Shown piece by piece: positions 1 through 49,709 of a stretch of DNA of 49,709 nucleotides. A program made the translations under genes and the position numbers. This DNA is from Eubacteriales bacterium. Lineage in GTDB: Bacteria > Bacillota > Clostridia > Lachnospirales > Lachnospiraceae. Under the pieces are notes generated by a model. It was not told the DNA's origin and made no database searches. It saw nothing but the letters and a program-made list of their open reading frames with translations. Numbering within the stretch: position 1 is the stretch's first letter; each line of letters begins with the position of its first letter. The DNA lies in NCBI GenBank assembly GCA_030531555.1, contig JAUNNI010000005.1, forward strand, positions 5,248 to 54,956, read 5' to 3'.

Positions 1-24
1 TTCAGAAAGTGATGAGGTGAGAAA

Positions 25-1029
25 TTGATTCAGGTACTTTTAATTGAACAGGAATGTTTATATCAGAATACCTTTCGCAAAATCATAGAAAGACAGAAAA
101 ACTGTCAGTTGGTAGGCATTGCAGAAAATGGTATGGAAGCCATGCGCTACGTGGAAAAATACCATCCACAAATGATCTTTTCTGAAGTTTTATTGGGAAA
201 AGAAAATGGCATTGATATTTGTCGTGCGCTGAAAAAGAAATATCCAGATATTGCATTGTATATCTTGAGCAGTTTTTGCAATATAGAGTTGATGAAAAAT
301 TCTATGAAGGCGGGAATTGATCGATATCTTTTAAAACCTTTGACAAAAGATGCCTGTGACACGATTTTTGTGGAAGAGGTTAGACAGGATGAGCAGGAGG
401 ACAACGAAATTTACCGTAGTCTGGTCCAGTCTATCGAAAAACGGGAATATCGAACTGCTTATGAAGTGAGTAAAAGCTATGTGGCAGATATCTTTGAAAA
501 TGTGGAAACATCTAAGAGAAAAGATTATCTTAGACAGACAGCATCCAATCTGTTTTATCTGATTCCGGGAATGGATAGTTCCCAGAAAGATTATTATCTG
601 CAAAAATATGATATTAACAGTAAAATCATCTATAAAGAGATGATGTGTTATTGCTGGCTCATTTCGGTGATTACAGAAATATTCCGTCAATTGTGTGTTA
701 TGAAATACACTCATATGAATAAAGTACTTCAATATATTGAAAATAATATTCATAATGAGATTTCATTGACTGAGCTTGCAGATCAGGCAGGAATCAGTAG
801 TGGATATTTAAGTCGCATCTTCAAAAAATATTATCATATCAGTGTGGTAGACTATATTCATCTTCGAAAGATTGTTTCTGCAAAACAGTATATGGTATCC
901 AGCGAAATGAATATCTCTGATATTTCATTTTTACTGGGATATAGTGAGGCGGGTTATTTCTGCAAGATTTTCAAAAAATATGAAAAAATGACTCCATCTG
1001 CATTTACCAATCAATATGTGAAAAATTGA
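25..1029 (+). CDS. AraC-type response regulator with atypical receiver
   Basis: A two-domain regulator of the YesN type. The N-terminal receiver-like domain spans about residues 1-115 and the C-terminal AraC-type double helix-turn-helix about residues 230-334 (ELADQAGISSGYLSRIFKK, then SDISFLLGYSEAGYFCKIFK). The receiver looks degenerate: at the position of the phosphoacceptor Asp there is Glu54 (PQMIFSEVLLGKENG), and the acidic pair near the N-terminus reads IEQE rather than DD. The KP dipeptide late in the receiver is kept. I infer it may act without a phosphorelay. No sensor kinase lies beside it. The start is the TTG at 25, about 6 nt after GAGGTG; the gene begins very near the window edge, so an operon partner may lie upstream. 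It is convergent with the TPR-DUF4037 operon. Confidence 0.85.
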   Translation: MIQVLLIEQECLYQNTFRKIIERQKNCQLVGIAENGMEAMRYVEKYHPQMIFSEVLLGKENGIDICRALKKKYPDIALYILSSFCNIELMKNSMKAGIDRYLLKPLTKDACDTIFVEEVRQDEQEDNEIYRSLVQSIEKREYRTAYEVSKSYVADIFENVETSKRKDYLRQTASNLFYLIPGMDSSQKDYYLQKYDINSKIIYKEMMCYCWLISVITEIFRQLCVMKYTHMNKVLQYIENNIHNEISLTELADQAGISSGYLSRIFKKYYHISVVDYIHLRKIVSAKQYMVSSEMNISDISFLLGYSEAGYFCKIFKKYEKMTPSAFTNQYVKN

Positions 1030-1057
1030 TTGCTTTTATATCATTATACAAAAAGAA

Positions 1058-1092
1058 AGAGGAAAGGCTTCAAACCTTTCCTCTATTTTTAT
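1058..1092. terminator. Bidirectional intrinsic terminator
   Basis: A 10-bp perfect stem (AGAGGAAAGG, 1058-1067, with CCTTTCCTCT, 1075-1084) around a 7-nt loop, flanked by A-rich and T-rich tracts. It lies between two convergent genes and can serve both. Confidence 0.85.
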
Positions 1093-2867
1093 ATCCAAGG
1101 GTTGGAATTTTTTAAGATTGGATCTTCAATTCGTTTCAGAAGCTCAGGTCCATGATTTAAAAGGAAATCACTGGATGAGAAAGTCAGCTGTCTTGCGCGT
1201 AAAACATCAATCAGTTTTTTACAAAGATTTTCTACCTGGAAAATTAATTGTTCTGACTGATCTTTTAAGGAAAGTTGGGCAATCTGATTCATGGCTACCA
1301 TTGTGCTGCTGCCAAGAACTGGAAGTGATTTCAATCCTTCTTGTTCCCATTTATAGTAAGGACGATAAATTTTATTTAACAGATAGATCATGGAAGAGTA
1401 GTGTTCCATGAAGGCATCCAAAGCATGGTGGGCTGCTACAAGCTGACCACGCTTCAGGGATCGTGGCAGATTATATTGACCGCTTTGTGCAATCTGCATA
1501 CACTCAATCGCCATCTTTTTTAACTGAACATCTTTTGGATAATGTTTTAAAAGACCTTTTCGGATTTCACTGAAAACGCCCAGATTATCCATAAAAACCT
1601 TTCCATTAGTTGCTGTGGAAAGTGGAATATCGGTAAGCTGCATCCAAATGGAATTGGAGCTTGGGACTTCATGGATAGACAGGTATTTATCATAAAAGTC
1701 TTCGATGGAGAATAAACCAATTCGACCACCTCCATAGGTAGATGTGTTACGTTCACCAAAACCAGCATAAGATGTCGGTAGCTTATCCACTTCTGCACGG
1801 AGTTTTTTTCCATAAATCGGAATATCTTCTGCAGGAATATAAATCTGGAAAGATGGTCCAAAGTCATGATCTCTGGAAATCATATCGTCATATCCATAGC
1901 ATTCAGAACCTTCCCCAACTAGTCCGGCTGCCATACGTGGAAGGTATTCTGCAAGCTCACGTTCTAACATAGGATAGCATATATCAAAGAAATATGCTTC
2001 TGCGAGTTCCAAACCTTTGCTTTCCTGTGTAATGTGGAAAGATCCTTTTTCTTGCTTCATTTTTTCTTTGGCTACTTCGTAATTGATCAGGCTGTTTTTA
2101 TAACTTTCACTATCTATGCCCAGGCGTTCCTTACTGATGGAAACTGCCTCCTCAAAATATTTCAGAGCTTTTTTGTAATTCTTGTCTTCGTAATAAATAC
2201 TTCCCAGGTTATTGAGGGCACCGGCATAGAGAGTAACCGCATGATCAATATATTTTTTAAAGATAGTTATTGCTCTTTGTAGCATTAAAATGGCTTTATC
2301 TTTTTGACCTGTATGTTTATATGGCTCCACCAGATTATTCAAAGTGATGCCATACAGTACTTCATGGGAAGAATCTGTTCCTAAAATATCAAGACAGATC
2401 ATGTGAAGTGGAATGGCTTCTTGATATCGTCCCATGGCCTGATAGAGAAGACCTAAATTATTACAAAGTCCTGCATAAGGAAAAGCATGGTTTCCAATGG
2501 TATCTTCATAGATCTTTTTCGCCTGCAGGAAGAGTTTTTCACTTTCGGCATGGTATTCCATTTCACGAAGAAGATTCGCCATATTGACAAGGGAAGAAGC
2601 ATAATCCGGATGATTTTTTCCTTTTAATTTCAAAGATAAGGCAACAGCCTTTTGTAAATAGGTCATGGATTCTTCATAACGATGCAGATTGCGTAATAAA
2701 CCACCGAACTCTGTATATAAAGCTAAAGTTTCGTCATGGTTCTCTCCGTAGACTTCTAAAGAAATTTTGATAGATTTCTCATAAATCGGAACTAACTCAG
2801 GCCATGCTTCTCTTGCTTCAATTTCTTCAATTTGTTTATATAATTCTTTTAAACGTGGATCTAACAT
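1089..2867 (-). CDS. TPR protein with C-terminal DUF4037 nucleotidyltransferase-like domain
   Basis: The N-terminal half (about residues 1-280) is a run of tetratricopeptide repeats of the kinesin-light-chain style (NNLGLLYQAMGRYQEAI, NNLGSIYYEDKNYKKALKYF). The C-terminal half matches DUF4037, with GEGSECYGYDDMISRDHDFG around residues 318-337. This resembles the GS-x-DxD signature of the nucleotidyltransferase fold, so a nucleotide-transfer or nucleotide-binding role is an inference; no substrate can be named. The start is placed at 2867: an ATG six bases upstream (2873) sits almost on the AGAGGA ribosome binding site, while 2867 has 7-nt spacing. It is the second gene of a leftward operon, 41 nt after the resolvase-like gene. 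Confidence 0.8.
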   Translation of the reverse strand: MLDPRLKELYKQIEEIEAREAWPELVPIYEKSIKISLEVYGENHDETLALYTEFGGLLRNLHRYEESMTYLQKAVALSLKLKGKNHPDYASSLVNMANLLREMEYHAESEKLFLQAKKIYEDTIGNHAFPYAGLCNNLGLLYQAMGRYQEAIPLHMICLDILGTDSSHEVLYGITLNNLVEPYKHTGQKDKAILMLQRAITIFKKYIDHAVTLYAGALNNLGSIYYEDKNYKKALKYFEEAVSISKERLGIDSESYKNSLINYEVAKEKMKQEKGSFHITQESKGLELAEAYFFDICYPMLERELAEYLPRMAAGLVGEGSECYGYDDMISRDHDFGPSFQIYIPAEDIPIYGKKLRAEVDKLPTSYAGFGERNTSTYGGGRIGLFSIEDFYDKYLSIHEVPSSNSIWMQLTDIPLSTATNGKVFMDNLGVFSEIRKGLLKHYPKDVQLKKMAIECMQIAQSGQYNLPRSLKRGQLVAAHHALDAFMEHYSSMIYLLNKIYRPYYKWEQEGLKSLPVLGSSTMVAMNQIAQLSLKDQSEQLIFQVENLCKKLIDVLRARQLTFSSSDFLLNHGPELLKRIEDPILKNSNPWI

Positions 2868-2908
2868 ATCCATTTCCTCTCATTTCTTTCTCAGGAAAAA
2901 AGTATGGA

Positions 2909-3304
2909 TTATTTTTTACTTTCCATGGCTTTCTCAAGAATCTCCATGGCTTTTTCTCCTTCTTTTAAAGTGAGGAGCGCAACATTATGTTCTTTTAAAC
3001 GCTGATATGTTGTAAGGATCAGATCGATATCATTGGAAATTTTATCTAAACGGATGACAATAATGGCATCTAATCTACCATTTTCCACATCTTTCATCAT
3101 GCGATGAAAGCCTGGTCGGTCAAGATTGGATGGAGGATAATCTCCAAGATCGGTAAAGTTGAAATATTCGCAATCTGTCCCATATATGCCTTCCACACGG
3201 TTTTTACAGGCAACCGCATCCTTGATCATGCCTTTTACATAAATTTGAGAACAGCCTGGACAACCGCCTCGAAGATGCTGGTGATTATAAATTCCAATTC
3301 TCAT
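2909..3304 (-). CDS. Resolvase-like domain protein lacking the catalytic serine
   Basis: A 131-aa protein resembling the N-terminal catalytic domain of serine recombinases. The best-conserved part is about residues 64-90 (RPGFHRMMKDVENGRLDAII followed by VIRLDKISND), equivalent to the RPxFxxMLxDIxxGxID..V..LDRxSRN block. However, the start of the domain reads MRIGIYNHQHLRGGCPGC, where active enzymes carry Y-x-R-x-S; neither the Arg nor the catalytic Ser is present. There is no DNA-binding or zinc-ribbon extension. It is therefore unlikely to recombine DNA and may be a domesticated fold. It has a good ribosome binding site (GAAGGGG) and is first in an operon with the TPR-DUF4037 gene. Confidence 0.7.
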   Translation of the reverse strand: MRIGIYNHQHLRGGCPGCSQIYVKGMIKDAVACKNRVEGIYGTDCEYFNFTDLGDYPPSNLDRPGFHRMMKDVENGRLDAIIVIRLDKISNDIDLILTTYQRLKEHNVALLTLKEGEKAMEILEKAMESKK

Positions 3305-3539
3305 AAATCTTTCCCCTTCTTTCTAAAATTCATCACAGTATATTTGTATTCTAATTTATATTTTATCAAAAGATATCAGGATTCTTAGTAAGAAAAAATA
3401 GTGTTAGTTGGAAATATCCCACGTGTGATTATTAATACAAAAATGATGGTTTTATCTTCCTAAAAAAGGTCATTTGCTTATGCTAGAATATAGTTGATTT
3501 ATGATATGTGTGACGAGACTATAGAGGGAGGAGAGTAAT

Positions 3540-4142
3540 ATGGAACGTACAGAATTAGAAGCTTTGGTTGTACAAAAAGAATGGGATATGTTCCAAAAAG
3601 TAAATGGAATCGGTGGCCGTGCTGCCTGTCAGGACCAGATGGCAACTTTTATCATCATGAGAACAAGTCAGTTTGAAAGCTGGGAGCTTAATGTAGTAGA
3701 AAGCTATCTGCAGGATTTGGTTGAGGCAGAAAATGAAGGACGTAATCTGCTTATGGAAAAATATGCTTATATGATGGAAGAAACAGACCCTGTTTATTTT
3801 GAGCAGATTCGAAAACTCTTACCAAAAGTAACTCCTAAAAAGATACTTCTCGTAGAAAAAATCGTTACTCATTATATGGCCTGGGTAGAAGAATTTGCTA
3901 TAGCGTACCCTCATATTCGAAAAAATGGTCGTCCGGCAGAAGGGATTTCTTTAGATGGAACAACCAGTTTACGTAACTATTTGCAGAGTGAATTATATAC
4001 TTATTCAGAAAGAACGTTGGAATTGTTTGCCGGAAGTATCATCAGTAATGTTGAGCTGAATCGTTATTGGCTTAGCATGGAGAAGATGGCACAGGCCTAT
4101 GGATATAACAATCTGGATGAAGCAGAGGCAGATTTAGCATAA
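3540..4142 (+). CDS. DUF4125 family protein
   Basis: A 200-aa cytosolic, mostly helical protein. The N-terminal block EWDMFQKVNGIGGRAACQ (about residues 14-31), followed by an M-F-I-I-M-R-x-S-Q-F segment, is what I associate with DUF4125, a family of unknown function. There is no signal peptide or membrane segment. The ATG at 3540 follows GGGAGGAG. It runs divergently from the resolvase-like/TPR operon with 235 bp between them, and is 18 nt upstream of the PfpI gene with which it probably forms an operon. No biochemical role can be assigned. Confidence 0.7.
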   Translation: MERTELEALVVQKEWDMFQKVNGIGGRAACQDQMATFIIMRTSQFESWELNVVESYLQDLVEAENEGRNLLMEKYAYMMEETDPVYFEQIRKLLPKVTPKKILLVEKIVTHYMAWVEEFAIAYPHIRKNGRPAEGISLDGTTSLRNYLQSELYTYSERTLELFAGSIISNVELNRYWLSMEKMAQAYGYNNLDEAEADLA

Positions 4143-4160
4143 GGGAAAAGGGGATAAATA

Positions 4161-4724
4161 ATGAAAAAAATTTTAATGCTCACAGGAGATTTTACAGAAG
4201 ATTATGAAACCATGGTTCCTTTTCAGACCCTGCAGGTTGTAGGATATGCAGTAGATGCTGCCTGTCCGGACAAAAAAGCAGGAGAGTTTGTAAAAACAGC
4301 CATTCATGATTTTGAGGGTGATCAGACTTATACAGAAAAACCAGGACATAATTTCCAATTAAATAAAACATTTGACGAGATTAATTTTGATGACTATGAT
4401 GGTCTTTTTATCACAGGAGGAAGAGCACCAGAGTATATTCGTCTCAATGCGAAAGTAATCAGCCTGGTAAAATGCTTTATGAAATCTGGAAAACCGGTAG
4501 CTGCAATCTGTCATGCGTCTCAGGTATTAACAGCAGCTGGTGTGGTTTGTGGAAGAACCCTTACTGCCTATCCTGCTCTGGCAGCTGATGTGACAATTGC
4601 CGGTGGTAAATTTGTGGAAGCAGCAGCGGATGAAGCAGTGGTTGATGGCAATCTTGTAACTTCTCCGGCATGGCCAGGTAATACGGCAATTCTTAGAGAA
4701 TTCATCCGACTTTTAGAACAATAA
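4161..4724 (+). CDS. DJ-1/PfpI family protein
   Basis: A 187-aa single-domain class I glutamine-amidotransferase-like protein. It contains the family's nucleophile elbow AAICHASQ (Cys117-His118), the GGRAPEYIR loop (about residues 86-94) and an acidic residue early in the domain (TEDYE, Glu14 or Glu17) that normally supports the cysteine. Family members include protein deglycase/chaperones and proteases; which activity applies here is not visible. It is cytosolic, co-oriented with and 18 nt after DUF4125, with a GGGAAAAGGGG-type ribosome binding site. Length is typical. Confidence 0.85.
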
Positions 4725-4729
4725 ATCTG

Positions 4730-4758
4730 TTGTGTTCTTTTTCAGAATAATGTATAAT
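4730..4758 (+). promoter_or_regulatory. SigA-like promoter of the BMC shell gene
   Basis: TTGTGT (4730-4735), 17-bp spacer, TATAAT (4753-4758). It lies between the PfpI stop and the BMC gene and implies that the shell gene is transcribed on its own. Confidence 0.7.
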
Positions 4759-4798
4759 ATTAGTATAATTATGCATTTTTTCTGAAAGGAGGGGTAAC

Positions 4799-5215
4799 AT
4801 GGCAGATCAAAAAGAAAAAAGAAGTGTTGGCTTTATTGAAGCAATTGGTCTTGCATCTGCAATTGAGGCGGCGGATACCGCAGTGAAAGCGGCGAATGTT
4901 ACACTCCTTGGATATGAGTATTCCGGGTATGATGCCAGAATTGTTGTGAAAATCGAGGGGAAGATTGGCGATGTGAAAGCAGCCATTGCAGCGGCTTCTG
5001 CTGCAACCCATAAAGTTCAAGGTTCTCTCTCAGGATATCAGAGTGTACTTTCGAAAGGAGCCTTGGATGGATCGGTTTATCATACATTGGTTAGAAATGC
5101 GCAGACGATCGGTGATGAGCTTCAGGTAAAATCCGGCAAAAGACCACAAGGTACTTCCCGAAAAGGAAAACGTGTCGGACGTTGGAATCCGGTTGGTGCA
5201 TATATTACAGAATAA
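4799..5215 (+). CDS. Orphan bacterial microcompartment (BMC) domain shell protein
   Basis: A 138-aa protein with one BMC domain (about residues 8-90): GFIEAIGLASAIEAADTA, then VKAANVTLLGYEYSG and GKIGDVKAAIAAASAA. Such BMC-H proteins form hexameric tiles of microcompartment shells. The pore-loop region reads EYSGYDARI where PduA/EutM-type proteins have EKIGSGL, so the pore is unusual. A basic, Gly/Arg-rich tail of about 25 residues follows the domain (RPQGTSRKGKRVGRWNP). No encapsulated enzyme, vertex protein or second shell gene is found in the window. It has its own promoter, a strong AAAGGAGG site and a strong terminator, so it looks monocistronic. Confidence 0.9.
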   Translation: MADQKEKRSVGFIEAIGLASAIEAADTAVKAANVTLLGYEYSGYDARIVVKIEGKIGDVKAAIAAASAATHKVQGSLSGYQSVLSKGALDGSVYHTLVRNAQTIGDELQVKSGKRPQGTSRKGKRVGRWNPVGAYITE

Positions 5216-5233
5216 GAATATTATAAGAGAAAT

Positions 5234-5280
5234 AAAAGCGTCATATTTGCTGTTAATTGACAGCAAATATGACGCTTTTT
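5234..5280. terminator. Strong intrinsic terminator after the BMC gene
   Basis: A 20-bp perfect stem (arms 5234-5253 and 5260-5279) with a 6-nt loop and flanking A/T runs. It can also terminate the leftward DUF4097 gene. Confidence 0.9.
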
Positions 5281-5328
5281 ATCGCTCTATTATTATCCTT
5301 CTGTGATTTGATTTATAGGGAGCCAGGT

Positions 5329-6129
5329 TTATTGAATGGAGATGGAGCCGTTAATCGTGTTGATCTTTACATTCTGGAAAGGCTTTTCTCCAATCGTTCC
5401 ATATACATTTTTAACATTACCTGGTTTTATTTTTACAGAGATCCCTTCTAATTCGGAGCTTACTTCACCGGTTTTTGTAATTCCGTCGACATTCATGCCG
5501 CCTGCTTTTGGGAGAGTAAGCTGAATATCACCGCTTAGTGTGCTGCATTCCAATACATTAGACAGATGTTCGAAGGAAGCATCAATGATTCCTGTTGATG
5601 TCTCAAGTTTTGCACCGCCGTCAATCTCATAGGCAGCAATGGCACCAGAAGTAGTATGGATATCTGCAAATCCTTCTGCTTTTTCTAATAAGATACAGTT
5701 ACAGGAAGAAACAAGACGAATACGAGGTGCTTTTACTTCGCTTAATGTGATGGAACCTTCACTGGTCTCCGCAGCGAGACGTTCGAGAATCAAAGTATCT
5801 TTGGAGCTAATATGGCCATACTGTGTGTACAGCATTAATTCTCCATGCCAGCTCTTTGGTAATGTAATGACAACATAGCTTTTTGTATTCACAGATTCTC
5901 TACGACCATAGCGGATTGTCGTTTTAAAACGATTTGCATTTACTTTTGCGAGATATTCATAAGCGGTATAACCGATGTATTCTTCCAAAATCATCTCATT
6001 TTCCTCGGATGTTTTAACAAAAATAGTTTCTGCATGATATCCAATCTGTAATGCTTTTACGGTAGAAAGATCCAGTTTTAAAACATTGTCTGGAGTGGTA
6101 GTTGTTTTGTTTATTTCCATGTTGTCCAT
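5329..6129 (-). CDS. DUF4097 family beta-repeat protein
   Basis: A 266-aa protein made of short repeating beta-strand units in its C-terminal two-thirds, alternating G/S/T turns with hydrophobic strands (for example LVSSCNCILLEKAEGFADIH, TSTGIIDASFEHLSN, STLSGDIQLTLP). This is the look of the DUF4097 putative adhesin/right-handed-helix family, often linked to envelope stress genes. Here no transmembrane segment or signal peptide is visible, so the protein is probably cytosolic. It is monocistronic with its own promoter and convergent with the BMC gene. Its function is unknown. Confidence 0.75.
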   Translation of the reverse strand: MDNMEINKTTTTPDNVLKLDLSTVKALQIGYHAETIFVKTSEENEMILEEYIGYTAYEYLAKVNANRFKTTIRYGRRESVNTKSYVVITLPKSWHGELMLYTQYGHISSKDTLILERLAAETSEGSITLSEVKAPRIRLVSSCNCILLEKAEGFADIHTTSGAIAAYEIDGGAKLETSTGIIDASFEHLSNVLECSTLSGDIQLTLPKAGGMNVDGITKTGEVSSELEGISVKIKPGNVKNVYGTIGEKPFQNVKINTINGSISIQ

Positions 6130-6170
6130 ATTCTTTTCTCCATTCTTTTCAATAAATTATACTGATAATA

Positions 6171-6199
6171 ATTATAAAGAATCAGGGCATGATTCTCAA
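6171..6199 (-). promoter_or_regulatory. SigA-like promoter of the DUF4097 gene
   Basis: Read on the minus strand: TTGAGA (6199-6194), 17-bp spacer, TATAAT (6176-6171), about 42 bp upstream of the ATG. Confidence 0.65.
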
Positions 6200-6512
6200 G
6201 GGAAAAGGGAAAGAAAACACAAGCATATTTTTGCAATTAAGGGTTCTTTTTTGTATAGAAAAAAATGTAGAACAACAAGAAAAGTGGGAAAAAAACAAAA
6301 ATATTTAGGGGAAATAAAAAGGTATGTATTGTATAATGTATGAAGTACAAAATGAACCATATTATTCATTATTCCTAGCATATGTGTTAGTCATTGCAAA
6401 CTTGGAGTTTCTTTGTTTCGATTGAATCATTTTGAATTCTATTTTTAGTAAAAAAAGTATGGAATATTACCAAAAAATGATGAAAAAATGTCGAAAAGTT
6501 CAATTCTTTCAA

Positions 6513-6541
6513 TTTACATCAAGTTTATATAATGGTATGAT
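6513..6541 (+). promoter_or_regulatory. Promoter of the riboswitch-ABC transporter transcript
   Basis: TTTACA (6513-6518), 17-bp spacer, TATGAT (6536-6541) with an upstream TGG giving an extended -10. The predicted start near 6548 leaves a leader of about 650 nt. Confidence 0.6.
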
Positions 6542-6633
6542 ATTGGTAAAGTATTTGAGTTGGAGTTTACCAACTTTACTTTTGTAGTTATATTAGTTTT
6601 ATATTTTGAGAAATATTTAGAGAATTGCACAGT

Positions 6634-6826
6634 CCGACAAGTTCCGTAAGGATTAATAGAGAAATCAGTGTGAATCTGATACGATCCCGTCACTGTGAAT
6701 AGGGAATCCTTCTATAATAATACGTCACTGAATTTTCCGCTTCAGTCTATGTGATATACTGCATCGGCACATTCGGGAAGACTTAGAAGGGTGATGATCT
6801 TAAGTCAGGAGAACTGCTTGTCAAGG
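6634..6826 (+). promoter_or_regulatory. Cobalamin (B12) riboswitch
   Basis: The conserved core is plain: AATCAGTGTGAATCTGA followed by CCCGTCACTGTGAA (about 6662-6699), and the 3' B12 box AAGTCAGGAGAACTGC (6802-6817). A closing stem pairs CCGACAAG (6634-6641) with CTTGTC plus GG (6817-6826), and AAGGATT (about 6648) pairs with AATCCTT (about 6706). Cobalamin riboswitches usually repress downstream B12 synthesis or uptake genes when the cofactor is abundant. Here the only genes downstream are a five-gene peptide/nickel-type ABC importer. Confidence 0.93.
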
Positions 6827-6872
6827 GATTTATGGATACCTACGATGTATAGGTTACATAGGACAATTAATA

Positions 6873-6990
6873 TCTTTAGAATCTTTTCATTTTTTATTTT
6901 TTTAAGATTCTAAGACTGTGTGTAACAACCTCCAGCCTCCTTCTCCATGTTTGTAGAAGTATGCAGCAGGGTCTTAGAATTAATTTTTCT
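6873..6990 (+). terminator. Likely riboswitch expression platform with competing hairpins
   Basis: Three arms can pair in two exclusive ways. The middle arm (AAGATTCTAAGAC, 6904-6916) pairs with the upstream arm TCTTTAGAATCTT (6873-6885) or, over 10 perfect bp, with the downstream arm GTCTTAGAAT (6971-6980), which is followed by TAATTTTTCTATTTTATT. The second form resembles a terminator with a long structured loop. Which state the ligand favours cannot be read directly. Confidence 0.55.
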
Positions 6991-7049
6991 ATTTTATTCC
7001 AAACAATTTTTAATTGAATTACAATTTCATAATTTTCTTTTGTTAACCA

Positions 7050-7099
7050 TTCGAAGAAATGGTCTTATTGTGTTGTTTTTACCATAAGATTTCTTTGAA
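7050..7099 (+). other. Imperfect hairpin in the leader near the permease start
   Basis: TTCGAAGAAATGGTCTTAT (7050-7068) pairs imperfectly with ATAAGATTTCTTTGAA (7084-7099) around a T-rich loop. It could be a second regulatory or RNA-stability element. It has no clear T-run directly after it, so a terminator is less likely. Confidence 0.4.
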
Positions 7100-7196
7100 T
7101 TGTTATATACGCTTATATTTTTTCGGATTGAGTGCGCGCTATCAGTCTGAGGATTTATAAACATATTCATTTTATGAGAACGAAGGAGGAAATGTA

Positions 7197-8138
7197 TTGA
7201 GTGCAAAACAATTGGGTAAGAGATTACTCCAGATTTTGATTGTTTTGGTAGGTATTAGCTTCTTTACATTTATCCTGACGTATCTTGCTCCTGGTGATCC
7301 GGTAAAGGTTATGTTCCAGGCGACAGGTACGATTCCTTCTCAGGAACTTCTTGACGCGACAAGAGAAAGAATGGGTCTCAATGATCCGATGCTTGTGCAG
7401 TATGGTCGCTGGGTTATGGGATGTTTACATGGCGATTTTGGTATGTCCTATTCCACAGGTCGATCTGTCGTTTCTCTTTTAGTATCAAGACTTGTACCAA
7501 CATTGAAGCTTTCTTTATTATCAATGGTATTTATGTTAATTGTTGCCGTTCCATTTGGTATGCTGGCAGCAGTTTACAAAAACAAACCAATTGATTATAT
7601 CGTTCGTGCATGCACATTCTTTGGTGTGTCCATGCCAAACTTCTGGGTAGGTACTCTCTTGTTATTATTCTTCGCGTTAAAACTTGGTATATTCCCGGTT
7701 GTATCTTCCATGAGCAGTGGTTTTAAGAGTATTTTCTTACCGGCTGTCACATTGGCCTTTGCCATGTCTGCGAAGTATACAAGACAGGTTCGTACTGCAG
7801 TTCTTGAAGAATTGAATCAGGATTATGTAATTGGTGCCAGAGCCAGAGGTATTAAGGAAAGCGTGATTCTTTGGAAACATGTGTTCCCTAACTCTTTACT
7901 TCCACTGATCACTATGTTTGGTCTCTCTATGGGTTCCTTACTTGGTGGTACAGCAGTAGTAGAAGTTATTTTTACTTACCATGGTCTTGGTAATCTTGCC
8001 ATCAGTGCAATTATGAATTATGACTATCCTTTGATTCAGGGATATGTACTTTGGATCGCATTAATCTACATGGTAGTAAACCTTCTTGTAGATATTTCTT
8101 ATAACTTTGTAGATCCTAGAATTAGAGAAAAGAGGTAG
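7197..8138 (+). CDS. Opp/Dpp/Nik-type ABC transporter permease (DppB-like)
   Basis: A 313-aa integral membrane protein with about six membrane segments. It has the family opening LGKRLLQILIVLVGISFFTF and the cytoplasmic EAA-type loop (about residues 200-225, VIGARARGIKESVILWKHVF) that contacts the ATPases. The TTG start follows AGGAGG by 7-8 nt. It is the first gene of the importer, behind the cobalamin riboswitch, and 4 nt before the second permease. It would form the translocation pore with the next gene product. Confidence 0.9.
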   Translation: MSAKQLGKRLLQILIVLVGISFFTFILTYLAPGDPVKVMFQATGTIPSQELLDATRERMGLNDPMLVQYGRWVMGCLHGDFGMSYSTGRSVVSLLVSRLVPTLKLSLLSMVFMLIVAVPFGMLAAVYKNKPIDYIVRACTFFGVSMPNFWVGTLLLLFFALKLGIFPVVSSMSSGFKSIFLPAVTLAFAMSAKYTRQVRTAVLEELNQDYVIGARARGIKESVILWKHVFPNSLLPLITMFGLSMGSLLGGTAVVEVIFTYHGLGNLAISAIMNYDYPLIQGYVLWIALIYMVVNLLVDISYNFVDPRIREKR

Positions 8139-8142
8139 AGTA

Positions 8143-8970
8143 ATGGACAAATTTGTAAAATTTGCAAAGAAGAATAAACAGTTTATGCTGTTTGCATTTC
8201 TTGCTGTAGTTATTGCTCTCATCGCGATTCTTGCACCGGTGATTGCGCCGGCGGATCCATATGAATCTATTTTGCAGGATGCTCTTCAGGCTCCAAGCGC
8301 AAAACATCTCTGTGGAACCGACAAACTTGGACGAGATATTTTATCACGTATTATTTTTGGTACAAGAACTTCTCTTTCTTCTGCATTGATTCTCGTTTGC
8401 TGTATCTTTATTGTAGGAACAGTTATGGGTATTCTTGCCGGATATTTCGGTGGATGGGTTGATGCAGTAATCATGAGAATTTCTGATATGATGATCTCTT
8501 TCCCAGGTATGGTATTAGCCATCGCAGTTGCAGGTATTCTTGGACCTAGCATTGTAAATGCTGTAATTGCGATTACTGTTGTAAGTTGGACCAAATATGC
8601 CAGACTGGCGCGAAGTCTTGTTATGAAAGTCCGTCACAAAGACTATGTTTATGCAGCAATCGTTACAGGTTCTAAAACACCGTACATCTTAAAAAACTAT
8701 ATGCTTCCAAATGTTTTACCAACATTGGTAATTACTGCAGCAACCGATATCGGTAGTATGATGCTTGAATTAGCAGGTCTTTCCTTCCTGGGATTCGGTT
8801 CACAGCCTCCAACACCTGAATGGGGTCTCATGCTGAACGAAGGTCGTGCTTATATGCAGTATGCACCATGGATGATGATCTTCCCTGGTCTTGCAATCTT
8901 TATTGTTGTAGTAGTATTTAACCTTTTAGGCGATAGTTTACGTGATGTATTGGATGTACGTGATGAGTAA
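8143..8970 (+). CDS. Opp/Dpp/Nik-type ABC transporter permease (DppC-like)
   Basis: A 275-aa membrane protein, the DppC/OppC/NikC partner. It shows the N-terminal helix followed by the family motif HLCGTDKLGRDILSRIIFGT (about residues 55-74), the SFPGMVLAIA segment and the EAA loop (YVYAAIVTGSKTPYILKNY). It lies 4 nt after dppB-like and shares its message. A gap of 134 nt to the binding-protein gene carries no clear terminator. Confidence 0.9.
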   Translation: MDKFVKFAKKNKQFMLFAFLAVVIALIAILAPVIAPADPYESILQDALQAPSAKHLCGTDKLGRDILSRIIFGTRTSLSSALILVCCIFIVGTVMGILAGYFGGWVDAVIMRISDMMISFPGMVLAIAVAGILGPSIVNAVIAITVVSWTKYARLARSLVMKVRHKDYVYAAIVTGSKTPYILKNYMLPNVLPTLVITAATDIGSMMLELAGLSFLGFGSQPPTPEWGLMLNEGRAYMQYAPWMMIFPGLAIFIVVVVFNLLGDSLRDVLDVRDE

Positions 8971-9104
8971 GACTCATACAACAGCAATTTAATAATCATA
9001 TTTCATTTAAGAAAACTAGCTAGGGGACTAGGAACGATAATAATTAGATGAGGTATTATTATAAGAAACTATTATTTCATTTGACGATGAAAAGGAGAAA
9101 AAAC

Positions 9105-10766
9105 ATGATGAATTTTAAGAAAATTGGAGCTCTTTTAATGGCTTCTACTATGGCTCTTGGTATGCTTACTGCTTGTGGCGGTGGCGGCTCTGCTGAAGGC
9201 AACACTGGTGCAGCTGCAGCAGATGGTGAAAAAGTACTTAACTTTGGATGCTACAAATATTCCGATAACTTTGACCCTGCAATCGACCAGAACTCCGCTT
9301 GGGACTCCATGCGTTTAGGTATCACAGAATGTCTCTTCAAATTTGACTCTGAAGTAGTTGCTCAGCCTCAGCTCTGTGATGAAATCGTTAGCGAAAGCGA
9401 AGATATGACAGAATTCGTATATCATATCCGTGATGGGGTTAAATTCTCCAACGGTAATCCTTGTGATGCTCAGGCAGTTGCAGATTCTTTAACACGTCTT
9501 TACACAGTAACAAACTCTGATAATGAATTCTACGGAACAACAGCTACATCTTATGCTGATATTGCTTCCGTTACAGCAGATCAGGAAGCTAACACAATCA
9601 CAATCAAATTAAATGTACCTAACTACAACTTAGAAGGTGCTCTTTGCTTCCCATATTACGGTATCATCGATGTTGGTGGCGACACAACAGATGAAAAACA
9701 TCAGGGCGATGTAGCAAACAACCAGGCAGCTGGTTATGCTGACCTTGAAGTAATCGGTACAGGTCCTTACGTATTAGAATCTTATGACGAAACAACATCC
9801 TGCGGTGTTCTTCATGCAAATGAAAACTACTGGAAAGAAGAAGTTCCATTTGACAAAGTTGTATTCACACATATCGCAGAAGCTGACAAAAAAGCTATGG
9901 CTCTTCAGGCTGGCGAAATCGATTTAACAGAAAACATCACAACAACAGCTGACCTTGATGCATTAAAAGGCAATGATAACTTCTATGTATCCCAGTGTAC
10001 TGGTGTTAGAACTGGTTTCGGTTATATCAACTTCAAAGGCATCCTTGCAAATGAAGCTCTTCGTCAGGCAATCCTCATGTCCATCGATGGACAGACAATG
10101 GCAGACGTAACTGTAGGTGGTATGTACACATATGGCCCTCAGGTACTTCCTTCCTCCACATCTTTCGATCATAGCAAATTAAATAATCCATTTGCTTACG
10201 ATCCAGAAAAAGCAACTAAAACTCTTGATGATGCAGGTATCGTTGATAACGATGGCGACGGCATCCGTGAATTAGATGGCAAAAACGTTGAAATCACTTT
10301 CATCACATATGTAAACCGTTGTCTTGATACATTTGCAGAAGCATGTGAACCAGCAATCTCCGGTCTCGGAATTAAATGTAACGTTCAGGTTGTAGACGAC
10401 CAGAAGATCTGGGACGTTCTTGAAGCAGGTGACTTCGATATCCTTAACAACAACTGGACAACAATGGGTGTTGGTGACCCTACTCCATTCCTTAAGAACT
10501 GGTTAGGCGGAGACGCTGCTAACTACAATGGTTACCAGAATGATAAATACGATGCAGCTCTTAAAACTTTAGAAACAGAAGCAGACGATGCAAAACGTGA
10601 AGAACTCGTTCTTACAATGGAACAGCAGCTTCTTGATGATGCCGCAGTTTTAGTACATGGTTACTACAACTCCAGCATGATTTCCAACAAAGCAAAAGTT
10701 ACTGGTGCTGATATCCAGACAATCGACTACTACTGGTTATCCTCCGATATCAAACCAGCTCAGTAA
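9105..10766 (+). CDS. ABC transporter family 5 substrate-binding lipoprotein
   Basis: A 553-aa extracellular solute-binding protein, tethered through a lipobox cysteine (LTAC, Cys24). Mature-protein blocks are typical of the DppA/OppA/NikA family: LCDEIVSESEDMTEFVYHIR, FSNGNPCDAQAVADSLTR, ATKTLDDAG and a DKYDAALKTLETEAD block near the C-terminus. The start at 9105 is chosen because AAAGGAG ends 7 nt before it and the signal peptide then begins properly; an in-frame ATG at 9048 lacks a site. Codon choice is strongly biased, suggesting high expression. It sits third in the operon rather than first. Substrate is unresolved: peptide, nickel, cobalt or a corrinoid precursor are all possible. Confidence 0.92.
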   Translation: MMNFKKIGALLMASTMALGMLTACGGGGSAEGNTGAAAADGEKVLNFGCYKYSDNFDPAIDQNSAWDSMRLGITECLFKFDSEVVAQPQLCDEIVSESEDMTEFVYHIRDGVKFSNGNPCDAQAVADSLTRLYTVTNSDNEFYGTTATSYADIASVTADQEANTITIKLNVPNYNLEGALCFPYYGIIDVGGDTTDEKHQGDVANNQAAGYADLEVIGTGPYVLESYDETTSCGVLHANENYWKEEVPFDKVVFTHIAEADKKAMALQAGEIDLTENITTTADLDALKGNDNFYVSQCTGVRTGFGYINFKGILANEALRQAILMSIDGQTMADVTVGGMYTYGPQVLPSSTSFDHSKLNNPFAYDPEKATKTLDDAGIVDNDGDGIRELDGKNVEITFITYVNRCLDTFAEACEPAISGLGIKCNVQVVDDQKIWDVLEAGDFDILNNNWTTMGVGDPTPFLKNWLGGDAANYNGYQNDKYDAALKTLETEADDAKREELVLTMEQQLLDDAAVLVHGYYNSSMISNKAKVTGADIQTIDYYWLSSDIKPAQ

Positions 10767-10809
10767 TCAGGCTCAATTCGATTAATTAACACATAAGCAG
10801 GAGGTTTCT

Positions 10810-11598
10810 ATGCTTAAGATTCAAGACATTACCGTAAAATATGCGGGGAATCCGAATCCAACAATTGAACATTTTAATCTCGATATGAAACAGGGTGAGA
10901 TCTGTAGTATTGTTGGGGAATCTGGTAGTGGTAAAACTACTGTTATCCGTGCCGTTCTTGGATCTCTTCCAGGTGGAGGAAAAGTAACAGAAGGAGACAT
11001 TCTTTTCGAAGGAAACTCTTTGCTTGGTTACACAAAACAGCAATGGAGAGATCTTAGAGGAAGTAAGATTTCGATGATTTTCCAGGACTCCGGAGCAATG
11101 ATCAATCCAATCCGTAGAATCGGAAGTCAGTATGTCGAATATATTCGTACTCATGAAGATATCTCAAAGAAAGATGCCTGGGATAAAGGCCGTGAAATGT
11201 TGGAACGCATGCGTTTACCTGCTGGCGACAACATCATGAAAAGTTATCCATTCCAGCTCTCTGGCGGTATGCGCCAGAGAGTCGGAATTGCTATGGCTAT
11301 GACATTCCAGCCAAAGCTCCTTCTTGCTGACGAACCTACCAGTGCACTTGATGTTACGACACAGGCACAGATTGTACGTCAGATGATGGATCTTCGTGAT
11401 GAATTTGGGACATCTATCATTATCGTAACTCATAATATCGGTGTTGCCGGTTATATGGGTGATAAATTAATTGTTATGAAAAATGGTAAGGTTGTGGATG
11501 AAGGTGACAGAGAAAAAGTATTATACAATGCAGATGATCCTTATACACAGTACCTTATGAAGGCAGTACCTGCAGTAGGAGGAGAGAGATATGTTTGA
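10810..11598 (+). CDS. Oligopeptide/nickel-type ABC transporter ATPase (DppD-like)
   Basis: A 262-aa ATPase with Walker A GESGSGKTT (about residues 36-44), Q-loop (IFQDSGAMINPI), signature LSGGMRQR and Walker B LLLADEPTSALD. It is shorter than typical DppD (about 325 aa) and ends without the C-terminal oligopeptide-type Cys cluster. It begins 43 nt after the lipoprotein gene with an AGGAGG site. It overlaps the next ATPase by 8 nt, indicating translational coupling. Confidence 0.9.
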   Translation: MLKIQDITVKYAGNPNPTIEHFNLDMKQGEICSIVGESGSGKTTVIRAVLGSLPGGGKVTEGDILFEGNSLLGYTKQQWRDLRGSKISMIFQDSGAMINPIRRIGSQYVEYIRTHEDISKKDAWDKGREMLERMRLPAGDNIMKSYPFQLSGGMRQRVGIAMAMTFQPKLLLADEPTSALDVTTQAQIVRQMMDLRDEFGTSIIIVTHNIGVAGYMGDKLIVMKNGKVVDEGDREKVLYNADDPYTQYLMKAVPAVGGERYV

Positions 11599-12550
11599 TG
11601 AGAAAGATCTGATCTTAGAAGCGAAACATGTCACCAGAAAGTTCCCTGCTTCTGAAGGTAGAGTGCTTTTGGCCAATGATGACATCAATTTAAAACTTTA
11701 TAGAGGACAGACCCTTGGTATTGTTGGGGAAAGTGGATGCGGAAAAAGTACATTCATGAGAATGGTTGTACAGCTCGACAAACCAACAGAAGGTGAGATT
11801 CTTTTCATGGGAAAAGATCTGTCCAAAATGAAAGGGGAAGAGATGCGTAAAAACCGCCGTCACATCCAGATGGTCTTCCAGGATCCAGCGGCAGCATTTA
11901 ATCCTCATATGAAAGTAAGAGATATTATTTGCGAACCTCTTATGAACTTTGGTTTAATTAAAAAAAGTGAAAAAGATGCGGTAGCAAGAAAATATTTAGA
12001 AATGGTTGAACTTCCAGGTGATTTTGCAGACCGTTATCCACATAATATGTCAGGCGGACAGAGACAGCGTATCGGTATTGCCAGAGCAATCGCTCTTGAA
12101 CCAGATATTATTATGTGTGATGAAGCAACATCCGCATTGGACGTTTCCGTACAGAGAACAATTATTGAGCTTCTTGTTAAATTACAGAAAGAGAAAAACA
12201 TTGCCATGGGCTTTATTTGTCATGATATGGCACTGATTTCTCAGTTCTCTCATCAGGTTGCCGTAATGTATCTTGGAAATATTGTGGAAGTAATTCCTGG
12301 AGAATTAGTAACCAGTGATGCAAAACACCCATATACCGTTGCATTATTGGGTGCAATCTTTGATTTGAATATGGACTTCACTAAGAAAATCGAAAGTATT
12401 GAAAGTGAAGCTCCTAGCCCATTGGATGTTCCAAAAGGTTGTCCTTTCCAGGATCGTTGTGAACATTGCATGGATATTTGTAAGACAGAAAAACCAAAAT
12501 TAAAAGAAGTTGCTCCAAATCATGAAGTGGCTTGTCATTTAGATTTCTAA
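11591..12550 (+). CDS. Oligopeptide/nickel-type ABC transporter ATPase (DppF-like)
   Basis: A 319-aa ATPase with Walker A GESGCGKST, signature MSGGQRQR, Walker B IIMCDEATSALD, and the H-loop (ICHDMALI). The C-terminal family extension carries four cysteines (CPFQDRCEHCMDIC), typical of the OppF/DppF/NikE subfamily and able to hold a metal cluster. It pairs with the DppD-like ATPase to power import. It is the last gene of the riboswitch-controlled operon and is followed by a strong terminator. Confidence 0.92.
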   Translation: MFDEKDLILEAKHVTRKFPASEGRVLLANDDINLKLYRGQTLGIVGESGCGKSTFMRMVVQLDKPTEGEILFMGKDLSKMKGEEMRKNRRHIQMVFQDPAAAFNPHMKVRDIICEPLMNFGLIKKSEKDAVARKYLEMVELPGDFADRYPHNMSGGQRQRIGIARAIALEPDIIMCDEATSALDVSVQRTIIELLVKLQKEKNIAMGFICHDMALISQFSHQVAVMYLGNIVEVIPGELVTSDAKHPYTVALLGAIFDLNMDFTKKIESIESEAPSPLDVPKGCPFQDRCEHCMDICKTEKPKLKEVAPNHEVACHLDF

Positions 12551-12582
12551 ACATTTTATCTCTCACATTTCTCAAAAAAAAG

Positions 12583-12618
12583 AAAACCCGGCCATACCTC
12601 CTCTTTGGCCGGGTTTTT
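12583..12618 (+). terminator. Intrinsic terminator of the ABC transporter operon
   Basis: CCCGGCCA (12587-12594) pairs with TGGCCGGG (12606-12613), flanked by A4 and T5 tracts. Confidence 0.92.
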
Positions 12619-12674
12619 AGATTTTTGTTGATTTTTAGAAATAATCGTATATGCTTCGGTCGTGTGTATATCAA

Positions 12675-12699
12675 AAAAAGGGTCTCATGGACCCTTTTT
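12675..12699 (-). terminator. Intrinsic terminator of the glycerophosphotransferase gene
   Basis: AAAAAGGGTC (12675-12684) pairs with GACCCTTTTT (12690-12699) around a 5-nt loop, 15 bp past the stop codon of the leftward gene. It is symmetric and could work both ways. Confidence 0.85.
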
Positions 12700-12713
12700 C
12701 ATGTTATTAAAAA

Positions 12714-13886
12714 TTATTTATGATCTTTCATGTACTGGATTAAACGTTCCGTAACATGTCCGTCACAGCTTCCCATGAATTTTTCCTTAAAAGCATTTAC
12801 ACGTGTTTTATCAAACTGACCATCACATTGTTTAATCGCTTCGATTAATTCATCCTGAGTCTTTACGATTGGCCCTGGTGTAAATTCGGAATAATCGTAA
12901 TAGAATCCTCTCCAATCGCAGTAATCATCATAATCATATGCATAGAAGATCATAGGTTTTTCGAATAAGGAATATTCGAATACCAAGGATGAGTAGTCGG
13001 AGATACAGATATCTGCACTACAGAGAAGATCTTCGATGGAAAGATCTGTCCCTTTCACGTCCATGGCAAAATCAGATGCCTCTTCAGGAATGACAGGGTT
13101 TTCTTTTACAAATGGATGATGTTTACATACAAGAACATATTCATCACTGAATAATTCCTTCATTTTCATGAAATCAATCTCATCTGGACCCGTTGCAGTT
13201 GATACTCTTCCGCGGAAAGTAGGTGCGTAGAGAATCACTTTTTTGTCTCTTGCCTGTGGCATGTAACCATATAATTTTTCTTTTCGGCTATTTACAAAAT
13301 CTTCATCATAGAACAAATCTGTACGGCTAACTCCGATTGCCTGTGCTACTCCTTTTGGAAGATTCATGGCTTCTTCATAAGCCCAGATTACTTCTGGAGA
13401 ACTTACCGTTACAAGATCCAGATTCGCATAGTTAGGATATTTATCAAGGGTTTTCTGGGATTCTCCAAAGATTTTTGTTGCTGTACTGCGACCAAACTTC
13501 TTAAAAGCACCACATGCATGCCATAAGTTGACTGCAATGGTTTCTTTGCGAAGAGGGATGCAGGAAAGTATGATACTGGATTCGTCAACGAATACATATT
13601 TTGAAGTGGCAATTTCTTTCAGAGCATTTTTAACATTTTCTGTGTATTCTTTTCCTCTGGCAAAATTATAGCGGACAAATGCTTTGGAAAGCTGATATTC
13701 CCCTGTTTTCTCTAACTCATTATAAAGATGATGGAAAGAACCAGATAATTCGTCAAAACGCATCTCTAAAAATAAGACTTTGTTTTCGACGATGGGTTCT
13801 TTACAGTACTTTTTATAAAGGGATGGGAAATATATTTTGTAACGATAGTGTTTATAAATTGATTTAATTCTCTTTTTTATTGACAT
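12714..13886 (-). CDS. CDP-glycerol:glycerophosphotransferase family protein
   Basis: A 390-aa protein of the TagB/TagF family, which transfers glycerol phosphate (or a related group) from CDP-activated donors during wall-polymer synthesis. Visible family blocks are NLWHACGAFKKFG (about residues 132-144), YAPTFRG, CKHHPFVKENPV, and ADICISDYSSLVFEYSLFEK (about residues 300-319). The length fits a single catalytic domain without the TagF N-terminal extension. It probably acts at the inner membrane face. It is monocistronic with its own promoter; no other teichoic-acid gene is adjacent. Confidence 0.85.
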   Translation of the reverse strand: MSIKKRIKSIYKHYRYKIYFPSLYKKYCKEPIVENKVLFLEMRFDELSGSFHHLYNELEKTGEYQLSKAFVRYNFARGKEYTENVKNALKEIATSKYVFVDESSIILSCIPLRKETIAVNLWHACGAFKKFGRSTATKIFGESQKTLDKYPNYANLDLVTVSSPEVIWAYEEAMNLPKGVAQAIGVSRTDLFYDEDFVNSRKEKLYGYMPQARDKKVILYAPTFRGRVSTATGPDEIDFMKMKELFSDEYVLVCKHHPFVKENPVIPEEASDFAMDVKGTDLSIEDLLCSADICISDYSSLVFEYSLFEKPMIFYAYDYDDYCDWRGFYYDYSEFTPGPIVKTQDELIEAIKQCDGQFDKTRVNAFKEKFMGSCDGHVTERLIQYMKDHK

Positions 13887-13911
13887 AATCTACTCCTTTT
13901 CATGACGGTTC

Positions 13912-13940
13912 ATTATATCATTATTTTATATCAGAAACAA
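13912..13940 (-). promoter_or_regulatory. SigA-like promoter of the glycerophosphotransferase gene
   Basis: Minus strand: TTGTTT (13940-13935), 17-bp spacer, TATAAT (13917-13912). Confidence 0.6.
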
Positions 13941-13971
13941 GTAAAGATAAATGAAAAATATGTATTATTTA

Positions 13972-14000
13972 TTGAAATTTTTTTAAGAAAAGTTTAATAT
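13972..14000 (+). promoter_or_regulatory. SigA-like promoter of the coiled-coil membrane protein gene
   Basis: TTGAAA (13972-13977), 17-bp spacer, TAATAT (13995-14000). Confidence 0.55.
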
Positions 14001-14051
14001 AAGAGAGGAATCCCAATAGTATTCATCACTATGAAAAGAGAGGAAATTGTT

Positions 14052-14879
14052 ATGATTATTGCATGTCTTATCGTCGCTGTAATCGTAATTGCTGCTATCT
14101 TCCTGCTGTATAAGAAGAATGCGGAAGAAAAACGTGCAGAAGAAGAAAGATTACGTAAAATCGCGGAAGAAGAGGAAAGACAAAGACAGATTGCTTTAGA
14201 GATTGAAGCAAAAAAAGCTGCAAGAAAAGCAGAAATCGAAGCCGGAAAAGAACTCTATCATTATCTCAATCAATCCATTAAAACGATGTTCTATCATTAT
14301 CGAACAGAACAATGGGATACCATGGAGTCCTTAGGAACCATGGAACTGAAGGACTGTGAAGCGGCGTTACGTTGTATTGAGAAATTATCATCCGGAAGTA
14401 AAACTTTGGTGAAACGTTTCTATTCCTGTTTAGATTTTGAACAGAATCTGGAAGGAGAGGGAAAAGTTATCGATGCAGAAAGTTTAAAGAGTGTATTTGA
14501 AGATGTTATGCTCCCATTTTTCCCTTTATATTATAAAGAGTTTTCAAATGGTCCTCGCTATATTTCCTTTTTAAATCAGCAGATTTTAAAAGTATTTACC
14601 CAGCTTTCCGGAAAGAAATTCCGTTTGGGTTATAAGAATCGCTATCAGAATGGTCAGATTGCTTTTGAATGGACGGATCATGTATATCGTGTTTTTGATA
14701 TGAATGGAAAAAAATTGTGCGAAGCAAGTTTTGAGAATAAAGCAGTAAAAGACGGCTATGTTATTGTCAAAGATGATGCCACAGGAGATGATCTATGGAA
14801 GGTTTATAAAAAAGAAACCTTCAAAGATGGCGTGTTGATTGATGAAGACATTCATTATATGTACACACGTAGTATCTAA
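14052..14879 (+). CDS. Membrane-anchored coiled-coil protein of unknown function
   Basis: A 275-aa protein I do not recognise. It has one N-terminal membrane helix (IIACLIVAVIVIAAIFLLY), then a charged Glu/Arg/Lys-rich helix of about 50 residues likely to form a coiled coil. A globular region of about 200 residues follows, rich in aromatics, with a late beta-rich section (FEWTDHVYRVFDMNGKKL). The start is placed at 14052, where GAGAGGA is 7 nt upstream; an ATG 21 nt earlier has no properly spaced site. Topology suggests a single-pass protein. It is monocistronic, between the glycerophosphotransferase and pta. Confidence 0.6.
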   Translation: MIIACLIVAVIVIAAIFLLYKKNAEEKRAEEERLRKIAEEEERQRQIALEIEAKKAARKAEIEAGKELYHYLNQSIKTMFYHYRTEQWDTMESLGTMELKDCEAALRCIEKLSSGSKTLVKRFYSCLDFEQNLEGEGKVIDAESLKSVFEDVMLPFFPLYYKEFSNGPRYISFLNQQILKVFTQLSGKKFRLGYKNRYQNGQIAFEWTDHVYRVFDMNGKKLCEASFENKAVKDGYVIVKDDATGDDLWKVYKKETFKDGVLIDEDIHYMYTRSI

Positions 14880-14939
14880 GAGAAAATTGCGATTCTAGTA
14901 TATATATATGATACAAATTTGTATTTTTTTAGAAACAAC

Positions 14940-14968
14940 TTGTATTTATTGTTAAAAAATTATACAAT
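14940..14968 (+). promoter_or_regulatory. SigA-like promoter of pta
   Basis: TTGTAT (14940-14945), 17-bp spacer, TACAAT (14963-14968). The leader to the pta start is about 150 nt. Confidence 0.6.
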
Positions 14969-14970
14969 GA

Positions 14971-15064
14971 CATGTGTGTGAAAACAAAGAATTCCATTTG
15001 GGACTTCGATAAACAGACGTCATGTGGGTGAAAAAGGATGAATTTTAAAATTGTTTATCAAGTC
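14971..15064 (+). other. pta leader: direct repeat and hairpin
   Basis: CATGTGTGTGAAAA (14971-14984) recurs as CATGTGGGTGAAAA exactly 50 bp downstream (15021-15034). Around the second copy, GACTTCGATAAACA (15002-15015) pairs with TGTTTATCAAGTC (15052-15064), 13 bp with one bulged base. These may be operator sites or an RNA structure; no known element is recognised. Confidence 0.45.
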
Positions 15065-15125
15065 TGCTTGCGATTCTCTTGTTATATTACGTATAAATTA
15101 TTTTAACTATTAAGGAGGAAACATA

Positions 15126-16121
15126 ATGTCATCACAGTTTGGATTTGGGGAAATGATCAAAAAACTTAGAAAGTCCCCTAAGAGTATTGTATTTACAGAA
15201 GGTACAGATCCTAGAATTCTTGAAGCGGCTTCTCGTCTTCTTACCGGTTCTTTCTTGAAACCAGTTCTTGTTGGTAACGTAGATGAAGTTATGGCAGCAG
15301 CAGAAGAAGTAGGCTACAACGTTCGTGGTGCTGAAATCATTGATCCTGAAAACTTCGATAGATTTGATGAAATGGTTGAATTATTCTGTGAACTTCGTAA
15401 GAGCAAAGGTATGACTCCAGAAAAAGCAATCCCTATGCTTAAACAGGGTAACTATTTCGGAACAATGCTTGTAAAAATGGGTATTGCAGATGCACTTCTT
15501 GGTGGTGCAACATACTCCACAGCTGATACAGTACGTCCAGCACTTCAGATCATCAAAACAAAACCTGGATATAAAGCAGTATCTTCTTGCTTTATCTTAG
15601 TTCGTCCTGCAATGGGTGGTGAAAATGAAGTAATCGCTATGGGTGACTGTGCAATCAATATTCATCCTACAGCAGAACAGCTTGCAGAAACAGGTATCGG
15701 ATGCGCAGAAACAGGTAAGATTTTCGGTATCGATCCTAAGGTTGCATTCTTAAGCTTCTCCACACTCGGTTCTGGTAAAGATGCAGATGTTGATAAAGTT
15801 CGTGAAGCTACACAGATTGCAAAAGAACTTCGTCCTGACCTTGCTATCGATGGTGAACTTCAGTTTGATGCAGCAGTATCTCCAACCGTTGCTAAAACAA
15901 AATGTCCAGATTCTAATGTTGCAGGTCATGCAAATGTATTTGTATTCCCTGATATCAATGCAGGTAACATTGGTTACAAGATTGCTCAGCGTTTAGGCGG
16001 ATATGATGCTTATGGTCCAGTTCTTATTGGTCTTAACGCACCAATCAATGACCTTTCTCGTGGATGTAACGCTCTTGAAGTATACTCCATGGCAATCATC
16101 ACAGCTGCATTAGCTGACTAA
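15126..16121 (+). CDS. pta: Phosphate acetyltransferase
   Basis: A 331-aa enzyme interconverting acetyl-CoA and acetyl phosphate, the first step of acetate/ATP formation from acetyl-CoA. It is full length for the short, single-domain bacterial form. Family blocks are VFTEGTDPRILEAA (about residues 22-35), YSTADTVRPALQIIKTKPG, VIAMGDCAINIHP, and DLAIDGELQFDAA. The ATG follows AGGAGG by 7 nt. Codon use is strongly biased, as expected for a major fermentation enzyme. The usual neighbour ackA is absent from this window; pta stands alone between its promoter and terminator. Confidence 0.95.
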   Translation: MSSQFGFGEMIKKLRKSPKSIVFTEGTDPRILEAASRLLTGSFLKPVLVGNVDEVMAAAEEVGYNVRGAEIIDPENFDRFDEMVELFCELRKSKGMTPEKAIPMLKQGNYFGTMLVKMGIADALLGGATYSTADTVRPALQIIKTKPGYKAVSSCFILVRPAMGGENEVIAMGDCAINIHPTAEQLAETGIGCAETGKIFGIDPKVAFLSFSTLGSGKDADVDKVREATQIAKELRPDLAIDGELQFDAAVSPTVAKTKCPDSNVAGHANVFVFPDINAGNIGYKIAQRLGGYDAYGPVLIGLNAPINDLSRGCNALEVYSMAIITAALAD

Positions 16122-16152
16122 TGAGTCAATCAGATTTTAAAAAAATGTCATA

Positions 16153-16188
16153 TAAAAAAGCTATCGCAGGATTTGCGGTAGCTTTTTC
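16153..16188 (+). terminator. Intrinsic terminator of pta
   Basis: AAAGCTATCGCA (to 16168) pairs with TGCGGTAGCTTT (from 16174) with flanking A and T runs. Confidence 0.85.
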
Positions 16189-16222
16189 TTATTTATAATA
16201 TTCTAATGATTAAAAAATTTAT

Positions 16223-16789
16223 TTAGTCTACTTGAATTCCGGCTTTTCTTTGTAACATACAAAGATAGGAACGAGTGGTAGATTCTTTTAATGATAAATC
16301 AAGGTCTGATAGAATATCTTCAATTTTTTTCAAAGCGTCTTCTCTCATGGATTCATCTTCCACAAGAATTTCCAATTCTAAAAAAGAACCAAGCTCAGAT
16401 ACCTGATCAACACAGGCAGTAATGTTATCTTTATGATAATATTGACGAAGCTTATTTACCGGGAATAACGGCTTATAGCCTAGAGAAACTAAGATAGCTC
16501 GGCATTCTTCCGGTGATTCCACAACCGTTTCTAATTCTTTTCTTGTCATGGACACTTGATCCATTTTCGGCCCTTTAAAGGTTAAGATGGAGCGACTGGT
16601 GATTTTTGTGAGATTGTCGCTTTGACGTATGCGGAGGGCCTCATCTCTTGCCATGAAATCGCGAAAATCACTGGTGTAATATATATCAGATTCCTGAATT
16701 AAATCTCCGGCAACAAAACCACACTGAGCAAGAGCACGTTCTGTGATAGAACGACGAAAAAGTGGGAGTTTTACTTCAACTTCAATCAT
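16223..16789 (-). CDS. CYTH domain protein (class IV adenylate cyclase/triphosphatase-like)
   Basis: A 188-aa protein of the CYTH tunnel fold. It has the signature EVEVKLP at residues 2-8, then SDIYYTSD, ALRIRQ, ILTFKGPK, TRKELE, KLRQYYHKDNITACVDQV and LGSFLELEI, matching the charged strands that line the triphosphate tunnel. Family members are adenylate cyclases of class IV, thiamine triphosphatases or inorganic triphosphatases; the activity here is undetermined. The start at 16789 follows AGGAGACA; a longer in-frame start at 16861 lies inside the upstream gene and is not favoured. The gene overlaps the upstream lipoprotein gene by 8 nt, implying coupling. Confidence 0.85.
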   Translation of the reverse strand: MIEVEVKLPLFRRSITERALAQCGFVAGDLIQESDIYYTSDFRDFMARDEALRIRQSDNLTKITSRSILTFKGPKMDQVSMTRKELETVVESPEECRAILVSLGYKPLFPVNKLRQYYHKDNITACVDQVSELGSFLELEILVEDESMREDALKKIEDILSDLDLSLKESTTRSYLCMLQRKAGIQVD

Positions 16790-17999
16790 TTTTTGTCTCC
16801 TTTTCTGTGCTTTCTTCCGAAGAAGGAACGTAGTCAAATAATTTTGTGTTATAACTGTCATCTCCGGTTTTCATGAATAACTGATTATCTTTGAGATTAT
16901 ATTTAACCTTGATTCCGTTATATGCGGAGAAAGTACGGTAAAGATCGCTGTCTTTTTCTGTTGTTTTACCGCTGAGATCTTTATCGAAATACCAAATCCA
17001 GTTTTTGTGTTTTTCATCAATATCAACTTCTCCACAAATGGTTTGAAGTTTGTCGGCATCTTTCATGTCATCAATATAGAGATATAAAGAATTTTTATCG
17101 GTATTCATTTTAAAATGTCCGCGATACTCTTTCTCTTCAAAATTGAAATGGAATCCTTTGTCACATAAACGGTAAGAATCGCTGTCTGTTTCCAATCCGT
17201 AAATTACATTATTATAAAAGGTGATATTTTTTTCATTATAACCGACGGATAAGGTTTCATCTTCACAGTGTAATTGTAAAGTCACCTCGCCTTTCCCTTT
17301 TGGAATGGAAGAAAGGATTCCTGGAAGATCTTTCTCTTTTCGGATATTGGTGTAAAAATGGAACGAATCATCTTTGTTGGAAAGATAATAAAAACTGGTT
17401 ATCAAAGCCTTGCTGTTATTTGGAGAAATGGAATAAAGCTCTGCATAATTGTCGAACAACTCAAAAGTAAATGTATTCTCCGGGCTGCTTTGCCCATCGT
17501 TGCTATACCAGATATTATTTTCCCCTAAATTATAGAGGGGGCTGATATCTCCAGAACGAAGCAGGGTATCTTTGCAGAAAAAGTAACTAATGTCATTATA
17601 AGTAAGAACCATCTGCTGATCAGAAAGTTGTTCATAGGTGATGGTGTCTTCAGACTTCATTTCACCCCAACCAGCTGGCAACGTTAACTTTTCCGGTTTT
17701 TCACTGAGCTGAATCGAAAAGGAATCGTCGGATTCCACAAAGATGGCTCCATCTAAATTATCTGTATCCTGATCGGCATCATCGAGGGAAATGTGACCAT
17801 CTTCCGTGATGGTTAATGTCTGTGTTTCTATATTATAATCTTCGTCATAGCCAATAGCATTGCCAGTGCCAATCCATGTACCATTTAAAGGTTGACCCTT
17901 GAGGTCCCCTTTTACCTCTTGCTTTCCACATGCAGTCGTGCAAAGGGAAAGTAGAATAAGGCCGGCAGAAAACATGTAAGCTTTACGCATAAAAATCAT
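16782..17999 (-). CDS. Putative lipoprotein of unknown function
   Basis: A 405-aa secreted lipoprotein. The signal peptide of about 23 residues ends in a lipobox (TTAC, Cys24). The mature protein is rich in beta strands with repeated motifs: LNGTWIGTGNAIGYDEDYNI, then IWYSNDGQSSPENTFTFELF, and tryptophan-containing segments, suggesting lipocalin-like or repeated beta modules. I do not recognise a named family. GGAG lies only 3 nt before the ATG at 17999; the ATG at 17990 is an alternative. It is transcribed leftward and coupled to the CYTH gene. The upstream region (18000-18070) can form two small hairpins. Confidence 0.7.
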   Translation of the reverse strand: MIFMRKAYMFSAGLILLSLCTTACGKQEVKGDLKGQPLNGTWIGTGNAIGYDEDYNIETQTLTITEDGHISLDDADQDTDNLDGAIFVESDDSFSIQLSEKPEKLTLPAGWGEMKSEDTITYEQLSDQQMVLTYNDISYFFCKDTLLRSGDISPLYNLGENNIWYSNDGQSSPENTFTFELFDNYAELYSISPNNSKALITSFYYLSNKDDSFHFYTNIRKEKDLPGILSSIPKGKGEVTLQLHCEDETLSVGYNEKNITFYNNVIYGLETDSDSYRLCDKGFHFNFEEKEYRGHFKMNTDKNSLYLYIDDMKDADKLQTICGEVDIDEKHKNWIWYFDKDLSGKTTEKDSDLYRTFSAYNGIKVKYNLKDNQLFMKTGDDSYNTKLFDYVPSSEESTEKETKND

Positions 18000-18175
18000 T
18001 TACTCCTTTCTGAGTCAAGTGATTTCAGCATGCTTGCTGAAAGCCAGGTTAAGTGGATTATAACCTGATAAAACACAGATATTTTAACATAAAATAAAGA
18101 AAAAATTGAGTGTTTTTTGAAAAAGTTTTATAACAATTGCGTAAAAAGAGAGGGAATTTTTAACACATTGTCGAA

Positions 18176-18204
18176 TTGTCATCTAACTTATCTTATTGTA
18201 TACT
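18176..18204 (+). promoter_or_regulatory. SigA-like promoter of the purine gene pair
   Basis: TTGTCA (18176-18181), 17-bp spacer, TATACT (18199-18204), about 73 nt before the first ATG. No guanine/adenine riboswitch core is present in the leader. Confidence 0.7.
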
Positions 18205-18277
18205 TTTAACAGTAAGAAAAAATAATGATTACCGGATATTATTCTGGTATTTGATAGGCTATGAAGGAGGCTAACTC

Positions 18278-18991
18278 ATGGAAATGATCTCAATCGAGAA
18301 AGAACTGAAAGAAAACTCTTATCCTGGAAGAGGAATTATCGTAGGAAAATCCGCAGATGGTACAAAAGCCGTAACTGCTTATTTTATTATGGGAAGAAGC
18401 TCCAACAGCCGTAACCGCGTATTTGTGGAAGACGGAGAAGGAATTCGTACACAGGCTTTTGATCCTTCCAAATTAGAAGATCCAAGCCTTATTATCTATG
18501 CTCCTGTACGTGTTCTTGGTAATAAAACAATCGTAACAAACGGTGACCAGACAGATACAATTTATGATGGTATGGACAAACAGCTCACATTTGAACAGTC
18601 TTTACGTTGCAGAGAGTTTGAACCAGATGGTCCAAATTATACACCTCGTATCTCCGGTATTATGCATGTGGAAAATGGAAAATACAATTATGCAATGTCC
18701 ATCTTAAAGAGCAATAACGGCGATCCATCCAGCTGCAACCGTTATACATATGCTTACGAAAATCCAAAAGCAGGAGAAGGACGTTTTATCCATACCTATA
18801 TGCACGATGGCAATCCACTTCCAAGTTTTGAAGGAGAACCAAAAGTAGTAGCAATTCCTGATAGCATGGATGAGTTTGCAGCATTACTTTGGGAAAGCCT
18901 CAATGAAGATAACAAAGTATCTTTATTCGTTCGTTACATTGACATCGCAACTGGAACTTACGAATCCAAGATTATTAATAAAAATCAGTAA
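18278..18991 (+). CDS. IMP cyclohydrolase, PurO-like
   Basis: A 237-aa protein of the IMP cyclohydrolase family best known from archaeal PurO, which closes the ring of FAICAR to give IMP. Supporting segments are PGRGIIVGKSADGTKAVTAY (about residues 16-35), FIMGRSSNSRNRVF, and NYTPRISGIMHV. It lies 26 nt upstream of a transformylase that lacks its own cyclohydrolase domain, so together the two replace bifunctional PurH. It has an AAGGAGG site and a clear promoter. The assignment is supported strongly by this context. Confidence 0.88.
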   Translation: MEMISIEKELKENSYPGRGIIVGKSADGTKAVTAYFIMGRSSNSRNRVFVEDGEGIRTQAFDPSKLEDPSLIIYAPVRVLGNKTIVTNGDQTDTIYDGMDKQLTFEQSLRCREFEPDGPNYTPRISGIMHVENGKYNYAMSILKSNNGDPSSCNRYTYAYENPKAGEGRFIHTYMHDGNPLPSFEGEPKVVAIPDSMDEFAALLWESLNEDNKVSLFVRYIDIATGTYESKIINKNQ

Positions 18992-19017
18992 AGAAAAGAT
19001 TTATACCGGAGGTAATC

Positions 19018-20193
19018 ATGAAAGAATTAGCTTTAAAATATGGTTGTAACCCTAATCAGAAACCATCTCGTATCTTTATGGAAGATGGTGAGCTTCCAAT
19101 CGAAGTTTTAAGCGGCAGACCAGGATATATCAACTTTTTAGATGCATTTAATGGCTGGCAGTTAGTAAGCGAGTTAAAGAAAGCAACAGGACTTCCTGCA
19201 GCAACATCCTTTAAACATGTTTCTCCTGCAGGTGCAGCAGTTGGTCTTCCTTTATCTGATACATTAAAGAAAATCTACTGGGTAGATGAAAGCATCGAAT
19301 TATCCCCACTCGCAAACGCTTACGCAAGAGCACGTGGTGCTGACCGTATGTCTTCCTATGGTGATTTCATCGCTTTATCTGATGTTTGTGATGTTCCTAC
19401 AGCACTTTTAATCAAACCAGAAGTATCTGATGGTGTAATCGCTCCAGGTTTTGAGCCAGAAGCACTTGAAATCTTAAAATCCAAGAAAAAAGGTAACTAC
19501 AATGTAATCAAAATCGATCCTAACTATGTGCCAGCTGCTTTAGAACAGAAACAGGTATTTGGTATCACATTTGAACAGGGTAGAAATGAATTAGATATCA
19601 ACGATGATTTCTTTGCAAATATCGTAACTGAAAACAAAGACATGACAGAACAGGCTAAGATTGACCTTGCCATCTCCATGATCACATTGAAATATACTCA
19701 GTCCAACTCTGTATGTTATGTAAAAGATGGTCAGGCAATCGGTATCGGTGCTGGTCAGCAGTCCCGTATCCACTGTACACGCCTTGCTGGTGATAAAGCA
19801 AATAACTGGTGGTTACGTCAGTCTCCACAGGTTATGGGTCTTCCATTCAAAGAAGATGTTCGCCGTGCAGACCGTGATAATGCAATCGACCTTTACATGG
19901 GTGAAGAATACGAAGATATCCTTGCTGATGGTGCTTGGGAAAGAGTATTCACAGAAAAACCTGCAGTATTCACAAGAGAAGAAAAGAAAGCGTGGATTGC
20001 TCAGCTTGATAATGTAGCTCTTGGCTCCGATGCCTTCTTCCCATTTGGTGACAATATTGAAAGAGCACACAAAACAGGTGTTAAATTTGTTGCTCAGCCA
20101 GGCGGCTCCATCCGTGATGATAATGTTATTGAAACATGTAACAAATATGACATGGTAATGGCATTCACAGGATTACGTTTATTCCATCACTAA
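19018..20193 (+). CDS. AICAR transformylase (stand-alone PurH-type domain)
   Basis: A 391-aa phosphoribosylaminoimidazolecarboxamide formyltransferase. It contains LKYGCNPNQKPSRIF at residues 6-20 and FKHVSPAGAAVG (about residues 65-76), the conserved Lys-His region of the transformylase active site. Later come TLKYTQSNSVCYVKDGQAIG, GAGQQSRIHCTRLAGDKA and the FFPFGDN plus AQPGGSIRDD blocks. The N-terminal IMP cyclohydrolase domain of bifunctional PurH is missing; that step is presumably supplied by the preceding PurO-like gene. It forms an operon with that gene (26 nt gap) and ends at a bidirectional terminator. Confidence 0.93.
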   Translation: MKELALKYGCNPNQKPSRIFMEDGELPIEVLSGRPGYINFLDAFNGWQLVSELKKATGLPAATSFKHVSPAGAAVGLPLSDTLKKIYWVDESIELSPLANAYARARGADRMSSYGDFIALSDVCDVPTALLIKPEVSDGVIAPGFEPEALEILKSKKKGNYNVIKIDPNYVPAALEQKQVFGITFEQGRNELDINDDFFANIVTENKDMTEQAKIDLAISMITLKYTQSNSVCYVKDGQAIGIGAGQQSRIHCTRLAGDKANNWWLRQSPQVMGLPFKEDVRRADRDNAIDLYMGEEYEDILADGAWERVFTEKPAVFTREEKKAWIAQLDNVALGSDAFFPFGDNIERAHKTGVKFVAQPGGSIRDDNVIETCNKYDMVMAFTGLRLFHH

Positions 20194-20234
20194 TCCGATT
20201 TTTCAAAAATTATATAAAATTCCTACAAAAATTA

Positions 20235-20272
20235 AAAGGATCGATACACCAAACCGGTTGTTTCGATCCTTT
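20235..20272. terminator. Bidirectional intrinsic terminator
   Basis: AAAGGATCGA (20235-20244) pairs with TCGATCCTTT (20263-20272), with T-rich tracts on both sides. It separates the convergent purine and XRE operons. Confidence 0.8.
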
Positions 20273-20297
20273 CTTATTTTTTCTTCTATCTTTTCTT

Positions 20298-20492
20298 TTA
20301 TTCATCCCAGAATAAGTCATTTAACGTTTGGTCCAAGGCCTTACATATATCAATACACAGGCGAATGGTTGGATTATAATCCCCTTTTTCAATGGAACTG
20401 ATGGTTTGTCTCGAAACTCCAACTAGATTGGCCAGTTCTTGTTGGGAGAGATCTTTTGCAGCACGCGCTGCTTTCAGACGGAGATTTTTCAT
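20298..20492 (-). CDS. Small XRE-family (Cro/CI-type) regulator
   Basis: A 64-aa protein that is a single helix-turn-helix domain: SQQELANLVGVSRQTISSIE (about residues 16-35) followed by KGDYNPTIRLCIDICKAL. It belongs to the compact YozG-like class often paired with a small membrane protein. The ATG overlaps the stop of the upstream membrane-protein gene by 4 nt (ATGA), so the two are co-translated. The twin palindromes in the operon promoter are its likely target, which would make it autoregulatory. Confidence 0.88.
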   Translation of the reverse strand: MKNLRLKAARAAKDLSQQELANLVGVSRQTISSIEKGDYNPTIRLCIDICKALDQTLNDLFWDE

Positions 20493-21022
20493 AACATTTC
20501 ATCCTCCTCACGTTTCATCATCATATGTTTCACTGCAATTACCAGTAAAACAGCAAGGATCAGAAGTCCGCAGGCTAAGTTGCAGCAGCTTGACTGTAAA
20601 GTGCCATTCACAATCATTTTGCCATGACGGATATTGTTGATGGCAGGCAGGAGATTAATGACAGTGATTGCCAGAAAAATGATTACAATGGATTTTGGTC
20701 GCTCGTTTAGAGCAAAATAGGCATCATTCCAGATTCCATTTGCTGCGTATACAAAGACACCAATACAGATGCAGATTGTCATGGCAGCCATAGGATCCAT
20801 CAGCAAATAGTTTGTGGATGATTCTGCAATACCATATAAGACATTGGCAAACAGGGTTGCGAAGAAACCGTACTTATAAGCCTTTCCCTGGGCAGCAATT
20901 TGTCGTTCGTCATACTTTAGCTTTCTTTTTCGATCGGTTCTTGTGAATTTTAAAGCAGAGAAAATTAAAAGAAAACCAACAAATAATCCAACGAATAATC
21001 CAAGTAAATAATATGTGTTCAT
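20489..21022 (-). CDS. Small multi-pass membrane protein
   Basis: A 177-aa protein with about five hydrophobic segments: LLGLFVGLFVGFLLIFSALK at the N-terminus, a cytoplasmic RTDRKRKLKYDERQ linker, then helices near residues 55-75, 82-98, 110-130 and 148-170. It is of the kind found beside compact XRE regulators (DUF3796/YdhK-like neighbourhoods), but I cannot name a function. The start is set at 21022, which has AAGGAGG 6 nt upstream; the longer reading frame to 21070 enters the operator region. It is the first gene of the XRE operon. Confidence 0.7.
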   Translation of the reverse strand: MNTYYLLGLFVGLFVGFLLIFSALKFTRTDRKRKLKYDERQIAAQGKAYKYGFFATLFANVLYGIAESSTNYLLMDPMAAMTICICIGVFVYAANGIWNDAYFALNERPKSIVIIFLAITVINLLPAINNIRHGKMIVNGTLQSSCCNLACGLLILAVLLVIAVKHMMMKREEDEML

Positions 21023-21072
21023 AAATGACCTCCTTTTCATTGCGTTATGTGTAATAATGTTTAATGGCAAAA

Positions 21073-21090
21073 TGTAAAATATACTTTACA
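21073..21090. promoter_or_regulatory. Operator palindrome 1 of the XRE operon
   Basis: TGTAAAATATACTTTACA, a near-perfect 18-bp palindrome (20 bp with flanking A/T) positioned downstream of the -10 box. Confidence 0.65.
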
Positions 21091-21105
21091 TGTCCTTGTG
21101 ACTAT

Positions 21106-21134
21106 AAAATACTATTCACACGACAAAATGTCAA
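21106..21134 (-). promoter_or_regulatory. Promoter of the XRE operon
   Basis: Minus strand: TTGACA (21134-21129), 17-bp spacer, TATTTT (21111-21106). The -35 box is embedded in one palindromic operator. Confidence 0.65.
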
Positions 21135-21146
21135 GTATATTTTACA
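21129..21146. promoter_or_regulatory. Operator palindrome 2 of the XRE operon
   Basis: TGTCAAGTATATTTTACA, the same motif as the first palindrome in reverse orientation with one change, overlapping the -35 box; the two sites start 56 bp apart. Confidence 0.65.
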
Positions 21147-21165
21147 AAAAGATTTTGTGAGATGA

Positions 21166-21201
21166 CAAAAAAACAGATCCAACGAGTTTTTCGTGGATCT
21201 G
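21166..21201 (-). terminator. Intrinsic terminator of aroA
   Basis: Minus strand: CAGATCCACGA, 5-6 nt loop, TCGTTGGATCTG (one bulge), then T7 (21173-21167). Confidence 0.85.
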
Positions 21202-21236
21202 CTTTGAAATCTAGCATTCTTTTCTATTTTTTTCAA

Positions 21237-22517
21237 TTAAGGCTGAAGGGATTCTAACTGCTGCCAGAAGGCTGGATAAGATACATCGACACAATCACTT
21301 TCCGGAATGACAGTCTCACCTTCGGCATTCATGCCGGCGATGGCAAATGTCATGGCAATACGATGATCCATCTTGCAATCGATGGTAGCGCCATGGAGAG
21401 GTTTTCCGCCATGAATAATAAATCCGTCATTGGTAGGGATTACGTCAGCTCCCATGGCCTGCAGATTGGTGCTCGCAAGCTCGATACGGTCGGATTCTTT
21501 GACGCGGAGCTCATGGGCATCACGAATGATGGTTTCTCCTTCCGCAAAGCATGCCATCAAAGCGATGACTGGAAGCTCATCAATGAGAGCTGGGATGATG
21601 GATCCCTCCACTGTGGTTGCATGCAGGCAACTATGGCGAACAAGAAGATCTGCCACAGGTTCTCCTCCTTCTTCGCGCTCGTTGAATAGAGTGAGGTCAG
21701 CACCCATATCCTGACACACTTTGATTATGCCGGCACGGGTATCATTGATGCCAACATTTTTAATAGTGATTTCGGAGCCTGGGGTGATGAGTCCTGCCAC
21801 GATGAAAAAAGCAGCGGAAGAGATATCGCCAGGAACGACGATGTTTTGCCCATATAAGGTTTCTGGTGGAGTGACAGAGCATTTATTTCCGTCAGAGATG
21901 ACATTTGCTCCAAAAGAGCGGAGCATACGTTCAGTATGATCTCTGGAAAGAGCAGGCTCTGTCACAGAAGTGACACCGTCTGCATAAAGTCCTGCTAGCA
22001 ATACACAGGATTTTACCTGGGCGGATGCCACAGGAGAATCATAGTGGATGGCAGTCAGCGGATGGCCGGTGATGCGAAGAGGGGCGCAATTGTTGCCCTC
22101 GATACTTTCCACCGAAGCATTCATCATGGAAAGAGGGGTCATGATTCGTTTCATTGGTCTGGAATTTAAGGAAGCATCTCCGCTTAAAGTACAGGAGAAA
22201 TTCTGACCGGCAAGAATTCCGGAAATCAGGCGAGTGGTGGTGCCACTGTTTCCAACATCCAGGATTTCTGTAGGTGCATTTAAGCCATGGAGACCTTTTC
22301 CATGAACGATGATTTCTTCCTCGGTTTCTTCGATTTCAATTCCCATCTTGCGGAAGCAGTCGATGGTGGATAAGCAGTCAGCTCCTTTTAAAAATCCGCG
22401 GATGGTGGTTGTACCTTCTGCGAGAGAGCCGAACATGACTGCACGGTGACTTATGGATTTATCTCCAGGCACAGTAAGAGTGCCTTTGAGGGAGGTCTTT
22501 TTTTCTAAAATTTTCAT
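21237..22517 (-). CDS. aroA: 3-phosphoshikimate 1-carboxyvinyltransferase (EPSP synthase)
   Basis: A 426-aa enzyme of the shikimate pathway joining PEP to shikimate-3-phosphate. It shows LTVPGDKSISHRAVM (about residues 12-26), GNSGTTTRLISGILAG (about 92-107), SRDHTERML, the DELPVIALMACFAEG segment and RVKESDRIE near the C-terminal third. The start is at 22517 after AAGGAGTAAAACA; the frame extends 33 nt further without a site. It is monocistronic here, with its own promoter and terminator, away from other aro genes. Confidence 0.95.
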   Translation of the reverse strand: MKILEKKTSLKGTLTVPGDKSISHRAVMFGSLAEGTTTIRGFLKGADCLSTIDCFRKMGIEIEETEEEIIVHGKGLHGLNAPTEILDVGNSGTTTRLISGILAGQNFSCTLSGDASLNSRPMKRIMTPLSMMNASVESIEGNNCAPLRITGHPLTAIHYDSPVASAQVKSCVLLAGLYADGVTSVTEPALSRDHTERMLRSFGANVISDGNKCSVTPPETLYGQNIVVPGDISSAAFFIVAGLITPGSEITIKNVGINDTRAGIIKVCQDMGADLTLFNEREEGGEPVADLLVRHSCLHATTVEGSIIPALIDELPVIALMACFAEGETIIRDAHELRVKESDRIELASTNLQAMGADVIPTNDGFIIHGGKPLHGATIDCKMDHRIAMTFAIAGMNAEGETVIPESDCVDVSYPAFWQQLESLQP

Positions 22518-22556
22518 TGTTTTACTCCTTCTGTTTTTTGAGGATTGCATGCCTAT

Positions 22557-22585
22557 AGTTTACAAAAAAATAGAAAATGTGTCAA
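22557..22585 (-). promoter_or_regulatory. SigA-like promoter of aroA
   Basis: Minus strand: TTGACA (22585-22580), 17-bp spacer, TAAACT (22562-22557). Confidence 0.7.
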
Positions 22586-22663
22586 CGATTCAAGACTTTA
22601 AAGTAAAAAGCATTGAGAAAATGTATTTCATTGTCGTTTTTTTGTCAAATTGTTAAAAAATGC

Positions 22664-22692
22664 TTGTGTTATTTCGTATTTTTTAGTAAAAT
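22664..22692 (+). promoter_or_regulatory. SigA-like promoter of the EF-G paralogue
   Basis: TTGTGT (22664-22669), 17-bp spacer, TAAAAT (22687-22692), with a leader of about 100 nt. Confidence 0.6.
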
Positions 22693-22801
22693 AGATGCGT
22701 AGGGTTTTGAGGATTTGATTCGTTTTATATATTTTTTGCTGATTATTTTGGCGGAAATCACCCTGCATATGATATTTATGACAATATAGGAGGAACTAGA
22801 A

Positions 22802-24895
22802 ATGAACGTATACGCAACGGAAAACATTAGAAACGTCGTATTACTTGGACATGGTGGATGTGGTAAAACTGCACTCATCGAAAATATGGCATTTGCTACA
22901 GGTATCATCAAGAGAGTAAGAACTGCTGTAGAAGGTGGTACAGTATCCGATTATGATAAAGAAGAAATGAAAAGACAATTCTCCATCCAGTCTTCTGTAA
23001 TTCCTTTAGAAGTAGATGGAATTAAAGTTAATTTGTTAGATACTCCTGGTTTATTCGACTTCGCTGGTGAAGTTTATGAAGCACTCAGCGTAGCAGATGG
23101 CGCTGTTATCATCGTTAACGGTAAATCCGGTGTTGAAGTTGGTACAAGAAAGAGCTTTGATTTCTGTGCTAAGAGAGGCATCCCTGTAATCGTTTACATC
23201 TCCAACGTAGAAGATGAACACGTAGACGTTCAGGCAATCGTAGAAGAACTTCGTGAAAGCTATGGTAACAAGATTGTTCCTTTCCATATGCCAATGAAAG
23301 AAGGCGCTGCATTTAAAGGTTTCATGAACGCAGTTAAAATGTTAGAATGTCGTCTTCAGCCTAATGGTACTTATGCAGAAGAAGTTGTTGAAGAAGGTGC
23401 TAATGACGAACTCGACGATTACCGTATGCAGTTAATGGAAGGTATCGCTGAAACAAGTGAAGAACTTATGGAAAAATACTTCGAAGGCGAAGCTTTCACA
23501 GAAGAAGAAATCAAAGAAGCAATCGTTTCTTCTGTTGCAAACAGAGACCTTATGCCAGTAATCTGTGGCGCAATTGCAACTGACTATAGTGCAAACGTTT
23601 TATTACACGATATGGTAAAATACTTCTCCGCTCCTGGTAAAGTAAATGATCAGTTCGTAGGTAAAGAAACAAAGACTGGTTCTGAAGTAAAAGCTACATA
23701 TGATGTATCCAAACCAGCTAGCGCTTATGTATTTAAGACAATCGCTGACCCATTCGTAGGTCGTTTCTCTCTTATCAAAGTAACAGACGGTATCGTAAAA
23801 GCAGATTCCGCATTATATAATGGTAACAAAGACGTTGAAGAACGTATTGGTAAATTATATGTACTTCGTGGTAAAGAACAGCTTGAAGTTAACGCTCTTT
23901 ACGCAGGTGATATCGGTGCGATCGCTAAGCTTTCCTCCACAAAGACAAGCGATACATTAAGCCAGAAATCCAACCCTATCGTATTTGAAGCTGCAGAAAT
24001 GCCAGAACCATATACATTCTTACGTTACATCACAAAGACAAAAGGTGATGAAGACAAAGTTTCTTCCGCACTTAAGAAATTAATGGACGAAGACCTTACA
24101 CTTCGTGAAGTTAATGATAAAGCAAACCGTCAGATGCTTCTCTACGGTTTAGGCGATCAGCATCTTGATATCGTTAAGAGCAAATTAGCAGATCGTTATA
24201 AAGTTGAAATCGAATTCATCAAACCTAAGGTAGCTTTCAAAGAAACTATCCGTGGCAAATACGAAATTCGTAAGAAATACAAAAAACAGTCTGGTGGACA
24301 TGGCCAGTATGGTGATGTTAACATGATCTGGGAACCATCCGGTGACCTTGAAACACCTTACGTATTCGAAGAAAAGATCTTCGGTGGCGCTGTTCCTAAG
24401 AACTACTTCCCAGCTGTTGAAAAAGGTATTGCAGAATGCTGCTTAAAAGGACCTTTAGCTGGATATCCGGTAGTTGGTATCAAAGGTACATTAACAGACG
24501 GTTCTTACCATCCAGTAGACTCTTCTGAAATGGCATTCAAGATGGCTTCCATCGCTGCTTTCAAAGAAGGTATCTTACAGGCTAAACCAGTTCTCCTTGA
24601 GCCAATCGTAAACCTTAAGGTTAATGTTCTTGATGTAAATACAGGTGATGTTATGGGTGACCTTAACAAACGTCGTGGCCGTATTCTTGGTATGAACCCA
24701 ATCCCAGGCGGAAGACAGGAACTTGAATGTGATATCCCACTTGCAAGCCTTGTTGGTTACTCCACAGACCTTCGTTCCATGACTGGTGGTAGCGGTGAAT
24801 TCTCCTATGTATTCAGCCGTTATGAACAGATGCCAGGCGATGCTCAGGAAGCAGTTCTTAAAGAAGTAGAAGCTGAAAAAGAAGCAGAAAAATAA
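22802..24895 (+). CDS. EF-G paralogue with altered GTPase motifs
   Basis: A 697-aa translational GTPase of EF-G length and domain order (G, II, III, IV, V). Domain IV/V blocks are clear: KKYKKQSGGHGQYGDV, SSEMAFKMASIAAFKEG, GDLNKRRGRILGM and LRSMTGGSGEFSYVF. The G domain departs from canonical EF-G. The P-loop is GHGGCGKT (residues 16-23), and switch I reads KRQFSIQSS instead of ERGITIxSA. G3 is DTPGLFDF (80-87), with Leu84 where the catalytic His normally sits, and G4 is NVED (135-138) instead of NKxD. It is alone rather than in an rpsL-rpsG-tuf cluster, so the housekeeping fusA is presumably elsewhere. Codon bias indicates high expression. Confidence 0.88.
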   Translation: MNVYATENIRNVVLLGHGGCGKTALIENMAFATGIIKRVRTAVEGGTVSDYDKEEMKRQFSIQSSVIPLEVDGIKVNLLDTPGLFDFAGEVYEALSVADGAVIIVNGKSGVEVGTRKSFDFCAKRGIPVIVYISNVEDEHVDVQAIVEELRESYGNKIVPFHMPMKEGAAFKGFMNAVKMLECRLQPNGTYAEEVVEEGANDELDDYRMQLMEGIAETSEELMEKYFEGEAFTEEEIKEAIVSSVANRDLMPVICGAIATDYSANVLLHDMVKYFSAPGKVNDQFVGKETKTGSEVKATYDVSKPASAYVFKTIADPFVGRFSLIKVTDGIVKADSALYNGNKDVEERIGKLYVLRGKEQLEVNALYAGDIGAIAKLSSTKTSDTLSQKSNPIVFEAAEMPEPYTFLRYITKTKGDEDKVSSALKKLMDEDLTLREVNDKANRQMLLYGLGDQHLDIVKSKLADRYKVEIEFIKPKVAFKETIRGKYEIRKKYKKQSGGHGQYGDVNMIWEPSGDLETPYVFEEKIFGGAVPKNYFPAVEKGIAECCLKGPLAGYPVVGIKGTLTDGSYHPVDSSEMAFKMASIAAFKEGILQAKPVLLEPIVNLKVNVLDVNTGDVMGDLNKRRGRILGMNPIPGGRQELECDIPLASLVGYSTDLRSMTGGSGEFSYVFSRYEQMPGDAQEAVLKEVEAEKEAEK

Positions 24896-24923
24896 TATAG
24901 ATTGATCTTTAGGATTGATTTTG

Positions 24924-24955
24924 ATCGGGGACTTTTTGAAGTCCCCGATTTTTTA
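24924..24955 (+). terminator. Intrinsic terminator of the EF-G paralogue
   Basis: ATCGGGGACTT (24924-24934) pairs with AAGTCCCCGAT (24939-24949), followed by T5-6. Confidence 0.92.
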
Positions 24956-25029
24956 TGACATTTAGGAATGAACAAGTATTTCCCTGAAACAGGCTATTTG
25001 TTATGGATTTTTTTGTGAAAAAACTATTA

Positions 25030-25050
25030 GTTATAGATTTTATCTATAAC
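25030..25050. other. Inverted repeat upstream of hom
   Basis: GTTATAGA and TCTATAAC, 8 bp perfect, separated by TTTTA; 42 bp upstream of the hom -35 box. It may be an operator; no T-box or SAM/lysine riboswitch core is seen in this 291-bp gap. Confidence 0.35.
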
Positions 25051-25091
25051 AAGATATAAAAATCTTATATTGCCAGTTTTAAAATTTCCTA

Positions 25092-25120
25092 TTGTGTTTT
25101 TAAATAGAATTTATTAGAAT
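25092..25120 (+). promoter_or_regulatory. SigA-like promoter of hom-lysC
   Basis: TTGTGT (25092-25097), 17-bp spacer, TAGAAT (25115-25120). Confidence 0.65.
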
Positions 25121-25186
25121 GTAACGGAGTCTATTTATTTTTAAAAGAAAAAGTGTTTAATTTTAGAAAAACTGAAGGAGGACATT

Positions 25187-26395
25187 ATGATAAATGTAGC
25201 GGTATTAGGTTACGGCACAATTGGTGCCGGAGTTGTTCAGGTACTTCAGAAGAATGCTGATAGTATTGAAAGCAAAGCAGGTCAGAAAATCGTTGTAAAA
25301 AGAATTCTTGACCTTAGAGATTTCCCAGGAGATCCTAACGAAAACCTTGTGGTTCACGATTATAATATCATTAAAGAGGACGAGGATATTCAGGTTGTTG
25401 TAGAATGTATGGGCGGTGTAAATCCTGCATATACATTTGTTAAGACAGCTTTAGAGCAGGGAAGAAGTGTTGCAACTTCCAACAAAGAGCTTGTTGCAAA
25501 ACATGGTGCAGAATTAATTGGGATCGCAAGAGAAAAGAATGCAAACTTCCTTTTTGAGGCAAGTGTTGGCGGAGGTATTCCAATTATCCGTCCATTAACA
25601 CAGTGCCTTACCGCTGATGTGATTGAAGAAATCACCGGCATCTTAAATGGTACAACAAACTATATGCTCACTAAAATGGATGAGGAAGGATCTGCTTTTG
25701 ACGATGTATTAAAAGAAGCACAGCAGAAAGGTTATGCGGAACTTCATCCAGAAGCTGACGTAGAAGGTTTTGATGCTTGCCGTAAGATTGCAATCCTCAC
25801 TTCTTTGGCAACTGGAAAACAGGTTGATTTTGAAGATATCCATACCGAAGGTATTACAAAAATTACTGCAGAAGATTTCCTTTATGCAAAGGCTTTAAAT
25901 AGTGGTATTAAGCTTCTTGCTACCAGCTGGTCTGAAGATGGAAAATATTTTGCCATGGTTTCCCCAATGATGGTAGAAAAGAGCCATCCTCTTTACGGAG
26001 TTCGTGATGTATTTAATGCAATTTTCGTACATGGCAATATGGTAGACGATACCATGTTCTATGGAAGAGGCGCTGGAAAGCTTCCTACTGCAAGTGCGGT
26101 GGCAGCAGATGTTGTAGATTGCGTAAAACATCTTGGAACAAACATCAAGATTAACTGGTCTCCGGAAAAACTTGAATTAGAAGATATTTCTGCTTGTAAG
26201 AGATCTTTCTTTGTACGTACAAAAGCTGGGACAGAGGAAGAATCCATCAAAGAAAGTTTTGGTGATGTAACATTTGTTTCTGTGGATGGAATTGATGAAA
26301 AAGCATTTGTAACTGGCATCATGGCAGAGGCAGATTACACAGCAGCGGCAGAAAAATTAGGTACAGTAATTCAGATGATTCGTGTAAACGAGTAA
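25187..26395 (+). CDS. hom: Homoserine dehydrogenase
   Basis: A 402-aa NAD(P)-dependent enzyme converting aspartate semialdehyde to homoserine, at the branch to threonine and methionine. It has the Rossmann motif VLGYGTIGAGV (about residues 5-15), ATSNKELVAKHG (about 99-110), ASVGGGIPIIRPL, and GILNGTTNYMLTKM. HPEADVEGFDACRKIAIL matches the catalytic domain. The C-terminal 65 residues form a short ACT-like tail (FFVRTKAGTEEESIKESFG), shorter than in the longest family members. The gene lies 83 nt upstream of aspartate kinase and probably shares its transcript. Confidence 0.95.
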   Translation: MINVAVLGYGTIGAGVVQVLQKNADSIESKAGQKIVVKRILDLRDFPGDPNENLVVHDYNIIKEDEDIQVVVECMGGVNPAYTFVKTALEQGRSVATSNKELVAKHGAELIGIAREKNANFLFEASVGGGIPIIRPLTQCLTADVIEEITGILNGTTNYMLTKMDEEGSAFDDVLKEAQQKGYAELHPEADVEGFDACRKIAILTSLATGKQVDFEDIHTEGITKITAEDFLYAKALNSGIKLLATSWSEDGKYFAMVSPMMVEKSHPLYGVRDVFNAIFVHGNMVDDTMFYGRGAGKLPTASAVAADVVDCVKHLGTNIKINWSPEKLELEDISACKRSFFVRTKAGTEEESIKESFGDVTFVSVDGIDEKAFVTGIMAEADYTAAAEKLGTVIQMIRVNE

Positions 26396-26478
26396 TTTCT
26401 GTCTGCTTAATCATTTTCTCTTCGAAAAGGGATATGATTTGAAAAGAAAAGGGTAGTATTGTTGCTGGGAGGAATAAC

Positions 26479-27687
26479 ATGTTAATTGTTAAAAAATTTG
26501 GCGGCACATCCGTAGGCAATGTGGAGCGCATTATGAATGTTGCCCGCAGATGTATCGAGGATTATAGAAAAGGGCATGACGTTGTTGTCGTACTATCCGC
26601 TATGGGTAAAACGACAGATGATCTTATTGCAATGGCGAGAGAAGTCAATGAGAATCCATCAAAGAGAGAGATGGACATGCTTCTTACCACTGGAGAACAG
26701 ATTTCTGTATCCATGATGGCTATGGCTATGGGAGCTTTAGGTGTTCCTGCAGTTTCTCTCAATGCATTCCAGGTTGCCATGCATACGACACATAAATATG
26801 GTAATGCCAGATTAAAACGTATTGATACAGACCGCATCATGAATGAGCTTGACCAGAGAAAGATTGTAATTGTTACAGGCTTCCAGGGTGTTGACAAATA
26901 CGATAATATCACCACATTGGGCCGCGGTGGCTCTGATACAACCGCAGTCGCTCTTGCAGCTGCATTGCGCGCTGATGCTTGTGAGATCTATACGGATGTG
27001 GATGGTGTTTATACGGCGGATCCAAGATACGTAAAGAATGCCAGAAAATTAGAGGAAATCACATATGATGAGATGTTGGAGCTTGCTACCTTAGGTGCAG
27101 GTGTGCTTCATAACCGTTCCGTGGAACTTGCCAAAAAATATGGTGTTCAGATTGTTGTTCGATCCAGCTTAAATGAAAATGAAGGAACAATTGTCAGGGA
27201 GGTAACGAATATGGAGAAAATGCTTGTAAGCGGCGTTGCTGTGGATAAGAATGCAAGCAGAATTGCATTGATTGGACTGAAAGATGAGCCAGGAATTGCT
27301 TTCCATTTATTCCATGCGCTCTCCAAATATAATATTAATGTTGATATGATTCTGCAGTCTGTTGGACGTGCCGGAACAAAAGATATTTCTTTTACAGTTA
27401 CAGAAGATGTGGCCGATGAAGCTGTTGCAATTCTTCAGAAGAGCTTTCCAAAAAGCAATTATGAAAAGATTGATGTGGAAAAGAAAGTTGTTAAGCTTTC
27501 TGTTGTTGGTGCAGGGATGATGACCAATCCGGGCGTTGCTGCAAATATGTTTGAAGCTCTTTATGACTGTGGTGTCAACATTAAGATGATCAGTACTTCT
27601 GAGATTCGAGTAACTGTACTGATTGATGAGTCTTCCATGGAAAAAGCAATGAATGCGGTTCATGAGAAATTTGCTCTTGCAGATTAA
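26479..27687 (+). CDS. lysC: Aspartate kinase
   Basis: A 402-aa enzyme phosphorylating aspartate, the first step toward lysine, threonine and methionine. It begins VKKFGGTSVGNVERI (about residues 4-18), with TTGEQISVSMMAMAM, the nucleotide loop TLGRGGSDTTAVALAAAL (about 147-164) and EIYTDVDGVYTADPR. Two C-terminal ACT domains (about residues 265-402) include VGRAGTKDISFTV and VVGAGMMTNPGVAANMFEAL, which usually bind amino-acid feedback inhibitors. It has a GGGAGG site and follows hom. Confidence 0.95.
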   Translation: MLIVKKFGGTSVGNVERIMNVARRCIEDYRKGHDVVVVLSAMGKTTDDLIAMAREVNENPSKREMDMLLTTGEQISVSMMAMAMGALGVPAVSLNAFQVAMHTTHKYGNARLKRIDTDRIMNELDQRKIVIVTGFQGVDKYDNITTLGRGGSDTTAVALAAALRADACEIYTDVDGVYTADPRYVKNARKLEEITYDEMLELATLGAGVLHNRSVELAKKYGVQIVVRSSLNENEGTIVREVTNMEKMLVSGVAVDKNASRIALIGLKDEPGIAFHLFHALSKYNINVDMILQSVGRAGTKDISFTVTEDVADEAVAILQKSFPKSNYEKIDVEKKVVKLSVVGAGMMTNPGVAANMFEALYDCGVNIKMISTSEIRVTVLIDESSMEKAMNAVHEKFALAD

Positions 27688-27761
27688 AGATTATGGTATC
27701 AGTAATCATATTTATCTGATTATTTAATAAAATGTTGAGTGTTTATTAAAAAAATATTATC

Positions 27762-27797
27762 AGAAGCATGAAAATTCTTTTCATGCTTCTTTTTTTG
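27762..27797 (+). terminator. Intrinsic terminator of hom-lysC
   Basis: AGAAGCATGAAAA (27762-27774) pairs with TTTTCATGCTTCT (27778-27790), a 3-nt loop, then T6. Confidence 0.92.
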
Positions 27798-27863
27798 TGT
27801 TAAAATATTAGTTAACAACGTTTCTATAGTGGAAGAATTTGTAGTAGTATACGGAGGAATAGT

Positions 27864-28343
27864 ATGAAAAGAGAAGGGTATGTATCCTGGGATGCGTATT
27901 TTATGGGCGTTGCTTTACTTTCTGCAGAGCGTAGCAAAGATAACAATACTCAAGTAGGTAGTTGTATCGTAAGTCCTCATAATAAGATTCTTTCCATGGG
28001 ATATAATGGTATGCCTACTGGCTGTGATGATGACCGTATGCCATGGGATCGTGTTGGAACACCTTTAGATACCAAATATCTTTATGTCTGCCATGCAGAG
28101 CTTAATGCAATTTTGAATTATAGTGGCGGTTCTCTTCGTGGATCCAGAATTTATACCACTTTATTTCCATGTAATGAGTGCACAAAGGCGATCATACAGT
28201 CTGGAATCACTGAAGTGATTTATTACTCCGATAAATATGCCAACACAGAATCGACCATCGCTGCAAAGCGCATGTTTGATATGGTTGGAATTACATACCG
28301 CCAGTATAATATGGAAGGAATTAATCTTTCACTTTCTTTATAA
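27864..28343 (+). CDS. dCMP deaminase (ComEB-type)
   Basis: A 159-aa zinc deaminase that converts dCMP to dUMP for thymidylate synthesis. The zinc/catalytic motifs are CHAE (His77, catalytic Glu79) and PCNEC (Cys103, Cys106). The N-terminal motif DNNTQVGSCIVSPHNKILSM and the YNGMPTGCDD block separate dCMP deaminases from cytidine deaminases. It is cytosolic and of normal length. It is monocistronic with a CGGAGG site, between lysC and the infC operon. Confidence 0.92.
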   Translation: MKREGYVSWDAYFMGVALLSAERSKDNNTQVGSCIVSPHNKILSMGYNGMPTGCDDDRMPWDRVGTPLDTKYLYVCHAELNAILNYSGGSLRGSRIYTTLFPCNECTKAIIQSGITEVIYYSDKYANTESTIAAKRMFDMVGITYRQYNMEGINLSLSL

Positions 28344-28349
28344 AAAGTC

Positions 28350-28378
28350 TTGACATCCACAAATTACAATGATATAGT
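28350..28378 (+). promoter_or_regulatory. SigA-like promoter of infC-rpmI-rplT
   Basis: TTGACA (28350-28355), 17-bp spacer, TATAGT (28373-28378), beginning 7 bp after the dCMP deaminase stop. It is the best consensus match in the window. Confidence 0.8.
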
Positions 28379-28384
28379 ATATGA

Positions 28385-28585
28385 GGTCGCTGTGAAAAAC
28401 AGCGTGAAGGAAAGCAGAGTATCCACTCTCACCCTAGCACAAAAGGTGACTCGGGTTAATATCGATATATTATAATCATTTGTTTATGGTATTGGTATGC
28501 GTGGATAGTCTTTGTACTATCCTTTTTTTGTGGATATTAATTCACATCCTGTTTTGGGCAGGAGATTTATTGATGGAGGTGTACT
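28385..28585 (+). ncRNA. Structured infC-operon leader, probably L20-responsive
   Basis: A roughly 200-nt leader. It starts with a perfect hairpin (CGCTGT and ACAGCG, about 28387-28403), continues with an AGAGTATCCACTCTCACC segment (about 28413), and carries an internal intrinsic terminator: GGATAGT (28503-28509), 6-nt loop, ACTATCC (28516-28522), T7. In Firmicutes the infC-rpmI-rplT operon is commonly controlled by L20 acting on such a leader through transcription attenuation. The leader class is assigned by position and architecture, not by alignment. Confidence 0.7.
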
Positions 28586-29095
28586 ATTATAAACGAATTA
28601 ATGATTAATGAACAGGTACGCGACAGAGAAGTCAGAGTAATTAGTGAGAGCGGAGAACAGCTTGGAATCATGTCTTCCCGCGATGCAATGAAGCTTGCAA
28701 GAGAAGCAGAGCTTGACCTCGTAAAGATTGCTCCTAATGCAAAACCACCTGTTTGCAAGATCATCGATTATGGAAAATACAGATACGAGCTTGCTCGTAA
28801 AGAAAAAGAAGCGAAAAAGAAACAGAAGACGATTGAAGTCAAGGAAGTTCGCTTATCTCCAAACATCGATACAAACGATTTGAATACCAAAGTAAATCAG
28901 GCAAGAAAGTTCTTATCCAAAGGAGATAAGGTTAAAGTAACACTTCGTTTCCGTGGTAGAGAGCTTGCTCATGTGAATTCCAGTAAAGTTATTCTTGAGG
29001 AGTTTGCAAAACAGCTTGAAGATATCGCTGTAATGGACAAAAAGCCAAAATTTGAAGGCAGAAGCATGACAATGTTTTTAACTGAAAAACGTTAA
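28586..29095 (+). CDS. infC: Translation initiation factor IF-3 (AUU start)
   Basis: A 169-aa IF-3, which binds the 30S subunit and checks start-codon pairing. The product starts MINELMINEQVRDREVRVIS. Its first codon is best read as ATT at 28586, because GGAGG (28575-28579) sits 6 nt upstream and the extra five residues match IF-3 N-termini; the ATG at 28601 has no correctly spaced site. An AUU start is the known device by which IF-3 limits its own synthesis. The N-domain is followed by a lysine-rich linker (KEKEAKKKQKTIEVKEVRLS) and the C-domain ending MTMFLTEKR. Confidence 0.93.
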   Translation: MINELMINEQVRDREVRVISESGEQLGIMSSRDAMKLAREAELDLVKIAPNAKPPVCKIIDYGKYRYELARKEKEAKKKQKTIEVKEVRLSPNIDTNDLNTKVNQARKFLSKGDKVKVTLRFRGRELAHVNSSKVILEEFAKQLEDIAVMDKKPKFEGRSMTMFLTEKR

Positions 29096-29129
29096 TTTTT
29101 GATAGAATATATACAGGAGGATTTTTATC

Positions 29130-29327
29130 ATGCCAAAAATGAAAACAAGCAGAGCTGCTGCAAAGCGCTTCAAAAAAACAGGTACAGGACAGTTAAAGAG
29201 AATGAAAGCTTACAAGAGCCATATCTTAACAAAGAAATCTGCTAAGAGAAAAAGAAATCTTAGAAAAGCAACTATGACAGACGCAACAAACGTAAAGAAT
29301 ATGAAGAAGATTTTACCATATCTTTAA
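29130..29327 (+). CDS. rpmI: 50S ribosomal protein L35
   Basis: A 65-aa, very basic ribosomal protein. [20 protein letters not shown] at the N-terminus and the [18 protein letters not shown] block are diagnostic. It is the middle gene of the infC-rpmI-rplT operon with an AGGAGG site 8 nt upstream; 34 nt after infC and 23 nt before rplT. Confidence 0.97.
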
Positions 29328-29350
29328 TTGTATATAGGAGGATGTAAATA

Positions 29351-29707
29351 ATGGCTAGAGTAAAAGGCGGTCTCGGCGCTAAAAAAAGACATAACAGAGT
29401 TTTAAAACTCGCAAAAGGTTATAGAGGAGCAAGATCCAAACAGTATAGAGTAGCAAAACAGTCTGTAATGAGAGCATTAACAAGCTCCTATGCAGGTAGA
29501 AAACAGAGAAAGAGACAGTTCAGACAGCTTTGGATTGCTCGTATCAATGCTGCAGCAAGAATGAACGGTTTATCCTACAGCAAATTAATGTACGGCTTAA
29601 AATTAGCTGGTGTTGAAGTAAATAGAAAGATGCTTTCTGAGATGGCAATTAGCGATCCAGCAGGCTTCACAGCTCTTGCAGAATTAGCAAAGAGCAAATT
29701 AGCATAA
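29351..29707 (+). CDS. rplT: 50S ribosomal protein L20
   Basis: A 118-aa basic ribosomal protein needed early in 50S assembly. It begins [20 protein letters not shown] and contains [17 protein letters not shown] and [13 protein letters not shown], all typical. It is the last gene of the operon. L20 is also the likely regulator that senses its own excess through the operon leader. A strong terminator follows 10 nt after the stop. Confidence 0.97.
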
Positions 29708-29716
29708 TGAAAGTTA

Positions 29717-29748
29717 GACCGGTGAACGGAAGTTCACCGGTCTTTTTT
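29717..29748 (+). terminator. Intrinsic terminator of the infC operon
   Basis: GACCGGTGAAC (29717-29727) pairs with GTTCACCGGTC (29732-29742) around GGAA, then T6. Confidence 0.93.
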
Positions 29749-29872
29749 ATTACATAAAAAGTTGTTTTAGGAAAAAATAACATAAATTTTTATCAAGAGA
29801 GAGGCTTTTTTGTTTATTATTTCAGAACACTCATCAAAAGAAAGTAAAAGGATTAAGGAGGAGAGTAGGAAA

Positions 29873-30937
29873 ATGAAAAAAAGTATGAAAAAGTGGATTA
29901 TTTTATGTGCAACACTGATTATCATCCTTGCTGGTATGAATGTAAGTGCAGCTGAAATTACTTACAAAAAATCTGGCAACCTTAGAGTTTACCAGGGAAA
30001 AATCTATCAAGTTTACTACGAAGGAACACCAATTACATGGGACTCCGCTCCAGCTGTTTTGATCAACGGAAACATCATGATTCCTTATCAGACTGCTCTT
30101 GTTGCAAATGGTCCACAATTAAAAGCTGTTTACCGTAGTGTTCTGAAACGTGTTACATTTACTTACAATAATAAAAAAGTAAGAATGTATCGTGGTAAGA
30201 AATATATGTATGTGGGCAAAAAGAAAAAGAAAATTCTTACTGCTCCTTTAAATATGACAGTCGATGGCAAAAAATATCTTATGGTTCCAGCGAAAGCTCT
30301 TTGTAAAGCTTTAGGTTTAGGTTATACTTATGTAAAATCTGAAAAGTCAGTTTATATTACCAAACCAGAAGAACCTGAAATGGTAACAAGCGGTCTTAAC
30401 ATTTCTGGAAATCTTACGACAAAAACACTCTCTGCTATGACAACTCAGCAATTTATTGCAACTTTAGGCCCAATCGCTCAGGAAGATTACAAAAAAACAG
30501 GTGTGCTTGCATCTGTAACTTTGGCTCAGGCAATCAATGAAAGTGGCTGGGGTAAAACAACATTGGCTCAGCAGGGCAATAACATTTTTGGTATGAAGAT
30601 TCGTTTATCCGAGAATACCTGGGGTGGCTCTGTATGGGATGGAAAGAGCTATGTAACTATTTATACGAAAGAAGAAGTAAATGGTAGAAAAGTAACAATT
30701 TCAGCCAAATTTAGAAAATACAAAAATGTAATCGAATCCATTGCAGATCATTCTGCATATCTTGTGAATGCAAAAAATGGATCTTCAAAACGATACGCAG
30801 GATTAACATCAACAAGTAGTTACTCCAAACAGTTATCCATTCTCCAGAAAGGTGGCTACTGTACATGGAGTAGTTATGTAAAAGAATTGACAAACCTTAT
30901 TAAGAAGTATAATCTTACAAAATATGATGTAAAATAG
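29873..30937 (+). CDS. Secreted glucosaminidase with copper-amine-oxidase-N-like domain
   Basis: A 354-aa exported protein. The signal peptide (KKWIILCATLIIILAGMNVS) ends near Ala residues about position 27. It is followed by a stalk/copper-amine-oxidase N-terminal-like domain (about 30-160; INGNIMIPYQTAL and DGKKYLMVPAKALCKALGLG). The C-terminal domain (about 195-350) is a peptidoglycan N-acetylglucosaminidase of the FlgJ/LytG class, with the motif LAQAINESGWGKTTLAQQGN around the catalytic Glu and NIFGMK. The start at 29873 has GGAGGAG about 9 nt upstream; an earlier in-frame ATG lacks a site. It probably cleaves cell-wall glycan. The next gene, 24 nt on, encodes another envelope protein. 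Confidence 0.88.
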   Translation: MKKSMKKWIILCATLIIILAGMNVSAAEITYKKSGNLRVYQGKIYQVYYEGTPITWDSAPAVLINGNIMIPYQTALVANGPQLKAVYRSVLKRVTFTYNNKKVRMYRGKKYMYVGKKKKKILTAPLNMTVDGKKYLMVPAKALCKALGLGYTYVKSEKSVYITKPEEPEMVTSGLNISGNLTTKTLSAMTTQQFIATLGPIAQEDYKKTGVLASVTLAQAINESGWGKTTLAQQGNNIFGMKIRLSENTWGGSVWDGKSYVTIYTKEEVNGRKVTISAKFRKYKNVIESIADHSAYLVNAKNGSSKRYAGLTSTSSYSKQLSILQKGGYCTWSSYVKELTNLIKKYNLTKYDVK

Positions 30938-30961
30938 TCCTTGATTGACAGGAGGATGCCC

Positions 30962-31708
30962 TTGAAAACAGATCATAAAGAACATGAAACAATAAAAAAT
31001 GAACTGAAGGAAGGTCGTGGCACTTTATTATCCATGTTATTTTCCCTGTTTTTGGTTGGGTTATCAGTGTTATTTGTAGTAGGATTTCACTTTTTTCTAA
31101 CAGAGCAAGAATATGATGGGAAAGTGAGTTTATTTGGTGGAAAAAAAGATTCCAATGAAATATTGAATTTAGATCAATCTTTTCAGCCAACCTATATCAT
31201 CATAAAAAATACTTCAAAAAAGGATATCTATGCAACAGATTTCCCTGGAAAGGTGGAGGATGGATCTGAGAAATTGGAGGATGGTGCATTCCTTTCTGTG
31301 GTAAAAAAAGGTACTTTTGAAGAGAAAACATATTTCCAGTTATCTGATTCCGGGTATGTGGAATACCGTTTTTCTCAGGTTCAGGAAGTAACAGAATATA
31401 TTCCGTTGGAGGGCTATATAGCAATTACCTATATTAGTTCTGCTGGCGTCCATCTTCGCAAATGGGCCGATTTTGATGCAGATAATATAGCAAGTACGGT
31501 ATACGTAGCGGACCGAGTGGATATTAAAGCTATGGTTGCTACCGCAGATGGTGCTAAGGCGTTCCAAACGGCAGAAGGTTACTATATTACCACAGATTCT
31601 AGTTATTTTACCGATTATACAGATTTGAAAGAAAAAACAAAGGCACCTGAGGAGATGACCACAGAGGATATTCCTTCCGTGGAGATGAGCACGGAAATGC
31701 CAAAATGA
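30962..31708 (+). CDS. Membrane-anchored protein with SH3-like region
   Basis: A 248-aa single-pass protein. After a charged N-terminus of about 20 residues it has one membrane helix (LLSMLFSLFLVGLSVLFVVG). An extracytoplasmic part follows, including a bacterial SH3-like segment (YISSAGVHLRKWADFDADNI, about residues 160-180). It ends in a Thr/Glu/Met-rich tail (TTEDIPSVEMSTEMPK). The start is the TTG at 30962, 6 nt after AGGAGG; the ATG at 30956 directly abuts that site. It lies 24 nt after the glucosaminidase gene, so a joint wall-related role is inferred. Confidence 0.65.
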   Translation: MKTDHKEHETIKNELKEGRGTLLSMLFSLFLVGLSVLFVVGFHFFLTEQEYDGKVSLFGGKKDSNEILNLDQSFQPTYIIIKNTSKKDIYATDFPGKVEDGSEKLEDGAFLSVVKKGTFEEKTYFQLSDSGYVEYRFSQVQEVTEYIPLEGYIAITYISSAGVHLRKWADFDADNIASTVYVADRVDIKAMVATADGAKAFQTAEGYYITTDSSYFTDYTDLKEKTKAPEEMTTEDIPSVEMSTEMPK

Positions 31709-31730
31709 AAATAATAAAAATAAGTACTCA

Positions 31731-31763
31731 GAGACGGAATCATTATGCTTCCGTCTCATTTTT
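31731..31763 (+). terminator. Intrinsic terminator of the glucosaminidase operon
   Basis: GAGACGGAA (31731-31739) pairs with TTCCGTCTC (31749-31757), 9-nt loop, then ATTTTTT. Confidence 0.88.
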
Positions 31764-31869
31764 TCTATTTTTGTAAGGTGTTTTTTCATGAAATATGGTA
31801 TGATAAAATTCAGTGTACTGCTGTGACAGGACAGATTGAAAAAAGAATTTCTGATTCAGGAGAAAAAGT

Positions 31870-33708
31870 ATGAGTGTAATCAATGTAGAGCATATATCGA
31901 AATTATATGGGGATAGGATGGTCATGGATGATTTATCCTGTACAGTGGATGAAGGAGATAAGATTGGAATTATTGGTATCAATGGGACCGGTAAATCCAC
32001 TTTACTTCGCATCATTGCAGGGGATGAAGAGAGTGATTCCGGTGAGGTGATTATTTCAAGGGGACTTACCATGGGTTGGCTGCCTCAGAATCCAAAATTT
32101 CCAGACAATGAAGATGTTATGACATATATATGTGGGCCTGTGAAAGAAAGGGACTACGCTTTAGAAAGCGAAGCTCGCACCATGCTGCAGGTTTTTGAAA
32201 TTGAAAATGAGAATCAGCGGATGAAAGAATTGTCTGGTGGTCAGAAAAAAAGAGTTGCCCTTTGTAAGGTACTTCTTGAAAAGACGGATATCTTAATTCT
32301 TGATGAGCCGACAAACCATTTGGATAATCGCATGGCAGACTGGCTGGAACAATTTTTGATTCGATTTCGTGGAATTTTACTGTTAGTAACCCATGACCGA
32401 TATTTTCTTGATCGTGTTACCAACCGTATCTGGGAAGTGGAAAATGGAAAAGTATTTTACTACGATACAAATTATTCTGGATATTTGGAAAGAAAAGCAC
32501 AAAAAGAAGAAATCATTCAGGCAACGGAACGAAAACGACAAAGTATTTTAAGAACGGAGTTAAAATGGGTCATGCGCGGAGCCAGAGCTCGTTCTACGAA
32601 ACAGAAAGCTCGTTTGGAACGTTATGAAATGTTGAAAAACATGGATTCGCCAAAGGGCGCTGCTCAGGTAGAAATGGAAGCCATAGGAGCCAGACTCGGT
32701 AAAAAAACAATTGAAATTGACAGCATATCCAAAGCATTTGGAGATAATGTATTGTTCAAAGATTTTACCTATATTTTCCCTAGATTTGAGAGAATCGGAT
32801 TTGTAGGAAAAAACGGTTGTGGAAAATCTACTTTAATGAAGATTCTGACAGGACTCATCGAGGCAGATTCTGGAAGTATTGAATGGGGAGAAACGGTAAA
32901 GATTGGCTACTTTGCTCAGGAATGCGAAGTCATGGATGAGAGAGAAAGAGTCATTGATTATATAAAAGATCAGGCAGAGTACATCCGTACTTCAAACGGT
33001 CCGGTTTCAGCTTCTAAGATGTTGGAGCGATTTCTTTTCACACCAGATATGCAGTATTCACCAATTGCTAAAATTTCAGGTGGAGAACGAAGAAGACTTT
33101 ATCTTTTGAAAGTATTGATGAGTGCGCCGAATGTTCTCATTCTTGATGAGCCAACCAATGATTTGGACATTGCTACTTTGCAGATTTTAGAAGAATTCTT
33201 AGATAAATTTGTTGGGATTGTCATCGTAGTTTCCCACGACAGATATTTCCTTGATCGTATTGCTGACCACATATGTTCTTTTGAGGAAGGTACCATTCAT
33301 ATTTATGAAGGTGGTTATACAGAATATCTTGAGAAAAAAAGAGAGCTCGGTCGTACGGAAGACAGTATGGAGGAAACAATCTTTGCTTCTTCCATGCATA
33401 CCAAAAAAGTGAATAATACCAAAGGTACTCCAGGGAAATCTTACAGGGATCCGGCAAGCAAAAAACTCCGTTTTACCTATATGGAGCAAAGAGAATATGA
33501 GAGCATTGATGAAGATATCGCTAATTTAGAAGAAAAAATTGAAGAATTAGAAGGCCAGGTATCTCAGTATGCTACGGATTTTGTAAAATTAAATGAAGTG
33601 ATGAAGGAAAAAGAAGACACAGAAAAACAACTAGAAGAAAAAATGGATCGTTGGGTATATCTTAATGATCTTGCAGAAAAGATTGAAGCGCAGAAGAAAG
33701 GAAATTAA
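31870..33708 (+). CDS. ABC-F family ATPase (Uup-like)
   Basis: A 612-aa soluble protein with two ABC domains in tandem and no membrane segments. Walker A motifs are GINGTGKST (36-44) and GKNGCGKST (about 315-323). Signatures are LSGGQKKR and ISGGERRR, and Walker B motifs are ILILDEPTNHLD and VLILDEPTNDLD. The charged inter-domain linker (about 200-260) and a C-terminal coiled coil (about 540-612, DEDIANLEEKIEELEGQVSQ) are as in Uup-type ABC-F proteins, which act on ribosomes or DNA-linked processes. The start ATG at 31870 follows AGGAGAAAAAGT. It is 2 nt upstream of the DUF1015 gene, so the two are co-transcribed. Confidence 0.92.
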   Translation: MSVINVEHISKLYGDRMVMDDLSCTVDEGDKIGIIGINGTGKSTLLRIIAGDEESDSGEVIISRGLTMGWLPQNPKFPDNEDVMTYICGPVKERDYALESEARTMLQVFEIENENQRMKELSGGQKKRVALCKVLLEKTDILILDEPTNHLDNRMADWLEQFLIRFRGILLLVTHDRYFLDRVTNRIWEVENGKVFYYDTNYSGYLERKAQKEEIIQATERKRQSILRTELKWVMRGARARSTKQKARLERYEMLKNMDSPKGAAQVEMEAIGARLGKKTIEIDSISKAFGDNVLFKDFTYIFPRFERIGFVGKNGCGKSTLMKILTGLIEADSGSIEWGETVKIGYFAQECEVMDERERVIDYIKDQAEYIRTSNGPVSASKMLERFLFTPDMQYSPIAKISGGERRRLYLLKVLMSAPNVLILDEPTNDLDIATLQILEEFLDKFVGIVIVVSHDRYFLDRIADHICSFEEGTIHIYEGGYTEYLEKKRELGRTEDSMEETIFASSMHTKKVNNTKGTPGKSYRDPASKKLRFTYMEQREYESIDEDIANLEEKIEELEGQVSQYATDFVKLNEVMKEKEDTEKQLEEKMDRWVYLNDLAEKIEAQKKGN

Positions 33709-33710
33709 TT

Positions 33711-34979
33711 ATGAAAAGAGCATTTTATCCGGCAGACATTCTTTTACCAAAAAAAGAACTTTCTCAGTCTAAATGGTCTGTTGTTGCTTGTGATCAGTTT
33801 ACCAGCGAGCCGGAATATTGGGAAAATGTGGAGAATATTGTAAGTGATGAGCCATCTACCTATCGTATGATTTTACCGGAAGTATATCTGGAAGAGGAAG
33901 ATGTGGAAAGTCGTATTGCGGCAATTCAGCAAGTCATGATCGATTATGAAGAAAAAGGATATTTTGAAACATATAAGGATGCCATGATCTATGTGGAGAG
34001 AGAAGACAGTGAAGGGAAAATGAGAGCTGGCTTGGTAGCTTGTTTTGATTTGGAGGCTTATGATTATCATAAAGGCAGCAGCTCCTTAATTCGTGCAACC
34101 GAAGCAACCGTTATTGAACGTATCCCTCCGAGAGTGAAGGTTCGTAAAGATGCCATCGTAGAGCTTCCTCATATTATGATTCTTGTGGATGATCCGGAAC
34201 AGTCTGTGATCGAGCCGATTGGACAAAAGAAAGATAAGATGGAACAGGTATATGACTATGATATGATGCTTGGTGGTGGTCACAATCGAGGATATCTTCT
34301 CGATAAAGAACAGCAGGAAAAAGTGCTGTCTGCTTTGGATCTTCTGGGAAGCCAAGAACATTTTGATAAAAAATACGACATTCATGATATGCCTGTTTTA
34401 CTCTATGCCATGGGTGATGGAAATCATTCGTTAGCTACTGCAAAAGAATGCTACGAACAGTTAAAAGCTGCTTATCCAGACCAGGATATGAGTAAACATC
34501 CAGCCAGATATGCCCTTGCAGAGCTTGTCAATCTCCATAGCCCTGCTTTAGAATTTGAAGCGATTCATCGCATTGTGACAGAGATTGATTCAGAGGATAT
34601 TAAGGAGAAAATGACAGAAGAACTTGTCCTTTGTGAAGAAGAGCTTGCGAATGCGCAGAGTTTCGAAATTATGGAAAATGGTGTGACAAAAACCATGTGG
34701 ATTGGAAAACCATCTTCCAAATTGACTGTCGGAAGTGTACAAAACTTCCTGGATGCTTATCTGAAAGAGCAAGGCGGAAAGATTGATTATATTCATGGTA
34801 TTGATGTTATGAAAAATCTTACAAAACAGGAAAATAGTATTGGATTCCTTCTTCCAGATATGGATAAATCTGAACTCTTCCCAACGGTAATATTTGATGG
34901 GGCTCTCCCAAGAAAGACCTTCTCCATGGGACATGCTCAGGATAAACGATATTATATGGAGTGTAGAAAAATAAAATAG
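33711..34979 (+). CDS. DUF1015 family protein
   Basis: A 422-aa cytosolic protein of the DUF1015 family (function unknown). It has the typical opening ADILLPKKELSQSKWSVVAC followed by DQFTSEPEYW. Central blocks are ATEATVIERIPPRVKVRKDA, ILVDDPEQ, and YAMGDGNHSLATAKECYE (about residues 232-249). The DGNHSLATAK motif is the family hallmark and resembles a metal or nucleotide site. It is separated from the ABC-F gene by two bases. A terminator-like hairpin begins about 30 nt after the stop, inside the first 251-bp repeat. Confidence 0.85.
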   Translation: MKRAFYPADILLPKKELSQSKWSVVACDQFTSEPEYWENVENIVSDEPSTYRMILPEVYLEEEDVESRIAAIQQVMIDYEEKGYFETYKDAMIYVEREDSEGKMRAGLVACFDLEAYDYHKGSSSLIRATEATVIERIPPRVKVRKDAIVELPHIMILVDDPEQSVIEPIGQKKDKMEQVYDYDMMLGGGHNRGYLLDKEQQEKVLSALDLLGSQEHFDKKYDIHDMPVLLYAMGDGNHSLATAKECYEQLKAAYPDQDMSKHPARYALAELVNLHSPALEFEAIHRIVTEIDSEDIKEKMTEELVLCEEELANAQSFEIMENGVTKTMWIGKPSSKLTVGSVQNFLDAYLKEQGGKIDYIHGIDVMKNLTKQENSIGFLLPDMDKSELFPTVIFDGALPRKTFSMGHAQDKRYYMECRKIK

Positions 34980-35000
34980 GGTGTAGGCACAAAGGCCACC

Positions 35001-35251
35001 CCCTCACGACAGGGCTGTCGCATTTTGCGATAGCCTTTTGTAATGGGCAGCCTTTAGGTGAAGAAAAGAGGGAGATTCCCATATATTACGCGGATAAACT
35101 CAACGTCCCAATCCGCTGCATATATGGGAATCTCTCTCTTATGATACGTATGGAGGCTGCCCAAAATATAGGATAGAGATGAAAATGCGAACAGTCCGGC
35201 TGTCGTGAATGCCAGACCCAAGGCCGTGGCACTTTGTGCATCTACGTATTG
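35001..35251 (+). repeat. Tandem element, copy 1 (251 bp)
   Basis: Differs from copy 2 at one position I can see (A at 35049, G at 35349). It has nested inverted repeats. CACGACAG (35005-35012) matches CTGTCGTG (35200-35207), and TGGGCAGCCT (35044-35053) matches AGGCTGCCCA (35154-35163). A 21-bp stem has arms 35066-35086 and 35120-35140, and GCGGAT/ATCCGC (35090-35116) closes the centre. A terminator-like hairpin lies at its 5' end (35013-35040). The single non-Watson-Crick pair of the 21-bp stem is G:U on the + strand. Confidence 0.9.
35013..35040 (+). terminator. Terminator-like hairpin at the 5' end of each repeat
   Basis: GGCTGTCGCA (35013-35022) pairs with TGCGATAGCC (35026-35035), one G:U pair, then TTTTG. 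It probably ends the ABC-F/DUF1015 transcript; an identical copy lies at 35313-35340. Confidence 0.7.
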
Positions 35252-35300
35252 AAAGACGGTAGAAGAAAGTGAATTGGAGCAGTAAAAAGGGGATTGCCAC

Positions 35301-35551
35301 CCCTCACGACAGGGCTGTCGCATTTTGCGATAGCCTTTTGTAATGGGCGGCCTTTAGGTGAAGAAAAGAGGGAGATTCCCATATATTACGCGGATAAACT
35401 CAACGTCCCAATCCGCTGCATATATGGGAATCTCTCTCTTATGATACGTATGGAGGCTGCCCAAAATATAGGATAGAGATGAAAATGCGAACAGTCCGGC
35501 TGTCGTGAATGCCAGACCCAAGGCCGTGGCACTTTGTGCATCTACGTATTG
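35301..35551 (+). repeat. Tandem element, copy 2 (251 bp)
   Basis: Offset exactly 300 bp from copy 1 with 49 bp of unrelated sequence between. The one substitution (A to G at 35349) changes an A:U pair of the outer stem to G:U in + strand RNA, so pairing is preserved. Confidence 0.9.
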
Positions 35552-35631
35552 TAGGATGACAAAAAAGTGATTTGCACTATGAAGAGGCGCTGTCGGGGTA
35601 TAGTAGTGGCAGCACACCAATCATGTAAATG

Positions 35632-35756
35632 AAAAGGCCGATTAGAGTCTGTAAAAAAGAGTATCGATCGCAGGTGTGGGAGGGAATGTCAAAGTGTCTT
35701 TCCCGTACACACCTGCGATCGGTATTCTTTCCTATAAGATTCAAAATCGGCCTTTT
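35632..35756 (+). repeat. Third long hairpin element, different sequence
   Basis: Outer stem AAAAGGCCGATT (35632-35643) with AATCGGCCTTTT (35745-35756). An internal loop follows, then a 23-bp stem with arms 35656-35678 and 35708-35730, containing two G:U pairs on the + strand. The centre can pair GGGAA with TTCCC. Its architecture mirrors the 251-bp elements but the sequence does not. Confidence 0.8.
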
Positions 35757-35766
35757 ATACAAGAAA

Positions 35767-35792
35767 GGCTGCCACACTATAGCGTGACAGCC
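35767..35792 (-). terminator. Intrinsic terminator of pfp
   Basis: Minus strand GGCTGTCAC and GTGGCAGCC around an 8-nt loop, then TTTCTT. The lone irregular pair is G:U on the minus strand and C:A on the plus, matching the direction of pfp transcription. Confidence 0.75.
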
Positions 35793-35816
35793 TGTTCGTT
35801 TTGCGTAAAGCACTAA

Positions 35817-37061
35817 CTATTTTACTTTTTTGTTTGCTAATGTAAGATGTTTTGGGATACCTCTTGAGTAGTAAGGTGTTAAAGCACCAAGGATCAATGG
35901 ACTAGCGTATTTGATATACTGCTGACCGATGTCAGTACCATTGTTAATGATCCATTCTCTAGGGATTTTCTTTTCTACGTTAGCGATTTCGTGAATGTCG
36001 AATGTTTCGTAGGAAACTGTGTAAACCTCACGGTCACGAATACGCATAACAACCATTACACCTGTTTCGTCATTCTTTGCAGCTTTGAATGCATAGTATC
36101 CACAGTTGTAAGCTTCGTCGATATCAGCACGGGAAGCAACGTGTGTAGCACATCTCTGTAATGTAGATAATTCGATGGCACGAGTTTTGCATCCTGTAAC
36201 TTCAGCGATTTTCTGAGTAAGAACGTTAGCACAACCGGAAAGAGTTTTGTGACCAAATGCGTCAACTGCATCAGAACCACCACCTAATTCACATACGAAT
36301 GTGCCGTCAGCAAGTGCGATACCTTCAGAAACAGCGATAACTACAGAGCTCTTTGTTTCAGCGAGGTGTTTTACTCTTGCTAAGAAGTCGTCCATGTCAA
36401 ATGCAACTTCTGGAAGGTAGATCATATCAGGACCGGAACAATCTTCGCCACGGCAAAGAGCAGATGCTGCTGTAAGCCATCCAGCGTGACGACCCATGAT
36501 TTCAACAACACAGATAGTAGGTTTGGAAGCACCGAAAGATTCGTTGTCACGAATGATTTCTTTCATGGATGTAGCAATATATTTTGCTGCAGAACCGTAA
36601 CCTGGTGTGTGGTCTGTGATAGGAAGGTCGTTATCGATTGTTTTTGGAACACCTACGAATCTCTGTGTTTTGCCCTTGAGTAATGCATAGTCGGATAACA
36701 TTTTGATAGTATCCATGGAGTCGTTACCACCAATGTAGAAGAAATACTGGATATCGTATTTTTCCATGATGTCGAACATTTTGTCATATACATCTTCATT
36801 TCCTTCAATCTGTGGAAGTTTGTAACGACAAGATCCGAGGAATGCAGATGGAGTTCTCTTTAATAAAGCAAGATCAGAATCTTCTGTGATGTATTCACCG
36901 ATATCAATTAAATCTTCTTTGAGAAATCCTTCGATTCCGTGGTGCATACCATAAATTTTTTCGATGCCGTTTACACGTGCAGCTTTAATTACACCTGCAA
37001 GGCTGGAGTTGATTACTGCGGTAGGTCCGCCGGACTGACCAACAATTACATTTCCTTTCAT
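35817..37061 (-). CDS. pfp: 6-phosphofructokinase, pyrophosphate-dependent type
   Basis: A 414-aa glycolytic enzyme of the PPi-PFK group. It has VGQSGGPTAVINSSLAGVI at residues 7-25, YIGGNDSMDT (about 112-121; Asp where ATP-dependent enzymes carry Gly in the GGDGS motif), and VPKTIDNDLPITDHTPGYGS (about 137-156; Lys is a marker for pyrophosphate use). VVEIMGRHAGWLTAASAL also fits. The assignment to PPi rather than ATP rests on these two positions. The start follows AGGAGG. It is monocistronic with its own promoter and terminator. Confidence 0.9.
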   Translation of the reverse strand: MKGNVIVGQSGGPTAVINSSLAGVIKAARVNGIEKIYGMHHGIEGFLKEDLIDIGEYITEDSDLALLKRTPSAFLGSCRYKLPQIEGNEDVYDKMFDIMEKYDIQYFFYIGGNDSMDTIKMLSDYALLKGKTQRFVGVPKTIDNDLPITDHTPGYGSAAKYIATSMKEIIRDNESFGASKPTICVVEIMGRHAGWLTAASALCRGEDCSGPDMIYLPEVAFDMDDFLARVKHLAETKSSVVIAVSEGIALADGTFVCELGGGSDAVDAFGHKTLSGCANVLTQKIAEVTGCKTRAIELSTLQRCATHVASRADIDEAYNCGYYAFKAAKNDETGVMVVMRIRDREVYTVSYETFDIHEIANVEKKIPREWIINNGTDIGQQYIKYASPLILGALTPYYSRGIPKHLTLANKKVK

Positions 37062-37164
37062 TTCCTTAATCCTCCTAAATAAAATGAAATCTATTATGAT
37101 TTTTTTTTATAAACTTGGAAGTGCATAAGGAGAAAAAATAGGTTCCCTAATACACAACATTTTC

Positions 37165-37193
37165 ATTATATCAGTAGATGTTTTATTTATCAA
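37165..37193 (-). promoter_or_regulatory. SigA-like promoter of pfp
   Basis: Minus strand: TTGATA (37193-37188), 17-bp spacer, TATAAT (37170-37165). Confidence 0.75.
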
Positions 37194-37201
37194 ATATTTT
37201 C

Positions 37202-37230
37202 TTTTAACTTGGCCATCTTTGTGATATATT
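37202..37230 (+). promoter_or_regulatory. Promoter of the DacF-like gene
   Basis: TTTTAA (37202-37207), 17-bp spacer, TATATT (37225-37230) with TGA directly upstream (extended -10). It is back to back with the pfp promoter. Confidence 0.45.
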
Positions 37231-37290
37231 AATAAGGATGTAACCTGAAAAACGTGGTATTTATGAATATTTTAATAATTGGGAGGTAAA

Positions 37291-38889
37291 ATGAAGCGAA
37301 ATCGAGTTCATTTCTATTGCATTTTAATCGCTTTTCTTTTGATTCTTACACCTCTTCATAGTGAGGCAAAGGTAAAAGCACCGAAGAAAGAATGTCATGC
37401 CTATGTTGTGATGGATGCAGGATCCGGTCAAGTGTTATTTGGTCAGGATGAGGATAAGATGATTTATCCTGCCAGCACTGCTAAGGTGATGACCGCGATC
37501 GTATGTGTAGAAAATGGAAATATGAATAAAAAGGTGAAAACCCAGTATGATGTGGTTTATGGTACAACACTGGGAACCTACTGTCTGGGAATTGGGGCAA
37601 ATGTTACCTATACCTGTAAGGATCTTCTTGCCATGAGTTTGATTTCTTCTGCAGCGGATGCTACAGATTCTCTTGCGGTTGCAGTGTTTGGCTCCAAGGA
37701 GGCTTGTGTGGAGGCCATGAATAAGAAGTGTCAGGAACTTGGTTTGGTAGGTACTCATTTTGACAATCCGGTAGGATCAGATATTGGTGCCGGATTTAAT
37801 GAAACCTATGCCACTGCCACAGAGATGGCGAAAATTGTTCGTTACGCCATGACAAAACCTATCATTCGTGATCTTGTGCGCAGATCTTCTTATTCTGTGA
37901 AGGATATTCAGGCGAATACAACCAATCGTTTCATCCGTGGAACAGCATATTATGATTCCAGCAAATATAAAGTCATTGGAACAAAATCTGGTACAACCAA
38001 TGCAGCGGGACATGTCTATATTGCAACTGCCATGGATAAGGAAGGTCATGAGGTAATTTGTGCCTTCTTTGGAAATGTGAGTACAGAAAGCACATTTGCA
38101 TCTATCCGTCGTCTCTTTGATTATACTTTTGCCCAATATAAGAAGGGAAAATTAACGCTCACCCCATCGAATTACGATGTGAGATGTGCAGATGATTTTG
38201 GGGATCTTTACAGCAAATATGCTTTATTAAATTGCTATCCAGGTGATTCTGATGGTCTGTTCCATCCAAATTTTGGAATTACACGATCAGAACTTGCCAA
38301 AATGGTTCGCGGAGTGGATAATCTTTCTGGTAATCTGGCATTGAAACAGTTTGTTCTTGGCAATAAAAAAGGAAAAGTAAAGTCTTCCGATCTCGCCAAA
38401 ATGGTACAGGCTTTATATCCAAGCCATATGTCCAAAGAAAATGTGGATGCTATTTTAGAAGGATGTAGTCATACGGAGTTTTTGACAGAAGAAGAGAGAG
38501 AGGCTTTCGCCATCTATATTCAAAATAATCTTGCACCAAATGAATTTTGTAAGAACGCCTGTCAGGTGATCACAAGAAAGCAGGCTGTTTATTTTGCGGA
38601 TCATTTGAAGGAATATCAGAACATTTACGCAAGTACAAATTATATGCCGGCAGCTGTTGGCCTTACAAGCGAACAGGCAGGGGATATGATGATGCCTGCA
38701 AATATTCCGACACTTAATGAAGTATGGCTTAGCAAGATGGATGCTTATCATGCTCAAAAAGAAGAGGAACGTGCGCAAAGAGCAGCAAAGAAAGCAGAAG
38801 AGGAAGCAGCAAAAGCAGCGGCAGAGGCTGCAACAGCAGAAGAAGTCACCGCTACGGAAGCTACTACCGAAGCTGCTCCTGCAAAATAA
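37291..38889 (+). CDS. D-alanyl-D-alanine carboxypeptidase-like protein with SLH segment
   Basis: A 532-aa exported protein. After a signal peptide (about residues 1-26) comes a DacF-type serine peptidase domain (about 33-285) with the SxxK motif (STAK, Ser62-Lys65) and the KSGTT motif (Lys232). The middle SxN motif appears as SAAD (Ser120-Ala122), so the usual Asn is replaced by Ala. A segment at about 300-342 (YALLNCYPGDSDGLFHPNFG then ITRSELAKMV) resembles an S-layer homology repeat, which may anchor the protein to wall polymer. The C-terminus is an Ala/Glu-rich tail. The start at 37291 follows GGGAGG. It trims or binds peptidoglycan stem peptides by inference. Confidence 0.85.
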   Translation: MKRNRVHFYCILIAFLLILTPLHSEAKVKAPKKECHAYVVMDAGSGQVLFGQDEDKMIYPASTAKVMTAIVCVENGNMNKKVKTQYDVVYGTTLGTYCLGIGANVTYTCKDLLAMSLISSAADATDSLAVAVFGSKEACVEAMNKKCQELGLVGTHFDNPVGSDIGAGFNETYATATEMAKIVRYAMTKPIIRDLVRRSSYSVKDIQANTTNRFIRGTAYYDSSKYKVIGTKSGTTNAAGHVYIATAMDKEGHEVICAFFGNVSTESTFASIRRLFDYTFAQYKKGKLTLTPSNYDVRCADDFGDLYSKYALLNCYPGDSDGLFHPNFGITRSELAKMVRGVDNLSGNLALKQFVLGNKKGKVKSSDLAKMVQALYPSHMSKENVDAILEGCSHTEFLTEEEREAFAIYIQNNLAPNEFCKNACQVITRKQAVYFADHLKEYQNIYASTNYMPAAVGLTSEQAGDMMMPANIPTLNEVWLSKMDAYHAQKEEERAQRAAKKAEEEAAKAAAEAATAEEVTATEATTEAAPAK

Positions 38890-38914
38890 GAATAAATGGA
38901 AAAATCAATGAAAA

Positions 38915-38953
38915 AGGGTCAGAACACATGAAGTGTTTTGACCCTATATTTTT
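38915..38953. terminator. Bidirectional intrinsic terminator
   Basis: GGGTCAGAACAC pairs with GTGTTTTGACCC (one G:U) with A-rich and T-rich flanks, between convergent genes. Confidence 0.85.
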
Positions 38954-38973
38954 GCAATTTTTTGATTTATAAA

Positions 38974-39765
38974 TTAACCAATGGTATACCATGGTTCCTG
39001 ACGTTTGTCAGTAAATCCTCTTAACACACCCTGGAGTTTTTTAAATGGTTCTTCTGTGAAGAATTTGGCTCTTGCCGGACAAATACGAAGACAGGAACCA
39101 CAACGGATACATGCAGTATGATCAATGTTAAATGGATTGTCATGGCTGATTACCTGCATTGGACATACATCAGCACAGAGCATACAGTAGATACAGTATT
39201 CATTGGTCTCAACCTGGAATGGGAAGATACCCATTGGTGGCTTCACATATGGATAGGAGCCAGGGATTTCAAGTGGCTTGAAGTCATAGCTTACTGCAGT
39301 GCGGAGACGTTCTCTAAGTTCATCACCAAAAGTGCGGATTACTTTCTGATCTTCCTCATCTGGTCTGCCGAGAGCGAGTTCAGAAAGGAAGGTATGCTGG
39401 CAGGAGAATACACCGGCTGCAACTGGAATAAATCCTTTGTCGATCACATTCTTATAAAGTTCCATCAAGGTGTCATCTAAAGCTTTGTTGCCATATGTTG
39501 CAATTAAAACCACTGGTGTGTTGATTCCGTGGAAACGGGATAAAGCGTCAACAACAGGAGCTGGGATTCTGCCGGCATAAGCTGGAGCACCAATGATTAC
39601 AAGGTCAGAATCTTTAAATTCATAAGATTTCTGGCGAACATCAAATTTGGTTAAATCAATCTCTTCGGATGGGTAGTCAGCAAATGATTTGGCAATGCCA
39701 TTCACTACTGCTTTGGTTGTATCGGATGGACTGAAAAAAACACGGTAAACTTTTAAAATCTTCAT
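38974..39765 (-). CDS. EFR1-family flavodoxin-ferredoxin protein
   Basis: A 263-aa cytosolic redox protein. The N-terminal flavodoxin-like half (about residues 1-160) contains VFFSPSDTTKAVVNGIA and VIIGAPAYAGRIPAPV. The C-terminal half has two [4Fe-4S] motifs, CIYCMLCADVCP (about 190-201) and CIRCGSCLRICP (about 219-230). The fusion is typical of EFR1-type proteins in anaerobic Firmicutes, whose partners are unknown. The first lines of the flavodoxin loop (SPSDTT) match the FMN phosphate loop. It lies 129 nt downstream of luxS, with an intrinsic terminator between. Confidence 0.88.
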   Translation of the reverse strand: MKILKVYRVFFSPSDTTKAVVNGIAKSFADYPSEEIDLTKFDVRQKSYEFKDSDLVIIGAPAYAGRIPAPVVDALSRFHGINTPVVLIATYGNKALDDTLMELYKNVIDKGFIPVAAGVFSCQHTFLSELALGRPDEEDQKVIRTFGDELRERLRTAVSYDFKPLEIPGSYPYVKPPMGIFPFQVETNEYCIYCMLCADVCPMQVISHDNPFNIDHTACIRCGSCLRICPARAKFFTEEPFKKLQGVLRGFTDKRQEPWYTIG

Positions 39766-39782
39766 GGTATCATCATCCTTTC

Positions 39783-39830
39783 AAAAAACAAAATCCTACC
39801 TTATATTATAGAAGATGATAAGGTAGGATT
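39783..39830 (-). terminator. Intrinsic terminator of luxS
   Basis: AATCCTACCTTAT (39792-39804) pairs with ATAAGGTAGGATT (39818-39830), 13 bp perfect; on the minus strand it is followed by TTTGTTTTTT. It sits directly ahead of the EFR1 ribosome binding site. Confidence 0.8.
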
Positions 39831-39894
39831 CAATGATTATAAGATGCACTTTTTCGACGAGATAGTGCCCAAATTAGTCGATAAATAATTGTCC

Positions 39895-40374
39895 TTATTC
39901 TGGGTAAGTAAGACGATCTGCTGTTGGATGAAGAAGGGCTTCGTCTAAATATTTTTTCGCAAGAAATCTTGCCATAGGAAGATTCATATCCAGATAATTT
40001 CCACAGTCTTTTGCAGCAGCTCCTGGAACGTCTCCTTCAAATGTGGAGATGAAAAGGAAGGTGTCTCTTACAAGTGGAAGAATTTCTTCTGAGGTATAAT
40101 CCCCTGCGACGATCAGATAATTGCCAGTGCGGCAGCCCATCGGTCCAAAATAAATGATTTTATCTTTCCATGTTGGCTCATTGCGAAGATAAGTGGCAGC
40201 GAGATGCTCGATGGTATGTAATTCTGCTGTGTTCATAACAGGCTCCCTGTTTGGAGCAGTCATACGAAGGTCAAAAGTGGTGAGGATTTCCTGTCCCACA
40301 TAATCTTTTCTGGATACATACACTCCTGGGAAAAGGTCAAGATGATTTACGGTAAAGCTGGCAATTTTCTCCAT
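39895..40374 (-). CDS. luxS: S-ribosylhomocysteine lyase
   Basis: A 159-aa metalloenzyme that splits S-ribosylhomocysteine to homocysteine and DPD, the precursor of autoinducer-2. Metal ligands are His53 and His57 (ELHTIEHLAATYLRN) and Cys124 (KDCGNYL). The catalytic Cys81 lies in GPMGCRTGNY. The N-terminus NHLDLFPGVYVSRKD is typical. The start is at 40374 after TGGAGA; the frame extends 75 nt upstream without a site, across the promoter. It is monocistronic. Confidence 0.96.
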   Translation of the reverse strand: MEKIASFTVNHLDLFPGVYVSRKDYVGQEILTTFDLRMTAPNREPVMNTAELHTIEHLAATYLRNEPTWKDKIIYFGPMGCRTGNYLIVAGDYTSEEILPLVRDTFLFISTFEGDVPGAAAKDCGNYLDMNLPMARFLAKKYLDEALLHPTADRLTYPE

Positions 40375-40420
40375 GTTTTTTCTCCATTCTAATGATTCTG
40401 ATAATGATTTGTTTTTGTTT

Positions 40421-40449
40421 ACTATACTCCATATTCTGTAAGTGGTCAA
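40421..40449 (-). promoter_or_regulatory. SigA-like promoter of luxS
   Basis: Minus strand: TTGACC (40449-40444), 17-bp spacer, TATAGT (40426-40421). Confidence 0.75.
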
Positions 40450-40523
40450 GAAAAGGGAAAAAGCTTTGAAAAATAGTGGAAATTTATTTTAACATGTGAT
40501 ATTATATGAAAGATTGAGCTTAT

Positions 40524-40597
40524 GGGAGGCTGTGACCGAGACTTCTGAAAAGCATATTTGCTTCAAATATGTTTTTCAGTCGTTTCGGAAGCTTCCC
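40524..40597 (+). promoter_or_regulatory. Long hairpin in the pnp leader
   Basis: Outer stem GGGAGGCT (40524-40531) with AGCTTCCC (40590-40597), an internal loop, then a 16-bp stem CTGAAAAGCATATTTG (40545-40560) with 40564-40579 around a 3-nt loop. Both irregular pairs are G:U on the + strand. It ends 40 nt before the pnp start. In other bacteria a pnp leader duplex cut by RNase III mediates PNPase autoregulation; a like role here is inferred. Confidence 0.7.
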
Positions 40598-40637
40598 TGA
40601 TATTATTATTTTTCATTAATTTAAGGAGGATTTCCAA

Positions 40638-42728
40638 ATGAGTAAACAGTTTTCTATGGAACTGGCAGGAAGAACCCTGACAGTTGAAATTGGCAAAGTT
40701 TGCGCACAGGCAAATGGCGCAGCACTTATGCGTTATGGCGACACTGTTGTTTTATCCACAGCAACAGCATCTGATAAACCACGTGATGGAATCGATTTCT
40801 TCCCACTTAGTGTAGAATTCGAAGAAAAAATGTATGCAGTAGGCCGCATTCCAGGTGGCTTCAACAAGAGAGAAGGAAAGGCTAGCGAACATGCAGTTCT
40901 TACTTCTCGTGTAATCGACCGTCCAATGCGTCCATTATTCCCTAAGGATTACCGCAATGATGTTACATTGAACAATATGGTTATGGCAGTTGATCCAGAA
41001 TGCTCCCCAGAAGTACTTGCTATGCTTGGCTCTTCTGTAGCAACATCCATCTCTGACATTCCATTTGATGGTCCAATCGCTGCAACAATCATTGGTCTTG
41101 TAGATGGTGAATTTGTTGTAAACCCTACATCAGATCAACAGTTAGTTTCTGATCTTTACCTTACTGTTGCTTCCACAGCAGAAAAAGTTATCATGATTGA
41201 AGCTGGTGCAAAAGAAGTACCAGAAGATAAAATGATTGAAGCAATTTTCAAGGCTCACGAAGTGAACCAGGAAGTGATCAAATTCATCCAGAAGATTGTT
41301 GATGAATGTGGTAAAGAAAAACATGAATACGAACATGTAGATACTCCAGAAGATCTCTGGGATGATATGGTTGCATTCATCACTCCAGAAGCCATGGAAG
41401 AAGCAGTATTTACAGATGTAAAACAGGTTCGTGAAGAAAATATCCGTCAGATTAAAGACAAATTAGCAGAACGTTATGAAGAAGAACATGAAGAATGGCT
41501 TCCACTCATTGACGATGCAGTTTATAAATTCCAGAAGAAGACAGTACGTAAGATGATCTTAAAAGATCACAAACGTCCAGACGGTCGTGGCATCACAGAA
41601 ATCCGTCCACTCTCCGCTGAAATCGATCTTCTTCCAAGAGTACATGGTTCTGGTATGTTCAAACGTGGACAGACTCAGATTATGACAATCACAACACTTG
41701 CTCCACTTTCCGAAGCACAGAAAATCGATGGAATCGATGCAAATGTTACATCCAAGAGATATATGCATCACTACAATTTCCCAAGCTACTCCGTAGGAGA
41801 AACAAAACCAAGCAGAGGTCCGGGACGTCGTGAAATCGGTCATGGTGCACTTGCTGAAAAAGCTCTTGTACCAGTACTTCCAAGTGAAGATGAATTCCCA
41901 TATGCAATCCGTACCGTATCTGAAACATTAGAATCCAACGGATCTACATCTCAGGCTTCTATCTGTGCATCTACACTTTCTCTTATGGCAGCAGGTGTAC
42001 CAATCAAAAAACCAGTAGCAGGTATCTCTACAGGTCTTGTAACAGGTGATACAGATGATGACTACATTGTACTTACTGATATCCAGGGTCTTGAAGACTT
42101 CTTCGGTGACATGGACTTTAAAGTAGCAGGTACTCATGATGGTATCACTGCAATCCAGATGGATATTAAGATTCATGGTCTTACACCAGCAATCATCAAA
42201 GAAGCGATTGCTAAGACAAAAGAAGCAAGAGAACATATCCTTACAAACGTTATGGAACCTGTAATTGCTCAGCCAAGAGAACACGTTGGTGAATTTGCTC
42301 CTAAGATTCAGCAGATTACAATTGATCCTGAGAAGATCAGCGAAGTAATTGGTAAACAGGGTAAAGTAATCAACAGTATTATTGATGAAACAGGTGTAAA
42401 AATTGATATCAATGATGAAGGACGTGTGGATGTATGTGGTGTTGATCAGGCTATGATCGATCGTGCCATCGAAATCATCCGTCTTATTGTAGAACCTGTG
42501 GAAGCTGGTCAGATTTACGAAGGTGAAGTTGTTCGTATTATGAATTTTGGTGCATTCGTTCAGCTTGCTCCAAACAAAGATGGTCTTGTACATATTTCTA
42601 AGCTTTCCAAGGAAAGAGTTGAAAAAGTAGAAGATGTTGTAAACATCGGTGACAAAGTTAAGGTAAAAGTTCTTGAAATCGATAAGATGGGAAGAATTAA
42701 CCTTGCATTACGTGAAATCATCAAATAA
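40638..42728 (+). CDS. pnp: Polynucleotide phosphorylase
   Basis: A 696-aa 3'-5' exoribonuclease. It has two RNase PH-like domains (about residues 10-210 and 310-530) with [20 protein letters not shown] and the second-core segments [15 protein letters not shown] and PPG-type loop [20 protein letters not shown]. The KH domain (about 553-610) shows [16 protein letters not shown] and the S1 domain (about 620-692) shows [17 protein letters not shown]. Full length, with AAGGAGG 9 nt upstream. It is monocistronic with a structured leader and terminator. Confidence 0.97.
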
Positions 42729-42756
42729 ACTCTGTAAAAGCATAAAGTAAGATTAG

Positions 42757-42800
42757 GCATCTTTGGCAATGGATTGATTCATTGCCGGGATGCTTTTTTA
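42757..42800 (+). terminator. Intrinsic terminator of pnp
   Basis: GCATC (42757-42761) and GGCAATG (42765-42771) pair with CATTGCC (42780-42786) and GATGC, then T6. Confidence 0.85.
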
Positions 42801-42879
42801 TTGCATTTATTTAAAATATGACCTTTTAGAAATAATTGTTTGTTATTTCAAAAAAAAACATATCTTTTTTGCAAAAATG

Positions 42880-42908
42880 TTGCCGAATGTGTGAAAAAAA
42901 TATATAAT
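42880..42908 (+). promoter_or_regulatory. SigA-like promoter of the HsdS/HsdM-like pair
   Basis: TTGCCG (42880-42885), 17-bp spacer, TATAAT (42903-42908), 34 bp before the GTG start. Confidence 0.7.
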
Positions 42909-42941
42909 GAAACTGTATAGGCACTAGAAGGGAGAAAGAAC

Positions 42942-43544
42942 GTGGAACTGAGATTGGAGCAAATCAGCCAGATTACACATGGCGTTGTTTTGAACCGAAT
43001 AAAATCAAAGATTCAAAATGAAGGGAAAGAATATCCTATTCTTACCATAAGCCAATTGATTGATGAAGAGAATGGTATTTCGGATTATGAGGTTTCTTCT
43101 GTTTTTGTTGACCCTAAAAAGGAAAAGAATCTTAATCTTGTAAAAGAACATTCGGTTGTCATTGGTCTCACTTCATTTCATCGTGCCGTTGTATTAGAAA
43201 AACAACATGTGGGTAAGATCATTACTTCGAACTTCGTTTCCATCGATTTCCGAAACGGAATTATGGATCCGTATTATTTTGCCTGGTATTTCAACGAACA
43301 TCCGGAGATTGAGAAACAGCGTCTCATCGCCATTCAGGGAAATTCTTCGGTAAAAGTACTTTCCATTCACATGATTCGACAGCTTCCAATCATATGTCCA
43401 GATCTGTCGACTCAGATGGCTATTGGTAAATTATATTATTATCAGAATAGAAAACAGTTGCTTCTCATGGAAAAAATGCGTTTGGAGCGGGAAGTTCGTA
43501 GCGAGGAGATTATGCAGCGTTTAAAACAATTTGAAGATGACTGA
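42942..43544 (+). CDS. Half-size HsdS-like protein (single target recognition domain)
   Basis: A 200-aa protein resembling half of a type I restriction-modification specificity subunit. It holds one target recognition domain (about residues 1-150; LTISQLIDEENGISDYEV, VVIGLTSFHRAVVLEKQHVG, NFVSIDFRN, DPYYFAWYF). The characteristic end SIHMIRQLPIICPDLSTQMA (about 146-165) follows, then a helical arm (about 166-200). Full HsdS subunits carry two such units; this one could dimerise. The GTG start at 42942 follows GGGAG. Its stop overlaps or abuts the HsdM-like start. No hsdR gene is nearby. Confidence 0.8.
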   Translation: MELRLEQISQITHGVVLNRIKSKIQNEGKEYPILTISQLIDEENGISDYEVSSVFVDPKKEKNLNLVKEHSVVIGLTSFHRAVVLEKQHVGKIITSNFVSIDFRNGIMDPYYFAWYFNEHPEIEKQRLIAIQGNSSVKVLSIHMIRQLPIICPDLSTQMAIGKLYYYQNRKQLLLMEKMRLEREVRSEEIMQRLKQFEDD

Positions 43545-43554
43545 GGAATGGATG

Positions 43555-44940
43555 ATGGACGAGAAAGAAATGAAATATCAGTTTATGACCATTCTCACAG
43601 AGACTCATCCGGGATTGACTTTTGAAGAGTACAGAGATTGCTGTATTTTTCTTTTATTTTTTCAATACCTGTGTTTGAGATATGATGATAGACTTGATGA
43701 AGAATACAAATTAAATATGATGGTTCGTTTGGCTATTCGCGGTAAGTTGCAGATGGATTCTTTTCTGCGTTTTCTTCAGAATACTTCTGCTCAGTTGCAT
43801 CTGTATTGTTCAGATTTTTACCTGACAGATTTCTCATTCTACAAACAGCTTCTTGATGTTCAGCCTTTGGAGAAGCAGAAAAGTTATGCCAGATTTTTCC
43901 GTAAAATTATTAAAAAGATAGAGGCATGGGAGAAAGAAGAATGTCTTTATGAGTGTTATCCGGCGTGTTTTGAAGCTTTAGTACAGGAATTTGCATCCAT
44001 GAAAAAAGATACTGCCATTCCGGCAAACATCGTGGAATTGTATCAGGCTTTTGGTGGTGAACATCTGAGAAAAGATGGTATCAGCGTTTTTCAGCCAGAA
44101 TTTCGCTATGGAACATTACTTAGAGCTGTTGTGGGAGATTCCAGTCAACCGAAGCTTTTTGGTTATGAGAAAAGTGACGAATATATCGAATATATGACCA
44201 TGCTTTCTTTCATGTACGAAATACCGAAAGAACAGTGGTTTTTTGTAGATCAAAAACAGTGGCTTGGGACAAAACATTTCCTCGGAAAAGCAGATCGGGT
44301 TTGTATTTACATGCCGGACGGTGTGGAGGCAGGAGATTATCTGACTGCGGAAGAAGAAAATAAAATGGTAAAGAAATTGTTCAATCTTCGAACCAAGGGA
44401 GAACTGCCGCTTCTTCTTTCTGCATTTCCAATCTTGAAAGAGGATGGAGATCTTATGGCGATTCTTCCAAGTGCCCTGCTCTATCGAGAGGGAAAAGAAG
44501 CACAGGTAAGAAAATATTTGGTAGAAGACATGAATTGTTTAGATACCATTGTACTTTTGCCAGATTCTGTATTTCCGTCTCTTGGGCAGCAAGAAGTATT
44601 TCTTTATATAAAGAAGAATCGTAAGCAGAAGGATATCATGTTTTTTGATTGTTCTACTTGTGATTCTTTTGACAGTGATTTGATCAAAGAAATCAAAAAG
44701 GCCAGAAAAAGTCGTAAAGATGTTACCGGTTTTTGTAGCTGTGTTCAGCAGGAGGAGATTCAGGAGAATGATTACAATCTGAATCTGCCAAGATATATAA
44801 AGCAGGTTGTAGGCTTTGAGGTTGTTGATATCAATGAAAAGCGAAAACGAATTGCGGAGATTGAACAGGAATTAAAAGAGATTGATCAGCGGATTGAAAT
44901 GTATCGCTGCGATTTAGAATTAGATCGTTTTGTTCGATAA
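43555..44940 (+). CDS. HsdM-like protein lacking methyltransferase motifs
   Basis: A protein of about 461 aa that keeps the HsdM scaffold. It has an N-terminal helical domain (FEEYRDCCIFLLFFQYL, about 23-39), a central Rossmann-like part and the C-terminal block GDLMAILPSALLYREGKEAQ (298-317) with VLLPDSVFPSLGQ. The HsdM tail YNLNLPRY (407-414) and a coiled coil end the protein. At the SAM motif, where HsdM has DPxCGSG, it reads FQPEFRYG (179-186); at the NPPF/Y motif it reads CIYMPDG (250-256). It is probably catalytically dead. The start is uncertain: 43555 has GAGGA 7 nt upstream, while 43552, 43537 (ATG) and 43531 (TTG) are alternatives. It is translationally coupled to the HsdS-like gene, with ftsK 171 nt downstream. 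Confidence 0.78.
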   Translation: MDEKEMKYQFMTILTETHPGLTFEEYRDCCIFLLFFQYLCLRYDDRLDEEYKLNMMVRLAIRGKLQMDSFLRFLQNTSAQLHLYCSDFYLTDFSFYKQLLDVQPLEKQKSYARFFRKIIKKIEAWEKEECLYECYPACFEALVQEFASMKKDTAIPANIVELYQAFGGEHLRKDGISVFQPEFRYGTLLRAVVGDSSQPKLFGYEKSDEYIEYMTMLSFMYEIPKEQWFFVDQKQWLGTKHFLGKADRVCIYMPDGVEAGDYLTAEEENKMVKKLFNLRTKGELPLLLSAFPILKEDGDLMAILPSALLYREGKEAQVRKYLVEDMNCLDTIVLLPDSVFPSLGQQEVFLYIKKNRKQKDIMFFDCSTCDSFDSDLIKEIKKARKSRKDVTGFCSCVQQEEIQENDYNLNLPRYIKQVVGFEVVDINEKRKRIAEIEQELKEIDQRIEMYRCDLELDRFVR

Positions 44941-44967
44941 AATCAAATTATATATTGAATTTCTAGA

Positions 44968-45005
44968 AAAAGTGCTTGTTATTTTATTAAAAAACAAGCA
45001 CTTTT
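44968..45005 (+). terminator. Intrinsic terminator of the HsdS/HsdM-like pair
   Basis: AAAAGTGCTTGTT (44968-44980) pairs with AACAAGCACTTTT (44993-45005), 13 bp perfect, followed by a T-rich stretch. Confidence 0.85.
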
Positions 45006-45030
45006 CATCTTTTGTTTTTTGTGTTATGAT
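45002..45030 (+). promoter_or_regulatory. Promoter of ftsK
   Basis: TTTTCA (45002-45007), 17-bp spacer, TATGAT (45025-45030) with an extended -10 TGT; the -35 box overlaps the preceding terminator arm. Confidence 0.5.
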
Positions 45031-45111
45031 TAATATCGACTTAAAATGTAATGAAATATAGAGTAGTTGATAAAGAACTGTATCTTTGAATAGATAGAAA
45101 AGAGGAATAAT

Positions 45112-47994
45112 ATGGCGAATCAGACCAACAGAAAACGTCGTAGTGCCAATAGCAAAAAGAAGACCAATGCTTCAAAGACGAAAAACACTGCGAAAAAATC
45201 AAGGAAAAAAACTGGCACTTCACAGAGACGAAATACATCTGCTACCAAGAAAGTTTCCAGCAAAAAGCCTGTGAATAAAAATACAAAACAACAACTGTCG
45301 GAAGAAAATGTAAATATGCGAGTGGAGATTCCTATCGTTGCGTCTTTCTTTGTGATGCTTCTATTGATGCTAAGTAATTTTGGCATTTGTGGCACGGCAG
45401 GAAACATTTTGAGCAGCTTTTTCTTTGGACTGTTTGGATGTGTACAATATGTGATGCCTATGGTGGCTTTTGTTGCCATTTGTGTTCTTTTGATTAACGA
45501 ATACAGTGGCCTGGCTATGAAAAAATGTCTGGCAGCTTTTCTATTTCTGATGATGGTTTCAGGATATGTTCAGCTGATGAAACAGACGGGCAGTAATGAC
45601 ATTTACCAGCTTTTTGCCATCGGAATCAAAGATCGTCTGACAGGTGGTATCATTGGTGGAGGATTTGCCTGCCTTTTAAAAAGATGGTTTGGTATGATAG
45701 GAGCAGGACTGATCATGGCCTGCATCACTATTTTATCATTGATCATGCTGACACAGAGATCGGTAGTGGAATTCTTTAGAAAATGGTTTGGCATAATTCA
45801 GAATGCTTTAGGAGAACGTAATACTTCTCGTCCTGTTAAAGAAACAAAGAGACGAAAAACATTAGAAGACAGAGAACGTGAAAAACAGTGTGAGGACAAA
45901 GTTAAAAAACTAGAAGAAGAGAAACTTCAAGCCCGTCTTAGAAGAAAAATGGAGAAAAAGGAAGAGAAAGAAGTGGCTGCTTCTGCAGATTTCAAAGTAC
46001 CAACCTTTAAGCCATCCGACGAAGTGAAACACAAGGATTCTGTGAAAGAACTTCACCCGGAAATCTATCCATTTACTCAGGAAGACGGACAGACAGATCC
46101 ATTTAAAGGAGAATTGGATCTGACGGCATTTTCTTTTAATAGTGGAAAGAGTTCTGAAGAATATCGAAAAGAAGTGCAGGAACATATTCAGTTTGGAGAG
46201 GCTTTGGAGAAACAGATTGAAGAAGCCAGCCACAGTATTAGCTCAAAAGGAATGCGAGAAATCGAGCATTCGGATGAGGATTATGTTGTAACAGTGGAGG
46301 ATGGATTTGAAGAGGATCCGGCGTATGACATTTTCCCATCGATTGATGAAGAATACGGTCCGGCGAAAATCGATTCTCAGGATTCTGAAGAAGTGACTAC
46401 AGACGAAATCGTTTTTGAAGCCGATGATGTGGTGGAAAGCGATATCATTATCCACAAGGAAGAAAAAAAACCAGAAGAAAATGAAAAGAAGAAAAACGAT
46501 GCTTTTTTCAGTGTGAAAAAGGCAGAGGGGGCTGACTATACATTTCCACCTCTAAGCCTCTTGCAGGCAGGAGAAAGAAAATCGGATGTCAATCATGATG
46601 AGGCATTGAAGAATACCGCAATCAAATTACAGGAGACTTTGCGCAGCTTTGGAGTAAATGTAAAGATTACCGATATCAGTTTTGGGCCAACGGTAACCCG
46701 TTATGAGATGGTACCGGAGCAGGGAACAAAGGTAAGTAAGATTGTTTCTTTGACGGATGATATCAAATTGAATCTGGCAGCCGAGGATATTCGTATTGAA
46801 GCTCCAATTCCGGGAAAATCTGCCATTGGTATCGAGGTGCCAAATAAAGATACCCTGACGGTTCATTTCCGTGAGCTTATTGACAGTAAGAGATTCCGTG
46901 ATTTCCGCTCTAAGCTTGCTTTTGCAGTAGGTAAAGACATCGGAGGGCAGACTGTAATCTCCGATATTGCCAAAATGCCTCACCTTTTGATTGCTGGTGC
47001 CACTGGCTCCGGTAAGTCTGTATGCATTAACACTTTGATCATGAGTATCTTATATAAAGCCAGACCAGATGAGGTAAAATTGATCATGATTGATCCAAAG
47101 ATGGTGGAACTTAGTATTTACAATGGTATTCCTCATCTTTTGATTCCGGTTGTCACAGATCCAAAGAAGGCATCCGGTGCTTTAAACTGGGCTGTTGCGG
47201 AAATGACAGACAGATACAATCGCTTCACCGAAGTTGGTGTTCGTAATATTGCAGGTTATAATGATAAGATCCAACATCTGGAAAAAAGTGGTGAAGTAGA
47301 GGCAGGTAAATTAAAGCCAATGCCGCAGATTGTAGTCATCATCGACGAACTTGCAGATCTTATGATGGTTGCACCTGGTGAGGTAGAAGATGCCATTGTT
47401 CGCCTTTCTCAGCTTGCCAGAGCTGCGGGTATCCACCTTGTTATTGCAACACAGAGACCATCGGTTAATGTTATTACTGGTTTGATCAAAGCAAATGTGC
47501 CATCCAGAATTGCGTTTGCAGTATCCTCTGGTGTGGATAGTCGAACCATCATTGATATGAATGGAGCGGAAAAACTGTTAGGAAAAGGTGATATGCTTTT
47601 CTTCCCGGCGGGTTCTTCCAAGCCAAGCCGTGTACAGGGAGCCTTTATCTCCGATGATGAGATTTTCTCTGTAGTAGAATTTTTAAAGGAAAATGAAACA
47701 ATAATTGAATACGATAATACGATTGAAGAATCCATCGCAAAATCCAGTACCTCAAAATCGAGCGCTATGGACCGCGATGAGTATTTTGAAGATGCTGCAC
47801 GTTTCATTATGGAAAAAGAAAAAGCCAGCATCGGCATGCTGCAAAGAATGTTTAAAATCGGTTTTAACCGTGCAGCCAGAATCATGGATCAGCTGGCGGA
47901 AGCTGGAATTGTAGGACCGGAGGAAGGGACAAAACCAAGAAAAATCCTCATGAGTCCAGAACAGCTGGAAGAGTATTTTGAAGAATATTTGTAA
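45112..47994 (+). CDS. ftsK: DNA translocase FtsK/SpoIIIE
   Basis: A 960-aa membrane-anchored DNA pump. It has a highly basic N-terminus (about 1-60), four membrane helices (about 70-220), a long acidic/charged linker (about 225-500), and the motor. The motor carries Walker [10 protein letters not shown] (about 628-636), Walker [13 protein letters not shown], and [20 protein letters not shown]. The C-terminal winged-helix gamma domain (about 890-960; [20 protein letters not shown]) reads orientation sequences that direct pumping. It acts at the division or sporulation septum to clear trapped chromosome. It follows the HsdS/HsdM-like pair and precedes folD. Confidence 0.96.
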
Positions 47995-48057
47995 AAAATT
48001 AATGCTTTACTAATAAGATTTTTTGCGATATTATTAATTATCTTTGGTCGTTTTTCT

Positions 48058-48090
48058 AAAAGGGATAGATCAGGGGGCTATCCCTTTTTT
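48058..48090 (+). terminator. Intrinsic terminator of ftsK
   Basis: AAAGGGATAG (to 48068) pairs with CTATCCCTTT (from 48078), 9-nt loop, then T-run. Confidence 0.9.
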
Positions 48091-48143
48091 GGACCAGATT
48101 AATATATTGTTCGAAGCATTATGCTTCAGGAAAAGAGGATGAT

Positions 48144-48989
48144 ATGGCTTACATTATTGATGGTAAGAAGATTTCTTCCGAGATTAAAGAAGAATTAAAA
48201 GAGACAGTTGCTCAGTTAAAAGAGGATGGTGTTTCTGCATGCCTTGCAGTAATTCAGGTTGGCAATGATCCAGCTTCCTCCGTATATGTTGGCAATAAGA
48301 AAAAGGCCTGTGCATTTATTGGGATTGATTCCAAATCCTATGAACTTCCGGAAGAAACTACCCAGGAAGAATTATTAGGACTGATTGATGAATTAAATCA
48401 GGATCCTGCAGTGGATGGAATTCTTGTTCAGCTTCCAATTCCTGCTCATATGGATGAAAAAGAAGTCATCCATGCAATCTCTCCAGCGAAAGACGTAGAT
48501 GGTTTCCATCCTCAGAGTGTGGGAGCTCTCTCCATTGGAGAAGAAGGATTTGTATCCTGTACCCCAGCTGGGATTATTCAACTTTTAAAACGTTCCAATA
48601 TTGAGATTGAAGGAAAAGAATGTGTTGTAGTTGGACGTAGTAATATTGTTGGAAAACCAATGGCAATGCTTCTTTTACGTGAAAATGGAACCGTGACAAT
48701 TTGTCACTCCAGAACAAAGGATCTTCGCGAAGTGTGTAAACGTGCAGATATTCTTGTTGCAGCAATCGGTAAACCTAGATTTTTTGATGACAGTTATGTA
48801 AAAGATGGCGCAGTTGTGATCGACGTTGGAATTCATCGAGGCGAAGATGGAAAGCTTTGCGGCGATGTCGATTATGCAAAGGTAGTGGATAAAGTTTCTG
48901 CCATCACACCAGTTCCTGGCGGAGTAGGTCCTATGACCATCGCTATGCTGATGAACAACTGTGTGGAAGCAGCAAAAAGGAAAAGATAA
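48144..48989 (+). CDS. folD: Methylenetetrahydrofolate dehydrogenase/methenyltetrahydrofolate cyclohydrolase
   Basis: A 281-aa bifunctional enzyme of one-carbon metabolism that interconverts 5,10-methylene- and 10-formyl-tetrahydrofolate. It shows VGNDPASSVYVGNKKKAC (about residues 40-57; Tyr and Lys are catalytic), DGILVQLPIPAHM (about 94-106), PAKDVDGFHP, VVVGRSNIVGKPMAMLLL (about 162-179) and the C-terminal TPVPGGVGPMTIAMLM. The 10-formyl product would feed the AICAR transformylase found elsewhere in this window. It sits directly against rimO with no intergenic bases. Confidence 0.96.
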   Translation: MAYIIDGKKISSEIKEELKETVAQLKEDGVSACLAVIQVGNDPASSVYVGNKKKACAFIGIDSKSYELPEETTQEELLGLIDELNQDPAVDGILVQLPIPAHMDEKEVIHAISPAKDVDGFHPQSVGALSIGEEGFVSCTPAGIIQLLKRSNIEIEGKECVVVGRSNIVGKPMAMLLLRENGTVTICHSRTKDLREVCKRADILVAAIGKPRFFDDSYVKDGAVVIDVGIHRGEDGKLCGDVDYAKVVDKVSAITPVPGGVGPMTIAMLMNNCVEAAKRKR

Positions 48990-49709
48990 ATGAGAAATGT
49001 ATTGTTTATTTCTTTGGGATGTGACAAGAATCTGGTGGATAGTGAAAAAATGCTTGGTCTTTTAAAAGAAAGTGGCTACCAGATTGTGGAAGAAGAAGCA
49101 GAGGCGGATGCCATAGTAGTAAATACCTGCTGTTTTATCCATGATGCCAAAGAAGAAAGTATTGAGACAATCCTTGACATGGCCAGATGGAAAGAAGAGG
49201 GACGTCTTAAGGTTCTGCTTATTACAGGATGTCTTGCGCAGCGTTATGCACAGGAGATCGAGGAAGCAATTCCTGAAGTGGATGCTGTGATTGGTACCAC
49301 AGGTTATGGAGAGATTGTTTCCGTCATGAACCAGTTATTTGAAAAGAAAGAAGAAGGGCTTGTGACATATTGTCCAGATATTGATCTGCTTCCTCCTTCT
49401 TTTACAGATAAGCGTGTTGTCACAACAGGCGGCTACACTGCTTATCTTAAAATTGCAGAAGGCTGTAACAAACGTTGTACCTACTGCATCATTCCATATA
49501 TTCGCGGACATTATCGTAGTTTCCCTATGGAGGATCTTGTGGAAGAAGCGAAGATTCTTGCAGCAGATGGTGTGAAAGAACTGATTCTTATCGCTCAGGA
49601 AACTACGGTATATGGTGTGGACCTTTATGGAAAGAAGGCACTTCCAGAGCTTTTACATAAGCTGTGTGCCATAAATGATCTGGAATGGATCCGTATTCTC
49701 TACTGCTAT
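48990..49709 (+). CDS. rimO: Ribosomal protein S12 methylthiotransferase RimO (3' end outside window)
   Basis: The first 240 residues of a radical-SAM methylthiotransferase that modifies an aspartate of ribosomal protein S12. The N-terminal UPF0004 domain starts LFISLGCDKNLVDSEKMLG, with Cys residues at LGC, VVNTCCF and TGC that hold one iron-sulfur cluster. The radical SAM motif is EGCNKRCTYCIIPYIRG (CxxxCxxC, about residues 157-165). The sequence DKNLVDSE with GCxKN favours RimO over MiaB. The reading frame is open to the window end. The ATG immediately follows the folD stop, with AAAAAGG upstream. Confidence 0.93.
   Translation, partial: MRNVLFISLGCDKNLVDSEKMLGLLKESGYQIVEEEAEADAIVVNTCCFIHDAKEESIETILDMARWKEEGRLKVLLITGCLAQRYAQEIEEAIPEVDAVIGTTGYGEIVSVMNQLFEKKEEGLVTYCPDIDLLPPSFTDKRVVTTGGYTAYLKIAEGCNKRCTYCIIPYIRGHYRSFPMEDLVEEAKILAADGVKELILIAQETTVYGVDLYGKKALPELLHKLCAINDLEWIRILYCY

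Follow-up and report, generated by a model that had tools for sequence, protein, structure and literature searches.

Restriction systems tend to evolve rapidly, the target-recognition domains (TRDs) most rapidly of all. Dam, CcrM and CamA are domesticated orphan methyltransferases, which derive from restriction-modification (RM) systems, are chromosomal and conserved within clades, and act by methylating. Closer to the locus described here are the type I methyltransferases with a half-HsdS found in Bacilli and Clostridia, in which a half-sized specificity subunit lies next to a type IC-like HsdM in the order S-M. Work on the engineered half-S of the S. aureus CC398 type I methyltransferase describes half-HsdS and HsdM as dimerising and recognising the palindrome ACCN5GGT, and likens half-HsdS dimers to BmrR-like regulators (PMC6158711).

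Here we describe a gene pair, S-M, that shares the half-S, the gene order and the type IC-like HsdM of these methyltransferases but lacks SAM motif I, NPPY and an hsdR at its locus, and in which S is more conserved than M. Like Dam, CcrM and CamA it is RM-derived, chromosomal and clade-conserved, but its M has neither the catalytic nor the SAM motif. Its expected mode of reading DNA would resemble that of the homodimeric, split-palindrome BmrR-like regulators, although these belong to another protein family. S-M is therefore type I-derived, yet departs from type I RM systems in its catalytic motifs, in having no hsdR partner at the locus and in a TRD that is not diversifying. In a search of the open-access literature by title and start of abstract, no description of the pair was found.

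A half-HsdS gene followed by an HsdM-like gene

The pair lies in a 49,709-nucleotide stretch of DNA (the window) from a genome of Anaerobutyricum. The features discussed are:

40638..42728, + strand, pnp, neighbouring gene
42762..42789, + strand, terminator-like hairpin downstream of pnp (hairpin scan)
42880..42908, + strand, promoter-like TTGCCG-N17-TATAAT, the best match, 10/12 (sequence match)
42942..43544, + strand, S, half-HsdS, 200 aa, GTG start (open ORF; PADLOC type I specificity models; AF2/Foldseek)
43555..44940, + strand, M, HsdM-fold protein without SAM motif I and NPPY (profile, alignment, AF2/Foldseek)
44089..44112, + strand, SAM motif I site, where FQPEFRYG replaces DPxCGSG (P187, Y191 and G192 invariant in 21 genus sequences)
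44302..44322, + strand, catalytic NPPY site, reading CIYMPDG (P260 and G262 invariant, 21/21)
44767..44796, + strand, retained HsdM tail motif NDYNLNLPRY (genus alignment, M profile)
45112..47994, + strand, ftsK/spoIIIE, neighbouring gene downstream of M on the same strand

A reading made from the sequence alone had described S as a single-TRD HsdS, and three lines of evidence bear this out. PADLOC type I specificity models match it (best 2.4e-9), with Pfam Methylase_S matching only below its family cut-off; the AF2 model (pLDDT 89.3) consists of one TRD and a single long C-terminal helix (residues 155-199); and Foldseek ranks Esub1 first (8vsr and 8vsq, TM 0.76-0.77 normalised by query length) and the HsdS 1yf2 next. 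S is thus an HsdS specificity subunit, but half of one only. Esub1, known here from the titles of its PDB entries, is half-S-sized as well, and 8vsr is a complex with Prx. Esub1 is a streptococcal protein linked to the phage protein paratox, and our observations may bear on half-S proteins of this sort.

M has the HsdM scaffold that the same reading had assigned to it, with both the N-terminal domain and the tail, and the residues named for the two altered sites and the tail motif were correct. Pfam N6_Mtase matches residues 200-423 (1.6e-22) and TIGR00497 (hsdM) matches residues 286-446 below its cut-off (1.6e-21); the AF2 model (pLDDT 86.9) has a full HsdM-like fold, for which the best Foldseek match is the HsdM 3lkd (TM 0.69-0.71). 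A profile of M with 20 rows, the intact Aeribacillus HsdM included, aligns with EcoR124I M over its residues 8-507 (2.7e-53) and with 3lkd (4.2e-62), which makes M type IC-like; the window M alone as query gives 2.4e-11 and 7.7e-22, respectively. The frame of M is open from a TTG at 43531, and a further ATG stands at 43537. In most relatives M begins at the counterpart of the codon at 43555, so translation probably does not start at the ATG at 43537, which would give an 8-nt overlap with S. Neither frame is interrupted and both are conserved throughout the genus, which places the features of the pair beyond chance.

Loss of the catalytic motifs

DPxCGSG and NPPY are both absent from all 21 aligned M proteins of the genus, 19 of them full-length and two partial but covering both sites (a fragment from one genome, G023, starts after both sites and was excluded). 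The losses noted in the window are therefore conserved, with no intact homologue at the same locus (0/21), and the combination of SAM motif I and NPP[YF] expected of a type I RM system occurs in none of these proteins. Methyltransferase activity of M is thus unlikely, judging from its residues. The five residues invariant at the two sites within the genus are not all kept in the more distant relatives L070 and L071, two Lachnospiraceae metagenome-assembled genomes (MAGs).

Half-S genes elsewhere keep different company. In a control sample of Bacilli, half-S matches occurred in 23 of 398 genomes; at 21 of these loci an M-type ORF is adjacent, and in all 21 the motif I GSG and NPP[YF] are intact, four of the proteins reading DG[TA]CGSG. 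At the remaining two, the neighbouring gene reads as hsdR-like. Among Clostridial half-S loci, L077 and L185 have an intact HsdM, L079, L184 and L186 have an hsdR-like ORF (again by reading), and in L078 the half-S adjoins an HsdM interrupted by a masked stretch. Aeribacillus (L074) has hsdR, half-S, intact HsdM and a full S in a row. Since half-S stands beside intact HsdM or hsdR in Bacilli, Clostridia and Aeribacillus, S-M probably descends from an ordinary type I locus that had a half-S. In the same Aeribacillus composti locus, a reverse-transcriptase/maturase-like ORF was seen by eye at 3384-4025, between hsdR and the half-S.

That the nearest relatives of S adjoin an intact HsdM or an hsdR-like ORF, several of them in plainly RM loci, would also suit a different reading, in which the pair is a non-methylating defence factor or phage-DNA sensor retained from an RM system. 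We consider this quite improbable. The pair occupies a single conserved locus with signs of vertical inheritance, its TRD is nearly invariant whereas the S of the 21 intact-HsdM loci diverges far faster than its HsdM, and in the fetched stretches no effector gene has been consistently added between S and ftsK.

Distribution of the pair and of hsdR

S was matched in 20 of 24 Anaerobutyricum genomes including its own (19 of 23 others), among them A. hallii DSM 3353, and in 11/11 high-quality genomes (completeness at least 90%, contamination at most 5%). Identity in the 19 others is 77-92% over the main match. Contig ends truncate the matches in G011, G012 and G013, and G011 has a further piece of 51 aa with 67% identity. 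A strong M match (E<=1e-60) was found in 21 of the 23 other genomes, with none in G014 and G019 (drafts, 76% and 75%). Across 397 genomes of the family, strong S matches were confined to the genus, of which two of the 397 are members, and four others were weak. The S of L070 and L071 is 53-54% identical, and the M-like ORF after it lacks the motifs (in L071 this ORF runs off the contig); these two genomes alone were matched among 61 genomes around L070. Among 391 genomes of the class, five were matched, the window's own included. A contig profile scan with the S alignment returned 22 loci, and one with M alone as query returned none. In a tree of 22 S proteins, the genus and L070/L071 cluster together (92/97, a branch that is not starred) with Aeribacillus next. 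Because of long branches, neither the deeper branching nor the position of L070/L071 within the genus is safe. A MAG labelled Coriobacteriaceae, L073, has an S fragment (79%) at its contig end, probably Anaerobutyricum contamination.

The window had been read as containing no hsdR, and this holds for the whole 84-kb contig: the only match to PF04313 (hsdR) in the genome is on another contig, C140, so that no hsdR lies just outside the window and none partners the pair at its locus. Ten of the 24 genus genomes have a PF04313 match, and seven of these ten are among the 11 of high quality. None was found in the other 14, many of them drafts; the four high-quality genomes among these (G003, G005, G006 and G008) all keep S-M. 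In six genomes (G001, G005, G009, G013, G015 and G016) the M of the pair is the sole N6_Mtase (PF02384) match, although G005 alone of these is more than 90% complete and draft gaps may hide further N6_Mtase genes; G009, without another N6_Mtase match, does have a PF04313 match. With the same caveat for draft gaps, at least G005 keeps S-M although neither an HsdR nor another HsdM is detectable there.

These counts also speak to the idea that S is an alternative specificity subunit which borrows an intact HsdM from elsewhere, M being a dead passenger. The window's genome does have further N6_Mtase genes (e.g., on C128, C140 and C3) from which S could borrow. However, the six genomes in which M is the only N6_Mtase match, together with the purifying selection on M itself, make this very unlikely.

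An inverted evolutionary regime

At the 21 control loci with half-S and intact HsdM, mean pairwise identity is 27.0% for S and 58.8% for M, and none of the 210 pairs has S above M, a count that includes L200/L201 at 100/100. The stretches are short, and only some of them show an hsdR-like neighbour. In 18 Anaerobutyricum genomes the values are 84.5% for S and 54.6% for M, and S exceeds M in 153/153 pairs, which are not independent, as the genomes are related. This is not the rapidly diversifying TRD of a type I RM system; the regime is inverted relative to the sampled loci with intact HsdM, and we present it here as new. S is constrained at the level of housekeeping genes such as its neighbours, for which mean pairwise identity is 89.4% (pnp, 9 genomes), 83.0% (folD, 15) and 81.5% (C-terminal part of FtsK, 15), set against 84.6% for S (18 genomes) and 54.7% for M (19) in the same comparison.

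Distances among S proteins correlate with those of M (r 0.81), FtsK (0.81), folD (0.73) and pnp (0.65). The dN/dS ratio is 0.007-0.036 for S and 0.044-0.131 for M, each from the 6 of 10 tested pairs with finite dS; the remaining pairs are dS-saturated and dS is large in some of those used, so that the ratios are rough. Taken together, identity levels, dN/dS and correlated distances argue for purifying selection on both genes and mainly vertical descent. Decay of an RM remnant could explain the lost catalytic motifs and the quick divergence of M, yet it is hardly credible for a gene with this dN/dS whose 19 full-length frames are uninterrupted (452-467 aa) and whose partner is kept at housekeeping conservation; the case that the sequence-only reading had made against decay stands.

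Its suggestion that the pair has been domesticated is likewise well supported, by the genus-wide presence, the motif loss in 21/21 proteins, the purifying selection and the presence in genomes without a detected hsdR. With the recognition part frozen and the catalytic motifs lost, an immune tool has apparently been turned into a chromosomal DNA-binding complex. This points to exaptation as a possible fate of a type I methyltransferase, which then serves as a DNA-binding complex and nothing more. The case can be put to the test in a gut genus whose type strain carries the pair.

Gene neighborhood and FtsK

The position between pnp and ftsK, which had seemed striking, is conserved mainly on one side. 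Of the 20 genus stretches fetched, 18 have ftsK downstream of M and on its strand (the contig of L038 ends after M, and the stretch of L052 shows no ftsK), and L070 has the same arrangement. The usual order is S, M, often a lipoprotein-like and a tepA-like gene, ftsK and folD, the middle genes being named from sequence; both are missing in the window, L033, L034, L041 and L047, and one is missing in others. Upstream, 9 of the 17 S-bearing loci other than the window have pnp within the DNA fetched, and seven with at least 3.7 kb of upstream DNA do not, perhaps through one clade-level change; L034 has zero upstream DNA. In L070 the gene upstream of S is dtd-like. In Ca. A. stercoripullorum the tepA-ftsK-folD block points away from S yet abuts it. 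The gene between M and the tepA-like gene (L037 9303-10067 and equivalents) is, by eye, a putative solute-binding-like lipoprotein gene, which many genus members have and others do not.

Could S-M be a partner of FtsK/SpoIIIE, marking chromosomal sites or holding on to them when segregation, translocation or division depends on FtsK? The pair stays by ftsK while its upstream neighbour varies (pnp, other genes, dtd-like), where the tepA-like or lipoprotein-like gene is missing, and even where the block is reversed. However, none of 19 stretches upstream of ftsK in other genera contained S or M, and tepA-like genes (9/19) and pnp (4/19) stand there all the same, so the shared location can be plain inheritance. 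The C-terminal end of FtsK is ordinary by reading, and the pair has a promoter-like sequence of its own in this genome. FtsK-type motifs such as KOPS and SRS are directional; a symmetric half-HsdS dimer would read palindromes and could not give FtsK a direction, which argues against a KOPS/SRS-like role. We therefore hold a partnership with FtsK to be unlikely. By its position, the pair resembles a lasting insertion into a neighborhood that is old: the conserved ftsK side of the earlier proposal stands and hints at FtsK, and its functional link is unproven.

Proposed mechanism

We consider it probable that S-M is a domesticated, methylation-dead complex with a half-HsdS, which would bind specific sequences of the host chromosome without methylating them. 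The long C-terminal helices of two S proteins would hold them together as a dimer, and its two identical TRDs would recognise a bipartite site that is palindromic. Each S would be bound by one M-like protein, closing round the DNA as a scaffold or clamp. Once motif I and NPPY were gone, DNA would be bound without being methylated. For an M without catalytic motifs, the simplest product would be a symmetric protein clamp on fixed chromosomal sites, whose role might be that of a regulator, a roadblock or an architectural clamp rather than defence.

A more elaborate version seems doubtful to us, namely a genus-wide chromosome bookmark, in which the half-S/M clamp at palindromic sites would work with, or be paced by, FtsK/SpoIIIE in segregation or sporulation, the M pocket (the five invariant residues) having been remodelled for structure or for another ligand.

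A statistical search of the sampled DNA for the site of S-M found none. In the approximate intergenic DNA of one genome, G004 (L083-L122 and L163-L182), recurring inverted repeats are abundant; ATGCC-N5-GGCAT occurs 24 times in 145 kb of G004 but just once in the 71 kb taken from other genomes.

Sequences upstream of S

The pair had been credited with its own promoter. A promoter-like match does stand upstream of S, and a terminator-like hairpin follows pnp; terminator matches are above chance (4 found versus 1.2 expected), but promoter matches are at chance level (8 versus 7.6). An Rfam scan of positions 40000-49709 gave no match.

Of 19 sequences inspected by eye, 12 have TTGCC...TATAAT, with an unusual -35 of TTGCCG(AA) or TTGCCTGAA, no more than 130 bp from S. 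In L046 it is about 300 bp away; it is absent from L038, L039 and L044, where S is about 30-50 bp behind pnp, and from L033 and L040. We tried this element as a shared regulon box and rejected it. Three of six TTGCCG-N16-18-TATAAT matches in the sampled DNA are at S (the window, G003 and G022), one (G004) is elsewhere and two (G008 and G020) have no assigned position relative to S; for a looser pattern, 5 of the 9 matches listed are at S. No regulon is evident from the matches in this DNA.

In L036, L042, L043, L049, L050 and L072, an inverted repeat, GTTAT-N8-ATAAC, lies over the -10 region upstream of S and is a possible autoregulatory site.
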